DNA of 64,000 nt from Thermocaproicibacter melissae (GTDB taxonomy: Bacteria > Bacillota > Clostridia > Oscillospirales > Acutalibacteraceae), in contig NZ_CP101827.1 in NCBI RefSeq assembly GCF_024498295.1, positions 624,001 to 688,000 of the forward strand, in the 5' to 3' direction. The notes below the pieces were generated by a model that worked only from the letters and a program-made list of their open reading frames with translations, had not been told where the DNA came from and did no database searches. Positions 1 through 64,000 of this stretch are shown here, piece after piece. A program made the translations under genes and the position numbers. Every line of letters begins with the position of its first letter. Position 1 is the first letter of the stretch.

Positions 1-534
1 GGTGCTGATTCCGGTAACGATTCCGGTATTATCAACCAATGCGATCTCTGGATTGTCTGATTCCCAACTGACAGCCTTGTCAACAGCATCCTCCGGAAGA
101 ACTCTTATGTTGATTCCAATGCTTTCTCCTACGGATAATGTAACCTCGTGGGGCGCTTCTATGGATTGTACCCGGTTGACGGATTGTTCGGAAGTGCCGG
201 AAGAAGCTGATACCTCGTTATGATCGATAGGGGATGAGGTCGAGGGTGAATACGACTTTTGATTTTGGGCTGATGAAGAAGTCAGCAGAATTGCTTGTGC
301 ATTTTTACTTGTGCTGTCCGTACTGATGCTGCTTGTCCCTTGTGTCCGGTGTATTTCTTTAACCGTCACACTCACGAGGCTAGATACTGTACTGGATGTT
401 TGACTTGTTGATGATATTGCGCTTGTTGGTTGCCTCAACGTGAAAATAATAGCCATCACAGATAAAAGAAAAACAGCAACGATTACCGCTGCTGTCTTTT
501 TATGAGCGATTATCTGATTCTTAACACCAAGCAT
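1..534 (-). CDS. Membrane-anchored or secreted protein with Big2 domain, partial
   Basis: This frame is open from an ATG at 534 to the window edge, giving 178 visible codons with the C-terminus missing. A short basic N-terminus is followed by one hydrophobic segment (about residues 15-33), then a long Ser/Thr-rich stretch (about 38-115) that looks like an exported, wall-spanning linker. From about residue 122 the sequence resembles the start of a bacterial Ig-like Big2 domain, with a pattern of the type LSVGESIGINIRVLPEDA, then SWESDNPEIA and a TGIVTGIS turn. The start overlaps the end of spoVG by 14 bases, so the two are probably co-transcribed. A role in cell-surface contact by the mobile element is inference. 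Confidence 0.7.
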   Translation of the reverse strand, partial: MLGVKNQIIAHKKTAAVIVAVFLLSVMAIIFTLRQPTSAISSTSQTSSTVSSLVSVTVKEIHRTQGTSSISTDSTSKNAQAILLTSSSAQNQKSYSPSTSSPIDHNEVSASSGTSEQSVNRVQSIEAPHEVTLSVGESIGINIRVLPEDAVDKAVSWESDNPEIALVDNTGIVTGIST

Positions 535-790
535 AATCAACCCTGCTTTCTTGTGCGTTACGCTTGTAGCATTCCAAGACGGCAGATTCAATTTTTCTGC
601 TCGTATTAGGATTCGTTGGCGCAACGATGTACTGCCCGACCTTGTTCTGCGCATACATGATGCACATACGGTTCTTTGCCTGGATGATTTTAATATCGTC
701 AATGTTAATTTCGTTGTCGAGCGTAATACTTGCAATAGCTCGCAGGCGGTTTTGATTGACTAGTCTCAGTCTTACGCAAGTAACTTCCAT
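521..790 (-). CDS. spoVG: SpoVG family protein
   Basis: This 89-residue protein matches the SpoVG family over its length: it begins MEVTCVRLRLVNQNR, then has an RAIASITLDNE core, a central strand with the KNRMCIMYAQ pattern, and the IAP-like segment before a C-terminal helix. SpoVG proteins are small nucleic-acid-binding regulators. Chromosomal copies act in sporulation and septation, while copies beside replication and partition genes are common on Clostridia plasmids and conjugative elements, as here. Its role in this element is unknown. It lies just downstream of the rep gene (12-base gap) and overlaps the Big2 gene, so it sits within one minus-strand operon. Confidence 0.85.
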   Translation of the reverse strand: MEVTCVRLRLVNQNRLRAIASITLDNEINIDDIKIIQAKNRMCIMYAQNKVGQYIVAPTNPNTSRKIESAVLECYKRNAQESRVDYAWC

Positions 791-802
791 AACAATTTCT
801 CC

Positions 803-1810
803 TTACCAGTTTTGAATCGTCTGCATCGTGAATTTGTCATCGCGCAGATAGTTAATAAAAGCGCTTCGCCAGTATGCGGAAATATTTCGGACTCCGGCCA
901 TGCTTTGACCTTTCATGTGGTCAAGAAAACCTCGGATATCGTCCGAGGTCACATTGGATATGTATGACTTGAAATAAGATCGACTTTGTAAAGTGCCGTT
1001 GATTTTGCTTTGTGGTTTAGTAAGCAGTTCGACCATACAATCAATCAGTGCCTTAACACAATCCAGATCATCTGGATAGTTTTCGTCAAAGTAATCATAA
1101 TCTATCTGCTCCATAAGTGACTTGCGTATTTCGTCTGTCTGTCCGTCAGTCATGTCAGCAGAGGGAGATTTTCCATAAGACTGATTGATAGACTGATTAT
1201 TATTAATATTTTTATTATTTATATCAGTCTTATTAGTCTTATTATTATTTATACACCTACGTTTAGCATAGGGTGCTTCGAGCATAGGGTGCTCTGAGCA
1301 TACGGTGCTCTGAGCATACGGTGCTTTTTGTAGGGTATGGTCAGGTGAAGTTTGTTCACTGCCTTCCTCACCATAGGGTACATTTTGTAGGGTATGGTCA
1401 GTATTGGCTTCTGGCGTGGGGTCTTCAGGCTCTGGAGGAGTCTTTACCGATTTGTTTTCTTCATGTTTATGGTTCATATTCACGATTGATGGAGTTGTAG
1501 TATCTGGAGTATCAAGAAGTTCATACTCGTACTCAAACCGACCACGATTGCTCCCAGGGATGCGGTATTGTTTCAGATAGCCACAATCCTTCAATTCGTT
1601 CCAGGCACTGTCGAATGCTCTAGTACCTTCAATGGATGATTTTTGCAGGAAACTTTTATAGAGATCATAGTTTGGGATGTTGATATAGCTCTGGATTAGT
1701 GCGTATAGACCTTTCGCGCGGAGACTGAGGCGAGGGTCTTGAAGGGCCGTATTTGATACGGCAGCAAAGTTTGTTTTATGGCGGAATCTTCCGTGTTGTA
1801 TTTCACTCAT
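803..1810 (-). CDS. Plasmid-type replication initiator-like protein
   Basis: This 335-residue protein is of the kind found next to ParA/ParB in Clostridia plasmids and conjugative elements. The N-terminal part (about 1-100) has the look of a winged-helix replication domain (RLSLRAKGLYALIQSYIN, then an ELKDCGYLKQYRI wing), as in RepA_N and DnaD-type initiators. The middle (about 110-215) is low complexity with PYG/PYA repeats and an Asn-rich tract. The C-terminal part (about 220-335) looks like a separate helical domain ending in a YWRSAFINYLRDD pattern. The start at 1810 is chosen because GAGGA lies about 6 bases upstream; an open frame continues to 1861 but would overlap the preceding gene. 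Replication initiation is inferred from context and fold, not proved. Confidence 0.65.
   Translation of the reverse strand: MSEIQHGRFRHKTNFAAVSNTALQDPRLSLRAKGLYALIQSYINIPNYDLYKSFLQKSSIEGTRAFDSAWNELKDCGYLKQYRIPGSNRGRFEYEYELLDTPDTTTPSIVNMNHKHEENKSVKTPPEPEDPTPEANTDHTLQNVPYGEEGSEQTSPDHTLQKAPYAQSTVCSEHPMLEAPYAKRRCINNNKTNKTDINNKNINNNQSINQSYGKSPSADMTDGQTDEIRKSLMEQIDYDYFDENYPDDLDCVKALIDCMVELLTKPQSKINGTLQSRSYFKSYISNVTSDDIRGFLDHMKGQSMAGVRNISAYWRSAFINYLRDDKFTMQTIQNW
1196..1401. other. Candidate replication origin within rep
   Basis: An almost pure A+T tract (1196-1254) lies next to the four 16-bp repeats (1266-1329). Two identical 19-bp copies, TTTTGTAGGGTATGGTCAG, follow at 1326-1344 and 1383-1401. 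Iterons next to an AT-rich unwinding tract in the middle of a rep gene is the arrangement known for RepA_N-type plasmids. Origin function is inference from this layout. Confidence 0.4.
1266..1329. repeat. Four tandem 16-bp repeats inside the rep gene
   Basis: Four adjacent 16-bp units begin at 1266, 1282, 1298 and 1314, each starting GCATA(G/C)GGTGCT. They differ from one another at only a few positions. Sixteen is not a multiple of three, so the repeat is read in successive frames (APYA, TVCS, HPML, then APYA again). This favours a DNA-level role such as initiator-binding iterons over a protein repeat. Confidence 0.8.
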
Positions 1811-1835
1811 TTTCTTTTCCTCACTTTTCTGTTCA

Positions 1836-2021
1836 TCAGATAAAAGAATAGCAACAGTCATTGCCTGTTGCTGTCCGATTCACATATATTTTGATTTTGG
1901 TTCCGTCTTTGCATTGAACAATATCGAGCAAGGGGTGGTTGTCATTTTCACCATATTCATCCATATTTACACAACATTCGTACCATTTGCGAAGTTTTTG
2001 TAGAGTAATCTCTATCTCCAT
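1836..2021 (-). CDS. Small protein of unknown function
   Basis: This 61-residue, mildly acidic protein has no recognisable family. It starts MEIEITLQKLRKWYECC, carries four cysteines (two adjacent pairs) and no membrane segment. The ATG at 2021 has a good ribosome-binding site (AGGGAGTGG). It lies between parB and rep in the same direction, and its stop falls 25 bases before the rep start used here. Position and the strong ribosome site make it a likely real member of the element's maintenance operon; no function can be assigned. Confidence 0.5.
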   Translation of the reverse strand: MEIEITLQKLRKWYECCVNMDEYGENDNHPLLDIVQCKDGTKIKIYVNRTATGNDCCYSFI

Positions 2022-2200
2022 TTATTTCCCACTCCCTTGTTAGATTAGTTCAGTCCTTTTTGGCCTAAACTGTTATTTTGTATAATTTGGTACCGCTTTG
2101 GTGTTTTGCTATTGTCAACTCCCAAAATCGAGCATTATCACAAATTATCATCATTTTCGTAACAAACATTCGTGCTCTCAAAACCACAATATATTGTGAT

Positions 2201-2239
2201 AAAGCCGAGAAAATGCAATCTCTGCATTTCTCGGCTTTT
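2201..2239. terminator. Bidirectional hairpin after parB
   Basis: GCCGAGAAAATGCA (2204-2217) pairs with TGCATTTCTCGGC (2223-2235), with flanking A and T runs giving U-tracts on either strand. It sits just after the parB stop and separates the par genes from the downstream rep genes. Confidence 0.7.
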
Positions 2240-2252
2240 CTCAGTTTTTCGC

Positions 2253-3206
2253 TTAATGGCATTTTGTTGGGTCTGGCCCATCAGGGAACATATCTTCATA
2301 TTCAGCGAGACGCTGTATTAGCTCTTCTCTGGTGTTGGGACTCCAATAGCTACCATCGCTCTTAACGAGCGTCATTCGATGATAAGTATCAGTGCTTTTT
2401 TTTACTTCTTCATCCGAAGTTTTCTGTGTAAGCGTTGTAAGCGTTTCTGAATTTTTCTCATGTGCTTTCTTTTTGAAAAATTCGTCAAGAACATTTGTAT
2501 ACCAGCCGTGTTCTTTTTCTAGATGGATAAGGCCCTCTGCCTGCTTCACGGAAATTTTGAGTTTCGGATGTCTAATCATATATTCAGCTAACCGCCGTTG
2601 GTCTTCCGGGTCTTCGGTATTTGTGAGTGCCACACCGGCCATAACGGGTATACGTCCTTCGTCCACATAGGAGAGAAGTTTTTTGTCAAGGTCATTGAGC
2701 TTTATATAGCGATACACGGTCTTAACCGTTTCGCCGTAAGCATCAGCAATTGCGGCAGTGCTTTTCCTTTCACCTTTAGCTTCATAGGCTGCCTTTTGCA
2801 TTGCATAGGCGGCCGCCAGCTCGGACGGCAACAATTCATGGCGCTGATACAGATTTGTATCTGTAAGAATAAGGTCTGCTTCTGCGTCACTGCATTCCAG
2901 CACGATACATTTTACTTTTATTCCGAGCCTTTGACAGGCTCGTTTACGGTTTCGTCCGGCAAGAATGATATACTTGCCATCTTTTTTCCGGACAATACAC
3001 GGCTGCATCTGTCCGTTTTTGAGAATGCTATCTGCCAGCTCGGACAATTTGTCCGAGTTGTAAGCACGAAACGGCTGATTTTTGATCTCTTCCAACTCTG
3101 AAGGGGAAATCTCTACAATTGTCTTTCCATTCTGAGGCATAGCAGCCGAACCGAATAGTGTACCCGAAAAAGCCTGTTCAAGTGTAGGTATTGTTTGTGT
3201 TTTCAT
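2253..3206 (-). CDS. parB: ParB family partition protein
   Basis: This 317-residue protein has the ParB layout. The N-terminal ParB/Srx-type domain (about 30-120) includes SELADSILKNGQMQPCIV and the AGRNRKRAC box, in the place of the GERR motif of CTP-using ParBs. A helix-turn-helix follows at about 148-172 (STAAIADAYGETVKTVYRYI), then a charged C-terminal part for dimerisation. It overlaps parA by four bases (ATGA), so the two are translationally coupled. ParB binds parS sites and works with ParA to segregate the replicon. A palindrome shared between this gene (3040-3056) and the region upstream of parA is a candidate binding site. Confidence 0.92.
   Translation of the reverse strand: MKTQTIPTLEQAFSGTLFGSAAMPQNGKTIVEISPSELEEIKNQPFRAYNSDKLSELADSILKNGQMQPCIVRKKDGKYIILAGRNRKRACQRLGIKVKCIVLECSDAEADLILTDTNLYQRHELLPSELAAAYAMQKAAYEAKGERKSTAAIADAYGETVKTVYRYIKLNDLDKKLLSYVDEGRIPVMAGVALTNTEDPEDQRRLAEYMIRHPKLKISVKQAEGLIHLEKEHGWYTNVLDEFFKKKAHEKNSETLTTLTQKTSDEEVKKSTDTYHRMTLVKSDGSYWSPNTREELIQRLAEYEDMFPDGPDPTKCH
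3040..3056. promoter_or_regulatory. parS-like palindrome inside parB
   Basis: TCGGACA-ATT-TGTCCGA is a perfect 7+7 inverted repeat with a 3-base centre, extended by one more pair (C/G) outside. The same arms occur only once more in this part of the window, at 4261-4277 upstream of parA. Two copies in the par locus make a ParB or autorepressor site likely. Confidence 0.5.
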
Positions 3207-3997
3207 TTTGCCTCACCTGCAATCCTCATAGCAGCTGCAAGATACGCCTGACCAACGCGGCTATTTTTCCTTCCAACTAAACTGCCGCATAGAGGAGATT
3301 CGTCGTTGGTGCTATTCCTAGCCTCTTGCAGCATTGGAATTGGTTCCGGAAACACAAGTTCACCGTAACTTTCAATCAATGCTTCACGAACTTCTTTGCT
3401 CATAGTTGTGCGAGAATTATACATGGTAATCAACATTCCCGCTAAGAAAGGACGGATATCATTTGTTTGCTTAATCGCCATGTACCGCTGAAGCATCAGA
3501 GGTATTCCGTCATATGCGAATTTCTCGGCCTGTACCGGAATCAGCAGCTTGTCGCTGCATTGTAGGGCATTGGACACCAGGAGATTATCAACGGCAGTTG
3601 GGCAGTCAAAAATGATATAATCGTAAGCACCGAAAAATTCTTGATGAAAGATTCTCCGGAGGACAGTATTGCTTTCGCCATCGGCTCCGAGAATGGCGTA
3701 AATCCCGCCGAGCATCTTATTTGCGGGTATGTAGTCCAGATTCTCTCTTTCACTGTGCCGGACAAATTGCTGATATTCAGCAGTTTTGATTTTGCTTACC
3801 TCTTGATATATCAGTTCACTGATGGCGGGTTTCCCGTCTTCCTGCCATCCAAGCCAACGGGACAGATGACCTTGTTGATCAAGATCTACAAGTAAGACAT
3901 GATATCCAAGTTTGGTGAATCCCGCACCAATATTCAAAACTGTGGTTGTTTTTCCGACTCCGCCTTTTTCCAGTGAAACTGCAATAATATTACTCAT
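3203..3997 (-). CDS. parA: ParA family partition ATPase
   Basis: This 264-residue Walker-type ATPase has the deviant Walker A motif KGGVGKTT at residues 11-18, the VDLDQQG motif at about 38-44 and a YIIFDCPTAVD Walker B region. The start at 3997 is chosen over the longer open frame (4078) because GGAGG precedes it and the extra residues do not fit the family. It lacks an N-terminal DNA-binding extension, so autoregulation probably relies on ParB or another protein. It is coupled to parB (4-base overlap) and overlaps the upstream 56-residue gene by eight bases. It drives segregation of the element when free, or stabilises it when integrated. Confidence 0.93.
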   Translation of the reverse strand: MSNIIAVSLEKGGVGKTTTVLNIGAGFTKLGYHVLLVDLDQQGHLSRWLGWQEDGKPAISELIYQEVSKIKTAEYQQFVRHSERENLDYIPANKMLGGIYAILGADGESNTVLRRIFHQEFFGAYDYIIFDCPTAVDNLLVSNALQCSDKLLIPVQAEKFAYDGIPLMLQRYMAIKQTNDIRPFLAGMLITMYNSRTTMSKEVREALIESYGELVFPEPIPMLQEARNSTNDESPLCGSLVGRKNSRVGQAYLAAAMRIAGEAK

Positions 3998-4160
3998 TTT
4001 TTTCATCCTCCTCATAAGACACATCAACATATTTTCGAACGAATTTGCTATTGCTGTTCTTGTAATCTTTTGTCTCATTTAGGAGGGTGAAATGTTTTTT
4101 GAATTTTGCCAAAAATCCTTCGATTTCGGAAGGTAAACCAGTTATCCTAAGTTTAAGCAT
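3990..4160 (-). CDS. Small par-operon protein, DUF3970-like
   Basis: This 56-residue ORF starts at ATG 4160 (AAAGGAAG upstream) and overlaps the parA start by eight bases. It begins MLKLRITGLPSEIEGFLAKF and has FVRKYVDVSY near the end, a beta-alpha-beta pattern like the small DUF3970-type proteins of Firmicutes (from memory, not checked). The tight overlap, ribosome site and amphipathic pattern argue that it is real. It would be the first substantial gene of the par operon. Function is unknown. Confidence 0.6.
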   Translation of the reverse strand: MLKLRITGLPSEIEGFLAKFKKHFTLLNETKDYKNSNSKFVRKYVDVSYEEDEKNE

Positions 4161-4178
4161 TTTTCTCGGACTTCCTTT

Positions 4179-4241
4179 CTAAATGTTGGATTTACAATGC
4201 GGACTTTTGATAGTCACAAGGATTGATGCCTTTTTTGTCAT
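4179..4241 (-). CDS. Possible 20-residue leader peptide of the par operon
   Basis: ATG at 4241 is preceded by a very good ribosome-binding site (GGGAGG, 7 bases upstream). The ORF encodes MTKKASILVTIKSPHCKSNI and ends 18 bases before the next start. It may be a leader peptide or a small protein that improves translation downstream. Only the ribosome site and position support it. Confidence 0.35.
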   Translation of the reverse strand: MTKKASILVTIKSPHCKSNI

Positions 4242-4260
4242 TGTATTTCCTCCCTTCAAG

Positions 4261-4277
4261 TCGGACATTTTGTCCGA
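4261..4277. promoter_or_regulatory. parS-like palindrome upstream of parA
   Basis: TCGGACA-TTT-TGTCCGA is a perfect 7+7 inverted repeat with a 3-base centre and has the same arms as the site at 3040-3056. It lies about 20 bases upstream of the leader ORF start, where a ParB-bound parS or an operator of the par promoter would be expected. Confidence 0.55.
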
Positions 4278-4287
4278 GTTATTGCAT

Positions 4288-4320
4288 ATAAAAAAGAACC
4301 GAATTAATGATTCGGTTCTC
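4288..4320 (-). terminator. Minus-strand terminator or attenuator before the par operon
   Basis: AGAACCGAAT (4295-4304) pairs with ATTCGGTTCT (4310-4319) around a 5-base loop. On the minus strand the stem is followed by TTTTTTATAT. It either shields the par operon from transcription entering from the tRNA side or attenuates a promoter located to its right. Confidence 0.6.
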
Positions 4321-4368
4321 AAATGCTACATGAATTGAATAGGTCTATGAATTAATAGGGGATGACCC

Positions 4369-4418
4369 CCTGCCTTACAAGCAGGGGGTCATAGGTTCGA
4401 GTCCTATTGTTCCCACCA
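4369..4418 (+). pseudogene. 3' part of tRNA-Val(TAC), probable attachment site
   Basis: The anticodon arm CCTGC-CTTACAA-GCAGG, the T arm (ATAGG-TTCGAGT-CCTAT) and the 3' acceptor strand TGTTCCC-A-CCA are intact. The 5' acceptor strand (expected GGGAACA) and a D arm are absent; the preceding bases are unrelated AT-rich sequence. This is the usual product of integration into the 3' half of a tRNA gene, where a complete copy is rebuilt at the far end of the element. Confidence 0.8.
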
Positions 4419-4421
4419 CCT

Positions 4422-4498
4422 GGCTCGGTAGTTCAGCTGGTTAGAACGCTAGCCTGTCACGCTAGAGGTCGTCGGTTCGATCCCGATCCGAGTCGCCA
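4422..4498 (+). tRNA. tRNA-Asp(GTC)
   Basis: GGCTCGG pairs with CCGAGTC (one G-T pair). The anticodon loop CTGTCAC gives anticodon GTC, the T loop is TTCGATC, and CCA is encoded. It is the first intact gene of a four-tRNA run that lies three bases after the tRNA-Val remnant. Confidence 0.95.
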
Positions 4499-4504
4499 TA
4501 ATAT

Positions 4505-4580
4505 GCCTCTGTAGCTCAGTTGGTAGAGCAGGGGACTGAAAATCCCCGTGTCGGTGGTTCGATTCCGCCCGGAGGCACCA
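4505..4580 (+). tRNA. tRNA-Phe(GAA)
   Basis: GCCTCTG pairs with CGGAGGC. The anticodon is GAA in a CTGAAAA loop, the T loop is TTCGATT, and CCA is encoded. Its 3' end is duplicated, with changes, at 5668-5708. Confidence 0.95.
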
Positions 4581-4586
4581 CCGCTT

Positions 4587-4662
4587 GCGAACGTAGCTCA
4601 TCTGGTAGAGCGCCACCTTGCCAAGGTGGAGGTAGCGGGTTCGAGCCCCGTCGTTCGCTCCA
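4587..4662 (+). tRNA. tRNA-Gly(GCC)
   Basis: GCGAACG pairs with CGTTCGC. The anticodon is GCC in a TTGCCAA loop, and the T loop (TTCGAGC) and encoded CCA are present. Confidence 0.95.
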
Positions 4663-4670
4663 ACTTGTCT

Positions 4671-4744
4671 GGCGTCATAGCCAAGTGGTAAGGCAAGGGT
4701 CTGCAAAACCCTGATCCCCAGTCCGAATCTGGGTGACGCCTCCA
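4671..4744 (+). tRNA. tRNA-Cys(GCA)
   Basis: GGCGTCA pairs with TGACGCC. The anticodon is GCA in a CTGCAAA loop, the T loop is TCCGAAT, and CCA is encoded. It is the last gene of the tRNA operon and is followed by a terminator. Confidence 0.95.
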
Positions 4745-4754
4745 AAAGAGATAA

Positions 4755-4785
4755 CAAAAAAGGCCCAGTAAGGGCCTTTTTTGTT
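4755..4785 (+). terminator. Terminator of the tRNA operon
   Basis: AAAAAAGGCCC pairs with GGGCCTTTTTT around a short loop (AGTAA), followed by a T-run. It lies directly after tRNA-Cys. Confidence 0.85.
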
Positions 4786-4904
4786 TCAGTAAGTAAGAAC
4801 GTAATATGTGATTAAATGCTTACTTATGATAACAGAATGTGGTCCTAGCACCTTCTGTGTATCACGCCAATAAATTTGATATACATTTATCGGATATTGC
4901 TTGC

Positions 4905-4945
4905 AAAAAGGCAAGTCCTATCTTACATGATAGGACTTGCCTTTA
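4905..4945 (-). terminator. Terminator after the zinc-binding membrane protein
   Basis: A 16-bp stem (AAAGGCAAGTCCTATC at 4907-4922 against its complement at 4929-4944) has a 6-base loop. On the minus strand the stem runs into TTTTTGC. It is placed 38 bases after the stop of the minus-strand gene at 4983. Confidence 0.8.
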
Positions 4946-4982
4946 CAATTCATAAGCAAGACATTTGTTAACGGCTTTCAAA

Positions 4983-5414
4983 CTACTTAACCTGCTTTGT
5001 GTATTCTTCTTTTTCGTTAGTCTCAGAAAGCTCTTTTACAATTTTGTAAATCTTATATGGCGTTACAAACATTCCAACCACCCCAGCTAAACAAAGCTTA
5101 AGCACTGCGTAGATGATCCAGCCAAACCAAGAAAGGCACAGAAACATAGTTGGAGTGATTTTGTCTAAAATGCTCCAGCCCCAAGGGATTCCGGCAAACA
5201 TGTAACCTGTTAGCAATTTCATTCCCGCATTTTGTACGGGACATAAACAAAATCCTCCGACAAAAGCAGTTGCCATAATAATAAGGTTCTTGTGCAATTG
5301 TTCTTTATCCGCTTTAATCCTCTTGAGATTGCATTCCGGACATATAGGTATCGAAAACTTACTTGCGCATTCTTTACACAATCCCTTTCCACAATCGACA
5401 CACTGATTATCCAC
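4983..5414 (-). CDS. Zinc-ribbon/B-box-like small membrane protein
   Basis: This 143-residue protein is not assigned to a named family. Residues 1-30 hold a cysteine cluster (CVDCGKGLCKECASKF, then CPEC), resembling a B-box or treble-clef zinc-binding head. The rest has about three hydrophobic segments (roughly 44-68, 88-108 and 108-122) with a KIYKIVKEL helix and a charged tail. The start is GTG at 5414; ATG is absent and the ribosome site (GAGAGA) is only fair, so the start is uncertain. It lies alone between the tRNA operon and a set of gene remnants, and is probably acquired. Confidence 0.6.
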   Translation of the reverse strand: MDNQCVDCGKGLCKECASKFSIPICPECNLKRIKADKEQLHKNLIIMATAFVGGFCLCPVQNAGMKLLTGYMFAGIPWGWSILDKITPTMFLCLSWFGWIIYAVLKLCLAGVVGMFVTPYKIYKIVKELSETNEKEEYTKQVK

Positions 5415-5549
5415 TCTCTCAATCAGAGTAATATTAACTCTAATTATAATTCAGAAATTGTCAAATGACCACATAATTTAGTTGATTTTGTATTATTTTT
5501 TTCTAACTTTTGTCAACAAAAAACATATCTCACAGATAGAAGAAGATGA

Positions 5550-5666
5550 TGATATTACGGTGCCTATCCAGTCTGCACCATAATGATACATGTCCCGAGG
5601 GAGGACATCAGTTCCTGTGCCGATGTCTAGGACTTTCTGCCCGGGGAAACACAAAGACATATACCC
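5550..5666 (-). pseudogene. Fragment of a SAM-dependent methyltransferase gene
   Basis: About 38 codons on the minus strand read as the SAM-binding motif I region of a class I methyltransferase: PGQKVLDIGTGTDVLPR followed by YGADWIGT. The usual glycine after DIGTGT is aspartate. There is no N-terminal part (it runs into a tRNA-Phe remnant) and the frame leaves the family after about residue 55. It is an internal fragment, not a gene. Confidence 0.6.
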
Positions 5667-5667
5667 C

Positions 5668-5722
5668 AAAATCCCGTGTCGACGGTTCGATTCCGCCCGG
5701 AGGCACCACCACATGCGAACGT
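5668..5722 (+). pseudogene. Duplicated 3' end of tRNA-Phe plus first bases of tRNA-Gly
   Basis: Bases 5668-5708 repeat the 3' part of tRNA-Phe (T arm TTCGATT, acceptor strand CGGAGGC, ACCA) with a few changes, and GCGAACGT at 5715-5722 matches the start of tRNA-Gly. No D arm or anticodon arm is present, so this is a remnant. It may mark an older integration or duplication at the tRNA-Phe gene. Confidence 0.7.
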
Positions 5723-5855
5723 GAATATAATTAAATCTTTACTTGTCATAGGAGAATTGTTTTGAATTTCTCAAAGGTCAACGACCTTGCCATACTTGTT
5801 CGCCCTGCCCTTTGTAATTTCATTTCTTAGTGACGAGAAACGCGGGCTTTATCTA

Positions 5856-5892
5856 GCAAAACAACCACCGGCTTGGCCGGTGGTTGTTTTAT
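5856..5892. terminator. Strong bidirectional terminator
   Basis: AAAACAACCACCGGC pairs perfectly with GCCGGTGGTTGTTTT around a 3-base loop, with A and T runs at both ends. It lies 10 bases past the stop of the minus-strand gene at 5903 and ends the murC transcription unit. The 130 bases to its left (5723-5855) show no gene. Confidence 0.85.
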
Positions 5893-5902
5893 ATGCGGTA
5901 TG

Positions 5903-6136
5903 TTATTTTTTATTGGTCACGTCTTTTTTGCTTGTAACGGCAATTGCATAGTCGGTGCCGGCAATCACGGCAGCAGCCTTAAATGCTGTAATCTTTTTGT
6001 CGTTCCGAACGAATGTAACAAGCACTTTTTCTTTTCCGTCTTTCACGGCCGAAAGAACCAGCCGGTCGCTTTCTTCGATTGTGGCTTTCGTGGATTCGTC
6101 CATTCCACAGACTTCGTCGAGCATCCTATATTCCAT
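5903..6136 (-). CDS. Small conserved-looking protein of unknown function
   Basis: This 77-residue soluble protein has a ribosome-binding site GGGAGGAG eight bases before its ATG. A mixed N-terminal region is followed by strands with the pattern KEKVLVTFVRNDKKITAF and an alanine-rich helix, then a Lys-rich tail. I do not recognise the family. It lies 45 bases after murC and before a strong terminator, so it is probably co-transcribed with murC. Confidence 0.6.
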   Translation of the reverse strand: MEYRMLDEVCGMDESTKATIEESDRLVLSAVKDGKEKVLVTFVRNDKKITAFKAAAVIAGTDYAIAVTSKKDVTNKK

Positions 6137-6181
6137 TAAATTCTCCTCCCGTTCATCAGAGTCGAGAATGAAGGCGCACGA

Positions 6182-7564
6182 TTATTTTCCGAGCTTTTTA
6201 TATTTTTCTACAATCATGTTGGCGCACTTATAGATATCGCCGCCGCCCAATGTAAGGATTAGGTCACCATCCTTTGCATTTTTGATCACATAATCCGAAA
6301 TTTCCTCAAAGGTCTTGAACCAAACGCATCCGGGGATTTTTTCTGCAAGATCTTTTGCGTAAATGTTATAGATATTTGTCTCTCGGACGGCGAGAATCTC
6401 GGAAAGAACAACGTGGTCCGCAATTTTCAGCGCTTTTACAAAATCATTGAAAAGCAGATAGGTGCGGGAATAGGTGTGCGGTTGAAAAACAGCCCAAACG
6501 CTGGAAAAGCCCATTTCTTTCGCTGCGGTAAGGGTTGCCGTAATCTCAGTCGGGTGGTGGGCAAAGTCGTCCGCAACCGTAACGCCGCCGAATTCACCCA
6601 GAAGCTCAAATCTGCGGTGGACACCCGTAAAAGCATGAAGGCTCTTTGCAATCTGCTGCGCGTCAATGCCCATCAGGTCTCCAATGGCGAAGGCGGCCAG
6701 CGCATTGTAAATGTTGTGCTTCCCCGGAACACTGAGGGATATGTCGGCTGCTTTCTCGCCTTTTTTGAGAACGGTGAACTGTTCCCGTGCACGAAATGTC
6801 GGTTGAATATCGGCGGCGCAGTAGTCATTAGAAGGCGCAAATCCATAAGTGACGATACGCGCGTTCGTGATTCCTTCCACTGCTTTTAAGGCATTTGCGT
6901 TATCGCCGTTTACAATAATGGTTCCGGTAGTCTGTTTGCAGAACTGATGGAAGGAACGAATGGCGTTCTCAACGGTTCCGAAATAGTCCAAGTGGTCGTT
7001 GTCGATATTCAGAATAATGGAAATGGCAGGGTTCAGCTGTAGAAATGTATCAACAAACTCGCAGGCCTCGCAGACGATGGTGTCGGATTTGCCGACCCGA
7101 CCGTTGCCGCCGATGAGCGGAAGTTTCCCGCCGATAATTGCAGAAGGGTCAAGCCCAGCCTCCAAAAGAACCTGTGTTATCATCGCTGTGGTCGTCGTTT
7201 TTCCGTGTGTTCCGGATACGGCGATGGTGTTTGGAAAATGCCGTGTTACCATGCCGAGCATGACGGAACGCTCCACGGTTGGAATCCCTTTTTGGCGGGC
7301 CGCTACAAGTTCGGGGTTATCGTCTTTAATTGCAGCGGAAAAGACAACCAATTCGGCGTCTTTAATATTTTCAGCTCTCTGACCCATAGAAACGGGGATA
7401 CCATAGCTGCGGATTCTTGCGAGGGTATCCGATTCTGCGTTGTCTGAGCCGGAGAGTTCATAACCTTTATGCAAAAGGATTTCGGCAATCGGGCACATGC
7501 CGGAACCGCCGATTCCGATAAAATGTATTTTTTTCACTTTTGAAAGGATATCATTGTTTTCCAT
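6182..7564 (-). CDS. murC: UDP-N-acetylmuramate--L-alanine ligase
   Basis: This 460-residue Mur ligase adds L-alanine to UDP-MurNAc in the cytoplasm, the first step of the peptidoglycan stem peptide. The N-terminal nucleotide-binding motif is GIGGSGM (17-23). The ATP loop is SGTHGKTTTT in the middle domain, followed by the EACEFVDTFL segment that contributes magnesium-binding glutamate, a DNDHLDYF motif and the C-terminal FQPHTYSRT motif, which together are diagnostic of MurC. The start at 7564 is chosen because GAGGAG precedes it; a longer frame to 7582 has no ribosome site. It stands alone next to a small unknown gene and diverges from dpaA. Confidence 0.95.
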   Translation of the reverse strand: MENNDILSKVKKIHFIGIGGSGMCPIAEILLHKGYELSGSDNAESDTLARIRSYGIPVSMGQRAENIKDAELVVFSAAIKDDNPELVAARQKGIPTVERSVMLGMVTRHFPNTIAVSGTHGKTTTTAMITQVLLEAGLDPSAIIGGKLPLIGGNGRVGKSDTIVCEACEFVDTFLQLNPAISIILNIDNDHLDYFGTVENAIRSFHQFCKQTTGTIIVNGDNANALKAVEGITNARIVTYGFAPSNDYCAADIQPTFRAREQFTVLKKGEKAADISLSVPGKHNIYNALAAFAIGDLMGIDAQQIAKSLHAFTGVHRRFELLGEFGGVTVADDFAHHPTEITATLTAAKEMGFSSVWAVFQPHTYSRTYLLFNDFVKALKIADHVVLSEILAVRETNIYNIYAKDLAEKIPGCVWFKTFEEISDYVIKNAKDGDLILTLGGGDIYKCANMIVEKYKKLGK

Positions 7565-7721
7565 AAGACGTCTCCTCATCATCTATTCTTAAGCCTTGTG
7601 CAGAATTTTCCAACAATAATTATATTGCCAAACATATTAATAATAATCACCTTTTGCTACAAATGCAAACAGAAAATAAGATAGACAGCCATTTTGCAGA
7701 TGCACAGGCAGCTTAATGCCC

Positions 7722-7748
7722 CCATATTATGTTGAAGAAATAATATGG
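7722..7748. promoter_or_regulatory. Perfect 9-bp inverted repeat upstream of dpaA
   Basis: CCATATTAT and ATAATATGG are separated by nine bases and lie 22 bases before the dpaA start. The left arm contains CATATTATG, which loosely resembles the -10 element of mother-cell sporulation sigma factors (CATAnnnTA). It could be an operator or an mRNA hairpin near the start. Confidence 0.4.
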
Positions 7749-7769
7749 AAGGCTTCAGTGGAGGCGGTT

Positions 7770-8627
7770 ATGAATAATTCAGTTACTTTCGGAGTGTTAG
7801 GCGGCGACAAGCGTCAGATTTATTTGGCTGAGTCGCTCGTCAGAGATGGATACGAAGTTTGTGCATGTGGATTTGATAAAGTAGAGTTGGCTCCGGGCGT
7901 CAGAAAAGTGCCGTTTGATGAGCTGGCATCGGTTTGCGGTGCCGTCATCCTTCCGCTTCCCGTGACGCTTGACGGACAGAATCTGAAAGCGGAATATACC
8001 GATGAACGCATTCCACTTGACGATTCCTTTGCAGAAAGGTTGAAGGGAAAGCGCGTCTTCGGAGGAATGATGGAACGACTGTATTCCACGAGTGAAATCT
8101 GGCAGGAAATTGATGCAGCGGATTATTACACAAGGGAAGAGTTCCTTGTAAAGAATGCTGTGCCAACTGCCGAAGGCGCAATTGAAGTAGCAATGCGTGA
8201 ATATGTAGGAACGGTAAGCCAAAGCAGATGTTTGGTAGCCGGGTTTGGGCATGTAGGAAAAACTCTTGCGCGGATGCTGCTCGGACTCGGCGCCAAAGTA
8301 ACCGTTGCAGCGAGAAAACCCTCAGACTTGGCATGGATTGAGTCGATGGGCTGCAACGCTATTCGCATTGAACAGATTCCGGAAGGGAGCTTTGACCTTG
8401 TCTTCAATACGATTCCGGCGATGATTTTCAGCCGCCATGTTCTTTCCGGTTTGAGAGGCTGCTCACTTCTTGTTGACCTTGCCTCCGCACCGGGAGGAGT
8501 GGATTTTGAAGCAGCGAAAAAAATAGGAATTCATGCCATCCTTGCTCCGTCCTTGCCCGGGCTGGTGGCGCCAAAAACATCCGGAGAGATTATTCGCGAC
8601 ACGATATACTGCATGATGGGAGAGTGA
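7770..8627 (+). CDS. dpaA: Dipicolinate synthase subunit A
   Basis: This 285-residue protein is the DpaA (SpoVFA) subunit, which with DpaB oxidises the dihydrodipicolinate-pathway intermediate to dipicolinic acid in the mother cell during sporulation. It begins with a Rossmann-like FGVLGGDKRQ motif. A second NAD(P)-binding fold follows in the C-terminal half (VAGFGHVGKTLARML), then DLASAPGGVDFE and a PSLPGLVAPKTS segment typical of the family. The start is set at 7770 (GGAGG upstream) rather than at 7716. dpaB follows six bases after the stop. Its presence implies that the organism forms dipicolinate-containing spores. Confidence 0.93.
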   Translation: MNNSVTFGVLGGDKRQIYLAESLVRDGYEVCACGFDKVELAPGVRKVPFDELASVCGAVILPLPVTLDGQNLKAEYTDERIPLDDSFAERLKGKRVFGGMMERLYSTSEIWQEIDAADYYTREEFLVKNAVPTAEGAIEVAMREYVGTVSQSRCLVAGFGHVGKTLARMLLGLGAKVTVAARKPSDLAWIESMGCNAIRIEQIPEGSFDLVFNTIPAMIFSRHVLSGLRGCSLLVDLASAPGGVDFEAAKKIGIHAILAPSLPGLVAPKTSGEIIRDTIYCMMGE

Positions 8628-8633
8628 AGCAGT

Positions 8634-9224
8634 TTGGAAAAACCGGTAATTGGCTTTGCAATGTGCGGTTCATACTGCACATTCCGAACCGTTATAGACG
8701 AGATGCGAAAAATTGCGGAGAGCGGTTATCCGCTGATTCCAATTATGTCGGGGAATGCCTCAAGCACAGACACAAGATTTGGCAATGCCAAAGATTATGT
8801 GAAAGAAGTGGAAGAAATCTGCGGACGAAAGCTTCTGACAACGATTCCGGATACCGAGCCGCTCGGCCCTAAGAGACTCGTTGATATTCTTATTATTGCT
8901 CCATGCACGGGCAATACACTCGGAAAGCTCGCCAACGGGATTACGGATACGTCTGTCACCATGGCGGCAAAATCCTGTCTGCGGATTGGCCTTCCGGTCC
9001 TATTGGCACCGGCTACCAATGATGCGCTGGCGGCGTCAGCGCAGAATCTCGGTAGGCTGCTTAACACAAAAAACATTTACTTTGTGCCCATGAAACAGGA
9101 TGCACCGCAAAAGAAGCCGTTTTCACTTGTCGCAGATTTCAGCATGATTCTGCCGTGTGCCCTTGCAGCACTGGAGGGGAAACAGATTCGGCCTGTTTTT
9201 CTCGTGAATGACGAGGGAGCTTGA
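8634..9224 (+). CDS. dpaB: Dipicolinate synthase subunit B
   Basis: This 196-residue flavoprotein-like protein (SpoVFB) partners DpaA. The FAMCGSYCTF start, the IIAPCTGNTLGKLANGI motif and PVLLAPATNDAL are shared with the flavin-dependent decarboxylase fold (UbiX/Dfp type). The start is TTG at 8634, with GGGAGAG upstream inside the end of dpaA. It is translated from the same mRNA as dpaA. No terminator is seen directly after it, and the following gene has its own promoter. Confidence 0.93.
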   Translation: MEKPVIGFAMCGSYCTFRTVIDEMRKIAESGYPLIPIMSGNASSTDTRFGNAKDYVKEVEEICGRKLLTTIPDTEPLGPKRLVDILIIAPCTGNTLGKLANGITDTSVTMAAKSCLRIGLPVLLAPATNDALAASAQNLGRLLNTKNIYFVPMKQDAPQKKPFSLVADFSMILPCALAALEGKQIRPVFLVNDEGA

Positions 9225-9232
9225 ATCTGTTG

Positions 9233-9261
9233 TTGTTTTGATATGTGCGGAATGCTATAAT
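9233..9261 (+). promoter_or_regulatory. Promoter for the zinc-ribbon protein
   Basis: TTGTTT (9233-9238) and TATAAT (9256-9261) are 17 bases apart, with an extended TGC before the -10. Transcription would start about 12 bases before the gene, leaving a very short leader. Confidence 0.6.
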
Positions 9262-9280
9262 ACATGCAGGAAGTGAGAAA

Positions 9281-9778
9281 ATGCTTTACTGCGACAGATG
9301 TCAGGTTCTGAGCCGTGATGAGCAGATGTGCCCGGTATGCGGCAGCAGGAAGCTTCGCATACCGAAAGAAAATGACCCGGTCCTCCTCTTTACGGCCGAC
9401 AGCGGGGAAGCGGAGAGAATTACCGCAGCATTCAGCGACGAGGGAATTCCGCACATGGAAAAGAACCTGGGCGGAAGTGCTTCATCCGTCTTTTTCGGGA
9501 AGAGCCGCTATATGCAGACACGCATATTCGTTCCGTTCGGCGAGATAGACCATGCAAAAGACGTGATGCGGGCAATCGGCGCTTTGAAGGATGAAAACAA
9601 AGAAACCTCCGAAAAACCTGAACAAGAAGCCGCAGGCAAAGAACAGGAAGAACCGATGAGCCGCAGTCGTCGCGCTTTGCTGAGAATCATTTCTGCTATT
9701 ATGTTTTTCTTTTTAATAGCGGCCGTGGTTTTCTTTGCTGACACGATTGCCTCAGAGTTTTGGAGTTTCTTCCACTAA
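9281..9778 (+). CDS. Zinc-ribbon, DUF2007-like membrane-anchored protein
   Basis: This 165-residue protein has three parts. A zinc ribbon occupies residues 1-25 (CDRC and CPVCGSRK). A ferredoxin-like domain at about 30-95 (VLLFTADSGEAERITAAF, then a GIPH segment) resembles the DUF2007 putative signal-transducing domain. An acidic Glu/Gln-rich linker leads to one C-terminal membrane segment (about 134-156). The start at 9281 is chosen for GGAAG upstream. The membrane anchor at the C-terminus places the ribbon in the cytoplasm. Function is unknown; it stands between dpaAB and metY. Confidence 0.7.
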   Translation: MLYCDRCQVLSRDEQMCPVCGSRKLRIPKENDPVLLFTADSGEAERITAAFSDEGIPHMEKNLGGSASSVFFGKSRYMQTRIFVPFGEIDHAKDVMRAIGALKDENKETSEKPEQEAAGKEQEEPMSRSRRALLRIISAIMFFFLIAAVVFFADTIASEFWSFFH

Positions 9779-9812
9779 TATACATTCGTAATAACAAAAA
9801 GGAGTCGTAAAA

Positions 9813-11084
9813 ATGGGATATCGGATTGACACAAACTGCATTCACGCCGGATATGAGCCGAAAAACGGGGAGCCGCGCGTTTTACCTATCGTCCAAAGCA
9901 CGACTTATAAATACGATACCGCTCAGGCTATGGGTGATCTTTTTGACCTGAAAGCAGACGGATTTTTCTATACCCGAATCGGCAACCCGACATTGGATGC
10001 CGTAGAGAAAAAGATTGCGGCACTCGAGGGCGGCGTCGGCGCACTGCTGACATCTTCCGGTATGGCTGCCTCGCTCCTAGCTGTTTGGAACATTTGTCAC
10101 AGCGGCGATCATATCGTCTGTTCTGAAGCAATTTACGGAGGAACCTTTAACCTCTTTAATAAAACGCTCCGTGAGATGGGTGTCGACTGCACGTTTGTTT
10201 CTCCGGACAGCTCGGAGGAAGAGCTCAACGCAGCATTTCAGGATAATACCCGCTGCTTTTTCGCCGAAACACTTTCAAACCCGTCTTTAATTGTTGCTGA
10301 TCTTGAAAAACTGGCGAAAGTCGCTCACAGCCACGGCGTTCCGCTGATTGTAGATAATACGTTCCCGACTCCGATTAACTGCCGTCCGTTTGAATTTGGG
10401 GCAGATATTGTCGTTCACTCCACCACGAAATATATGGACGGGCACGCGGTGCAGCTCGGTGGCGTTATCGTTGACAGCGGAAACTTCAACTGGGATAACG
10501 GAAAATTCCCTGATTTGACGGAGCCGGATGAATCGTATCACGGCGTGGTATATGCAAAGGACTTCGGAAAAGCTGCTTACATTACCAAAGCCCGCGTCCA
10601 CATGATGCGCGATATTGGAGCTCAGGCTGCCCCGATGAATGCATTCCTTCTAAACCTTGGCCTTGAAACGCTGGCACTTCGCATGGAACGTCACTGCTCC
10701 AATGCCCTTGCGGTAGCGAAATTCCTGGAGCAAAACGAAAAGGTCGAGTGGGTAAATTACCCGGACCTTGAAAGCAGCAAATACCATGCTTTGGCGAAAA
10801 AATATATGCCAAACGGAACAAGCGGCGTTATTTCCTTTGGCGTAAAGGGCGGACGCGAGGGCGCAGTACGCTTTATGGAGGGCCTAAAGCTTGCTTCCAT
10901 TGTAACGCATGTTGCTGACCTGCGTACCTGCGTCCTTCACCCAGCCAGCACAACACACCGTCAGTTGACTGATGAGCAGCTAGATGCAGCAGGAATCAGC
11001 CCGAACATGATTCGCCTTTCCGTAGGAATCGAGAATCCGAAGGATATTCTTGAAGACATCGAGACTGCCCTGAAAGGCGTCTAA
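9813..11084 (+). CDS. metY: O-acetylhomoserine sulfhydrylase-type PLP enzyme
   Basis: This 423-residue enzyme belongs to the Cys/Met-metabolism PLP family. The PLP lysine lies in VVHSTTKYMDGHA, with the upstream DNTFPTP and ALLTSSGMAA segments contacting cofactor and substrate. The length (over 420 residues, longer than cystathionine gamma-synthase) and the inserted loop after the lysine fit O-acetylhomoserine aminocarboxypropyltransferase, which makes homocysteine from O-acetylhomoserine and sulfide. Methionine gamma-lyase is the main alternative. The ribosome site AAGGAG is strong, and a terminator follows the stop. Confidence 0.85.
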   Translation: MGYRIDTNCIHAGYEPKNGEPRVLPIVQSTTYKYDTAQAMGDLFDLKADGFFYTRIGNPTLDAVEKKIAALEGGVGALLTSSGMAASLLAVWNICHSGDHIVCSEAIYGGTFNLFNKTLREMGVDCTFVSPDSSEEELNAAFQDNTRCFFAETLSNPSLIVADLEKLAKVAHSHGVPLIVDNTFPTPINCRPFEFGADIVVHSTTKYMDGHAVQLGGVIVDSGNFNWDNGKFPDLTEPDESYHGVVYAKDFGKAAYITKARVHMMRDIGAQAAPMNAFLLNLGLETLALRMERHCSNALAVAKFLEQNEKVEWVNYPDLESSKYHALAKKYMPNGTSGVISFGVKGGREGAVRFMEGLKLASIVTHVADLRTCVLHPASTTHRQLTDEQLDAAGISPNMIRLSVGIENPKDILEDIETALKGV

Positions 11085-11092
11085 AACCAGAC

Positions 11093-11130
11093 AAAAAACG
11101 GGAGCGGATTTCCGCTCCCGTTTGCTTTTT
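11093..11130. terminator. Shared terminator of metY and the EamA gene
   Basis: ACGGGAGCGGA pairs with TCCGCTCCCGT around a 2-base loop, with an A-run before and TTTGCTTTTT after. It lies between two convergent genes and can serve both. Confidence 0.85.
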
Positions 11131-11135
11131 GTTTG

Positions 11136-12035
11136 TTATGTTTGTGCGTTGTCCGCTTTGCGTCGCGACGGACGGCGCTCGGAAAGATAAATGGCGGCAA
11201 AGATGATTGCGCAGCCAAAGAAGGTGCGAACCGTCATGGATTCCTTCAAGAACACAATGCCGCAAAGAGTCCCGAATACCGATTCGAGTGACATAATCAG
11301 TGAAGCCTGAGAAGACTCCACGAATTTTTGGCATACATTCTGCAGAAGGAATGCCACGGTTGTGCTGAAAACAGCAACATACAAAAGGGAAAGAATCGAA
11401 TCAAAGCTGACAGCAGTTGGAAACGGCTCAAACAGCAACGCTGCCGGAAGGGTCAAAACAACGGTAACAGCGGACTGAATAATCGTAATAAGTATAGGGT
11501 CACCATTCTCGGTAAAAATATCAATTGCGAGGATTTGCATAGCAAAAGCAACACCGCAGAGCAGGGAAAGAAGGTCTCCCAAACTCATAACTAGACCACT
11601 TTTTAGGGAGAGAAGCCCAACGCCGAAAAAGCACAGAAGAGCGGATACAACATTGTAGACGCTCGGTTTCTTTTTTTGCACAATCCACGCGAAAAACGGA
11701 ACCAAAACGCAGTACACCGCCGTTAAAAACGCGTTGTTTCCGGCGGTTGTCCTTTGAACCCCGTAGGTCTGAAGTTCAAAGGCAAGAGCATTGAGAAATC
11801 CGATAATTAACCCGCCGATTCGTTCTGTGCGGCCGATTCGCAGCAGCCTTTTATGAAAGACAAGACTGAGAATTACAGTAGCTATCGCAAAACGAATCGC
11901 GATAATATAAGACGGAGAAATTTCGGTTGATGCGTCTTTTACGACAACGAAGGCACTTCCCCAGACGATCGTAATAAAGAACAGCCCGAGTTTTGCCCAA
12001 AGCGGTTTGTTCTGAATTTTTATCAAGCAATACAC
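11136..12035 (-). CDS. EamA/DMT family transporter
   Basis: This 299-residue protein has ten predicted membrane segments in two EamA repeats. The first repeat starts LFFITIVWGSAFVVVK, the second near GDLLSLLCGVAFAMQI, and the SLESVFGTLCGIVFLKE motif is typical of the second repeat's end. DMT-family proteins export or import small metabolites; the substrate cannot be told. The start codon is GTG at 12035, or possibly TTG at 12026, which is better spaced from GGGGTG. It has its own promoter, divergent from the yfmF operon. Confidence 0.85.
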   Translation of the reverse strand: MYCLIKIQNKPLWAKLGLFFITIVWGSAFVVVKDASTEISPSYIIAIRFAIATVILSLVFHKRLLRIGRTERIGGLIIGFLNALAFELQTYGVQRTTAGNNAFLTAVYCVLVPFFAWIVQKKKPSVYNVVSALLCFFGVGLLSLKSGLVMSLGDLLSLLCGVAFAMQILAIDIFTENGDPILITIIQSAVTVVLTLPAALLFEPFPTAVSFDSILSLLYVAVFSTTVAFLLQNVCQKFVESSQASLIMSLESVFGTLCGIVFLKESMTVRTFFGCAIIFAAIYLSERRPSRRKADNAQT

Positions 12036-12056
12036 CCCGAGTAAAAATGTATAATT

Positions 12057-12085
12057 ATTATATCACGGGTTCGGAATTGCCGCAA
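12057..12085 (-). promoter_or_regulatory. Promoter of the EamA gene
   Basis: On the minus strand, TTGCGG and TATAAT are separated by 17 bases, with the -10 about 22 bases upstream of the GTG start. Confidence 0.65.
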
Positions 12086-12152
12086 TCCACGACAGAAATC
12101 GCGCAGGTTTGCGGTCAAATTGTAAATTTTCGGAGAGGGCATAAATACAATC

Positions 12153-12181
12153 TTTTCTATGGATTGCAATTGTGGTATAAT
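12153..12181 (+). promoter_or_regulatory. Promoter of the yfmF-recN run
   Basis: An extended -10 (TGGTATAAT) at 12173-12181 has a weak -35 (TTTTCT) 17 bases upstream. It lies about 135 bases before yfmF and drives the plus-strand genes that follow with little space between them. Confidence 0.5.
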
Positions 12182-12315
12182 AACCGCGTGGCAGTCACAG
12201 CCGGTCGGCTTTCTTCCTGTGCCATGCGGCGCAGAAAAAGACCGGAAATTTTCTGTGCATAGACGTGGTGCGGCTGCGCTCAGACCTGAAAACTGCTTTT
12301 GGAGATGAATCGTTA

Positions 12316-13596
12316 ATGGCAGAAATTGAGCGGCGTTCCGTCTGCGACGGCGTCTGGTTTAGAAGTATCCGCGACAGTCGTTTTAAAACCGTGCGAATAT
12401 CTATACATTTTTTCCGGCCGTTGGAGCGTGATACGGTCAGCGAAAATGCAATCCTGCCGTTCTTGCTCACACGCGCAAGCCGGCAGTATCCGGATTATAC
12501 AAAACTGAACGAGCATCTTGCCGAACTCTATGGTGCCGAGCTCGATGCAGATGTACAAAAGTTAGGCGATTTGCAGGTCCTTTCGATTTCCATTACGGGC
12601 CTTGCCGATCGTTATGCGCTTTGCGGTGAAAAATTATCAAGTGAGTATTCACGTCTGCTTTGCAGCTTGCTGTTTGACCCGCTTCTTGTGGATGGAATGT
12701 TCCCGGAAGACGGATTTGAGCAGGAAAAACGCCAGATGTCCGAAACGCTGGATGCGGAATTTAACGACAAGCGGCTGTATGCACTCCGCCGCTGCGAAGA
12801 AATTATGTGCTCCGGCGAACCGTATGGAATCGGCCGCTACGGTACAAAAAAAGATATCCAGGCAATAAAGCGGGAAAACCTGACTCAGGTCTGGCAGAGC
12901 ATGATTCACAGTGCACAGGCAGAAATTATTGTGCTTGGCGATTGTGACCCGGAACCTGTATTTAAGGATTTCTCCGATGCATTTTTAAATGTGGGACGAG
13001 CCTTCAAGGTCGTACCCTGCAGTAAAGTAATTAAAACAGTCGATTGCCCCAAAGAGGAGACCGAAACAACGGATGTTGCGCAGTCAAAGCTCGTCATGGG
13101 ATTCCGGGCAGGGTGTGCAGAACCGGATAAAATGGTGCCCGCCATGAAGCTGATGAGCGCACTCTATGGCGGAACACCGAATTCAAAGCTTTTCCTCAAT
13201 GTCCGTGAGAAAATGAGCCTTTGCTACTACTGCAGCTCCATGTTCAACCCGATGAAGGGCCTTCTTATGGTGCAGAGCGGCGTGGAAAATACAAATATTG
13301 AGCGAGCAAAGAATGAAATTCTCAAACAACTCGAAGAGGTAAAGAAAAACAACTTTACAGATGACGATTTGCAGGCGGCAAAGCTTAGCCTGTGCAACAG
13401 TTACCACACCGTTGCAGATTCACTCGATAGTTTGGAAGGCTGGTATCTTTCCAAAACTTTTTCAGATCCTAGCCGCACACCGGAGCAGGAAGCAGCCATG
13501 ATTACTGCTGTAACTCGGGAAGAACTGGTCGAGGCAGCAAATAAAGTTGTGCTCGATACGGTTTATCGGCTGACGGGAATCGAGGCGAAGCAGTAA
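12316..13596 (+). CDS. yfmF: M16 peptidase-like protein, YfmF type
   Basis: This 426-residue M16 (insulinase/pitrilysin) family member lacks the HxxEH zinc site that its partner carries, so it is probably the non-catalytic half of a two-subunit complex. The C-terminal R/Y-containing M16 motif is present (NVREKMSLCYYCSS). YfmF and YfmH of Bacillus are linked to modification of elongation factor P and are found as a pair. The start at 12316 has GGAGATG upstream; the longer frame from 12265 has no ribosome site. It overlaps yfmH by one base (TAATG). Confidence 0.85.
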   Translation: MAEIERRSVCDGVWFRSIRDSRFKTVRISIHFFRPLERDTVSENAILPFLLTRASRQYPDYTKLNEHLAELYGAELDADVQKLGDLQVLSISITGLADRYALCGEKLSSEYSRLLCSLLFDPLLVDGMFPEDGFEQEKRQMSETLDAEFNDKRLYALRRCEEIMCSGEPYGIGRYGTKKDIQAIKRENLTQVWQSMIHSAQAEIIVLGDCDPEPVFKDFSDAFLNVGRAFKVVPCSKVIKTVDCPKEETETTDVAQSKLVMGFRAGCAEPDKMVPAMKLMSALYGGTPNSKLFLNVREKMSLCYYCSSMFNPMKGLLMVQSGVENTNIERAKNEILKQLEEVKKNNFTDDDLQAAKLSLCNSYHTVADSLDSLEGWYLSKTFSDPSRTPEQEAAMITAVTREELVEAANKVVLDTVYRLTGIEAKQ

Positions 13597-14888
13597 TGAC
13601 AACAGAAAATAAAATTAAAGAAGTACGCAACGACAGATGCGGCGATCGCTATTTTGAGATTCAGCATTCGTCGGGTCTGCGCATTTATTTATATCCAAAA
13701 GAAAAACACAATTCCACCTATGCGGTGTTTGGAACAAAATATGGTTCCATTGATAATTGCTTCCAGGCAACCGGCGACAAAGAGCCACAGTGCGTGCCAA
13801 GCGGAATTGCTCACTACCTGGAGCACAAAATGTTTGAAAGCGAAGACGGTGACGCATTTGCACGCTACGCCAAAACCGGAGCCAGCGCAAATGCCTACAC
13901 GTCTTTTGACATGACATGCTATCTCTTTTCCTGCACAGAGAATGTTTATGAAGCGCTCGAGATTCTGCTGGACTTTGTACAGTCACCATACTTTACAGAG
14001 AAGACAGTGCAAAAAGAACAGGGAATCATCGGGCAGGAAATCCGGATGTATGACGACAACCCTCAGTGGCGCGTCATGTTTAATCTGCTCAAAGCATTGT
14101 ACCATAACCATCCGGTGAAAATTGATATTGCCGGTACGATCGAGAGCATCGCGCAAATAACACCCGAATTGCTTTACAAGTGCTATAATACTTTTTACAA
14201 TCTCAATAATATGGCACTTTGCGTGGCGGGTAATATTGATCCCGAGCGCGTTCTTGCGCTTTGCGATAAAATGCTGAAACCTTCTCCGCCGTCAAAGGTA
14301 CAGAGAATTTTCGAGCCGGAGCCGGAAACGATTGTGCAGCCGAGAATAGAACAGAGCCTTTCTGTTGCGGTTCCATTGTTTGAACTCGGCTTCAAGGAAT
14401 CCGTTGCCAACGGAAGAGCGAATGTTCAGCAATTGGCAGCGACTGATATTCTTCTGGAGGCACTGGCTTCTCCGGCATCTCCTCTTTACCGCAGCCTTCT
14501 CGATGATGGACTTATCAATGAAGCGTCTTTCAGCCATGAGTATTTTGAAGGCCCAGGCTTCGCTTCGGTGATTTTTTCGGGAGAGTCTGCAGACCCCGAT
14601 GCGGTTGCTGAACGCATCAAAGAGGAGATTCAGCGAATCCGCCGAGAAGGAATCGGGAAAGAAGCGTTCCGCAGAGCAAAGAATGCTGTCTATGGTCGCA
14701 ATCTGATGGCTCTCAACGATGTGGGCGTAATCGCAAACACAATGCTGTCTCTTTCCTTCGCCGACCGTGAGCTCTTTTCTTATATCGATGCTGTGGCGGA
14801 GGCTGACGAGGACAGCGTTCTTGCCCGCCTTGACGTGCAGTTGAATCCGGAGAATTCCGCAATTTCTATTGTTAAACCGATTCGGTAA
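13596..14888 (+). CDS. yfmH: M16 metallopeptidase, YfmH type
   Basis: This 430-residue protein has the inverted zinc motif HYLEH at residues 73-77, followed by the expected downstream glutamate region, and so is the catalytic partner of the gene before it. Alternating alpha/beta M16 domains cover the whole length. Translation is coupled to yfmF. The pair precedes lgt by 43 bases, an arrangement seen in other Firmicutes (from memory). Confidence 0.88.
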   Translation: MTTENKIKEVRNDRCGDRYFEIQHSSGLRIYLYPKEKHNSTYAVFGTKYGSIDNCFQATGDKEPQCVPSGIAHYLEHKMFESEDGDAFARYAKTGASANAYTSFDMTCYLFSCTENVYEALEILLDFVQSPYFTEKTVQKEQGIIGQEIRMYDDNPQWRVMFNLLKALYHNHPVKIDIAGTIESIAQITPELLYKCYNTFYNLNNMALCVAGNIDPERVLALCDKMLKPSPPSKVQRIFEPEPETIVQPRIEQSLSVAVPLFELGFKESVANGRANVQQLAATDILLEALASPASPLYRSLLDDGLINEASFSHEYFEGPGFASVIFSGESADPDAVAERIKEEIQRIRREGIGKEAFRRAKNAVYGRNLMALNDVGVIANTMLSLSFADRELFSYIDAVAEADEDSVLARLDVQLNPENSAISIVKPIR

Positions 14889-14931
14889 TATCCGCGTGGA
14901 GCGACAAAATATTTTAGAGTGGTGGATGTAA

Positions 14932-16029
14932 ATGTATAATGTTTCATTTCCGGGGTTAGGCATCGATCTGAAAATCAACCCGACGGCATTCAGCATAGGC
15001 GGCCATAATTTCGCCTGGTATGGCATTATTATTGCGGTCGCTTTTCTTGTGGCTTTCTTCTATGTTCTTAAGAGCTGCAAACGCTTTCACATGGACGAGG
15101 ACAAGCTGATTGACGCCGTCATCGTCGGAATTATTACCGGCATCATAGGGGCAAGGCTTTACTATGTACTGTTCGACGCAAGTACCGAGTATCTGTCCAA
15201 CCCCATCTCGATTCTGTATATCTGGCAAGGCGGTCTGGCCATCTACGGCGGAATTATCGGCGGCCTCCTTGGCGGTGGGTTGATGGCAAAACACCGCAAG
15301 ATCAGCGTTCCGGCTGTTTTGGACCTTACATCTCTCGGCTTCCTGATCGGTCAGTCAATCGGCCGTTGGGGAAACTTCGTCAACCAAGAGGCATTCGGCA
15401 CAGAGACAGACCTCCCGTGGAGAATGCAGAGCGAAGCAACGGAGGCTTTTTCATCCATCGGAGTACATCCTTGCTTCCTCTATGAATCTCTGTGGTGCAT
15501 TCTCGGTTTTGTTCTGCTACATATTTTCAGCAGAAGGTTCCGCAGATATGACGGGCAGGTCTTCCTGCTTTACATTGTCTGGTACGGCATCGGCCGCTTC
15601 TTCATCGAAGGACTTCGCACAGACAGCCTCCTTACCCCGTATATTCCGCTCAGAATTTCTCAGATAGTTGCTGCCGCTTCCGTCCTTGCAGGCATTTTGC
15701 TGCTGATTGTGTTCCGCAAGAGAACGGTTCTCACCGGATGCGGCTCCAAGAAGATTATGGAACTCAATTCCATCATTGACGTAGTTCCTGAGAAAAAGGA
15801 AGAGAAAGAAGAGGAAGTACCGCTTGACGACGGCACCAGCACGATTTTTGAAAGTGCTGCTGACGCAAAAACTGTTTTGGCCGGCGGTTCCATCCGCGAC
15901 GACGTGACAAAGCCTGCTGTGTCCGCTGACGATGATGCTGAAGAAAGCGAATCAACAGATGAAGCGAATCAGAAAGAACCGCAGCAAGAAACTGACGATT
16001 CTGCGGATTCAGAATCGACGGAAGAATAG
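14932..16029 (+). CDS. lgt: Prolipoprotein diacylglyceryl transferase with acidic C-terminal tail
   Basis: This membrane enzyme transfers diacylglycerol to the lipobox cysteine of prolipoproteins. Multiple membrane segments, the WQGGLAIYGG motif and the GRWGNFVNQEAFG signature are clear, as are the GIGRFFIEGLRTD arginines near the last segments. The catalytic core ends at about residue 262. A further 100 residues or so are mostly Glu, Asp, Ser and Lys with no fold that I recognise, longer than the usual Lgt of about 260-290 residues. The start ATG has GGTGG upstream. Confidence 0.93.
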   Translation: MYNVSFPGLGIDLKINPTAFSIGGHNFAWYGIIIAVAFLVAFFYVLKSCKRFHMDEDKLIDAVIVGIITGIIGARLYYVLFDASTEYLSNPISILYIWQGGLAIYGGIIGGLLGGGLMAKHRKISVPAVLDLTSLGFLIGQSIGRWGNFVNQEAFGTETDLPWRMQSEATEAFSSIGVHPCFLYESLWCILGFVLLHIFSRRFRRYDGQVFLLYIVWYGIGRFFIEGLRTDSLLTPYIPLRISQIVAAASVLAGILLLIVFRKRTVLTGCGSKKIMELNSIIDVVPEKKEEKEEEVPLDDGTSTIFESAADAKTVLAGGSIRDDVTKPAVSADDDAEESESTDEANQKEPQQETDDSADSESTEE

Positions 16030-16064
16030 ACAAATTCTTTGCTTGCAGAAGGGAATGACAGGCA

Positions 16065-16925
16065 ACGAGTAAGATTATTGACGGAAAAGCCATTTCCAAG
16101 GAAATAAAAGCGTCTGTTGCAGCTGAAGTAGAAAAATTAAAGGCAATGGGCATTACTCCCGGGCTTGCCGTGGTTCTTGTCGGAAATGACCCGGCTTCCC
16201 GCACTTATGTGACGAACAAAGAAAAAGACTGTGCATCGGTCGGAATATATTCGGAAGAGTATGCCTTGCCGGAAACAACGACGCAGAAAGAACTGTTGGA
16301 GCTGGTTCAGACTCTGAACAGCAAAAAAACGATAAACGGTATTTTGGTTCAGCTGCCGCTTCCGGCAGGTCTTAATGAGGAAGAAGTCATTAAGACAATC
16401 AACCCGTTGAAGGATGTCGATGCATTTCACCCTGAAAATGTGGGAAGGATTATGATAGGAAACTGCCGTTTCCTGCCATGCACTCCTGCAGGCATTATGG
16501 AATTGCTCCACCATGAAGGAATTTCTCCCGAAGGAAAACGCTGTGTGGTAATCGGCAGAAGCAATATTGTCGGAAAGCCGATGGCTATGCTCCTCCTTCA
16601 CGCAAACGGAACCGTAACGATTTGCCACAGCAAGACACGCGGGCTAAAAGAAATCTGTCGGGAAGCCGATATTCTTGTTGCGGCTGTCGGGAAACCAAAA
16701 TTCGTTACGGCAGATATGGTAAAGCCCGGTGCTGTTGTAATTGACGTAGGAATGGATCGGGATGAAAACGGTAAACTCTGCGGCGACGTCGATTTTGCAA
16801 ATGTCGAAAGCATTGCTTCCTACATAACGCCGGTTCCGGGCGGAGTAGGTCCGATGACAAGAGCTATGCTGCTGAAAAACACAATTACTGCAGCAAAAAT
16901 TCAGAACGGAATGGACGTTATCTGA
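16065..16925 (+). CDS. folD: Methylenetetrahydrofolate dehydrogenase/cyclohydrolase; non-standard start
   Basis: The protein is a clear FolD: catalytic YVTNKEKDC, then [32 protein letters not shown], and the [14 protein letters not shown] end motif. It interconverts 5,10-methylene- and 10-formyl-THF. The family N-terminus ([14 protein letters not shown]) is present in frame upstream of the first ATG (16146), so starting there would remove about 26 conserved residues. The frame opens after a TGA at 16056-16058 and contains no ATG, GTG or TTG before those residues. ACG at 16065 gives the expected first residue. An ATG at 16055 is out of frame. Either a rare ACG start or a small sequence change explains this. 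Confidence 0.85.
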
Positions 16926-16937
16926 GAGGATTAATTA

Positions 16938-18812
16938 ATGAGCGGCCTTTTAGACAATGTAAAATACCCTGAGGACTTAAAAGGGCTGTCATCTGAGCAG
17001 CTGAAACAATTGTGTTCAGAGATACGGATGAAAATTATCCAGACAGTTTCAGAGAACGGGGGACATCTCGCTTCCAATTTGGGTGTAGTAGAGCTGACCG
17101 TTGCACTGCATCGGGTATTCAACTCCGAAAAAGACCGAATTGTCTGGGATGTTGGGCATCAGTCATATACGCATAAGATTTTAACGGGGCGTGGTGACCG
17201 TCTTTCGCTGATTCGCAAGAAAGACGGTCTCTCAGGTTTTCCGAACCGATGTGAAAGTACTTATGATCCGTTTACCAGCGGACACAGCAGTACTTCAATA
17301 TCTGCTGCCCTTGGGCTTTCTAAAGCAAAAGAATTGAACCATGAGGACGGCTATGTGGTTGCCGTCATTGGTGACGGCGCTTTGACAGGCGGTTTGGCTT
17401 ATGAAGGCCTGAACAATGCCGGAAGACTTAAGAAAAATTTCATTGTCGTTCTAAACGACAATGAAATGTCTATTTCGCGCAACGTGGGCTCAATGGCACG
17501 TTACCTTTCAAAGATTCGTACGGAGCCTTCGTATTTTCGCATCAAAGGAAAAATAGAAAAATTTTTAGACCATGTGCCTCTAATCGGTAAACCTCTGCAT
17601 CATCTCTTGACAAAGGCGAAATCTGCCGTCAAGCAGATGATTTACAACAGAACGATTTTTGAAGACATGGGCTTTTACTATTATGGGCCGTTTGACGGCC
17701 ATGACTTGGACAAGATGATTGAAGTTTTTAATAACGTCAAAAGCATCAATCACCCAGTCCTGCTCCATGTCATAACACAGAAGGGCAAAGGGTACCCATT
17801 TGCCGAGCAAAACCCCGGTGCTTTTCACGGAGTTTCAAAGTTCGATGTTACAACAGGCAAAAGTTTTTCTTCCGAAATCAACTTTTCGGAACTTTTCGGA
17901 AAATTAATCTGCGAATTTGCCGAACACGATAGCAGAATTTGCGCCATTACCGCCGCGATGCAGTCGGGAACCGGGTTGACACAATTCGCGAAAAAGTTTC
18001 CGGAACGTTTCTTCGATACCGGAATTGCGGAAGAGCATGCTGTTACGTTTTGCGCCGGCCTGTCAATTGGCGGTATGATTCCGATTTTTGCGGTTTATTC
18101 TTCCTTCCTTCAGCGCGGATATGATCAACTCATACACGACGTTGCGCTGCAACGCACTAAAGTTGTATTTGCAATTGACCGCGCGGGAATTGTCGGCGAG
18201 GACGGTCAGACCCACCAAGGCATTTTTGATGTCGCTTTCCTAAATACAATTCCGAATGCAACTGTTTATGCACCGTGCTATTTTGAAGAAATGAAAACAT
18301 CATTTTACCATGCAATCTACGATGGCACCGGTGTTGCAGCGGTCCGATATCCTCGCGGCGGACAGCTTTTTCGTCCGTTTGATTTCCAGCCGAGCGGGCT
18401 GCCTTATGATTATTACGGCTGCAAAAATCCTTCGGCCGTCATTGTAACATACGGCAGATTATTTTCCTATGCATGTCTGGCTCTCTCAAAACTGCAGCGA
18501 AATGGAATACAAGTCGGAATTCTAAAGTTAAATCGAATCAAACCGATTGAACCTGCTGCGGTGGATGCGGTTCTGAATGCCCCGAAAATCTTCTTTTTTG
18601 AAGAAGCAATTGAACAGGGCGGTGTTGGAGAGCGCTTTTATTATCTGCTTGGGCAGGCAGGATTCACCGGCGATTATCATTTGCATGCAATCACGGGGTT
18701 CGTTCCCCAGGCAACCATGGAAGAATCTCTCCATTCTTTGGAATTGGACGATGAAGGCATGGTGAAACTAATCCTAACGGAGTGCGCAGATAATGGAGAA
18801 AAAAAGGCTTGA
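16938..18812 (+). CDS. dxs: 1-deoxy-D-xylulose-5-phosphate synthase
   Basis: This 624-residue thiamine-diphosphate enzyme makes DXP from pyruvate and glyceraldehyde-3-phosphate, the first step of the MEP isoprenoid pathway. The N-terminal part has WDVGHQSYTHKILTGR and the cofactor motif GDGALTGGLAYEGLNNAG. The middle domain has the FDTGIAEEHAVTFCAG glutamate and DRAGIVGEDGQTHQG. The C-terminal transketolase-type domain is complete. GAGAGG precedes the start, and the end overlaps tlyA by 20 bases. Confidence 0.96.
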   Translation: MSGLLDNVKYPEDLKGLSSEQLKQLCSEIRMKIIQTVSENGGHLASNLGVVELTVALHRVFNSEKDRIVWDVGHQSYTHKILTGRGDRLSLIRKKDGLSGFPNRCESTYDPFTSGHSSTSISAALGLSKAKELNHEDGYVVAVIGDGALTGGLAYEGLNNAGRLKKNFIVVLNDNEMSISRNVGSMARYLSKIRTEPSYFRIKGKIEKFLDHVPLIGKPLHHLLTKAKSAVKQMIYNRTIFEDMGFYYYGPFDGHDLDKMIEVFNNVKSINHPVLLHVITQKGKGYPFAEQNPGAFHGVSKFDVTTGKSFSSEINFSELFGKLICEFAEHDSRICAITAAMQSGTGLTQFAKKFPERFFDTGIAEEHAVTFCAGLSIGGMIPIFAVYSSFLQRGYDQLIHDVALQRTKVVFAIDRAGIVGEDGQTHQGIFDVAFLNTIPNATVYAPCYFEEMKTSFYHAIYDGTGVAAVRYPRGGQLFRPFDFQPSGLPYDYYGCKNPSAVIVTYGRLFSYACLALSKLQRNGIQVGILKLNRIKPIEPAAVDAVLNAPKIFFFEEAIEQGGVGERFYYLLGQAGFTGDYHLHAITGFVPQATMEESLHSLELDDEGMVKLILTECADNGEKKA

Positions 18813-19608
18813 CTGCTTAATATATGAACGCGGCCTTGCAGAAAGCAGGGAAAAAGCAAAAATTGCCGTTATGGTCGGCAATGTTTATGTAAATGGGCAA
18901 AAACAGGATAAACCCGGTACCATGCTGCCGGTTGACGCTAAAATCGAGCTTCGAGGTGAAACGCTGAAATATGTGAGCAGGGGAGGCTTGAAGCTCGAAA
19001 AAGCAATGCAGGAATTTCCCATTGATTTGAATGGGAAAATCGTGATGGACATTGGCGCCTCCACAGGTGGTTTTACCGATTGCATGCTTCAAAACGGAGC
19101 GAAAAAGGTTTATGCCATTGATGTTGGGTATGGCCAGTTGGCTTGGAAGCTTCGCACCGATCCCCGTGTTATCAACCTGGAACGGACGAACGTGCGCTAT
19201 CTGACGAAAGAACAAGTGCCGGAACTTGTAGACTTTTTCAGCGTTGATGTTGCCTTTATCTCGTTGAAGCTTGTCCTTCCGGTAGCCAGAAATTTTTTGA
19301 AAGACGGCGGTGAAGCAGTCTGCCTGATTAAGCCGCAGTTTGAAGCAGGGCGTGAAAAAGTCGGCAAAAAAGGCGTCGTCCGCGATCCGGCTGTTCATGA
19401 AGAAGTGATTCACAATACCATCGAGTTTGTGCTGAATAACGGATTTTCTGTGCTCGGGCTGACATTTTCTCCGGTCAAGGGGCCGGAAGGCAACATTGAG
19501 TATTTGCTTTACCTAAAAAAATCAGATGAACCTGTGGGAACAATTCCCGATGTAAAGCTGCTGGTTCAGCGTTCACATCGTGTTCTGAACGGCGGAGGAG
19601 AATCATGA
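18793..19608 (+). CDS. tlyA: TlyA family rRNA 2'-O-methyltransferase/hemolysin homologue
   Basis: This 271-residue protein has an N-terminal S4 RNA-binding domain (about 4-60) and an FtsJ-like methyltransferase domain with the SAM motif DIGASTGGFTDCML, followed by DVGYGQL and IKPQFEAGR. TlyA homologues methylate ribosomal RNA ribose. It overlaps dxs (20 bases) and nadK (4 bases), a conserved Firmicutes order. Confidence 0.93.
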   Translation: MEKKRLDCLIYERGLAESREKAKIAVMVGNVYVNGQKQDKPGTMLPVDAKIELRGETLKYVSRGGLKLEKAMQEFPIDLNGKIVMDIGASTGGFTDCMLQNGAKKVYAIDVGYGQLAWKLRTDPRVINLERTNVRYLTKEQVPELVDFFSVDVAFISLKLVLPVARNFLKDGGEAVCLIKPQFEAGREKVGKKGVVRDPAVHEEVIHNTIEFVLNNGFSVLGLTFSPVKGPEGNIEYLLYLKKSDEPVGTIPDVKLLVQRSHRVLNGGGES

Positions 19609-20468
19609 AAATTGCGGTATTGCCCAATTTAAGCCGTGAAAAAGCTCAATATTATACGGTTAAGCTCATTGAGCGTCTCCGTGGATTTGGTTCTGCAATT
19701 TATATGCAGCGCGGTTTTCAAAACAGTTTCTCGGAATACGGTATCCGTTTCTTCGACGATTTGAAAGATATGATCCGTTCCTGCGACTTAATGGTCGCGC
19801 TTGGCGGTGACGGAACAATCATTCACTGCGCGCGCTATGCTGCAGAATTTGAAAAACCGATACTTGGTGTCAATGTCGGCCGTCTTGGCTTTTTGGCCGA
19901 ATTGGAAACCGACGAATTTGATGAGCTGAAAAATCTGGCTGAGGGCAATTACCGCGTTGAAAACAGGATGATGCTTGATATTCACTACTCTGAAAACGGC
20001 GTAGAAAAAACGTGCTCGGCACTCAATGATGCTGTGATAATGCGTGGAACGCTTTCGCCGATGCCGGATTTTCGCGTTGATTTTAACGGCAGGACCGTTT
20101 GTGATTATCGTGGCGACGGATTAATTGTTTCCACGCCGACAGGGTCTACGGCGTATTCGCTTTCTGCCGGAGGACCGATTATTGACCCTGAATTGTCGTG
20201 CATCTTGCTTTCTCCCGTTTGTTCTCACTCTCTGCTTACCAGGCCTGTTGTTTTTGGCCCGAACGCAGAATTGAGTGTTCAAACAAATTTCCGCGCCGAA
20301 GGCGAGGCATTTTTGACCATGGACGGCGAAATCTCCGTGAAACTTGAACCCGGGCAGATGGTTCAGTTCAGCCGGTCGAAAAGAACAGTGAGCATCGTGA
20401 GATTGAAAGATTATAATTTTTACAGTATTGTGAATGAAAAGCTCGGGGATGGGAGGAATGATGGTTGA
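19605..20468 (+). CDS. nadK: NAD kinase
   Basis: This 287-residue enzyme phosphorylates NAD to NADP. The GGDGTIIHCAR motif (about 66-76), the LGVNVGRLGFLAE segment and the glycine-rich STPTGSTAYSLSAGGP signature are diagnostic. It sits between tlyA and argR, with short overlaps at both ends. Confidence 0.95.
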   Translation: MKIAVLPNLSREKAQYYTVKLIERLRGFGSAIYMQRGFQNSFSEYGIRFFDDLKDMIRSCDLMVALGGDGTIIHCARYAAEFEKPILGVNVGRLGFLAELETDEFDELKNLAEGNYRVENRMMLDIHYSENGVEKTCSALNDAVIMRGTLSPMPDFRVDFNGRTVCDYRGDGLIVSTPTGSTAYSLSAGGPIIDPELSCILLSPVCSHSLLTRPVVFGPNAELSVQTNFRAEGEAFLTMDGEISVKLEPGQMVQFSRSKRTVSIVRLKDYNFYSIVNEKLGDGRNDG

Positions 20469-20914
20469 AGAAGAAGAGACACGAGAAAATCCTGGAGTTG
20501 ATTCAGAAATATTCCATCGATACACAAGAGGAACTGCTTCGTCTGCTTCGCGAAGCAGGATATGATGTAACACAGGCCACGGTATCTCGTGATATCAAAG
20601 AGCTTCGGCTACTGAAAATGCTTTCTCCCGATGGAAAATACCGTTATGTGCCTGCAAAAGATGACAGTAAATCGAACTCCGGAAAGTTCTTTTCTCTTTT
20701 TGCCGATTCTGCGGTCTCCGTTGCAAGTGCGCAGAATATCGTCTGCGTAAAGTGCCAGCCGGGAATGGCCAATGCGGTGTGCGCAGCGATGGATGCCTTG
20801 TATCGCGACGATGTCGTAGGCACCCTCGCGGGCGACGATACTATTTTTATTCTTACACATAATGATAAGGAAGCTGAACTTCTTGCGGAAGAATTGAACG
20901 ATATAATCAGGTGA
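20465..20914 (+). CDS. argR: Arginine repressor ArgR
   Basis: This 149-residue regulator has an N-terminal winged helix (TQATVSRDIKELRLLK) and a C-terminal hexamerisation and arginine-binding domain with GTLAGDDTIFIL. Translation starts at TTG 20465, overlapping the nadK stop, with GGGAGG upstream; nearby ATGs are out of frame. ArgR controls arginine biosynthesis and catabolism, and the argR-recN pairing is common in Firmicutes. Confidence 0.94.
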   Translation: MKKKRHEKILELIQKYSIDTQEELLRLLREAGYDVTQATVSRDIKELRLLKMLSPDGKYRYVPAKDDSKSNSGKFFSLFADSAVSVASAQNIVCVKCQPGMANAVCAAMDALYRDDVVGTLAGDDTIFILTHNDKEAELLAEELNDIIR

Positions 20915-20918
20915 TTTT

Positions 20919-22604
20919 ATGCTGACACAGCTCTACATTGAAAATGTGGCGGTCATCGAAAAAGTCAGTGTCGATTTTCATTCTGGATTTAATGTCCTTA
21001 CTGGCGAGACCGGTGCTGGAAAATCGATTCTGATTGATTCCATTAACGCAATTCTTGGGGAACGCACTTCCCGAGATCTTGTGCGCACAGGAGCAAAGTC
21101 GGCTTTTATCAGTGCGGTGTTCACCAATCTTGGGAAAAACGTGCTTGCAAAACTTGAGGAACTTGGTTATATTCTCGATGAGGATAATTCCGTTATGCTT
21201 CAGCGTGAGATCTTCGCAGACGGAAGAACAGCTTGCCGTATCAACGGAAGGCCGGCAACGGTATCCACGCTGAAAGAAATCGGCCCGCTGCTTGTCAATA
21301 TTCATGGTCAGCATGAAAGTTATGGATTGCTTTCTCCTGAAAATCATCTGTCCTATTTAGACAGCATGGGCCTTCCGCAGGATTTGATGGAACGTTATTC
21401 CGCTGCTTTTTCCGAAGCCAAAAAGGTTCGTCGGGAATTGGAAGCGCTGAATATGGATGAAGCGCAGAAGGCACGCCAAATTGACCTGCTTACATATCAA
21501 ATCAAAGAGCTTGAAGAAGCAAATCTTCGGGAAGGCGAAGAGGAAGAGCTGGAAAGCCAGCGCACCATGTTCCGGAACAGTGAAAAAATTGCTTCTTCCA
21601 TTAAGCAGGCAAAGGATTATCTCGATGGCGGAGAAGAAAGCGAGGGCGCTGTTTCGGCTGTTTCCACCGCTGCGGATTGCGTCAGAAATGCAGAGCAGTA
21701 TATGCCGGAGCTCCATGCCCTTGCGGAGCGCTTGCAGAGTATTGCTTACGATTTGGAAGACTGCCGTGAAGAACTCCGCAGCTATGATGACAGGCTGGAA
21801 TATGACCCGACTGAACTGGATGCAATTGAAGCAAGGCTAGATACAATCTACCGCCTTGGGCTGAAATACGGCGGTTCGGTTTCCGAAATGCTGAAATTCC
21901 TGGAAAAGAGCAAGTCGGAGCTTAGCAAAATCCAGATGTCCGATGAATTGGCTGCGAAACTGAGGTCTCAGTATAAAGAAGCCGTTACGCAGGCTAAGAA
22001 TCTTGCTATGGAAATATCCGAATGGAGGGAAAAAGCGGCAAAGGATTTTTGCTGCCGCGTCAAGAAAGAACTTGAGTTCTTGAATATGCCTCATGTAGCA
22101 TTTGAAGTGAAGCAGGAGCGCGGGGCTTTAAACTCTAAGGGATGTGACAAGGTAGAGTTTTTGATTTCAACGAACGCGGGCGAGCCTGCAAAGCCGATTT
22201 CCAAAATCGCTTCCGGCGGGGAACTTTCCCGAATTATGCTTGCGGTAAAGACTGTGCTCGCCGGGCGCGATGAGGTCGGAACGTTGATTTTTGATGAGGT
22301 AGATAGTGGCGTCAGCGGCGGTGCAGCGCAGAAAATCGGCCTCAAGCTCCGTGAAGTCTCAGAAAGCAGGCAAGTAATCTGTGTTACCCATCTTGCCCAG
22401 ATTGCTGCGTTGGCTAATAGTCAATACCTGATTGCGAAAAATGTCAAAGACGGCAAGACCTACACGCAAGTAACGGAATTGGATGACGAAGGCCGCCGTC
22501 AGGAATTGGCCCGCATTATCGGCGGGACGAAAATCACTCCGCTGACTTTGCAGAACGCCGCAGAAATGCTAAAAATGGCTAGAGACAGCGCAAAACCCAC
22601 TTGA
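20919..22604 (+). CDS. recN: DNA repair ATPase RecN
   Basis: This 561-residue SMC-like protein acts in double-strand break repair. Walker A is GETGAGKS near residue 30, long coiled-coil stretches fill residues 150-380, and the C-terminal part holds the SGGELSRIMLAVK signature and the Walker B LIFDEVDSGVSGG. The promoter of the next unit overlaps its stop codon. Confidence 0.95.
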   Translation: MLTQLYIENVAVIEKVSVDFHSGFNVLTGETGAGKSILIDSINAILGERTSRDLVRTGAKSAFISAVFTNLGKNVLAKLEELGYILDEDNSVMLQREIFADGRTACRINGRPATVSTLKEIGPLLVNIHGQHESYGLLSPENHLSYLDSMGLPQDLMERYSAAFSEAKKVRRELEALNMDEAQKARQIDLLTYQIKELEEANLREGEEEELESQRTMFRNSEKIASSIKQAKDYLDGGEESEGAVSAVSTAADCVRNAEQYMPELHALAERLQSIAYDLEDCREELRSYDDRLEYDPTELDAIEARLDTIYRLGLKYGGSVSEMLKFLEKSKSELSKIQMSDELAAKLRSQYKEAVTQAKNLAMEISEWREKAAKDFCCRVKKELEFLNMPHVAFEVKQERGALNSKGCDKVEFLISTNAGEPAKPISKIASGGELSRIMLAVKTVLAGRDEVGTLIFDEVDSGVSGGAAQKIGLKLREVSESRQVICVTHLAQIAALANSQYLIAKNVKDGKTYTQVTELDDEGRRQELARIIGGTKITPLTLQNAAEMLKMARDSAKPT

Positions 22605-22630
22605 CAAGCTTGTGCTTGTGAGTGTATATT
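22601..22630 (+). promoter_or_regulatory. Promoter of the tyrS T-box transcript
   Basis: TTGACA (22601-22606) and TATATT (22625-22630) are 18 bases apart. The -35 overlaps the last codons of recN, and the T-box leader begins a few bases downstream. Confidence 0.75.
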
Positions 22631-22636
22631 AAAAGA

Positions 22637-22903
22637 ATCAGCGATGAAGGGAAAAAGTACGTCAACAAACCCGGCAAAGAGAGCCCGCGGTCGGTGTAAG
22701 CGGGTGCGGACCTTGGCGGAAATACATCCTGGAGCTGCAGGCCTGAAAGTTTAGTCCAGTAGGGTCGGCCGCGTGCGCGCGTTACAGCGCAAGGGTATTT
22801 TGTCTTGTACCCGTAAAGGCTGCTGTCGTGAGGCTGCAGTAAACTGAGGTGGTACCGCGGTATATCCGCCCTCTGCAAATTTCGCAGGGGGCTTTTTTTG
22901 TAG
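22637..22903 (+). promoter_or_regulatory. T-box riboswitch controlling tyrS
   Basis: The conserved T-box sequence AGGTGGTACCGCGG lies at 22847-22860, followed by a terminator hairpin (CCCTCTGC with GCAGGGGG) and TTTTTTT at about 22869-22899. A long structured stem I precedes it. TAC at 22723-22725 is well placed as the tyrosine specifier codon. Uncharged tRNA-Tyr binding would stabilise the antiterminator and allow tyrS transcription. Confidence 0.9.
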
Positions 22904-22932
22904 CGCCCCTGCATTGAGATGGAGGAATTAAC

Positions 22933-24168
22933 ATGGGTGTGTACGAACAACTGAAAGAGCGTGGTCTGATTGCGCAGGCTACGGACGAAGAAAAAATCCG
23001 CAATCTTCTGAACAATGAAAAGACTACTTTTTACATTGGTTTTGACCCAACGGCAGACAGCCTTCATGTTGGGCATTTTATCCCGATTATGGTGGCTTCA
23101 CATCTTCAGAGAGCCGGTCACAGGCCAATCATGCTTTTTGGCGGCGGAACCGGTATGGTGGGCGACCCGAGCGGCAAAACCGATATGCGAAAAATGCTGA
23201 CGAAGGAAGAAATTGCTCATAACATTTCTTGCTTCCAGAAACAGATGTCTCACCTGATTGATTTTTCCGATGGAAAGGCTATTATGGCCAACAATGCCGA
23301 TTGGCTTGCCAACCTGAATTATATTGATTTTATTCGCGACATCGGTGTATGCTTTTCTGTGAACCGCATGCTCGCGGCAGAGTGCTACAAACAGCGCTTG
23401 GAACGTGGCCTCTCTTTCTTTGAAATGAACTATATGATTATGCAAAGCTACGACTTCCTTGAGCTGTTCCGCCGCTACGGCTGCCGTTTGGAACTGGGTG
23501 GGGATGACCAGTGGAGCAACATCATCGGCGGTGTCGAACTGATTCGCCGCAAAGAAAACGCTGAGGCTTATGGCCTTACGGTTTCGCTTCTTACCAACAG
23601 TGAAGGCAAAAAAATGGGTAAAACCGAAAAGGGTGCAGTCTGGCTTGATCCGGAGAAGACCTCTCCGTTCGAGTTCTACCAGTATTGGCGGAATGTCGGG
23701 GATGCAGACGTTGTCAGATGCCTGAAAATCTTGACCTTCGTTCCGATGGATCAGATTGCACAGTTTGAAAAGCTGGAGGGCCAGCAATTAAACGAGGCAA
23801 AAGAGCTTCTCGCTTTTGAAGTTACTCGTCAGATTCATGGCCAGCAGGAAGCGGAAAAGGCCCGTGATGCCGCGCGCGCTATTTTCAGCAAGGGAATAGA
23901 TAGCGAAAATATGCCTTCTACGGAAATCAGCTCGGAAGACCTTGCAAATGGGGAAGTGGGTATTCTTGACCTGCTTGTCAAAACGAAGCTTGCGCCTTCC
24001 AAGAGTGAAGCAAAACGCCTTGTTCAGCAGGGAGGCATTGTTGTGGACGGCAAGAAAATTGATGACATCGGAGCTACCCTTCAGGAAAAGAATTTTGAAA
24101 AAGACGGACAAAAATACGTTGTCATCAAAAAGGGCAAAAAGGTGTTTTTGAAAGTAATTTTGAAATAA
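22933..24168 (+). CDS. tyrS: Tyrosyl-tRNA synthetase
   Basis: This 411-residue class I synthetase has the HIGH-like HVGH at 45-48, the [11 protein letters not shown] loop in the KMSKS position, and the tyrosine-site GGDDQWSNI. The C-terminal 90 residues are an S4 RNA-binding domain. It has a strong ribosome site (GGAGG) and T-box control. Confidence 0.96.
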
Positions 24169-24252
24169 ATTTAACAGAAGGAGAGGAAGTTTTAACTTGA
24201 AAAACTTCCTTCCTTCTTTCTTTTGTGAAACGGCAAAAGGGAGATGCATCAA

Positions 24253-26940
24253 ATGACGAAAAAACTTCAATATACCGTGCCACCTGTATTTGTTGCAGCA
24301 ATTCTTCTTCTCGTCTATGCCGTTTTTCGATTATTTCCGTTCGGCACAGGAACCGTTTCATGGTGCGACATGAATCAACAGGTTATTCCGTTCCTGATGG
24401 ATTTCAAGAACATTTTGGACGGAAAGGCAGATATGTTTCTGAATCTGCAGAATGCCGGCGGCATGAATTTCTGGGGCGTTTTTCTGTTTTTTATCAGTAG
24501 CCCGTTTTCCTTTTTGGTGCTTTTGGTGGACAAGGCCAGCATCTACAAATATATCAATATCTTGCTTCTTTTGAAGATGATGACCTGCGCTTTCACGGCA
24601 AGTGTTTATTTTAGAAAAAGATATTCCAACTTGAATTTGCCGCAAGTAACAGCGCTTTCCGTTATGTATGCGTTCTGCGGCTACACGATGTTTTACTACC
24701 AAAATATTGTGTGGCTGGATATGATGTATCTTTTTCCGCTGCTGTTGCTTTCCCTGCATAAGCTGGCCGAAGAAAAAAAGCCTCTTTGCTATATCCTCGT
24801 TTTTTCTGCAATCCTTACGGTAAATTTTTACCTAAGCTACATGGTTGTTATCTTTTTGATTCTGTCGGCAGGTATTTGGCTGTTTTTCTTCCATGATAAA
24901 GCGGAACGGAAATATCTGATTTTGTTATTCGGTCTTTCCACGTTGGTAACCGGTTTGCTGACAGGTGTAGTGTGGTTGCCTTCCCTTTTGGAATATTTGG
25001 TTTCTGCTCGGACAGGCGACATCATTACAAGCCTCAGAACAGGCAAATTCATTACGCATCTCGACACCACATTAACCGTAATCCTTTGCACTGGAGCTAT
25101 TATTGCAGCGGTGGTAATGGTATTTATATCCAGGATTTACCATGACAACTACGTAAAGCTCCTGCTCATCTTGCTTGCGGTAACACTGATTCCCGTTTTT
25201 TTTGAACCGGTTAACAAAATGTGGCACACGGGGAGTTACCAGTCTTTTCCGGTTCGTTACGGGTACATGCCGATTTTCATCGGATTGATTTTATCGGCGG
25301 AATGTATTTCGAATTTGAACAGAAATGCCGGCGGATTGCAGTTGAATCGCAATAATCCCGGGTCGGTGATTACCGCTGCGGTCGCAATTATTGCTGTGAT
25401 TTTTTGCGCATATACAATTCTGCGCTATGAGTTCAAAACGGTTACGGTTTATACGATGACGCTTTGGGGAGATAAAAACAGCTTCAAGCGCCTTTTCCTT
25501 TTTGCTATGGCTGTTGCCTTTGTCTACTTAATCGTGATGCTCCAAATGCATTATCATCAAGTCAAAAAGCTGCTGTTCTCGATTTTTCTCTGTGTTCTTA
25601 CCGTTTTGGAAGCTGTGTTTTACTCGAGTGTTTACATCGGTTCCGCCGGCAGCAACGCCCAGTATTATACGCCGATTATGGACCTTGCAGATCGTATCAA
25701 TAATAATTCGCTGTATCGGGTCAAAATGGAAGAAAAGTATTTTGACGTTAATTTGATAGGCAGCATGGGCTATAATTCGCTGAGCCATTACACTTCCTTG
25801 ACCTCCAAGCAGTATATGTTCGCGATGAAGAAGCTGGGCTATTCTTCCTACTGGATGGAGGTAAATTCAAACGGGGGAACAAAGCTGACAGATGCGCTGC
25901 TCGGAAACAAATATGTCCTCACTCGTACCTATGACGTTTTTGATGAGCAGCTAAGTAACGGAAATGCGGGAGACACGGTCTATGCAAATGGACTTTATTC
26001 CATCGTGAAGAAAAATACCGATATTCCCTTCGGTTTTGTTATGAAATCAAATAACATCACAAAATTAAAAGATTTACCGGACTTTACACGGCTTCAGCTC
26101 CAGCAGTATCTGTTTGAATCTGTCTTCTCCTCAAAGCAGGAGCTGATTCAGCAGTATCAACCTACATCCATGAAAAATGTAACCGTCAAAAAAGATGATA
26201 ATTATAAATTCCTTCTGAATAATCAGGAAGAGGAAGGAAACATTCGTTATGAGATTCCGGTGGAAGGTACGCAAACCCTTTACTTTGATTGTTTTGACCA
26301 ACTGACAAATCAGCTTTATGAACATATCAATTCCAGTTTTTCCATAACCGTGAATGGTCAGATGCTTGAAATTGAATATCCGACGCAACCTCAGAACGGC
26401 CTTGTCTGCCTCGGTACGTTTACAGATGAAATCGTCGTTGTAGACATTGGTGTTCTCAAAAATGTATACGCAAAATCATTCGGTGTTGCCGGATTAAAAG
26501 AAGACGTGCTTTCTTCCGCACTGGCTTCGGTGCCGAAGGCTGACCTTCGCCAAAGCGGAAATTCGATTGTAGGAACAGCCACAGCGGAGCAAGATGGCGA
26601 ATATTTGTTTTTGCCTGTGAGTTACAGCAAAGGCTTTCGTGCATCTGTAAACGGGAAACCTGCTGAAATCTATCGAGTCTTTGACTCGTTCATGGCGGTG
26701 AAGCTGGAAAAGGGTCAAAACCAGATTTCTGTTACCTATATTCCTGAAGGATTCATGCCCGGACTGATTTTAACTGCGGCCGGCGTCGTGTGTGCTTTTC
26801 TGCTGGAGTTTTTCCGTCGGAAAGGATCGCTGTACCGCTGGAAGAGAACGCAGACAGTATTTCAGATACTTTTCGCAGGATTGCTTGTATGCACGATCGC
26901 TGTAATTTATATCATGCCGATCATCATATTCTTTGCTTAA
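24253..26940 (+). CDS. YfhO family membrane protein
   Basis: This 895-residue protein has about 10-12 membrane segments in the N-terminal 430 residues, a large soluble, probably extracellular region (about 440-840), and two C-terminal membrane segments. The first loop (TVSWCDMNQQVIPFLMDF) and the GGMNFWGV motif fit YfhO-type proteins, which are GT-C-fold glycosyltransferase relatives acting on lipid-linked sugars or wall polymers. The exact reaction is unknown. The start at 24253 has GGGAG at good spacing; an ATG at 24244 is too close. It is followed by a terminator and is convergent with gdhA. Confidence 0.85.
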   Translation: MTKKLQYTVPPVFVAAILLLVYAVFRLFPFGTGTVSWCDMNQQVIPFLMDFKNILDGKADMFLNLQNAGGMNFWGVFLFFISSPFSFLVLLVDKASIYKYINILLLLKMMTCAFTASVYFRKRYSNLNLPQVTALSVMYAFCGYTMFYYQNIVWLDMMYLFPLLLLSLHKLAEEKKPLCYILVFSAILTVNFYLSYMVVIFLILSAGIWLFFFHDKAERKYLILLFGLSTLVTGLLTGVVWLPSLLEYLVSARTGDIITSLRTGKFITHLDTTLTVILCTGAIIAAVVMVFISRIYHDNYVKLLLILLAVTLIPVFFEPVNKMWHTGSYQSFPVRYGYMPIFIGLILSAECISNLNRNAGGLQLNRNNPGSVITAAVAIIAVIFCAYTILRYEFKTVTVYTMTLWGDKNSFKRLFLFAMAVAFVYLIVMLQMHYHQVKKLLFSIFLCVLTVLEAVFYSSVYIGSAGSNAQYYTPIMDLADRINNNSLYRVKMEEKYFDVNLIGSMGYNSLSHYTSLTSKQYMFAMKKLGYSSYWMEVNSNGGTKLTDALLGNKYVLTRTYDVFDEQLSNGNAGDTVYANGLYSIVKKNTDIPFGFVMKSNNITKLKDLPDFTRLQLQQYLFESVFSSKQELIQQYQPTSMKNVTVKKDDNYKFLLNNQEEEGNIRYEIPVEGTQTLYFDCFDQLTNQLYEHINSSFSITVNGQMLEIEYPTQPQNGLVCLGTFTDEIVVVDIGVLKNVYAKSFGVAGLKEDVLSSALASVPKADLRQSGNSIVGTATAEQDGEYLFLPVSYSKGFRASVNGKPAEIYRVFDSFMAVKLEKGQNQISVTYIPEGFMPGLILTAAGVVCAFLLEFFRRKGSLYRWKRTQTVFQILFAGLLVCTIAVIYIMPIIIFFA

Positions 26941-26941
26941 A

Positions 26942-26985
26942 AAAACAGCTTCCGATAGTAACATCGGAAGCTGTTTTTGTAATTA
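26942..26985. terminator. Shared terminator of the YfhO gene and gdhA
   Basis: ACAGCTTCCGAT pairs with ATCGGAAGCTGT around AGTAAC, with A-runs on one side and TTTTTG on the other. It lies between two convergent genes. Confidence 0.85.
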
Positions 26986-26995
26986 AATATTGTAA

Positions 26996-28348
<1,353 letters not shown>

Positions 28349-28359
28349 TCAAATTTAAA

Positions 28360-28381
28360 AGGTGAAGTTATAACATCACCT
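28360..28381. promoter_or_regulatory. 22-bp palindrome between the gdhA promoter and gene
   Basis: AGGTGA and TCACCT flank a GTTATAAC core, and the whole is symmetrical except for one A/A pair. It lies downstream of the gdhA -10 and upstream of the ribosome site, the place for a repressor to block transcription. Confidence 0.5.
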
Positions 28382-28392
28382 AAAACACTAAC

Positions 28393-28421
28393 ATAATATC
28401 ACATCAAAATGAATTTTACAA
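28393..28421 (-). promoter_or_regulatory. gdhA promoter
   Basis: On the minus strand, TTGTAA and TATTAT lie 17 bases apart, about 65 bases before the gdhA start. Confidence 0.6.
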
Positions 28422-28507
28422 GAAAAAAATTGCAAAAATGAAGGAAAGGCGATTCAAAAATTCATTTTGACGAAGGCCGGAAATCATGGAAAGGTAGGCG
28501 AAAACGA

Positions 28508-28536
28508 TTGACACGACTTTGGAATTAGAATAGAAT
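28508..28536 (+). promoter_or_regulatory. glnA promoter
   Basis: A perfect -35 TTGACA (28508-28513) is 17 bases from TAGAAT (28531-28536). A leader of about 75 bases containing a terminator hairpin separates it from glnA. Confidence 0.75.
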
Positions 28537-28557
28537 AAGAACAATACAGAAGGCGTG

Positions 28558-28606
28558 AAAATAACAAGGAGGTTTTGTGTGGAAAGTCCTTGTTATTATT
28601 TTTTTA
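28558..28606 (+). terminator. glnA leader: Leader terminator (attenuator) of glnA
   Basis: AATAACAAGGA (28560-28570) pairs with TCCTTGTTATT (28587-28597), followed by a T-run, all before the glnA ribosome site. The 5' arm also holds AAGGAG (28566-28571) flanked by AAC and GTT, a small hairpin with A at loop position 1 and G at position 4 as in ANTAR target RNAs. The two structures are mutually exclusive, so ANTAR binding would prevent termination. Termination is seen in the sequence; ANTAR control is inference supported by the ANTAR gene at 29990. Confidence 0.7.
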
Positions 28607-28618
28607 GGAGGGCTCTTT

Positions 28619-29950
28619 ATGCCTAAATATACGCGAGAAGACATCATACGCATTGTGAAGGAAGAAGACGTAAAATTCATTCGGCTTCAGTTTACGGATA
28701 TTCTGGGTACACTGAAGAATGTTACCATTACACCCGGGCAGCTCGAAAAAGCACTGAACAACCAGTGCATGTTTGACGGCTCTTCCATCGAAGGATTCGT
28801 GCGCATCGAAGAGTCCGACATGTACCTCCACCCGGACATCAACACATTTGCGCTGTTCCCCTGGTACTCGCAGAATGGGCGGATTGCGAGACTTATCTGC
28901 GACATCTACCTGCCTGACGGCAAGCCATTTGAGGGAGACCCGCGCCATGTCTTGAAAAAGCAGGTCGAGAGGGCCGCTCGGCTTGGTTATACCTTTAATG
29001 TAGGTTCCGAATGTGAATTCTTCCTTTTTAATACCGATGAGTTCGGACACCCCACTACAATCACGCATGACACGGCGGGCTATTTCGACCTTGGCCCGGC
29101 AGATATGGGCGAAAGCTGCCGCCGCGATATCTGCCTGAACTTGGAAGAAATGGGCTTTGAAATTGAGGCCTCCCACCACGAAGTTGCGTTTGCTCAGCAT
29201 GAGATTGATTTCAAGTACAGTGATGCCTTGTCTGCAGCCGACGACCTTATTACTTTCAAATTGGTCGTGAAAACCTGTGCCGATGCAAACGGACTCTGTG
29301 CAACATTTATGCCGAAGCCGATTACCGGCAGGGCTGGTTCCGGACTTCATATCAATATGTCTCTGTTCCGTGACGGGCAGAATGTTTTCAGCAGTTCCGA
29401 AAATAAAATGGGATTGAGCCAAGAAGGATTGAGTTTCATCGCCGGCGTAATGAAGCACATAAAAGGTATTTGTGCAATTACGAATCCTCTTGTAAACTCT
29501 TACAAGAGGCTTGTGCCCGGATTCGAGGCCCCATGCTGCATTGCGTGGACCACTGGCAACCGCAGCGCCCTGATTCGTATCCCGGAGTCTCGCGGACCAG
29601 CAACGCGGATTGAACTTCGCAGCCCGGACCCGGCCGGTAACCCGTATCTTTCCTTTGCTCTGCTTCTTGCGGCGGGACTGGATGGAATTGAGAATAAGCT
29701 GCAGCCGATTCCGCCTGTTTCGGCAAATATTTACGGCATCAGCGAAGAAGAACGCGTAACCAGCGGAATTGATAATCTGCCGGCAGACCTCAACGAGGCT
29801 ATTTCCGAAATGAAAGCTGACCCGTTTGTCCGGATTGTTTTGGGAGAGCACATCTTCCAGAAATATCTTGAAGCGAAGGAACGCGAGTGGAAGGAATACT
29901 CGGCGACGGTAACGGAATGGGAATTAAACCGATATCTGAGCAAATTTTAG
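28619..29950 (+). CDS. glnA: Glutamine synthetase, type I
   Basis: This 443-residue GSI makes glutamine from glutamate, ammonia and ATP. The motifs DGSSIEGF (near 50), the metal-binding [38 protein letters not shown] and the [15 protein letters not shown] end are present. The short length fits the GSI-alpha type that is not adenylylated. The start at 28619 has AGGAGGG upstream. An in-frame GTG at 28577 with its own AAGGAGG would add 14 hydrophobic residues, but lies inside the leader hairpin. It is followed by an ANTAR regulator. Confidence 0.96.
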
Positions 29951-29989
29951 TTTGCAATAGGAAGAATCCAACCGCGCGGGGTTATTTAT

Positions 29990-30532
29990 ATGAGCAGCAT
30001 TGTCGTGGCAAACTCCAATCCGGTGTTTGCAAAAAGAATAGCGTCTGTTTTACATTCCAGCGGGTTGTATGTCAGCGGGATATTTGTCAGCGGTGCGCAA
30101 TTGATTGATTTCACCAAAAAGCACTATCGCGGCGGAGTTGTTATCAGCAGCGTAAAACTAAAGGATATGCCTGCAGTCAATCTTCCGAGAATCATCGGTT
30201 CAGCCTATGATTTCCTGTTTCTTATAAGCCCGCAGTTTGCAGGAATGTGCAATACAATTGAATATGCAAGTCTGCTCATGCCCATAAACCGTACGAATCT
30301 GCTGTCGACTGTGAATATGTTTTTGAATCTGGCAGAGGTAACGCCACCTTCCGTTAAAAAGAAACTCCAAAGCGGAATCAATGACGAGAAGGCAATTATT
30401 GAGCAGGCAAAAAATCTACTCATCAGCAGAAACAATCTAACGGAACCTCAGGCTCACCGGCTGATTCAGAAGAAAAGCATGGATATGGGCCGTAAAATGG
30501 TGGAGACCGCGATGATTATTTTAATGTCATAA
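29990..30532 (+). CDS. ANTAR-domain response-regulator-like protein
   Basis: This 180-residue protein has an N-terminal domain (about 1-115) with a degenerate receiver-like fold (MSSIVVANSNPVFAKRI); I see no clear phosphoacceptor motif. The C-terminal three-helix ANTAR domain (about 122-178) has EQAKNLLISRNNLTEPQAH and the RLIQKKSMDMGRKM end. ANTAR proteins bind paired small RNA hairpins and stop terminators from forming. In Clostridia they are often next to nitrogen genes. It lies 39 bases after glnA and probably regulates the glnA leader. Confidence 0.85.
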   Translation: MSSIVVANSNPVFAKRIASVLHSSGLYVSGIFVSGAQLIDFTKKHYRGGVVISSVKLKDMPAVNLPRIIGSAYDFLFLISPQFAGMCNTIEYASLLMPINRTNLLSTVNMFLNLAEVTPPSVKKKLQSGINDEKAIIEQAKNLLISRNNLTEPQAHRLIQKKSMDMGRKMVETAMIILMS

Positions 30533-30545
30533 GGAGTCGGTGATA

Positions 30546-31379
30546 ATGAAATTCACAAAAATGCAAGGTATCGGCAACGACTACATTTATATTAACTGCT
30601 TTGAAGAAAAGGTGGACGATCCGTCCGCTTTGTCCATTCGCCTGAGTGACCGCCATTTTGGCATTGGTTCCGACGGGCTTATTCTAATTGAGCCATCTGA
30701 TATCGCCGACTGCAAAATGGATATGTATAACGCCGACGGTTCACGCGGGATGATGTGCGGAAACGGAATCCGTTGTGTGGGAAAATACGTTTACGAGCGC
30801 GGAATCGCCAAGAAAGACGTGTTGACGGTTGAAACGCTGAGCGGGGTAAAAACGCTGAAGCTGAGCGTTAAAGACGGGAAAGTCGGGGAGATCGAAGTCA
30901 ACATGGGAAGCCCGATTCTGGAACCGGAGAAAATACCTGCATCTTTCCAAGGGGAGAAGGTAGTTAACCAGCCGTTGACGGTAGGCGGTAAGGAGTACCG
31001 TGTTACCTGTGTTTCCATGGGGAATCCGCATTGCATTGTCTTTGTTCCGGATACAAAATCCTTGCCAATTGAGAAAATAGGCCCGCAATTTGAGAATCAC
31101 CCCGCATTTCCGGAACGTGTCAACACGGAATTCGTACAAGTGCACAGCGAGCATGAAGTCAGCATGAGAGTATGGGAACGCGGCTCAGGCGAAACGCTTG
31201 CCTGCGGAACCGGGGCGTGTGCAACTGCTGTTGCCTGTGTGCTGAACCAAAAGACGGGGCGCGAAGTGCTTGTTCACCTGCTTGGCGGCGACCTGAATAT
31301 CCGTTGGGATGAAATTTCCAATAATGTATTTATGAGGGGTCCCGCTGAATTTTCTTTTGACGGAACCGTCGAAATCTGA
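30546..31379 (+). CDS. dapF: Diaminopimelate epimerase
   Basis: This 277-residue epimerase converts LL- to meso-diaminopimelate. Both catalytic cysteines are visible: MMCGNGIRC in the N-terminal half and ACGTGACAT in the C-terminal half, with GNDYIYI at the start and WERGSGETLACG. The start at 30546 is best spaced from AAGGAG. It works directly after DapL, which is encoded next, and its product feeds lysine and peptidoglycan synthesis. Confidence 0.95.
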   Translation: MKFTKMQGIGNDYIYINCFEEKVDDPSALSIRLSDRHFGIGSDGLILIEPSDIADCKMDMYNADGSRGMMCGNGIRCVGKYVYERGIAKKDVLTVETLSGVKTLKLSVKDGKVGEIEVNMGSPILEPEKIPASFQGEKVVNQPLTVGGKEYRVTCVSMGNPHCIVFVPDTKSLPIEKIGPQFENHPAFPERVNTEFVQVHSEHEVSMRVWERGSGETLACGTGACATAVACVLNQKTGREVLVHLLGGDLNIRWDEISNNVFMRGPAEFSFDGTVEI

Positions 31380-31385
31380 TATAAT

Positions 31386-31409
31386 ATTGCCTTAGTAAGG
31401 CGTGTTTTT
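31386..31409 (+). terminator. Weak terminator-like hairpin between dapF and dapL
   Basis: GCCTT-AGT-AAGGC (31389-31401) is followed by GTGTTTTT. The stem is only five pairs, so it may reduce rather than stop read-through into dapL. Confidence 0.4.
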
Positions 31410-31429
31410 GAATTTTTAAGGAAGGGATC

Positions 31430-32659
31430 GTGCAAAAATTGCTGAAAATCAACAACAACTTTGCAAAACTTCCGGCAAATTACCTGTTTGTCGAAATTGC
31501 AAATCGGGTAAAGAAATATCAGGATTCCCATCCTGACGCAGAAATTATAAAACTTGGAATTGGTGATGTGACACGGCCACTGCCGAAAGCAGTCGTGGAT
31601 GCAATGAAGAGGGCTGCCGACGAGATGGGCAACGCTTCGTCATTCCGCGGCTACGGTCCGGAAGCTGGCTATCTTTTTTTAAAGGAAGCAATCGCGAAAA
31701 ATGATTTTCAAAGCAGGGGAGTGGACATTTCACCCGATGAAATCTTTGTAAGCGATGGAGCAAAGAGCGATACAGGCAGCATCGGGGATATCCTTGGTAT
31801 AGACAACGTGGTCGCAGTCTGTGACCCTGTATATCCGGTTTATGTCGACACCAACGTCATGGCCGGCCGAGCCGGAGAGTATATTGAAGGAAAAGGCTTC
31901 AGCAAGATTGTTTATATGCCTTGCCGCAAAGAAAATCATTTCCTTCCTGAACTTCCAACACAGCAAGTAGATATGATATACCTGTGTTTCCCGAACAACC
32001 CGACCGGAATGGGAATCGACAGGGAAAATCTAAAAAAATGGGTTGATTATGCCTTAGACAATCAGTCGTTGATTCTTTATGATGCTGCTTATGAGGCATT
32101 TATCACGGATCCGGATATGCCGCACAGCATTTTTGAAATCGAGGGCGCAAAGAAATGCGCAATTGAATTCCGCAGCTTTTCAAAGACTGCAGGCTTTACG
32201 GGAGTCCGCTGCGCTTATTCCGTGATTCCGAAAGAGCTTGTCTTTGACGGCGTTTCCCTCAACAAACTTTGGGACCGTCGTCAGTCTACGAAGATGAACG
32301 GTGTTTCGTACCCCGTTCAGCGTGCAGCCGAAGCCGTGTACTCCGAAGAAGGCAAGCGCGGCGTTCGCGAAAATATCGAATATTACCAGAACAATGCGAA
32401 AATCATGCTGGACGGCTTAGCAAAAGCAGGATTTGAAGTCTATGGCGGAACCAATTCGCCTTATGTTTGGATGAAAGTGCCGGACGGCCTTACTTCCTGG
32501 GAATTCTTTGATCTGTTGCTTGAGAAAGCCAACGTTGTCGGAACCCCCGGCTCCGGGTTCGGTTCCTGCGGTGAGGGTTATTTCCGCCTGACTTCCTTCA
32601 ATACAAAAGAAAATACGCAGAAGGCTGTCGAACGAATTGTAAAAACGTTCGCGAAGTGA
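31430..32659 (+). CDS. dapL: LL-diaminopimelate aminotransferase
   Basis: This 409-residue class I aminotransferase makes LL-diaminopimelate directly from tetrahydrodipicolinate, so the organism probably needs no acylated DAP intermediates. The N-terminus ([26 protein letters not shown]), the FPNNPTG motif and the PLP-lysine segment [15 protein letters not shown] are characteristic of DapL. It starts at GTG 31430, with AAGGAAGGG upstream. Tetrahydrodipicolinate shares its precursor pool with the DpaAB pathway encoded earlier in the window. Confidence 0.94.
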
Positions 32660-32708
32660 CTGTGCGGCTTCTTTGTGCGCCGCTGACAAAAGGATTGGTT
32701 GGTGAACG

Positions 32709-33785
32709 ATGAAAGCTTACCTGATGCTTGAAAACGGTGCCTGCTTTGAGGGGCAGGGGTTCGGTTGTGAACGCGACACGCTGTGTGAAGTTGTGTTCAA
32801 CAGCGCCATGTGCGGCTATACCGAACTCCTGACCGACCCTTCCTATGCCGGGCAGGGTGTTGTTATGGCTTATCCGTTAATTGGAAATTACGGCATTTGT
32901 TACGACGACTCGGAATCCATTAAGCCCTGGCTTTCCGCATACATTGTCCATCGAATTTCTGATGTTGCAAGCAACTTCCGCAGCGACGTAGATCTCAACA
33001 CATATCTCAAGACAAACGGCGTCCCAGGTATTCAGGGTGTGGATACCCGTGCCATTACAAGAATCCTGCGTGAAAGCGGGACAATGCGCGGCATGATTGC
33101 TTACGGGGACCATGTTGACCGTGAAGCAATGCTTAAGAAGATTCATGCTTTTCAAATGGTTTCCATGGTTCCAATGGTAAGCTGTAAGGAAACGTCTGTC
33201 TACGGGGACGGACCGGTTAAAGTTGCTCTCATTGATTACGGCGTGAAGAACAACATCATCCGCTCTCTCGTAAAGCGCGGCTGTACAGTAAAGCGTTTTC
33301 CGCATGATACCTCCTTTGAGGAACTGCAAACATTCAACCCGGATGGAATTATGCTTTCCAACGGCCCTGGCGATCCGAAAGAATGCAAAAAAGAAATTGC
33401 AGTCTTAAAGCAGGTTATGAAAAGCGGAATTCCTACGTTTGCAATTTGCCTTGGGCACCAGTTAATGGCACTCGCCCATGGCTTTGACACATATAAACTG
33501 AAATACGGCCACAGAGGCATCAATCATCCTGTTAAAGACCTTTCTACGGGCAAGGTCTATATTACTTCCCAGAACCACGGATATGTGGTAGATGGGAAAA
33601 CTGTCAATCCTTCAGTCGCGGACATCGGTTTCATCAGTATGAACGATGGCAGCATTGAGGGATTGAACTATAAAGGCGGGAAAATCTTTTCTGTTCAATT
33701 CCATCCGGAAGCTTCGCCCGGCCCGCTTGATACAGGCTTTTTGTTTGACCGTTTTCTCGATTTGATGGGAGGGAGCCTTCTGTGA
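32709..33785 (+). CDS. carA: Carbamoyl-phosphate synthase small subunit
   Basis: This 358-residue glutaminase subunit has an N-terminal CPSase domain (GNYGICYDD) and a class I amidotransferase domain with the catalytic cysteine in AICLGHQLMA and histidine in QFHPEASPGP. It supplies ammonia from glutamine to CarB for pyrimidine and arginine synthesis. It overlaps carB by four bases. Confidence 0.96.
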   Translation: MKAYLMLENGACFEGQGFGCERDTLCEVVFNSAMCGYTELLTDPSYAGQGVVMAYPLIGNYGICYDDSESIKPWLSAYIVHRISDVASNFRSDVDLNTYLKTNGVPGIQGVDTRAITRILRESGTMRGMIAYGDHVDREAMLKKIHAFQMVSMVPMVSCKETSVYGDGPVKVALIDYGVKNNIIRSLVKRGCTVKRFPHDTSFEELQTFNPDGIMLSNGPGDPKECKKEIAVLKQVMKSGIPTFAICLGHQLMALAHGFDTYKLKYGHRGINHPVKDLSTGKVYITSQNHGYVVDGKTVNPSVADIGFISMNDGSIEGLNYKGGKIFSVQFHPEASPGPLDTGFLFDRFLDLMGGSLL

Positions 33786-36700
33786 AAAGAGAAGAGATTA
33801 AAAAAGTCGTCATCATTGGTTCCGGTCCTATCATTATCGGCCAAGCCGCGGAATTCGATTACGCGGGAACACAGGCTTGCCGCGCGCTGCGTGAGGAAGG
33901 CATCGAGGTAATTCTCATCAATTCCAATCCGGCAACCATTATGACAGACAAGCAGATTGCAGACAAAGTCTACATTGAGCCGCTGACGGTCGAAACAATC
34001 AAAAAAGTAATTCTCAAGGAACAGCCCGACAGCATTCTTCCGACACTCGGCGGGCAAAATGCGCTGAACCTCGCCGTGGAGCTTGAGGAATCCGGTTTCT
34101 TAAAGGAACACCATGTTGAGATGATCGGTACAAACGCCGATACCATCCGCATGGCGGAAGACCGTGAGCTGTTCAAAGAAGCCATGGCGCGAATCGGGGA
34201 ACCGGTGGCACGCAGTGCGATAGCGGAAAATATTGAAGACTGCGTCAAAGCAGCAAAAATGGTTGGTTATCCGGTCGTGGTGCGCCCGGCTTATACGCTT
34301 GGCGGCAGCGGCGGCGGTTTCGCCGACAACGAAGAAGAGCTCCGCGCAATTGCTGCGGTCGGTTTGAGCAGAAGCCGCGTCCATCAGGTGCTCATTGAGC
34401 GAAGCATCAAGGGCTGGAAAGAAATTGAATATGAAGTGATGCGCGACCACAACGATAACTGCATCACGGTCTGCAACATGGAAAACATTGACCCTGTTGG
34501 AGTTCACACAGGGGATTCCATCGTTGTGGCTCCATGCCAGACTTTGGCGGACAAAGAGCTCCAAATGCTCCGCACCTCTGCGTTGAAGATTATTCGAGAG
34601 CTTAAGGTCGAGGGTGGCTGCAATGTCCAGTTCGCCTTGAATCCTGACAGCTTTGAGTATGTTGTCATTGAAGTCAATCCGCGTGTCAGCCGTTCTTCGG
34701 CGCTTGCCTCAAAAGCAACCGGCTATCCGATTGCGAAGGTTGCTTCCAAGATTGCACTCGGCTATACACTTGATGAGATTCCGAACGCGATTACCCAGAA
34801 GACATATTCCTGCTTCGAGCCAACGCTCGATTACTGCGTGGTCAAAATTCCTCGCTGGCCGTTTGATAAATTCATCAACGCGAAGCGTGTCCTCGGAACG
34901 CAGATGAAAGCGACGGGCGAAGTGATGGGGATTGCACCGACTTTTGAAGCTGCGTTAATGAAGGCAATCCGCTGCCTGGAGCAAAACACGTACAGCCTCA
35001 TGGACAGCACCATTTCAAGCCTATCCGACGAGGCGTTAGACGAACGTCTGCATGTCGTGGATGACCGGCGTCTTTGGGTGGTCGCGGAAGCAATCCGCCG
35101 CGGCGTTTCGCTGGAAAAAATTCACGATATCACAAAGATAGACCTTTGGTTCCTCCATAAATTCCAGAACATTGTCAACCTTGAAAAGAAGATAGCAGCC
35201 GGACCGATGACCGAAGAGCTCCTGCGCGAAGCAAAAGAGAACGAGTTTTTGGATAAAACCATCTCGGAACTCAGCGGGATTTCCGTGGAGGAGCTCCGCT
35301 CGATGCAGGATAAATTCGGCATCCATCCGGTTTATAAAATGGTTGATACCTGCGCTGCAGAATTCAGCGCTGCAACGCCATACTATTATTCTAGGTATGG
35401 ATCAGAAAACGAGTCCGATCCGAAGTCCGATCGGAAAAAGGTGCTTGTAATCGGTTCCGGCCCGATTCGCATCGGGCAGGGAATCGAGTTTGACTTCTGC
35501 TCGGTCCACAGTGTATGGGCGCTGAAGGAACTTGGTTGCGAAACGATTATCGTCAACAACAACCCGGAAACCGTCAGTACGGATTTCGACGTGGCAGACA
35601 AACTGTATTTCGAGCCGCTGACGGAGGAGGATATTTACCACATCGTTCAGCTCGAAAAGCCGGACGGCGCTGTGGTTCAGTTCGGCGGTCAAACGGCCAT
35701 TAAGCTTGCGGGCGCCATTGAAAAAATGGGTGTACCCATTCTCGGCAGTTCCTATGACAGCATTGACGCGGCAGAAGACCGTGAGCGGTTCGATAAAATC
35801 CTGAACCAATGCAAGATTCCGCGTGCTGCCGGACGTACGGTATTCACCTGCGACGAAGCCATTTCCGCGGCTCATGAGCTGGGCTACCCGGTGTTGGTGC
35901 GCCCATCTTACGTGCTCGGCGGGCAGGGAATGCAGATTGCCTATTCCGACCAAGATATTATCGACCAAATCGGCATCATTAACCGTGTGACGCAGGAGCA
36001 CCCCATCCTTGTGGACAAATATATCATGGGTACCGAAGTCGAAGTGGATGCAGTTTGTGACGGCGTTGACACAATGATTCCGGGCATCATGCAGCACATT
36101 GAGCGCGCAGGCGTACATTCCGGGGATAGTATCTCGGTCTACCCGGCAATCGGTGTGGATAAAGAGATGCAGAACCTGATTGTGGAATATACCCGCAGTC
36201 TGGCAAAGGCGTTGAAAGTACGCGGCCTTCTGAACGTGCAGTATATTGTCCGCGACGGAAAAGTGTACGTCATCGAAGCAAACCCACGTTCCTCAAGAAC
36301 GGTTCCTTATATCAGCAAGGTTACCGGAATCCCAATTGTTCCTCTTGCAGTAGGTACGTTCTTCGGCAAAACACTGCCTGAGATGGGGTATCACTATGGG
36401 TTACAGAAAGAGCGTGACCTCGTAGCGATTAAGATGCCTGTTTTCTCGTTTGAAAAGCTGTACGGGCAAGATGTCAGCCTCGGCCCTGAAATGAAATCCA
36501 CAGGTGAAGTGCTTGGCGTAGCAAAGACATACGACGAGGCACTCATCAAAGCGTTTTACGGGGCCGGAGTGCATATGATTAAAAAAGGCAAGGTCATTAT
36601 CACCGTAAAAGATTCGGATAAAGAGGAAGTACTGCCGATTGCGCAGGGCCTCTATGACCTCGGATGGGTCATTCTCGCAACGGAAGGCACTTCCGAATTC

Positions 36701-36997
36701 CTGAACGACCACGGAATTCCGACAATCCGCCTTCACAAAATCGGAGACGGAACACCGGATATCCTTGACCATATTCTTTCCGGCGACATCAATCTGGTTA
36801 TCAATACACCTTCTAAGGGTGTAGCACACCATCGCGATGGTTACCGCATCCGCAGAAATGCAGTTGAAGCGGGCGTTCCATGCTTGACTTCACTTGACAC
36901 AGCAAACGCATTTCTGACTTGTGCACGTCATGTGGAAACCACACATCTGTCCGTTGTTGATATCACAAAGGTGTCAACATTCCTGAATTTCATCTGA
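33782..36997 (+). CDS. carB: Carbamoyl-phosphate synthase large subunit
   Basis: This 1071-residue protein is made of two homologous ATP-grasp halves, each beginning with a [20 protein letters not shown] motif (near residues 8 and 555), plus a C-terminal allosteric domain of the MGS fold (about 935-1071). The length is standard. It starts at GTG 33782, within the carA stop, with GGGAGG upstream. The product feeds pyrimidine and arginine pathways. Confidence 0.97.
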
Positions 36998-37073
36998 TCT
37001 GGAACCCGGGCTCCACACTGGCGCCCGGGCATTCCCATTTCAAAATATATATTTTAATCGGAGGGGAAAAGCC

Positions 37074-37781
37074 TTGGAAAAGAAAGAACAGCTGTATGAA
37101 GGAAAAGCCAAAAAGGTGTTTGCGACGGATGATAAGGATTACTGCATTGTAGAGTACAAGGATGATGCAACTGCCTTTAATGGCCTCAAAAAAGGCACGA
37201 TCGTTGGAAAAGGCATTGTCAACAACAAAATGTCGAATTATCTATTCAAGCTGCTAGAGAGCAAGGGGATTCCCACTCATTTTGAAAAACAGCTGAGCGA
37301 CAGGGAAACGCTCGTGAAAAAAGTGGAGATTGTTCCTCTTGAGGTCATCGTCCGCAACAAGGCTGCAGGAAGCCTCGCAAAGCGCCTCGGCATGGAGGAA
37401 GGCGCCGAACTGAAGTGCCCTGTTTTCGAATTCTGCTATAAGAGCGATGAACTCGGAGACCCGATGGTGAATGAATCCCATATTCTCGCCGCTGGGTTTG
37501 CAACCAAAGAGGAAATTGATCAGATCAGTGACATGGCGCTGAAGATTAACAAAATTCTCTGCGATTTCTTCCTCTCTGTCAATATTGAACTGATTGACTT
37601 TAAGTTGGAATTCGGACGTTTCCATGGTAAAATTATTCTTGCAGATGAAATTTCGCCGGATACCTGCCGCTTCTGGGATGTGAAAACTCACGAGAAGCTC
37701 GATAAAGACCGTTTCCGCAGGGATCTCGGCCATGTGGAAGAAGCATACCACGAGGTCATGAAAAGGATAGGCTTAGCATGA
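37074..37781 (+). CDS. purC: SAICAR synthetase
   Basis: This 235-residue enzyme joins CAIR and aspartate in purine synthesis. [11 protein letters not shown] at the start, [14 protein letters not shown], and [22 protein letters not shown] with PDTCRFWD are signatures. It starts at TTG 37074 with GGAGGGG upstream. The preceding 76 bases hold an inverted repeat (CCCGGGC/GCCCGGG) without a T-run. purF overlaps its stop by four bases. Confidence 0.95.
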
Positions 37782-39235
37782 TGAATCGGTGCAGCAGTTA
37801 CATTCCGGAAGAGGAACATCCCGGGGAAGAGTGCGGTGTTTTCGGAATTTATTCCGATGGCACCGTCAACCCCGCCTATGCCACTTACAACGGGTTACTT
37901 GCCTTACAGCATCGAGGCCAGGAAAGCTGCGGAATTGCGGTCAATAACCGCGGCGTTATTTCCTATTCCAAAGACATGGGCCTCGTGACGGAAGCATTTA
38001 ACCACAAAATCCTTGACGGGCTGAACGGGCAGATGGCGGTAGGACATGTGCGCTACTCAACATCCGGCGCCAGTGTTCGCGAGAATGCGCAGCCCCTTGT
38101 CATGCGTTACATTAAGGGCACATTGGCAATTGCCCACAACGGCAACCTGACGAATGCGTATGAACTGCATCAGCTTTTAGCGCAGCGCGGCTGCATTTTC
38201 CAGACGACCATCGACACAGAAGTTGTGGCTTATATGATTGCGCGGGAACGCATTGATGCACCATCGATTGAAGAAGCGGTGCACCGTACAATGCCGAAAA
38301 TACACGGCGCGTACTCCATGATTATCATGAGTCCGCAGAAGCTGATTGCTGTGCGTGACCCGCACGGTTTCCGCCCGCTGTGCATCGGCAAGATTAACAA
38401 TTCCTATGTTTTTGCTTCCGAGACCTGCGCGCTGGATGCCTGCGGTGCCGAATTTGTCCGTGACGTAAGGCCCGGGGAGATCGTTGTCGTCGGTCCGGAT
38501 GGCTTCCAAAGCATTTATGAACCGGTCAACGTGAAAAAATCTCTCTGCGTCTTTGAGTATATCTATTTTGCACGGACAGACAGTATCATTGACGGAATCA
38601 GCGTTTACGAAGCCCGCAAGGAAGCAGGCAGACTTCTTGCAAGGCAGAAACCGGTGGATGCGGATATGGTCATCGGTGTTCCGGAATCCGGCATTGACGC
38701 CGCAATTGGCTACAGTGAAGAATCCGGAATCCCATATCAGAAAGGCATTGTCAAGAATTCCTATATCGGCCGCACCTTTATCAAGCCGAATCAGTCCGAG
38801 CGTGAGCGCAGTGTGCGCATTAAGCTGAATGCCCTTTCCACAGCGGTTCGCGGAAAACGAATTGTAATGCTGGATGATTCCATTGTTCGCGGAACCACGA
38901 GTGCGCGCATTGTTTCTATGCTAAAGGAATGCGGCGCAAAGGAAGTGCATCTGCGCATCAGTTCGCCGCCTTTCCTGTGGCCGTGCTATTACGGGACCGA
39001 TATTCCGTCAAAGGATGAGCTGATTGCCTGCAAGCACAGCATTGAAGAAATCGGGAAGATGAGTTTTGCAGATTCCATCGATTTTCTAAAGCTTGAGAAC
39101 CTGCCGAAAATGCTCGGAGGCCGCTGCAGCGGTTATTGCGATGCGTGCTTCTCCGGAAAATACCCTGCAGAAGTGCCGGAATACCTCGTTGCACGGAAAG
39201 ATTATGATTACTGCACGCCGATTAAACGGCTGTAA
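37778..39235 (+). CDS. purF: Amidophosphoribosyltransferase
   Basis: This 485-residue enzyme makes phosphoribosylamine from PRPP and glutamine, the first step of purine synthesis. A short propeptide ends before Cys19 (EECGVFGIY), the N-terminal nucleophile exposed by cleavage. The PRPP site is [13 protein letters not shown]. Cysteines for an iron-sulfur cluster are at the C-terminus ([14 protein letters not shown]), as in the Bacillus-type enzyme. It is translationally coupled to purC. Confidence 0.96.
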
Positions 39236-39252
39236 TTTAGGAGGCAATATAC

Positions 39253-40686
39253 TTGCAAAGAGATACCTATGAATCGCCGCTTTCGTCACGCTATGCGGAC
39301 AAAAAAATGAAATACCTCTTTTCGCCGGATAAAAAGTTCCGCACCTGGCGCAGGCTTTGGATCGCACTGGCTGAAGCTGAGAAGGAGCTGGGCCTGAATA
39401 TTACAGATGAGCAAATCAATGAGATGAAGGCACATCAGGACGACATCAATTACGAAGTAGCAGAGGCACGCGAAAAAGAAGTCCGTCATGATGTGATGTC
39501 TCACGTCTATGCGTTTGGCGTTCAGTGCCCGAAAGCGGAGCCGATTATCCATCTGGGGGCAACTTCCTGCTATGTAGGGGATAATACCGACCTAATTATA
39601 ATGAATGAGGCTTTGTGCCTCATTCGTGACAAAATCGTCAACGTGATTCGCATTCTTTCCAAATTTGCAATGAAATACCGCAGCCTTCCGACACTGGCCT
39701 TTACGCATTTTCAGCCGGCTCAGCCGACGACAGTCGGAAAGCGCGCTACGCTTTGGATTCAGGATTTGCTGATGGATTTGGAAGACGTAGAATACCTTCT
39801 TTCCGGGGCGAAGCTGCTCGGCTCAAAGGGAACAACCGGTACGCAAGCGAGCTTCTTGGAACTCTTCGACGGGGACCATGAAAAGGTACGCCGCCTCGAT
39901 GAGATTATCGCCAAGAAAATGGGTTACAGCAGCTGCTTTGCGGTATCCGGGCAGACATACTCGAGAAAGCAAGACAGCAGAGTGCTTGCTGTTCTCAGCG
40001 GCATTGCGCAGAGTGCGGCAAAATTTTCAAATGACATTCGTCTTCTTCAGCATTTGAAGGAAGTGGAGGAGCCGTTTGAAAAGAACCAGATTGGTTCTTC
40101 CGCGATGGCGTATAAACGCAATCCGATGCGAAGCGAGCGAATTGCCTCTCTGGCCCGGTATGTTATGATTGACAGCCTGAACCCGTGCATTACAGCGGCA
40201 ACGCAGTGGTTCGAGCGTACTCTCGATGATTCGGCGAATAAACGTATCAGTATACCGGAAGCCTTCCTTGCAGTGGATGGTATTCTCAATCTATACAGCA
40301 ATGTGGCGGACGGCCTTGTCGTTTACCCGAAGGTCATTCAAAAGCACCTAGAGAGCGAACTTCCGTTTATGGCGACGGAAAACATCATGATGGACGCTGT
40401 CAAACGCGGCGGGGACCGCCAGAAGCTCCATGAGCGGATTCGTGTTCATTCCATGGCAGCCGCAAAGATTGTGAAGGAGCAGGGCGGCAAAAACGATCTC
40501 CTTGACCGCATTGCGGCAGATGAAGCTTTCGGCGTTTCCAGAGAAGAATTGGACCGGATTGTCCGGCCGGAGAATTTCGTGGGGAGAGCGCCGGAACAAA
40601 CGGAAGAGTTTATTCTTGAAATCGTTGAACCAGTTTTGAAAAAGTACCAGAATGTTGCCGATGAAAAAACAGAAATAAATGTTTAG
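39253..40686 (+). CDS. purB: Adenylosuccinate lyase
   Basis: This 477-residue fumarase-superfamily enzyme cleaves both SAICAR and adenylosuccinate. HLGATSCYVGDN, GTTGTQASFLELF and the mobile-loop signature GSSAMAYKRNPM are clear. It starts at TTG 39253 with TAGGAGG upstream. It follows purF by 17 bases, and the next gene has its own promoter. Confidence 0.95.
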   Translation: MQRDTYESPLSSRYADKKMKYLFSPDKKFRTWRRLWIALAEAEKELGLNITDEQINEMKAHQDDINYEVAEAREKEVRHDVMSHVYAFGVQCPKAEPIIHLGATSCYVGDNTDLIIMNEALCLIRDKIVNVIRILSKFAMKYRSLPTLAFTHFQPAQPTTVGKRATLWIQDLLMDLEDVEYLLSGAKLLGSKGTTGTQASFLELFDGDHEKVRRLDEIIAKKMGYSSCFAVSGQTYSRKQDSRVLAVLSGIAQSAAKFSNDIRLLQHLKEVEEPFEKNQIGSSAMAYKRNPMRSERIASLARYVMIDSLNPCITAATQWFERTLDDSANKRISIPEAFLAVDGILNLYSNVADGLVVYPKVIQKHLESELPFMATENIMMDAVKRGGDRQKLHERIRVHSMAAAKIVKEQGGKNDLLDRIAADEAFGVSREELDRIVRPENFVGRAPEQTEEFILEIVEPVLKKYQNVADEKTEINV

Positions 40687-40694
40687 AGTTTTAT

Positions 40695-40723
40695 TTGAGT
40701 TTCGTCCGAATTTATGCTATATT
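40695..40723 (+). promoter_or_regulatory. Promoter of purA
   Basis: TTGAGT (40695-40700) and an extended TGC-TATATT (-10 at 40718-40723) are 17 bases apart. A leader of about 70 bases with a small CGGGCA/TGCCCG hairpin follows. Confidence 0.7.
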
Positions 40724-40801
40724 ATATAAGTTGTTTTACGGGCACCTGAAGCCGCGGGATGCCCGATTTATGAATGTTGCGGCATTATGGAGTTGATTTG
40801 A

Positions 40802-42079
40802 ATGGTTACAGCAATTGTCGGTGCTTGCTGGGGCGACGAAGGCAAAGGAAAAATCACGGACGTTGAAGCAGCAAAGTCCGATATTGTCATTCGCTTTCAG
40901 GGCGGCTGTAATGCCGGCCATACGATTATAAACAGTTACGGAAAGTTTGCGCTTCATCAGCTTCCGTCTGGCGTTTTTCACAGCCATATCACCAACGTGA
41001 TTGGAAACGGTGTAGCTCTGAACGCAGAGAAATTCATTTCGGAGCTAAACGAACTCACTGAGCGAGGAGTTCCGAAACCGAAGATTCTCATTTCCAATCG
41101 CGCACAGGTTGTTATGCCTTACCACATTTTGCAGGATACGTACGAAGAGGCGCGTTTGTCCTCTCATTCGTTCGGATCGACGAAATCTGGTATTGCGCCG
41201 TTCTATTCCGACAAATTTGCAAAAATCGGATTCCAAGTCAGTGAACTGTTTGAAGACGAAGCTTCCCTTCGGGAAAAGATCGACCACGTTCTTGCCCTTA
41301 AGAATGTGTATTTCGAGCATCTGTATCATAAGCCGAAACTCGAAGCCGATGTTCTTTACAACAAGCTGATGGAATACAAAGAGATTCTTGCACCTTATGT
41401 GGCAGATACCTTTGAATTCCTCTATCAGGCGGTCAAAGAAGGGAAAAATATCCTTTTGGAAGGCCAGCTCGGGTCATTAAAAGACCCTGATTTTGGCATC
41501 TATCCGATGGTTACTTCCTCCAATACTCTTGCCGGCTACGGTTCTGTGAGCACCGGTATTCCGCCGTATGAGATTAAGAATATCATTGCTGTCGTCAAGG
41601 CTTATTCCAGTGCTGTCGGTGCCGGTGAATTTGTCAGCGAGATTTTCGGAGAAGAAGCGGAGGAACTTCGCCGGAGAGGCGGAGATGGCGGCGAATACGG
41701 CGCAACAACAGGCAGACCGCGCAGAATGGGTTGGCTTGACCTTGTTGCTGCCCGCTATGGATGCCGAGTACAGGGCGCAACCAGTGTTGCCTTCACGGTT
41801 CTCGATGCACTTGGCTATCTGGATGAAATTCCGGTCTGTGTTGCCTATGAGCTGGATGGGAAGCGGATTGATTACTTCCCGCCGACAGTTGATTTGAAGC
41901 GCTGCAAACCGGTGCTTAAAACTTTGCCGGGCTGGAAGTGCGATATCCGCGGAATCAAGAAGTTTGAAGATTTACCGGAAAACGCAAGGCGGTATGTCGA
42001 GTTCGCAGAGCAGGAAATCGGTGTTCCGATTAGAATGGTTTCTAACGGACCGACGCGCGACGATATTATTTACCGGTAA
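40802..42079 (+). CDS. purA: Adenylosuccinate synthetase
   Basis: This 425-residue GTP enzyme makes adenylosuccinate from IMP and aspartate. The P-loop-like start CWGDEGKGKITD, GGCNAGHTI, a GRPRRMGWLD segment and the C-terminal RMVSNGPTRDD are family features. It has its own promoter and a ribosome site TGGAG. Confidence 0.95.
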   Translation: MVTAIVGACWGDEGKGKITDVEAAKSDIVIRFQGGCNAGHTIINSYGKFALHQLPSGVFHSHITNVIGNGVALNAEKFISELNELTERGVPKPKILISNRAQVVMPYHILQDTYEEARLSSHSFGSTKSGIAPFYSDKFAKIGFQVSELFEDEASLREKIDHVLALKNVYFEHLYHKPKLEADVLYNKLMEYKEILAPYVADTFEFLYQAVKEGKNILLEGQLGSLKDPDFGIYPMVTSSNTLAGYGSVSTGIPPYEIKNIIAVVKAYSSAVGAGEFVSEIFGEEAEELRRRGGDGGEYGATTGRPRRMGWLDLVAARYGCRVQGATSVAFTVLDALGYLDEIPVCVAYELDGKRIDYFPPTVDLKRCKPVLKTLPGWKCDIRGIKKFEDLPENARRYVEFAEQEIGVPIRMVSNGPTRDDIIYR

Positions 42080-42149
42080 TTTTCTGTAAGAATCATGCTA
42101 CTAAAAGAAAAATCAGCCACAGTTTTCTAGACTGGAAGGTGCATTTTAT

Positions 42150-43976
42150 ATGTGTGGAATTGTTGGATATGTAGGCCAAGACCAGGCTGCTCCGATTTTG
42201 CTTGAAGGCCTTGCAAAACTTGAATATCGCGGTTATGATTCCGCAGGTGTCGCTGTTTACGACGGGACGTCAATTCAGGTTGTAAAGTCCAAAGGAAGAT
42301 TGAAAGTTCTCAGTGATAAGATTCACGGTGGGGCGGATATGACCGGAAATATCGGAATCGGCCATACCCGCTGGGCTACGCACGGAAAACCATCCGATGT
42401 GAATGCCCATCCTCATGTCAGTGAATCCGGCAAATTTGCAATTGTTCATAACGGAGTCATTGAAAATTATCTTGAGCTGAAAAGCGATTTGCTTGAGAAG
42501 GGCTGCCACTTTGTTTCGGAAACAGATACTGAAGTTGTCGCCCAGTTGTTAGACTACAATTATAAAGGCAATCTTCTTGAAGCTGTTATTAAGACGCTGA
42601 AAAAAATACGCGGTTCTTACGCTTTTGGAATTATTTGTAAAGATTGGCCTGACCGCATTATCGGTGTGAGGAAAGAAAGCCCGCTGATTGTCGGCCTCGG
42701 CAAAGGTGAGAATTTCATCGCATCTGACATTCCGGCAATTCTGAGCCACACGAGAGAAATTTACCGCCTGCAGGAAAATGAAATTGCGGTTATTCAGGCA
42801 GACGGCGTGACGGTTTACAATATGGACCAGGAGGTCATTGAAAAGACTCCGGATCATATTAACTGGGACATTTCCGCAGCGGAGAAATGCGGCTATGAAC
42901 ATTTCATGGCAAAAGAAATCATGGAACAGCCCAAGGCGGTTCATGACACAATATCTCCGCGTATTAAAAATGGGCGAATTGTACTTGATAATATCACCCT
43001 GACCAAGGAACAGCTTGAAAACATATCCAGGATTATGATTGTTGCTTGCGGTTCCGCATATCATGTCGGTGTTGTAGCAAAATATGTATTTGAACGCTTT
43101 ACACATATTCCGGTTGAAGTAGATGTTGCTTCGGAATTCCGTTATCGTGACCCGATTATCGACGAACATGTTCTTGTCCTTGTTATTAGTCAATCGGGCG
43201 AAACCGCAGATACTCTTGCTGCTCTGAGAGAGGCAAAGCGCCTTGGTGCACGTACAATTTCCATTGTCAATGTTGTCGGCAGCTCGATTGCGAATGAGTC
43301 AGACGATGTGCTGTATACTTGGGCAGGCCCTGAAATTGCGGTTGCTACGACAAAGGCTTACAGTACGCAATTAGCGGTAATTTATCTGCTTGCAATTTAT
43401 ATTGCGGAAAAAATGGGCGTCATTTCAGAGGCCGATTATCAGTACTATATCTCCGAACTGCAGTCACTACCGGACAAAATTGCTGAAACACTGGATTCCA
43501 AAGCCCATGTGCGCGCTGTAGCTGAGCAGTTCTATCAGAAGAAAGATGTATTCTTTATTGGAAGAAACATAGACTATGCGATGTCTCTGGAAGGCTCTCT
43601 TAAGCTCAAAGAGATTTCATACATTCACTCAGAAGCTTATGCCGCAGGTGAGCTGAAGCATGGGACGATTTCACTGATTGAAAACGGAACTCTTGTCATT
43701 GCACTTGCAACACAAAAACGTCTTTTTGAGAAAATGATGAGCAATATAAAAGAGGTTAAAGCAAGAGGAGCGACAGTCCTAGGCGTTACGACGTACAGTA
43801 ACCAGCAAATCGAGAAGGAAGCAGAATATGTGTTTTATATTCCGGAAATCTGCGACATGATGTTGCCCTCTTTGGCTGTGATTCCTCTCCAGATGTTTGC
43901 TTATAATATTGCCAATCTGAAGGGTTGCGATATTGACAAACCAAGGAATCTTGCAAAATCTGTTACAGTGGAATGA
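42150..43976 (+). CDS. glmS: Glutamine--fructose-6-phosphate aminotransferase
   Basis: This 608-residue enzyme makes glucosamine-6-phosphate for cell-wall synthesis. Cys2 is the glutaminase nucleophile (MCGIVGYVG), the N-terminal domain has [13 protein letters not shown], and two SIS sugar-isomerase domains follow ([24 protein letters not shown]). No glmS ribozyme core is recognised in the 70 bases upstream. The length is standard. Confidence 0.96.
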
Positions 43977-43987
43977 AAGGAGATTTC

Positions 43988-45526
43988 ATGAGAAGCAATG
44001 AGGCAGTTTTAGTCCTCGATTTTGGCGGACAGTACAGCCAGCTGATTGCGAGAAGAGTTCGCGATTTGCATGTGTATTGTGAAATCAAGCCATATCGGAC
44101 ATCTGCAGAAAAGATAGCAGAAGGGAATTACCGCGGAATTATTTTTTCGGGAGGCCCTAACAGCGTTTATTCCGACCAGGCTCCCAAATGTGATAAAAAA
44201 ATCTTTTCGCTGGGAATCCCTGTTTTAGGTATATGCTACGGTGCGCAGCTGATGGCGCAGACATTGAACGGGACGGTAGCATCTAGCCCTGTCAGGGAAT
44301 ATGGAAAGACCGCCGTAAAGTTCAACACTGATTCTCGTCTATTTGCCGGAATGCCGGCTGAATCTGTTTGCTGGATGAGCCATACGGACTATATTTCCAA
44401 TGTTCCTGAAGGTTTCAGCGTAACCGCCACAAGTGACGCTTGTCCGGTCGCCGCTATGGAAAATCCGGATCGTTCTCTTTATGCGACCCAGTTCCACCCG
44501 GAAGTGCAGCATACAGAGTACGGTACGCAGCTGTTGAAAAACTTTTTGTATGATATCTGCGGCTGCAGTGGAGATTGGCAAATGGATTCATTTGTCACAT
44601 CTTCCGTTGAGAACCTGAAAAAGACAATCGGAGACAAAAAAGTTATCTGTGCTCTTTCCGGTGGCGTTGATTCTTCTGTCGCTGCGGTTTTGGTGCATCG
44701 AGCCGTTGGCAAAAACTTAACCTGCATTTTTGTTGACCACGGCCTTTTGAGAAAAGGTGAGGGCGATGAAGTTGAAAAAGTCTTCCGCCAGCAGTTTGAT
44801 ATTAACCTGATTCGCGTCAATGCACAGGAGCGTTTTCTGACAAAACTCGCCGGTGTAACGGAACCCGAGAAGAAGCGCAAAATCATCGGTGAAGAATTTA
44901 TCCGTGTTTTTGAAGAAGAAGCGAAAAAGATTGGTCATGTGGACTATCTTTGCCAGGGTACAATTTATCCTGACGTTGTAGAAAGCGGAACCGGTGATGC
45001 GGCTACCATTAAGAGCCACCACAATGTCGGCGGATTGCCGGATGACATTGGATTTACCGGCATTGTTGAGCCGTTGCGTGACCTTTTTAAGGATGAAGTT
45101 CGTAAAGTCGGCACGCAACTCGGAATTCCCGACAGCCTTGTTTGGCGTCAGCCATTCCCGGGACCCGGCCTTGCAATCCGCGTGATGGGTGAGGTAACGG
45201 CCGAGAAACTGGAAATATTGAAGGAAGCTGATGCTATCTTCCGTGAAGAGATTGCAAATGCCGGCCTTGGGCGTTCCATTAACCAATATTTTGCTGTTCT
45301 TACCGGAATCAAGAGCGTCGGAGTTATGGGCGATGGCCGTACCTACGACAATACCATCGCCTTGCGCGGAGTTACCACGTCCGACTTTATGACTGCGGAT
45401 TGGGCGCGTATCCCTTATGATGTTCTTGCGAAGGTTTCCGACCGTATTGTCAACGAGGTTCGCAACGTGAACCGCGTTGTTTACGACATCACGAGCAAGC
45501 CCCCAGCCACCATCGAGTGGGAATAA
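43988..45526 (+). CDS. guaA: GMP synthase
   Basis: This 512-residue enzyme converts XMP to GMP with glutamine. The amidotransferase domain has [11 protein letters not shown] and [10 protein letters not shown], and the PP-loop ATP domain has [12 protein letters not shown]. The last 110 residues form the dimer domain ending in PPATIEWE. The start at 43988 has AAAGGAG upstream; the longer frame would overlap glmS. A strong terminator follows. Confidence 0.96.
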
Positions 45527-45542
45527 AACAAAACCATGAATT

Positions 45543-45584
45543 TGGCCTTGTCGATACTTAGGCATCGACAAGGCCTTTTTGTTA
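45543..45584 (+). terminator. Terminator of guaA
   Basis: GGCCTTGTCGAT pairs with ATCGACAAGGCC around an 8-base loop, followed by TTTTTG. Confidence 0.9.
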
Positions 45585-45676
45585 TGTTATTTTAATGCCA
45601 AGTTTCTAGCTAAAATCGCATTTAACCAACAAATAATCTGTAAGTAGACCTTAACAACAACTGATAGAGTACAATA

Positions 45677-45689
45677 AAGTTCGCAATTT
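45677..45689 (+). repeat. Left terminal inverted repeat of the IS
   Basis: AAGTTCGCAATTT is the exact complement of 46973-46985. Confidence 0.75.
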
Positions 45690-45765
45690 CGAGAAGGTAT
45701 AGAAAAGCCATTGGGACTCCTTTAAAATGAATGGTGTCAAGACATTCAAAAAGGAGTTGGTCCCA

Positions 45766-46953
45766 ATGACTCAAGGAAAGAATAACACAGATCTTACGGA
45801 ATTGCTACTGAAATGTATGGCGGAGCCCGACCCGATGCTCAGTATGCTGGAATGGCTCTGCGCTCAACTGATGGAGGCGGAGGTTTCCGGCCTTGTGGGG
45901 GCGGAAAAGAATGCGCACAATCCGTCTCGAAGTGACTACCGCTGCGGATATCGTCCCCGGAGGCTGGATACTCGCGTAGGGACGATGTATCTCATGGTGC
46001 CAAAGCTGCGCAGCCATGGATATATCCCGTTCTTTGTCACTGAACGCAAACGCAGCGAGGCGGCGCTGGTACAGGTTATTCAGGAGGCATTCGTGCAGGG
46101 CGTGTCCACACGGAAGATGGAAAAGTTGGCTCACAGTCTGGGGATAGAGAACCTCTCCCGCAGTCAGGTCAGTGAGATGACAAAAGGGCTCAATGAACAG
46201 GTACAGGAATTTCGCAACCGTTCTCTGACGGATACTCGTTATCCTGTCATTTGGACGGATGCCCTGTACGAAAAAGTCCGTATGGATGGCCGTGTCGTCA
46301 GCATGGCGGTGATGGTTGTCTGCGGCGTCAACGAGCAAGGGCACAGGGACATTCTCGCCGTGGAGCCGATGCTGGACGAATCCAAAGAGAGCTATTCCCA
46401 GTTGTTTCAAAGTCTTTTGGATCGCGGCTTGAAAACACCGCTGCTGGTGGTTTCCGATGCGAACAAAGGGCTGATTGCCGCCATCCGAGAAAGTTTTCCC
46501 GGCGCATCCTGGCAACGCTGCAAAGTGCATTTCATGCGAAATATTCTGGCCCATATACCGCAGAAAGAAAAAGAATCCTTTGCGGTCCAACTGAAAGAAA
46601 TCTGGCTGGCGCCTTCCGTCCAATTAGCGCGACAGCGCGCAAAACAGTTGTCGGAGCAATATGGGAAGCGGTTTCCCAAAGCAATCGAGCTTCTGGAAGA
46701 CGGGCTGGAGGACTCACTGGCTTTCTATGCATTCCCCGAGCTTGATGCCCGTAAAATCTCATCGACCAATATGCTGGAACGGCTGAACAAGGAAATCCGG
46801 CGCAGAACCAACGTCGTCGGGATATTCCCAAACAAAGATTCCTATCTGCGGTTGGTTACAACATATCTCATGGAATACGCTGAAGACTGGTCCGTTTCCA
46901 GAGCATATTTGAATCCCAAATCGATTCAGACACTTCTGCTAAGCGCAGCTTAA
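45766..46953 (+). CDS. IS256-family transposase
   Basis: This 395-residue DDE transposase appears intact. The catalytic residues fit the family: Asp in VIWTDALYEKVR, Asp in LLVVSDANKGL, then CKVHFMRNIL and Glu in SSTNMLERLNKEIRRRT. The N-terminal part has the GYRPRRLDTRVGTM zone typical of Mutator-type enzymes. The start at 45766 is preceded by AAGGAG. It is probably still able to act, but no second copy is in the window. Confidence 0.93.
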   Translation: MTQGKNNTDLTELLLKCMAEPDPMLSMLEWLCAQLMEAEVSGLVGAEKNAHNPSRSDYRCGYRPRRLDTRVGTMYLMVPKLRSHGYIPFFVTERKRSEAALVQVIQEAFVQGVSTRKMEKLAHSLGIENLSRSQVSEMTKGLNEQVQEFRNRSLTDTRYPVIWTDALYEKVRMDGRVVSMAVMVVCGVNEQGHRDILAVEPMLDESKESYSQLFQSLLDRGLKTPLLVVSDANKGLIAAIRESFPGASWQRCKVHFMRNILAHIPQKEKESFAVQLKEIWLAPSVQLARQRAKQLSEQYGKRFPKAIELLEDGLEDSLAFYAFPELDARKISSTNMLERLNKEIRRRTNVVGIFPNKDSYLRLVTTYLMEYAEDWSVSRAYLNPKSIQTLLLSAA

Positions 46954-46972
46954 TTCATTTCGTGGAGTCCCC

Positions 46973-46985
46973 AAATTGCGAACTT
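46973..46985 (-). repeat. Right terminal inverted repeat of the IS
   Basis: AAATTGCGAACTT is the exact complement of 45677-45689. Confidence 0.75.
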
Positions 46986-47172
46986 CTCTTGACATAGCCA
47001 TGGAATGACTCTAATATTGAAGCAAGTATGACAATGAAGAAGCTAAAAAAGTATTTCAAAAAGATTTTTTTCTTATCAGCTCCTGATAGATTTTTTTCGT
47101 CATATCTAATTATAAATAACCAATAGTGGGAGCTGTGTTCTTAACAGTAAATTAGCTTATTAGCACGAAGCT

Positions 47173-47216
47173 ATAACAGCCTGTATACAGTGACCGGACC
47201 GTATACAGGCTGTTAT
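47173..47216. repeat. Perfect 16-bp inverted repeat after lacZ
   Basis: ATAACAGCCTGTATAC (47173-47188) and its full complement (47201-47216) flank 12 bases. The stem has no T-run on either strand, so it is not a standard terminator, though it lies 41 bases past the lacZ stop and could still protect or end the mRNA. Nothing else is seen between the IS end and lacZ. Confidence 0.6.
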
Positions 47217-47256
47217 CGAGTAATATTTGAATGCTAATTTTCACACAGCAGATTAA

Positions 47257-50328
<3,072 letters not shown>

Positions 50329-50391
50329 TTATACAGTTTTAATATTCGATTTGATTGACAATATACTTATAGGCAATAAGTAGCTAATTAA

Positions 50392-50420
50392 ATTATAATT
50401 TACCAAATAGAGTTATTCAA
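50392..50420 (-). promoter_or_regulatory. lacZ promoter
   Basis: On the minus strand, TTGAAT and TATAAT are 17 bases apart, about 75 bases before the lacZ start. A small inverted repeat, CTTAT/ATAAG, lies between it and the gene. Confidence 0.65.
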
Positions 50421-50459
50421 TATAAATATATTAGCAAGCTAGGAATCCGCATGGATGGA

Positions 50460-53453
50460 TTATTCTGACCTTAAGGCAACAACCGGATCTTTCTTGGCCG
50501 CGCTGCGTGATGGAATGATACCGGCAAACAAGGTTAGAAGCATACTGATAATTATCAGAGCGATAGCTGTCGGTACCGGCAAAGTTGCGTTGAGATTTTC
50601 AAGACCCGTTAGGTTATGCAGGAGCGAATTGATTGGGATACAGAGCAGATAGGTAATCACAACTCCAAGAAGGCCGGAAGTAAATCCGATTATTACGGTT
50701 TCTGCGTTAAACAAACTGGATACGTTTCTCTTTGAAGCGCCGATAGCACGCAGGATACCAATTTCCTTTGTACGCTCCTGAACGGATATCAGCGTGATAA
50801 CACCAATCATTATTGATGAAACAATCAGAGATACCGAAACAAAAGCAATCAAAACATAGGTGATGGCATTGATAATCGTTGTTACCGACGACATCAAAAG
50901 CCCTACATAATCAGTATATGTGATTTCCTTAATATCATCAACGGTTTTATTGTATTCCGCAATAGCGTCCTCAATAATATCTTTGTTCGCAAAGGAAGAA
51001 GCATACAGGTTAATGGATGCAGGACTGTTAAGGTCAACGCAACCAAGCTTTATAAGATTGTCTTCATAGGTGGAATCTGAAAATTGCAGTACCTCATCAT
51101 AATATTTGGCGCACATTTCGTCCGTATATTTCGCTAGTTCCCTATCAAGAGCAGCAGCAAGCTGTTCATTCGTCATAGAACTCATCTTCTTTTTCACCTG
51201 TGAGGCATACTGCGTGCGGTATTGCTCTTTTAAAGCCTGAGTGAGCGACTTTTTCAGGTCATCATCACTCATGGAAGAGATATATTCACCAACCATTTTC
51301 TCATCGACGCCCATCTGCTTTGCCATTGCTGGTGCAATTGCAGCTTCCATATCGGCACGGGTCATTTTTGAAAGGGTACCGGAAACAAACTGCTCCATGG
51401 CATCATCGGAAGGAATGCTTTTGATTTTGATATAAGCAGAGGCCTTGCCGGAGGTATCAAGAGAGGAAATATATTCTTTGAAATCCGTTGCTTTTTTCTC
51501 TGTTGACACGGTTCCTTCGGTATCCTTGAATGGTAGACCAGTGAAAATATCCGTATTCGAATTCTTCTTTTGAGCTTTTACAACGTCGGATTCGTTTGCA
51601 TGCTGAATGATATATTCCATGAGTTTGCTTGTGTATCCAATATAGCTTTTGTTTTGGGATGCAATGGATTTTTTATTGGGCTTTACAATTCCCACAACAT
51701 GAAGTTTCAGCGCGTTGTCATATAGATATTTCAGCCCAGCTTCCGATTTACGAAGGTCGGTATAGGTTCCGGTTTTTTCATCGTAGGTGTAGGCGTCGGA
51801 GCTTAATATGGTGCGGAAATCCATATTGCAGATTTCTTCATAGGACCATTTTTGTTCCTTATAGTCCACGGTTGTTTTATTGACAGCCGCTTCCATGAGC
51901 TTCTTAATTTCTTCTTCCGATTTTAATCCTAAGGCATACAACGTCATATCGTCTATTTCGTTGTTGTTGTCGACGAATAAAACGATTTCATCATATCTTG
52001 TAGGCCAGCTTCCGTAAATCAAGTCGTACTGTTTTTGGGTTGTCTCACTGACAAGTTTTCCGTTTTTGCCTGGAATCAATTCTTTCCACAAATCCGACGA
52101 TGATGACATTATGGAAGGAGTACTGCCAAAAACGGTTTTGTTGCGCAGTTCTAGCATAGAGGACATGTCCACACCGACATATTTTTTCATAAGCTCCAGC
52201 GTCAAAGATTCCGTATCCGAACGTATAATCGTACCGTCTACGTTTTTGGTGTAGATTGGAAGTTCGACGTCATAGGTGTACTGTACGCCGGCTAGTGCAG
52301 TATTGAGCTTGCTGCCTTTCTTTGCCTGTTCTTTTTCGATATATTTCTTGAAAGATTTCAGGTCATTTTTTTGAGTCTCGAGGGAGTTCATTGCATTTAC
52401 CATTTCATAGAGCATTGCTTTTTGGTAAACAGCGTCATTTTTATGCTTGGAAATAGACTGCGCTTTTCCCATAAAAGTTTTGAGCAGGGAAGATACATCG
52501 ACGTTTTGTGCTTCAATTGTTAATGGATAGGAAGTAAGGGTTTCCTCCTGCACGGAGTCAATAAATGAGGTAGTGCCTTGAGAAACGGCATAGATTAATG
52601 CTATGCCGATAATGCCGATGGAACCGGCAAAGCTGGTTAAGGCTGTTCTGCCTTTTTTTGTGAATAGGTTCCTAAGGGACAATCCGAAGGAAGTCCCAAA
52701 GGACATAGAAGGTTTCTTCTTTTTGCGTTTTTCTTCTTTTCGTGGCTTATCGACTTCCAAACTTATCTCTTCATCCGTCACCGGCATACTGTCACTGATA
52801 ATCTTGCCGTCAAGCATTTTAACGATTCGCGTGGAATATTTCTCTGCCAGGTCGGGATTGTGGGTTACCATGACAACTAAGCGGTCTTTGGCAATCTCTT
52901 TCAGGATATCCATAACCTGAATGCTGGTTTCAGTATCCAGTGCTCCGGTAGGTTCATCCGCTAAAATGATATCGGGATTGTTCACGATTGCGCGCGCAAT
53001 GGCAACCCTTTGCATCTGTCCGCCGGATAGTTCCGTTGGCTTTTTCCGAAGATAATCTGCAAGGCCGACTTTTTCCAGCGCCTCTTTTGCCCGTTTGTGC
53101 CGCTCCTTTTTCGGAACACCGGATAACGTGAGAGCAAGTTCAACATTGGACAGTATTGTCTGGTGCGGGATTAAATTATAGCTTTGAAACACAAAACCGA
53201 TTGAATGATTTCGGTAAGCGTCCCAATCCCTGTCCTTATACTCCTTGGTGGACCTTCCATTGATGATAAGGTCGCCGGAAGTATAGTGATCGAGACCTCC
53301 GATAATATTTAGAAGGGTTGTTTTACCGCAGCCGGAGGGACCGAGTATCGAGACAAATTCGCTGTCGCGAAATTTCAAGTCGATTCCTTTCAAAGCCTGA
53401 ACATCTTGGCCTCCGCCTGGATAAGTTTTCGTTATCTTCCTTAGTTCTAGCAA
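50460..53453 (-). CDS. Fused ABC transporter ATPase-permease, MacB/FtsX type
   Basis: This 997-residue protein has an N-terminal ATPase domain (about 1-225: GPSGCGKTT, signature [27 protein letters not shown]), a very basic linker, one membrane segment near residue 275, a large extracellular domain (about 300-850) and three C-terminal segments ending in [17 protein letters not shown], the FtsX/MacB permease layout. The start is TTG at 53453 with AGGAGG upstream; the longer frame to 53651 crosses the promoter. Members export peptides, antibiotics or lipoproteins, or act in bacitracin-type resistance; the substrate is unknown. An OmpR-type regulator is suggested by repeats at the promoter but none is encoded nearby. 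Confidence 0.9.
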
Positions 53454-53528
53454 ATTCTTTCCTCCTGACTTACCACTTTTGTATCTGAAACCTGCCCCAT
53501 ACGGCAAGTGTTTGCATAACACTATTAG

Positions 53529-53579
53529 ATTATAGTTAGCGATTGAGGCAATATCTATGAAGAAACTGTGAACAAACTG
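53529..53579 (-). promoter_or_regulatory. ABC transporter promoter with tandem 11-bp repeats
   Basis: On the minus strand a TATAAT -10 (53529-53534) has only a weak -35 (TAGATA). Directly upstream lie two adjacent 11-bp direct repeats, TGAAGAAACTG (53558-53568) and TGAACAAACTG (53569-53579) as read on the plus strand. An 11-bp step next to a poor -35 is typical of activation by OmpR/PhoB-type response regulators. Confidence 0.5.
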
Positions 53580-53671
53580 AAAATATACGGACAGTTTGAG
53601 AAAACAAGGTAAGGAAAGTACAAGCAAGAAATTTGCTTCTTGAGATAGCAAATGTAGCTACCGATAAATAT

Positions 53672-53708
53672 TAAAAACCTGAGATTCACATGGAATCTCA
53701 GGTTTTCC
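53672..53708. terminator. Terminator of the GH43 gene
   Basis: AAAACCTGAGATTC pairs with GAATCTCAGGTTTT around a 5-base loop. Both strands carry T-runs. It lies 25 bases past the GH43 stop. Confidence 0.85.
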
Positions 53709-53732
53709 CGTTGGCAACATAGGAGAAATAAA

Positions 53733-55157
53733 TTATTCGAGGACAAAGGATCTGAAGGAGGAACTACCGGAGCCTTTAAAGGTGAAATAAAGCGCATGAA
53801 CGCCGTCCGGGATTGCGATGTCAGCTGAGAATTTTGTCCAAACATCCGTAAAATCAACAGCGATTTCTCCTAAAACATCGCCGTCCCAAGATGTTCTGAC
53901 TTCATAAACACCCTTTCCGTAGCCTCGGGTGTAAATGGAAACACGCTTTACTCCTTCAAATTTGAAATACTTAAAGCCGGCGATAGCACCGTTGTTCATG
54001 TTTGCGATGAAACCAATTTCCTTGTCGCCGTCTTTTCCGTCTTGCGTAATTTTCGGATATACGCCCTCAACCCACGGCGGAAGTCGGAATCCGTTTTTGC
54101 CCTCTTGCAGTCCGGGAACCAGATTGCAAGCGATATAGGTCGGATATTCACCGCGGCCAATCAAAGGTTTTATGCCGCAGCAGGATGTGATTTCAACCTG
54201 AGGAATTGTGCCGTCTTCCAGAATATTGATTTTCTCGATGCATCCCTGACGGCTGTAGCTTGTGGCGTTCGTATGACGGTGATAGAAAATATACCAGTTG
54301 CCATTTGCTTCTGTGATACCGCCATGGTTGTTGCCGGGATAATACATCTGTTTGTCCGCAGGCTTATAGGTGTCAATGTGCGCATCGCAATTGCTTACGA
54401 TTACCCCTTTATACTTAAAGCCATGGGTGGGGTAGTCACTGACCGCATAGCAAAGCTCATGCATCACAATCGAGGAGTAAACAAAGTAATACTTGCCTTT
54501 TATTTTGCGGATTGACGAAGCCTCAAAGAATTCGTGTCCTGCATAGTCTCCGCCCTCTTTGTTGTAGGGCTTGCTTGGCAGAATGAAGACCGGGTCCTCA
54601 ATGACGGTAAGCATATCGGAATCAAGAACGGTCGCCATGGGACCATGCCGGGAGGTGTCAAAGGGGCTGCAAAAACCGGTGTAGAGATAAGTTTTTCCGT
54701 TCTCGGTCAGCACGCCCGGATCAAACTGAGGCTCATCGCCCGCTCGTTCGCCAAGACGTGTACCGTCCTTGTAATGTACATAACCGTAGAACTGATACTT
54801 GCCGGCGGGGGTATCGCAGACAGCGACAGAGACAACAGAAACTTTATCTAAAACATAATAGAGATAGTATCTACCGTCGGGACCCCTCGTAACATCCGGG
54901 GCATAGAGGCACATATGGCCGTCTGCATTTAAGGGGTCTTGTGTTTTTTTGTAGATGACGCCTTCATAACGCCAGTTGCTTAAATCGTCAACGGGTGCAG
55001 ACCAGCAGACATAGTCATTCTGGCAAAAAACATAGCCGTTGAATTGGTCATGAGAACCGTAAACATAGACACGTCCATTAAAAACATGTGGTTCTCCGTC
55101 AGGAACATATTCCCAAGAAGGCAGATAGGGGTTAACGCACTGATTGTCTGTCATCAT
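53733..55157 (-). CDS. GH43-family glycoside hydrolase with C-terminal carbohydrate-binding-like domain
   Basis: This 474-residue protein starts with the five-bladed-propeller pattern of GH43 (NPYLPSWEYVPDGEPHVFNGRVYVYGS type; the general-base aspartate is likely in this first blade). LYAPDVTRGPDGRYYLYY and FEASSIRKIKGKYYFVY are classic GH43 segments, the latter with the acid glutamate. The last 130 residues resemble a CBM6-type beta-sandwich (FKYFKFEGVKRVSIYTRGYGKG). There is no signal peptide, so it likely acts on short arabinoside, xyloside or galactoside oligomers inside the cell. It is divergent from an AraC-type regulator, its probable controller. Confidence 0.85.
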   Translation of the reverse strand: MMTDNQCVNPYLPSWEYVPDGEPHVFNGRVYVYGSHDQFNGYVFCQNDYVCWSAPVDDLSNWRYEGVIYKKTQDPLNADGHMCLYAPDVTRGPDGRYYLYYVLDKVSVVSVAVCDTPAGKYQFYGYVHYKDGTRLGERAGDEPQFDPGVLTENGKTYLYTGFCSPFDTSRHGPMATVLDSDMLTVIEDPVFILPSKPYNKEGGDYAGHEFFEASSIRKIKGKYYFVYSSIVMHELCYAVSDYPTHGFKYKGVIVSNCDAHIDTYKPADKQMYYPGNNHGGITEANGNWYIFYHRHTNATSYSRQGCIEKINILEDGTIPQVEITSCCGIKPLIGRGEYPTYIACNLVPGLQEGKNGFRLPPWVEGVYPKITQDGKDGDKEIGFIANMNNGAIAGFKYFKFEGVKRVSIYTRGYGKGVYEVRTSWDGDVLGEIAVDFTDVWTKFSADIAIPDGVHALYFTFKGSGSSSFRSFVLE

Positions 55158-55197
55158 TTTCGTTCATCCTTTCAAGTTAAAAGAAATGGCGATAAAG

Positions 55198-55225
55198 TTG
55201 CATTCCATATAAGATCTGATATACT
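55198..55225 (+). promoter_or_regulatory. Promoter of the AraC-type regulator
   Basis: TTGCAT (55198-55203) and TATACT (55220-55225) are 16 bases apart, about 34 bases before the ATG. The region is shared with the divergent GH43 gene. Confidence 0.5.
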
Positions 55226-55258
55226 TTAATTAATTTCGCTGCTTTTTGAGGTGCACCT

Positions 55259-56023
55259 ATGAATCATATCAGGTATGTGGACCATAATGCACATCACCCG
55301 TCTTCCTTTGAGTTTGACCAGCCCAAAGGCCATGACTGTTATCTTTTGCTGCTAACTCATACTCCGGCAGTGTTTTGGGTGGAAGGCAAGCTGATTGAGT
55401 ATCCCAAGCATTCTGTGATTTTGTATAGTCCGGGTTCAAAGATATATTACCACGCGGTTGGGGGAGGGTATGAAAACGACTGGCTGAGATTTGATTCCGA
55501 CGAGCTTTATGTATCGTCTTTTCCAATCAAGAATGTCCCGTTTCCAATTCCGGACCCGGAGTATTGTCATAGCTTATTTTGTCTGCTTACATGGGAAAAC
55601 TATTTTCCGGGTCAAGAAAGTACCCACATCATCAATCAATTGATTCGCATCTTATTTACGAAACTTTATGAAGCTACGTTGCAGTATCGGCAGAAGAAAA
55701 ATCCCGCACATTATAATGACCTGATTGAACTTCGGAAAAGAATCTATAAAAATCCTGAGCTACCATGGAAGGTAAGTGAAATGGCGGCACAGCTGCACTT
55801 AAGCCCAGGGTATTTCCAGAAGATTTACCGCGAAACATTTGATGTTTCCTGCGCTGAAGATGTAATTGCATGCCGTATTCGCGTGGCTATGGATCTTCTG
55901 AAATATACCGATAAAACGGTTGCAGAAGTAGCCGAAGAGTGTGGGTACAATAATGTTGAGCACTTTTGCCGACAGTTCAAAAAGAACGTTGGTAAGACTC
56001 CTGGCGCATTTAGAAAGCAGTAA
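55259..56023 (+). CDS. AraC family transcriptional regulator
   Basis: This 254-residue regulator has an N-terminal cupin-like sensor domain (about 1-130, with the VFWVEGKLIEYPKHSVILYSPG-like strand pattern) and two C-terminal helix-turn-helix motifs (about 165-254: WKVSEMAAQLHLSPGYFQKIY and VAEVAEECGYNNVEHFCRQF, ending KNVGKTPGAFRK). It is divergent from the GH43 gene and probably senses a sugar to switch it on. lacZ and the ABC transporter lie on the far side of the GH43 gene but have separate promoters. Confidence 0.9.
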   Translation: MNHIRYVDHNAHHPSSFEFDQPKGHDCYLLLLTHTPAVFWVEGKLIEYPKHSVILYSPGSKIYYHAVGGGYENDWLRFDSDELYVSSFPIKNVPFPIPDPEYCHSLFCLLTWENYFPGQESTHIINQLIRILFTKLYEATLQYRQKKNPAHYNDLIELRKRIYKNPELPWKVSEMAAQLHLSPGYFQKIYRETFDVSCAEDVIACRIRVAMDLLKYTDKTVAEVAEECGYNNVEHFCRQFKKNVGKTPGAFRKQ

Positions 56024-56149
56024 GAAATAGGAAAGGCTATTATATATAATATCTTTTAACATAAAACTGGCGGGGGAACAATGATGATTCCTAAGCAAAA
56101 ATTGATTTATTGTAACATCTCGCATATTCACTTCTTTGATTAAATCCAT

Positions 56150-56189
56150 AAAAGAAGCACACAGCTCATTTAGCGCTGTGTGCTTTTTG
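56150..56189. terminator. Shared terminator of araC-type gene and V-ATPase operon
   Basis: AAGCACACAGC (56155-56165) pairs with GCTGTGTGCTT (56175-56185), followed by TTTTTG on the plus strand and by TTCTTTTAT on the minus. It lies between convergent units. Confidence 0.8.
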
Positions 56190-56813
56190 TTAAGCAGTTT
56201 TATTTGTTTTCTGTTTTTTAATTACTTTAAGCCGTGAAAACTCCTCGCGATCCTTCTCTTCCAAAGCATCCGTAATGAATTTTACAGTGCTCTGAAAACG
56301 CGGAATCATAATATTTTTCAGTGCGTTTGCACGTTTCTGAGTTTTCTTTACAGCATCAGCCAACCGGTAAACACTGTTTTCAACTTCGGCAAGTTCAGCA
56401 GTAAGTTGCTTTGCTTCTGTAAATTTTTCATACGCCTGATCCAACAATATGTTAGAAGAGTGGAGACCGAATGGTGCTGGAATCATCTCTTTTTTCTCAA
56501 GAGACACCATGGGAATCTCAACACCCATAACACTTCGGTAGGCGACATTTAAGCCATCCTCAATGGGTACAGTCTGTGCCATTTGGCTGCAGATTCCAAG
56601 AGTAATATTAGCACGCTGGAGAAGTGCATAGGCTTCTTCATACGTCTTGTCGATTTTACCTTGAATACTGGACGCGCGGTCAATTAAGGCCATCATTTCG
56701 CGAACGAGAATATTTCTCTTGCGGTCTAGTAACTCAAAACCAGTTAAGGAAAGCTCCAGGGATTTTTTCGTTGCCAGAAGATTGCCCTTGGTAGGGACGA
56801 TCTGATTACTCAC
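56190..56813 (-). CDS. atpD: V-type ATPase subunit D
   Basis: This 207-residue central-stalk subunit is mostly two long helices (about 5-80 and 130-200) and has the [20 protein letters not shown] start and the [17 protein letters not shown] motif of the family. It starts at GTG 56813 and overlaps subunit B by eight bases. It is the last gene of the operon. Confidence 0.94.
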
Positions 56814-58266
56814 CTGCAGCCGCCTCTCTTCCGGATTTTGCCTCGTTTATATTCTTATGAGCTTCAGCGTTTTTCTGCTTTACGCGCAGTACAGCCGGTT
56901 CATAGTACTTCTCAAGGAATTCGGGGCTAACACGGTCAAGCGCTTGCTTAGGCAATAGGGTCAAAAGCTCCCAGCCAAGGTCAAGGCTTTGCTCGATCGT
57001 ACGGTTCTCAGTGGGGGACTGTTCCACAAATTTTTCTTCAAACTGCTTGCCGAATTCAATATACTGCTTATCTTCCGGCGAGAGTTCTTCTTCACCGATA
57101 ACAGAAGCAAGAGAACGAGCGTCCATAACTTTTGCGTATGCAGCAAAGAGCTGGTTGGCCAGTACGGAGTGATCCTCACGGGTAAATCCTTTACCGATAC
57201 CGTCTTTCATCAAACGGGAAAGGGAAGGCAGAACCGATACAGGCGGATATACACCAGAGGCATCCAGCGAACGGTCCAGCACAATCTGTCCTTCTGTGAT
57301 GTAACCGGTAAGGTCAGGCACAGGGTGTGTAACGTCGTCGTTCGGCATGGTGAGAATCGGCAATTGTGTAACAGAACCGGGTTTGCCGCGAATCATTCCA
57401 GCACGTTCATACAGAGAGGCAAGGTCTGAATACAGGTAACCGGGGAAACCTTTTCTTCCCGGAATTTCGCCTTTAGAGGAACTGAACTCACGAAGAGCCT
57501 CTGCATAGGATGTCATGTCTGTCATAATTACGAGGATGTGCATGCCAAGTTCAAATGCGAGATACTCGGCAACGGTAAGGGCACATCTCGGAGTCAAAAT
57601 TCTTTCGATAATCGGGTCGTCTGCAAGGTTCAAAAACATAACGACTTTTTGAAGAATTCCAGATTCTTCAAAAGAACGGCGGAAATAATCTGCAACGTCG
57701 TTTTTAACGCCCATTGCGGCAAACACAATTGCAAAGTTGCCGTTTTCTTCGTCACTGATTTTTGCCTGCCTTGCAATCTGAACAGCGAGCTCGTTGTGCT
57801 TCATACCCGAACCGGAAAAAATCGGCAGCTTCTGGCCGCGAATTAGGGTCATAAGCGTGTCAATGGTTGAAATGCCGGTGTTGATGTAGTTTTTCGGGTA
57901 TAAACGGGAAACAGGGTTGATTGGGGTTCCGTTGACATTTGCCTTTTTCACAGGGAAAATGTCTCCGAGACCATCAATCGGACGGCCGGAACCATCAAAG
58001 ACTCGTCCCAATATTTCCGGGGAAAGCGGCATTTCCATAGGATGGCCCATTAATCTTGTCCGGGTGTTGGTCAGCGAGATCCCGCGTGTTCCTTCAAAAA
58101 CCTGAACAACTATGCGCTTGCCGTCAATTTGAACGATTCTGCCCTGGCGCATGGTGCCGTCATCGAGGCGGATATCGACAATTTCCTCATATGAGGCATT
58201 CTCTATATCGTCGAGGACAATCAACGGGCCATTGATTTCTTTCACTCCAATGTAATCAAGAATCAT
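56806..58266 (-). CDS. atpB: V-type ATPase subunit B
   Basis: This 486-residue regulatory (non-catalytic) subunit of the V1 hexamer contains the [19 protein letters not shown] stretch, where a degenerate P-loop replaces the GKT motif, and the [14 protein letters not shown] end of the nucleotide domain. The C-terminal 30 residues are Lys/Ala-rich and charged. GGAAGGCGG precedes the ATG. Confidence 0.95.
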
Positions 58267-58315
58267 GTGCTACCGCCTTCCAAAAGATGAATTTCGTTAA
58301 CTGCTTTTGCACTGA

Positions 58316-60076
58316 TTATGCAGAAACAATACCGGCAAAAGTCTTATCAATATCACTCAAATATTCGTCGAACATTTCAAGTTTGTCACTTGGAATTTCG
58401 TTTTTCATACGAATCAGCTTGTCAAACAAACCGGTTTGAGTGATGCTTGAAATAGGAATGCCGGCGGACAAGAGTTCTTTTGACTTTTTGTAGAGATGAA
58501 GAATAACCTTCATCATCAGCTTTTGCTTTTCCAGTGGAACATAAGAATCAATCGGACTCAGTGCATCTTGCTGCAAAAATCCGATACGTATCACAGCCGC
58601 AATCTGAATCGTCAGTTTCTGGTCGTCCGGCAAAACATCCGAACCAATCAGCTTGACAATTTCCATCAGCTTGTTTTCCTGTTGGAGAATTACGCTAATC
58701 TGCTTTCGGTACTGGATGAACTCTTTTCCCTCGTTCTTAAGGAACCAAGGATCAAGGTCTGTGAAATACTCGCTGTAACTCTGCATCCAGTTGATTGCAG
58801 GGTAGTGGCGAGCATATGCAAGACTTTTATCCAGAGCCCAGAAGCAGCGGGTAAAACGCTTGGTGTTTTGTGTTACCGGTTCGGAGAAGTCGGAACCCTG
58901 AGGAGAGACAGCGCCGATAATGGTAACAGAACCGACGGTCCCATTCAGGTTTTCCGTCATTCCGGCTCTTTCGTAGAATTCAGCAAGACGGCTCGGCAGG
59001 TAGGCCGGGAAACCTTCTTCCGCAGGCATCTCTTCCAAACGGCCGGAAATCTCGCGAAGCGCTTCTGCCCAACGGGATGTTGAGTCTGCCATAATGGCGA
59101 CATGGTAACCCATGTCCCTGTAATACTCGGCAAGTGTAATTCCGGTATAAATGGATGCTTCACGAGCAGCAACAGGCATGTTACTGGTATTTGCAATTAA
59201 GATTGTTCGCTCGGTAAGAGGCCTGCCGGATTTCGGGTCAACCAATTCGGAGAACTCATCCAGAACCTGGCTCATCTCGTTTCCGCGTTCACCGCAGCCA
59301 ACGTAAATGATGATGTCAGCATCGCACCATTTTGCAAGCTGGTGCTGCAGAACGGTTTTACCGGTTCCGAATCCGCCAGGAATTGCGGCAGTACCGCCCT
59401 TTGAAATCGGGAAGAGGGTATCAATAACACGCAGACCGGTAATCAGCGGAACGGTAGGCTGCAAGCGCTGGGAAACAGGCCTTGGAGTACGAATCGGCCA
59501 CTTCTGGCAAAGAGAAAGTGCGTGCACCTTGCCAGAGGTATCCGTTAACTCGACAATGGTATCATTTACATGGTATTTTCCGTCCGGAACTACTTTTGTA
59601 ACCGTACCGGATAGGGAAGGGGGAACCATACATTTATGCAGAACAACCGGTGTTTCGGGGCACTGTGCATAAAGATCCCCACCCTTTAGTTGGTCGCCAA
59701 CCTTAACCATGACGGTGACGTCCCACTCACGCGTTTCGTCCAAAGGCGGAACACTGCTTCCGCGTGAAATAAAGGGTCCTGTCTGATTCGCAATTTCTTT
59801 CAGCGGCCGCTCAATACCATCAAAAATATTGTCGAGAAGTCCAGGGCCAAGGGTTACGTTCATCGGGCTTCCAGTTCCGTAAACGGGTTCTCCGGGGCGA
59901 AGGCCAGTTGTTTCTTCGTAAACCTGAATGGTTGTTACTTTATCCGAAACACCGATGACTTCGCCGACAAGACGTTCGTTGCCCACAAATACCATTTCCA
60001 TCATGGAAAAACTGCGGGAATTACGAACAGTCACGACAGGCCCGTTAATTCCATAAATTAAATCTTGAGTTTCCAT
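58316..60076 (-). CDS. atpA: V-type ATPase catalytic subunit A
   Basis: This 586-residue catalytic subunit has the P-loop GGFGTGKTVLQHQLAKW, the arginine-finger partner region in subunit B, and the V/A-type insertion (about 110-190) that F-type beta subunits lack. The MADSTSRWAEALREISGRL segment is family-specific. The enzyme either makes ATP from, or pumps out, H+ or Na+. Confidence 0.96.
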   Translation of the reverse strand: METQDLIYGINGPVVTVRNSRSFSMMEMVFVGNERLVGEVIGVSDKVTTIQVYEETTGLRPGEPVYGTGSPMNVTLGPGLLDNIFDGIERPLKEIANQTGPFISRGSSVPPLDETREWDVTVMVKVGDQLKGGDLYAQCPETPVVLHKCMVPPSLSGTVTKVVPDGKYHVNDTIVELTDTSGKVHALSLCQKWPIRTPRPVSQRLQPTVPLITGLRVIDTLFPISKGGTAAIPGGFGTGKTVLQHQLAKWCDADIIIYVGCGERGNEMSQVLDEFSELVDPKSGRPLTERTILIANTSNMPVAAREASIYTGITLAEYYRDMGYHVAIMADSTSRWAEALREISGRLEEMPAEEGFPAYLPSRLAEFYERAGMTENLNGTVGSVTIIGAVSPQGSDFSEPVTQNTKRFTRCFWALDKSLAYARHYPAINWMQSYSEYFTDLDPWFLKNEGKEFIQYRKQISVILQQENKLMEIVKLIGSDVLPDDQKLTIQIAAVIRIGFLQQDALSPIDSYVPLEKQKLMMKVILHLYKKSKELLSAGIPISSITQTGLFDKLIRMKNEIPSDKLEMFDEYLSDIDKTFAGIVSA

Positions 60077-60099
60077 TACTTCATCTCCAGAAATCCGTT

Positions 60100-60696
60100 T
60101 TAGAGGATAGCCATGCCGGAGTTTGCTTCAAACCAATCGTACTGATTCGTCATAAGGGTATCGAGCGTTTCATCTGCAAAAATTCCCATTTCCGGGTGAG
60201 AAGCTTTCAATCCGCCGATTTCAATCGAGTTATCCTCCATGAAAGTGCAGTCAAAGCCAAAAGCGTCTCGAATTAAGGATTCGTATTTGGCATCTGCTGC
60301 TCTCAAACGGATCACAACCCCGGGACGCCCAAATGTTTTGGCAAAATTAGCGGCTGTCTTTTGAAGGAAAGCAGGATATGCTTCTTTCTCCGTAAACGCT
60401 TTGAGATTCTGCTTCACTTTTTCAAAGACTTCGGCAGTAATCTCATTACGTCTTTGAAGAACTTTCCGGCGGGATTCTATCTCACGAATTGCGTTTTCAT
60501 GCGCAATTTTCGCTCGCATCTGTGCAAGCTCACTCTGGATGAGCTGATAGCATTCCTCCAGAACTTTCATTTCAGCTTTTTGCAGCTCTTTTTCTTTATA
60601 TTCCTGAATATCCTGTTCAATTTTTCTGCGCTGTTCTTCCGCGTAATGATTTATTGCAGCGGAAAATTTATCCGTTTTGCCATCAATATCAGCCAT
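60100..60696 (-). CDS. atpE: V-type ATPase subunit E
   Basis: This 198-residue peripheral-stalk subunit has a long N-terminal coiled coil (about 15-95, QRRKIEQDIQEYKEKELQK) and a globular C-terminal half. AGGGGTG precedes the ATG. It lies between F and A in this operon. Confidence 0.85.
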   Translation of the reverse strand: MADIDGKTDKFSAAINHYAEEQRRKIEQDIQEYKEKELQKAEMKVLEECYQLIQSELAQMRAKIAHENAIREIESRRKVLQRRNEITAEVFEKVKQNLKAFTEKEAYPAFLQKTAANFAKTFGRPGVVIRLRAADAKYESLIRDAFGFDCTFMEDNSIEIGGLKASHPEMGIFADETLDTLMTNQYDWFEANSGMAIL

Positions 60697-60729
60697 TTGA
60701 GCACCCCTGTTTCTCTCTGAGCAGAGAAG

Positions 60730-61038
60730 TTAAATCTTTACGCCAATTGCCTCACGCACATAACGGGTAATCGTATCCTTTGTGCATCCGTTGCCATGGC
60801 GGTCGGGAATCTCTACAATCAACGGACGGCGCATATTCAGCTTGATATCATACACCATAGTCGGGCACAGCGAAAGAAGAGTTTCCGTAATCAGAACGAC
60901 AGCAATGTCTTCCTGATTTACAGCATAATCCAATGCCTTCTGAACCTCTTGAGCCGTATGAACTACCACGCCTTCAATTCCTGCAAGGCGCATCCCAACT
61001 TGCGTGTCAACATTGTCGCTGATTAAATAAAAGCGCAT
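60730..61038 (-). CDS. atpF: V-type ATPase subunit F
   Basis: This 102-residue central-stalk subunit has the MRFYLISDNVDTQVGMRLAG start and a Rossmann-like fold (IAVVLITETL, PLIVEIPDR) as in bacterial and archaeal F subunits. It links rotation in the V1 stalk. Confidence 0.9.
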   Translation of the reverse strand: MRFYLISDNVDTQVGMRLAGIEGVVVHTAQEVQKALDYAVNQEDIAVVLITETLLSLCPTMVYDIKLNMRRPLIVEIPDRHGNGCTKDTITRYVREAIGVKI

Positions 61039-61066
61039 AGCCGATTCCCCGTTTCCGTGTGTTTGG

Positions 61067-61516
61067 TTAAATCTTTTGCAGCATCAAGATGCCGAGCAGA
61101 AGACCGAAAATTGCAATACCTTCGCCAAGAGCAACGAAGACCAGAGCTTTACCGAAGACCTGCGGATTTTCACCGGTTGCACCGATTGCTGCAGGAGCGG
61201 AAGTAGCAATAGCGATTGCACCGCCGATGGAAGCAACAGCGTCAGCAAGAGCAACAGCAAACATAGACATACCCTTAGAGTTATCCGTTGCCTGCTGAGA
61301 AGTGGAAGTGCTATTCTGAGGAGCAGCTGTTGTTGTTTCAGCAGATGCGGACATCGGGATTGCCATCGAAATCACGCAGACTGCCGCAAAAGAGATGATC
61401 TGAGTTAAAACAGCTTTCTTCCTGCTCGTACCTTTCTTCACGGCACGAATGGCAAGAGCGACGGATGCGACTAGAAAAGCTACAGGGATTCCTACGCAAA
61501 GCAGAATAGTGTTCAT
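61067..61516 (-). CDS. atpK: V-type ATPase membrane-ring subunit K
   Basis: This 149-residue proteolipid has four hydrophobic segments. The C-terminal hairpin is a normal c-ring unit: ADAVASIGGAIAIATSAPAA, then FVGL-like FVALGEGIAIFGLLLGIL, with the ion-carrying glutamate in ALGEGIA. The N-terminal half is not a recognisable second c-ring hairpin: it has two hydrophobic stretches, then an SASA-like site and a Ser/Thr/Gln-rich loop of about 25 residues. The start at 61516 has GGAGG upstream. A role of the N-terminal half as a targeting segment is inference. Confidence 0.85.
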   Translation of the reverse strand: MNTILLCVGIPVAFLVASVALAIRAVKKGTSRKKAVLTQIISFAAVCVISMAIPMSASAETTTAAPQNSTSTSQQATDNSKGMSMFAVALADAVASIGGAIAIATSAPAAIGATGENPQVFGKALVFVALGEGIAIFGLLLGILMLQKI

Positions 61517-61573
61517 TTTTGTTCCTCCAAAAATCAATAATTTTTTAATATAGCAATTTAAAATTGCGCTAAG

Positions 61574-63523
61574 TTAAGATGCCTGACCCACTACAACAGG
61601 CTTGTAGGGTCGTCCGGAACCATCATAGAAGCGGCTGAACATTTCATAGAATTCCAGCCTAAGTGCCTGAATGCCGGAAAGCAGTCCTTCCAAAGCAATT
61701 ACAAAGATGTTGCCAAAGGCAATAATAAAGATGGAAAAGATGCCAGTGTTTTCGGCAAGCGTGAAAATAACCATCATCATTCCTGCATGAACAAGAATGT
61801 AAGCGCCGATTCGGCAGAAACTGATGGTGTTGGTAACATAGCTGAGAACGAATTCAAAAACTTCAAAGAAACTTTGCATAATTAACTCGACCCAGCTATC
61901 CGGTTTCCAGTCTTTCTTGCCTTCCATAAGTCCGCCAAGTACCTCTCGGAACAGCATCAGTACCAACGGAAGTACAATGCAGCAGACGATGAAAGCGGGG
62001 GAGATGATATGCCATTTGTTTAGAATTTCTCCGCCGAAACCGAAGATTACGGAGGCGTAGAAAACAAATCCGGCAACACCGTTCGGGCCAAACAAACCAT
62101 TGGTATACTGATGACGTTTCAAACATGCGATGATATTCGTCAGAATGGCTATGAGAACCATAAACATTCCAAGACCAATCGAAAAAGTTACAACATCGCT
62201 TGTTTGTTCCATCACGGAAATCGGTTTTGTCTTTAATCCGAAAACAGTTTGATAGAATGGGTTCAATGCATCTTCAAAGCCAAAAACTGAACCAAACGCT
62301 GTTCCCACAATCGCAGAAGCGATTCCGCAAGGAATCATCACTGCACCGAGTTCGGAATGTCTCTTTTTCCAAAGATACAGCCCGACGAGTGCAACACACA
62401 GCCCCTGACCAAGGTCAGCAAACATAAAGCCAAAGAACACCGTGTATGTGAGAGCGATCACGATGGTAGGATCCATTTCATTGTAAGAGGGGAAACCATA
62501 CACGTGCACGAAAAATTCGAACGGCTTCCAAAGCTTTTTGTTCGACAACTGAACGGGAGGCGAATGTGGCAAGACCTCGGGGTCTTCTGCGTCATCGAAC
62601 GCATATTTGACCGTTTCGAGCTGGTCTAAGACAGGTCGTACGATATCTTCTTTATCTGCTGGGATCCATCCGGTTAAGATAAAACTCTTGCCGTATCTTG
62701 CGGCATATCGGCGAATATCAAAATATGTTTGCTTTTCCACCAGCCAAGTGTATACGCCAAGCAGAGTTTTCTTTTCCTGGTTCCAATAATTTTTAATGGA
62801 AACATCTATATCGGAAAGAGATTTTTTTGCCTGCTTTATTTTTTGCGACAGCTCGTTGATACGCGATTTTAGTGTGCCGCTGTATTCGTCGAGCGGAACA
62901 GCTTCAAAAAGAAGACTTGAGAAGAAGCGGTCTGCTTCTTGAATCTCCCCAATCGGTGCACAGTAGACTCCCCAGCACAAAGAGTGCTCATTTTTGCTTG
63001 GGATAAAAATAGCCAACGGATGATCGGATTCCGTTAACTTTTGCAGATTTTCCTCGGGGAGGGAGCCGAAACGAAATTTTACATACCGACAGCTCCTCAA
63101 TTCATCAAAATTAACGTCGAGAGCGTCAAAAGGCTGCAGTTTCGAGATTTCAGCTTTGTATTGATCAATCTCTGCTTTCAGCTTGTTCTTTTTTTCCAAA
63201 TACTCATTGATTGTACCAGAGAAATTATTCGCATATGCTTCCCAATCTTCTACTGGCAAAACAGCATGTTCCGGAAAATGGAGCTTTGAGGTTTCCGAAT
63301 CTTTCTCAATCAGCTTCAGAGCGTCCTGAATCTGTGAAAGAGATTTTGCATAGGGATTGGTGTCATTGACCGGAGAAAAACCGGGTGCATTGGAATAAAA
63401 CGACAAAGCATTGTCAGGGTGGAAGACCCGCGTGCTTCCAAGAGCCTCCGTAACCTTGCTGAGTTCGTCCATCCTGCCAATTACATTTAAAACTTTAATT
63501 TTAATGACAGCCAGTGGAATCAC
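61574..63523 (-). CDS. atpI: V-type ATPase subunit I
   Basis: This 649-residue subunit forms the stator and the ion channel with the K ring. The N-terminal 330 residues or so are soluble with coiled coil, and the C-terminal half has about seven membrane segments, including a TNTISFCRIGAYILVHAGM segment and the last helix in EGLLSGIQALRLEFYEMFSRF with the functional arginine. It starts at GTG 63523, overlapping the end of subunit C by four bases. Confidence 0.93.
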   Translation of the reverse strand: MIPLAVIKIKVLNVIGRMDELSKVTEALGSTRVFHPDNALSFYSNAPGFSPVNDTNPYAKSLSQIQDALKLIEKDSETSKLHFPEHAVLPVEDWEAYANNFSGTINEYLEKKNKLKAEIDQYKAEISKLQPFDALDVNFDELRSCRYVKFRFGSLPEENLQKLTESDHPLAIFIPSKNEHSLCWGVYCAPIGEIQEADRFFSSLLFEAVPLDEYSGTLKSRINELSQKIKQAKKSLSDIDVSIKNYWNQEKKTLLGVYTWLVEKQTYFDIRRYAARYGKSFILTGWIPADKEDIVRPVLDQLETVKYAFDDAEDPEVLPHSPPVQLSNKKLWKPFEFFVHVYGFPSYNEMDPTIVIALTYTVFFGFMFADLGQGLCVALVGLYLWKKRHSELGAVMIPCGIASAIVGTAFGSVFGFEDALNPFYQTVFGLKTKPISVMEQTSDVVTFSIGLGMFMVLIAILTNIIACLKRHQYTNGLFGPNGVAGFVFYASVIFGFGGEILNKWHIISPAFIVCCIVLPLVLMLFREVLGGLMEGKKDWKPDSWVELIMQSFFEVFEFVLSYVTNTISFCRIGAYILVHAGMMMVIFTLAENTGIFSIFIIAFGNIFVIALEGLLSGIQALRLEFYEMFSRFYDGSGRPYKPVVVGQAS

Positions 63524-64000
63524 GCCCTTTTCTGTGTTGTCTGGCCGACTTTATTGAAATTGAGCCCCTCAAGAATCAGAAGCTTCTTGATTTCTTCCGC
63601 TTCGAGTCCGTAGCGCTTGCCCTCTATGATTGTTACGATATTGCTGATTTCTGTCTGGCTCAGGAAGATGTAGGAAATCAAGACTACGGCCGGATAAATC
63701 GAAAAATCAATATAATGCCGGCAAAGTTCGTAATTCATGCGGTCGGGAATCTCATCAAGATATACATGCCGTACTCTTAGCGCTTTCCGTCCAAGCTCCA
63801 TGTGTTCCAGCACACTTTGAATTTCTTCTTCGGTATTGCCTTGCAGCATTTTTTCAAGGGTTTCCTTTGAAAAAGTTCCGGTTGGAAGAAGTGCTTTTTT
63901 TGCGGTTTCAACATCTGTTCCGTACTGTATCTTCATACGGACAATTCGGACATAATTGCTCAGATCAAGTTTAGACTGGTAAATGCTTAAAAGCTGTTTC
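63520..64000 (-). CDS. atpC: V-type ATPase subunit C, partial
   Basis: This is the C-terminal part (about 159 codons) of a subunit C gene whose start lies beyond the right window edge. The frame stays open past an internal ATG at 63936 to base 64000. The sequence is helical (LSNYVRIVRMKIQYG, the RHYIDFSIYP turn). Subunit C caps the central stalk and contacts the K ring. It precedes subunit I in the operon. Confidence 0.85.
   Translation of the reverse strand, partial: KQLLSIYQSKLDLSNYVRIVRMKIQYGTDVETAKKALLPTGTFSKETLEKMLQGNTEEEIQSVLEHMELGRKALRVRHVYLDEIPDRMNYELCRHYIDFSIYPAVVLISYIFLSQTEISNIVTIIEGKRYGLEAEEIKKLLILEGLNFNKVGQTTQKRA

Follow-up and report, generated by a model that had tools for sequence, protein, structure and literature searches.

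Can a single hexaloop hairpin be sufficient for antitermination by an ANTAR protein? This question is raised by the glnA leader of Thermocaproicibacter melissae, which lies in a 64,000-nt stretch of DNA analysed here as a whole (the window). In the eutP leader, both hairpins, their A1 and G4, and the length of the linker matter in vivo, as described by Ramesh et al. (PMC3369931). Deletion of the upstream hairpin P1 ablated the control by EutV in vivo (PMC3369931), which counts against a single-hexaloop reading. Walshe et al. 2022 (PMC8934654) reported that the EutV dimer binds one hexaloop at a time, and that isolated P1 and P2 bind alike. They regarded the second hexaloop as a recruitment site, needed given the limits of transcription speed and time, and called for bioinformatic work on single-hexaloop sites. 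The original prediction for the window was that the glnA leader and the adjacent ANTAR protein form an antitermination switch. This proposal is supported in silico by the conservation of the leader, its co-occurrence with ANTAR domains, the kept contact residues of the protein, and the covarying terminator arms. It is quite probable that an ANTAR protein controls the leader by antitermination, that it does so through one hexaloop, and that its pseudo-receiver senses a nitrogen signal.

The features of the locus are listed in Table 1. The individual elements of the prediction were all recovered: the promoter, the terminator hairpin before glnA, the hexaloop AAGGAG (A1, G4) overlapping the 5' arm of the terminator, and the ANTAR gene directly downstream of glnA. 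The 51-nt stretch 28560-28610 has a predicted fold of -13.3 kcal/mol (z -3.44), and none of 200 shuffles was as good; longer folded stretches from 28541 gave a weaker signal (z -1.84 and -1.36). A consensus terminator scan omitted this terminator, presumably since it considers only loops of 8 nt or less. The hexaloop hairpin and the terminator use common bases in the 5' arm, and are mutually exclusive. By-eye comparison with the eut 13-mer AGCAANGRRGCUY (PMC3369931) showed that 11 of the 13 positions match the window hexaloop. A hexaloop with three base pairs is weak evidence alone; its conservation in the relatives adds weight.

Table 1. Features of the glnA leader and the downstream gene row (window positions).
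Feature	Position	Strand	Evidence
Sigma-70 type promoter of the glnA operon, TTGACA-17-TAGAAT	28508..28536	+	11/12 consensus matches
Intrinsic terminator	28561..28605	+	5' arm 28561-28570, 3' arm 28587-28596, and a U-rich tail ending at 28605
ANTAR-type hexaloop hairpin AAC-AAGGAG-GTT	28563..28574	+	A at 1, G at 4, 3 pairs
Ribosome binding site of glnA, AGGAGG	28606..28611	+	sequence
glnA, type I glutamine synthetase, 443 aa	28619..29950	+	TIGR00653, 547 bits (cut-off 429)
ANTAR protein gene, 180 aa	29990..30532	+	Pfam PF03861, 54.9 bits (cut-off 27.3)
dapF, next gene of the putative operon	30549..31379	+	TIGR00652
LL-diaminopimelate aminotransferase gene	31430..32659	+	TIGR03542
carA	32709..33785	+	TIGR01368

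The gene row runs from glnA through the ANTAR gene, dapF, and the LL-diaminopimelate aminotransferase gene to carA, and is followed by a 1071-aa frame, which was taken for carB. Leaders of the window's kind, with an AAGGAG-like hexaloop in the terminator 5' arm, are referred to as type 1. No ANTAR domain (PF03861) other than that of the window was found in the genome, and the only convincing type-1 leader of the genome lies in the same gene row. A wider type-1 regulon in this genome was considered and rejected, as the second-best match (E 0.003, C1:314073) looks like a plain terminator. Several other elements were observed in the window. A GTG lies 6 nt 3' of the leader AAGGAGG, and opens a frame (28577-28618) through the terminator into glnA, giving 457 instead of 443 aa; the 457-aa length also occurs in one relative (L040), and was by eye absent in L047 and L054-L057. 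The divergent gdhA leader (28354-28381, minus strand) has, by eye, a 6-bp hairpin and a short T-run, and no A1/G4 hexaloop was seen in it. Rfam identified a T-box leader at 22635-22876 (RF00230, 122 bits) and a cluster of five tRNA genes at 4358-4741.

The prediction noted a single convincing ANTAR-type hairpin, and none further was found in the window leader. The relatives likewise show no excess of second hairpins. P1-like hairpins (A1/G4 hexaloop, at least three pairs) between the -10 box and the hairpin were found in two of the 28 type-1 leaders examined, while 1000 shuffles gave 2.6 on average; the 29th leader (L174) is cut at a contig end and was left out. In a smaller set, the count was 2 of 21 against a shuffle mean of 1.6. 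A conserved P1 in the type-1 leaders was thus rejected both by eye and by script. The single hairpin is a regular feature of type-1 leaders, where the first reading had seen a gap in the evidence. Because a second hairpin was sought and not found, the window leader is not classed as a dual-hexaloop ANTAR RNA, although it most likely works like one.

Relatives of the window ANTAR protein were identified by protein search in 82 of 398 genomes of the family. Among 23 window-like glnA-ANTAR loci, the window included, 15 contain the type-1 motif and 8 do not. A covariance-model search had been suggested as a check of the prediction. At the gathering threshold, no Rfam family matched the window leader. 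A model built from the 15 motif-bearing leaders and searched in the same 398 genomes matched 26 genomes with E values of at most 2.5e-6, and 11 of these genomes lie outside the training set. At E 0.1, weaker matches occur in 197 of the 398 genomes, as any terminator model would give. Twenty further matches were inspected. Fourteen have the motif, upstream of glnA, carA or dapF; the six weaker ones (E 1e-5 or worse; L170, L172, L173, L176, L177, L178) are plain terminators without the hexaloop and were left out of the resulting 29 leaders. One of these six, the match in G281 (E 1e-5), is accordingly not in the count of 26 genomes, which ends at E 2.5e-6. Both carA and dapF belong to the window's own gene row. 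The leader directly precedes dapF in two relatives (L167, by TIGR00652; L168, by equal layout), and precedes carA in three (L165 and L171, by TIGR01368; L166, by equal layout).

Of the 29 type-1 leaders, 27 have the loop AAGGAG, and AGGGAG and AAGGCG occur once each; the search pattern admitted only such loops. Three stem pairs are formed in 25 of 29, and in the other four an A faces a C at the second pair. The promoter, TTGACA with a -10 box with one mismatch, is present in 28 of 29 (the window counted), and the 29th ends at the contig end. The motif is kept while much of the terminator loop drifts. In the 15 leaders, the terminator arms covary: nine cells are changed on both sides, a value that none of 500 shuffles reached. 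The number of covarying pairs was three, which was matched by 153 of 500 shuffles. No covariation was detected for the pairs of the 3-bp hairpin, where every shuffle reaches the observed values.

Some loci differ from this layout. Six glnA-ANTAR pairs (L001, L002, L042, L043, L045, L048) have the promoter, and by eye neither a terminator nor an AAGGAG hexaloop. Thus, the gene pair can exist without a type-1 leader. The L043 leader has a stem next to the ribosome site, and translational control is possible. In two carA leaders (L165, L166), the type-1 hairpin lies about 100 nt after the promoter, with other possible hairpins between; these leaders are longer than the glnA leaders. The leader of the type-1 glnA in L063 is also longer, and contains a hairpin GAAC-GAAGGC-GTTC, with G at loop position 1, similar to the type-2 hairpins described below.

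At ANTAR loci beside a more distant glutamine synthetase, another kind of leader was found (type 2), with the consensus ATGARC-AANGRY-GTTCAT and six pairs. A terminator follows the hairpin, and its 5' arm consists of the loop and the 3' half of the hairpin. The type-2 model was built from five leaders and contains no promoter. It matched 102 of the 398 family genomes at E 0.02; in the order, it matched 58 of 197 genomes at E 0.001, and 55 of these 58 belong to 16 other families. The window's own genome has no type-2 match at E 0.02. In total, 85 type-2 leaders were read, 67 from the family and 18 from the order sample. The family set gave 116 matches, and 70 of the top 75 were read; the five skipped were two reverse-strand echoes, two matches at contig starts, and one second match in G083. 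Three of the 70 were then removed, two without a hexaloop by the picking rule (L197, L200) and one misassigned (L243). From the order sample, 19 of 59 matches were read, and one without a hexaloop (L256) was removed.

A promoter within one mismatch of the consensus was found in 69 of the 85 type-2 leaders, against a shuffle mean of 0.16 and a maximum of 1. The distance from the -10 box to the loop is 11-18 nt in 58 of these 69, intermediate in nine, and at least 30 nt in two. Transcription begins about 7 nt after the -10 box, so the mRNA would begin at the hairpin or within a few nucleotides of it, which would leave no room for a preceding recruitment hairpin. The second stem pair in the 67 family leaders is G-U in 52 and A-U in 15, and never G-C, which suits an RNA rather than a DNA operator. 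The seventh pair is paired in 45 of 67, a number that none of 500 shuffles reached (their mean is 34.5); the inner six pairs are too invariant to test, and are no more paired than in shuffles. In full-length folds, the 3' arm of the hairpin pairs into the terminator in 46 of 67, an undercount since the cut at the first T-run shortened some leaders. The loops, mostly AAAGGC, have A1 in 65 of 67 and G4 in 67 of 67, frequencies partly forced by the picking rule. When ten type-2 loci were compared with Rfam up to E 1, six matches were obtained, none of which reached the gathering score; they are of unrelated kinds, and some of them lie over the leader.

The genes behind the type-2 leaders serve nitrogen and glutamine metabolism. 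The first genes after 66 family leaders (single-linkage clustering) comprise 44 for the amidotransferase subunit of glutamate synthase, 18 for glutamine synthetase, two for CTP synthase, one for an aminotransferase, and one asparagine-synthetase-like gene. Pfam confirmed one member of the glutamate synthase group (G031) and another such gene (L225), two of the glutamine synthetases, the aminotransferase, and three CTP synthases (the two above and one in L207); the asparagine-synthetase-like gene was assigned by eye. In G031, the row contains a split glutamate synthase, glnA, and the ANTAR gene. Single type-2 cases also occur before gdhA, where the gene in L096 has a hexaloop leader (L096 4439-4526), and before a type III glutamine synthetase gene.

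Both kinds of leader co-occur with ANTAR domains. The base rate of PF03861 is 230 of 398 genomes in the family (58%). An ANTAR domain was found in 25 of the 26 type-1 genomes and in 10 of the 11 held-out ones, without correction for kinship; the other 15 trained the model and were picked for having the ANTAR gene. For type 2 (E 0.001), the family counts are 76 of 80, or 71 of 75 once the five genomes used for training are removed, and the order sample gave 56 of 58 against 114 of 197 overall, again uncorrected for kinship. Related genomes are not independent, so that Fisher tests on these counts exaggerate the significance, and many of the leaders lie in the same gene row as the ANTAR gene. 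The ANTAR-negative genome with a type-1 leader (G219) retains the two terminal parts of an ANTAR gene that has decayed, in the gap from glnA to dapF (L159). A decayed remnant at the same place was also found in G336 (L161), where the type-1 leader is intact and an ANTAR domain is present elsewhere. Type-2 leaders in ANTAR-negative genomes occur in G083, G147, and G277, which are 75-86% complete, and in G261, G474, and G489, which are 94-99% complete, so that incompleteness is no explanation for the latter.

The window protein is a member of the ANTAR family. Its AlphaFold2 model, made with an alignment including 20 of the 81 collected ANTAR proteins, has a pLDDT of 91.9. The N-terminal part is predicted to have a receiver fold; receiver domains were matched at Z about 14, and Rv1626 at 13.3. 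EutV is not among the 50 structure matches listed, which says nothing on kinship. At the positions of the EutV pocket, D9 is replaced by N, D10 by S, D54 by S, and K104 by M. The phospho-acceptor D54 is absent in 25 of 25 type-1 and 27 of 30 type-2 proteins. Judged from its residues, the window protein is not a phosphorylated response regulator of the EutV type, as it has neither the phospho-acceptor Asp nor an acidic pocket. The hexaloop contacts K149, E160, and M172 of EutV are kept in 81 of 81 ANTAR proteins. The position of Y164, which in EutV stacks on G4, is His in 80 of 81, and G4 could be recognized in a different mode. In the window protein, the positions of R142 and R177 are Lys, and other contacts are lost (R168 to Gln, N173 to Asp, R175 to Gly, K143 to Ala, and K147 to Gln).

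Based on these analyses, the following mechanism may be proposed. Transcription of glnA would start at about 28543, and by default would stop at the leader terminator. Under nitrogen shortage, the presumed activating state, the ANTAR protein, made from the same transcript, would hold the AAC-AAGGAG-GTT hairpin; in relatives, a trans-acting ANTAR homologue may do the holding. The held hairpin would occupy the terminator 5' arm, no terminator would form, and transcription would continue through glnA and the ANTAR gene itself, probably as far as dapF-dapL-carAB. A single hexaloop would be enough, and the P1 of the EutV, AmiR, and NasR leaders would be dispensed with. In type 2, a 5'-terminal hairpin would be exposed early and need no recruiter. 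For type 1, with its short terminator loop, another reason would be needed, such as a constitutively dimeric protein. The pseudo-receiver beside glnA, together with the analogy to AmiR-AmiC, suggests that the sensor input may be a metabolite, or feedback-inhibited glutamine synthetase, to which the protein binds directly.

Other explanations might account for parts of these data. The leader could be an ordinary dual-hairpin ANTAR leader, in which the first hairpin is degenerate or was missed. The 20 nt from the expected +1 to the hairpin in the window could just hold a hairpin of 12 nt with a short linker, a 7-bp hairpin with ACTGAA lies upstream in L053, and Ramesh et al. (PMC3369931) predict ANTAR leaders before glutamine synthase genes. 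However, P1-type hairpins in type-1 leaders are no more frequent than in shuffles, and most type-2 leaders begin at the hairpin itself, so this explanation is considered quite unlikely. A real attenuator under non-ANTAR control, for example by a leader peptide translated from the leader's AAGGAGG, is also unlikely. That sequence is a perfect ribosome binding sequence, with a GTG in frame with glnA in the window and L040, and type-1 leaders persist where no ANTAR gene adjoins glnA. Nevertheless, no start codon was seen by eye at that spacing in L047 and L054-L057, and none is conserved; the type-2 loops are not ribosome binding sequences, and nearly all held-out genomes with strong type-1 matches have an ANTAR domain somewhere (10 of 11).

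For type 2, the inverted repeat at +1 might instead be a DNA operator of a GlnR-like repressor, linked to ANTAR by neighbourhood only. The position at the transcription start and the near-palindromic arms would fit such an operator, but the second stem pair (G-U or A-U, never G-C), the asymmetric centre with its fixed orientation, and the terminator that shares the loop and the 3' half all argue for an RNA element. The operator is therefore highly improbable. Returning to antitermination by a single hexaloop, a broader reading is that the whole nitrogen-assimilation regulon of the order (glutamate synthase, glnA, gdhA, pyrG, carAB, and type III glutamine synthetase) may be controlled in this way. 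The commonest hairpin would then be the 5' end of the mRNA and serve both recruitment and antitermination, and a phosphorylation-dead receiver would read nitrogen directly. We lean towards this broader reading, with less confidence than for the glnA leader.

As natural candidates for single-hexaloop sites, and with their overlap with terminators, these leaders make the question of Walshe et al. directly testable. If true, an order-wide single-hexaloop regulon would break the rule of two obligatory hexaloops. The leaders also suggest that a large ANTAR regulon escaped searches in which two hairpins were demanded. Among the open papers searched, none was found that deals with glnA antiterminators of the single-hexaloop kind, or with ANTAR leaders of this order; the excerpts of PMC8164766, PMC9170634, and PMC3369936 contain neither. 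A clean sensor problem is also posed, namely what a receiver without the Asp detects beside glnA.

Comparison with the known systems shows both similarities and differences. In Clostridium saccharobutylicum, the gene of the ANTAR regulator NitR lies downstream of glnA, as does the ANTAR gene in the window. The window leader resembles the eut leaders of Enterococcus faecalis, the targets of EutV/EutW, in the A1/G4 hexaloop, the closing C-G pair, and the overlap with the terminator 5' arm (PMC3369931, PMC8934654). However, the eut leaders contain two hexaloops and require both in vivo, and the window leader has one. Like EutV, the window protein combines a receiver fold with an ANTAR domain and keeps K149, E160, and M172; unlike EutV, which is phosphorylated at D54, it has no Asp there and has His for Y164. 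Pseudomonas aeruginosa AmiR is also an ANTAR antiterminator with a pseudo-receiver (PMC8934654), but it is regulated by AmiC and has a two-hairpin target (PMC3369931), whereas the window gene adjoins glnA and dapF and has one hairpin. Ramesh et al. 2012 predicted ANTAR leaders for the genes of glutamine synthase and glutamate synthase, and these are also mentioned in PMC3369936. The present leaders agree with these predictions in the proposed control of nitrogen assimilation genes by ANTAR attenuation; the search model of Ramesh et al. was built from dual-hairpin leaders, with which one-hairpin leaders would score poorly.
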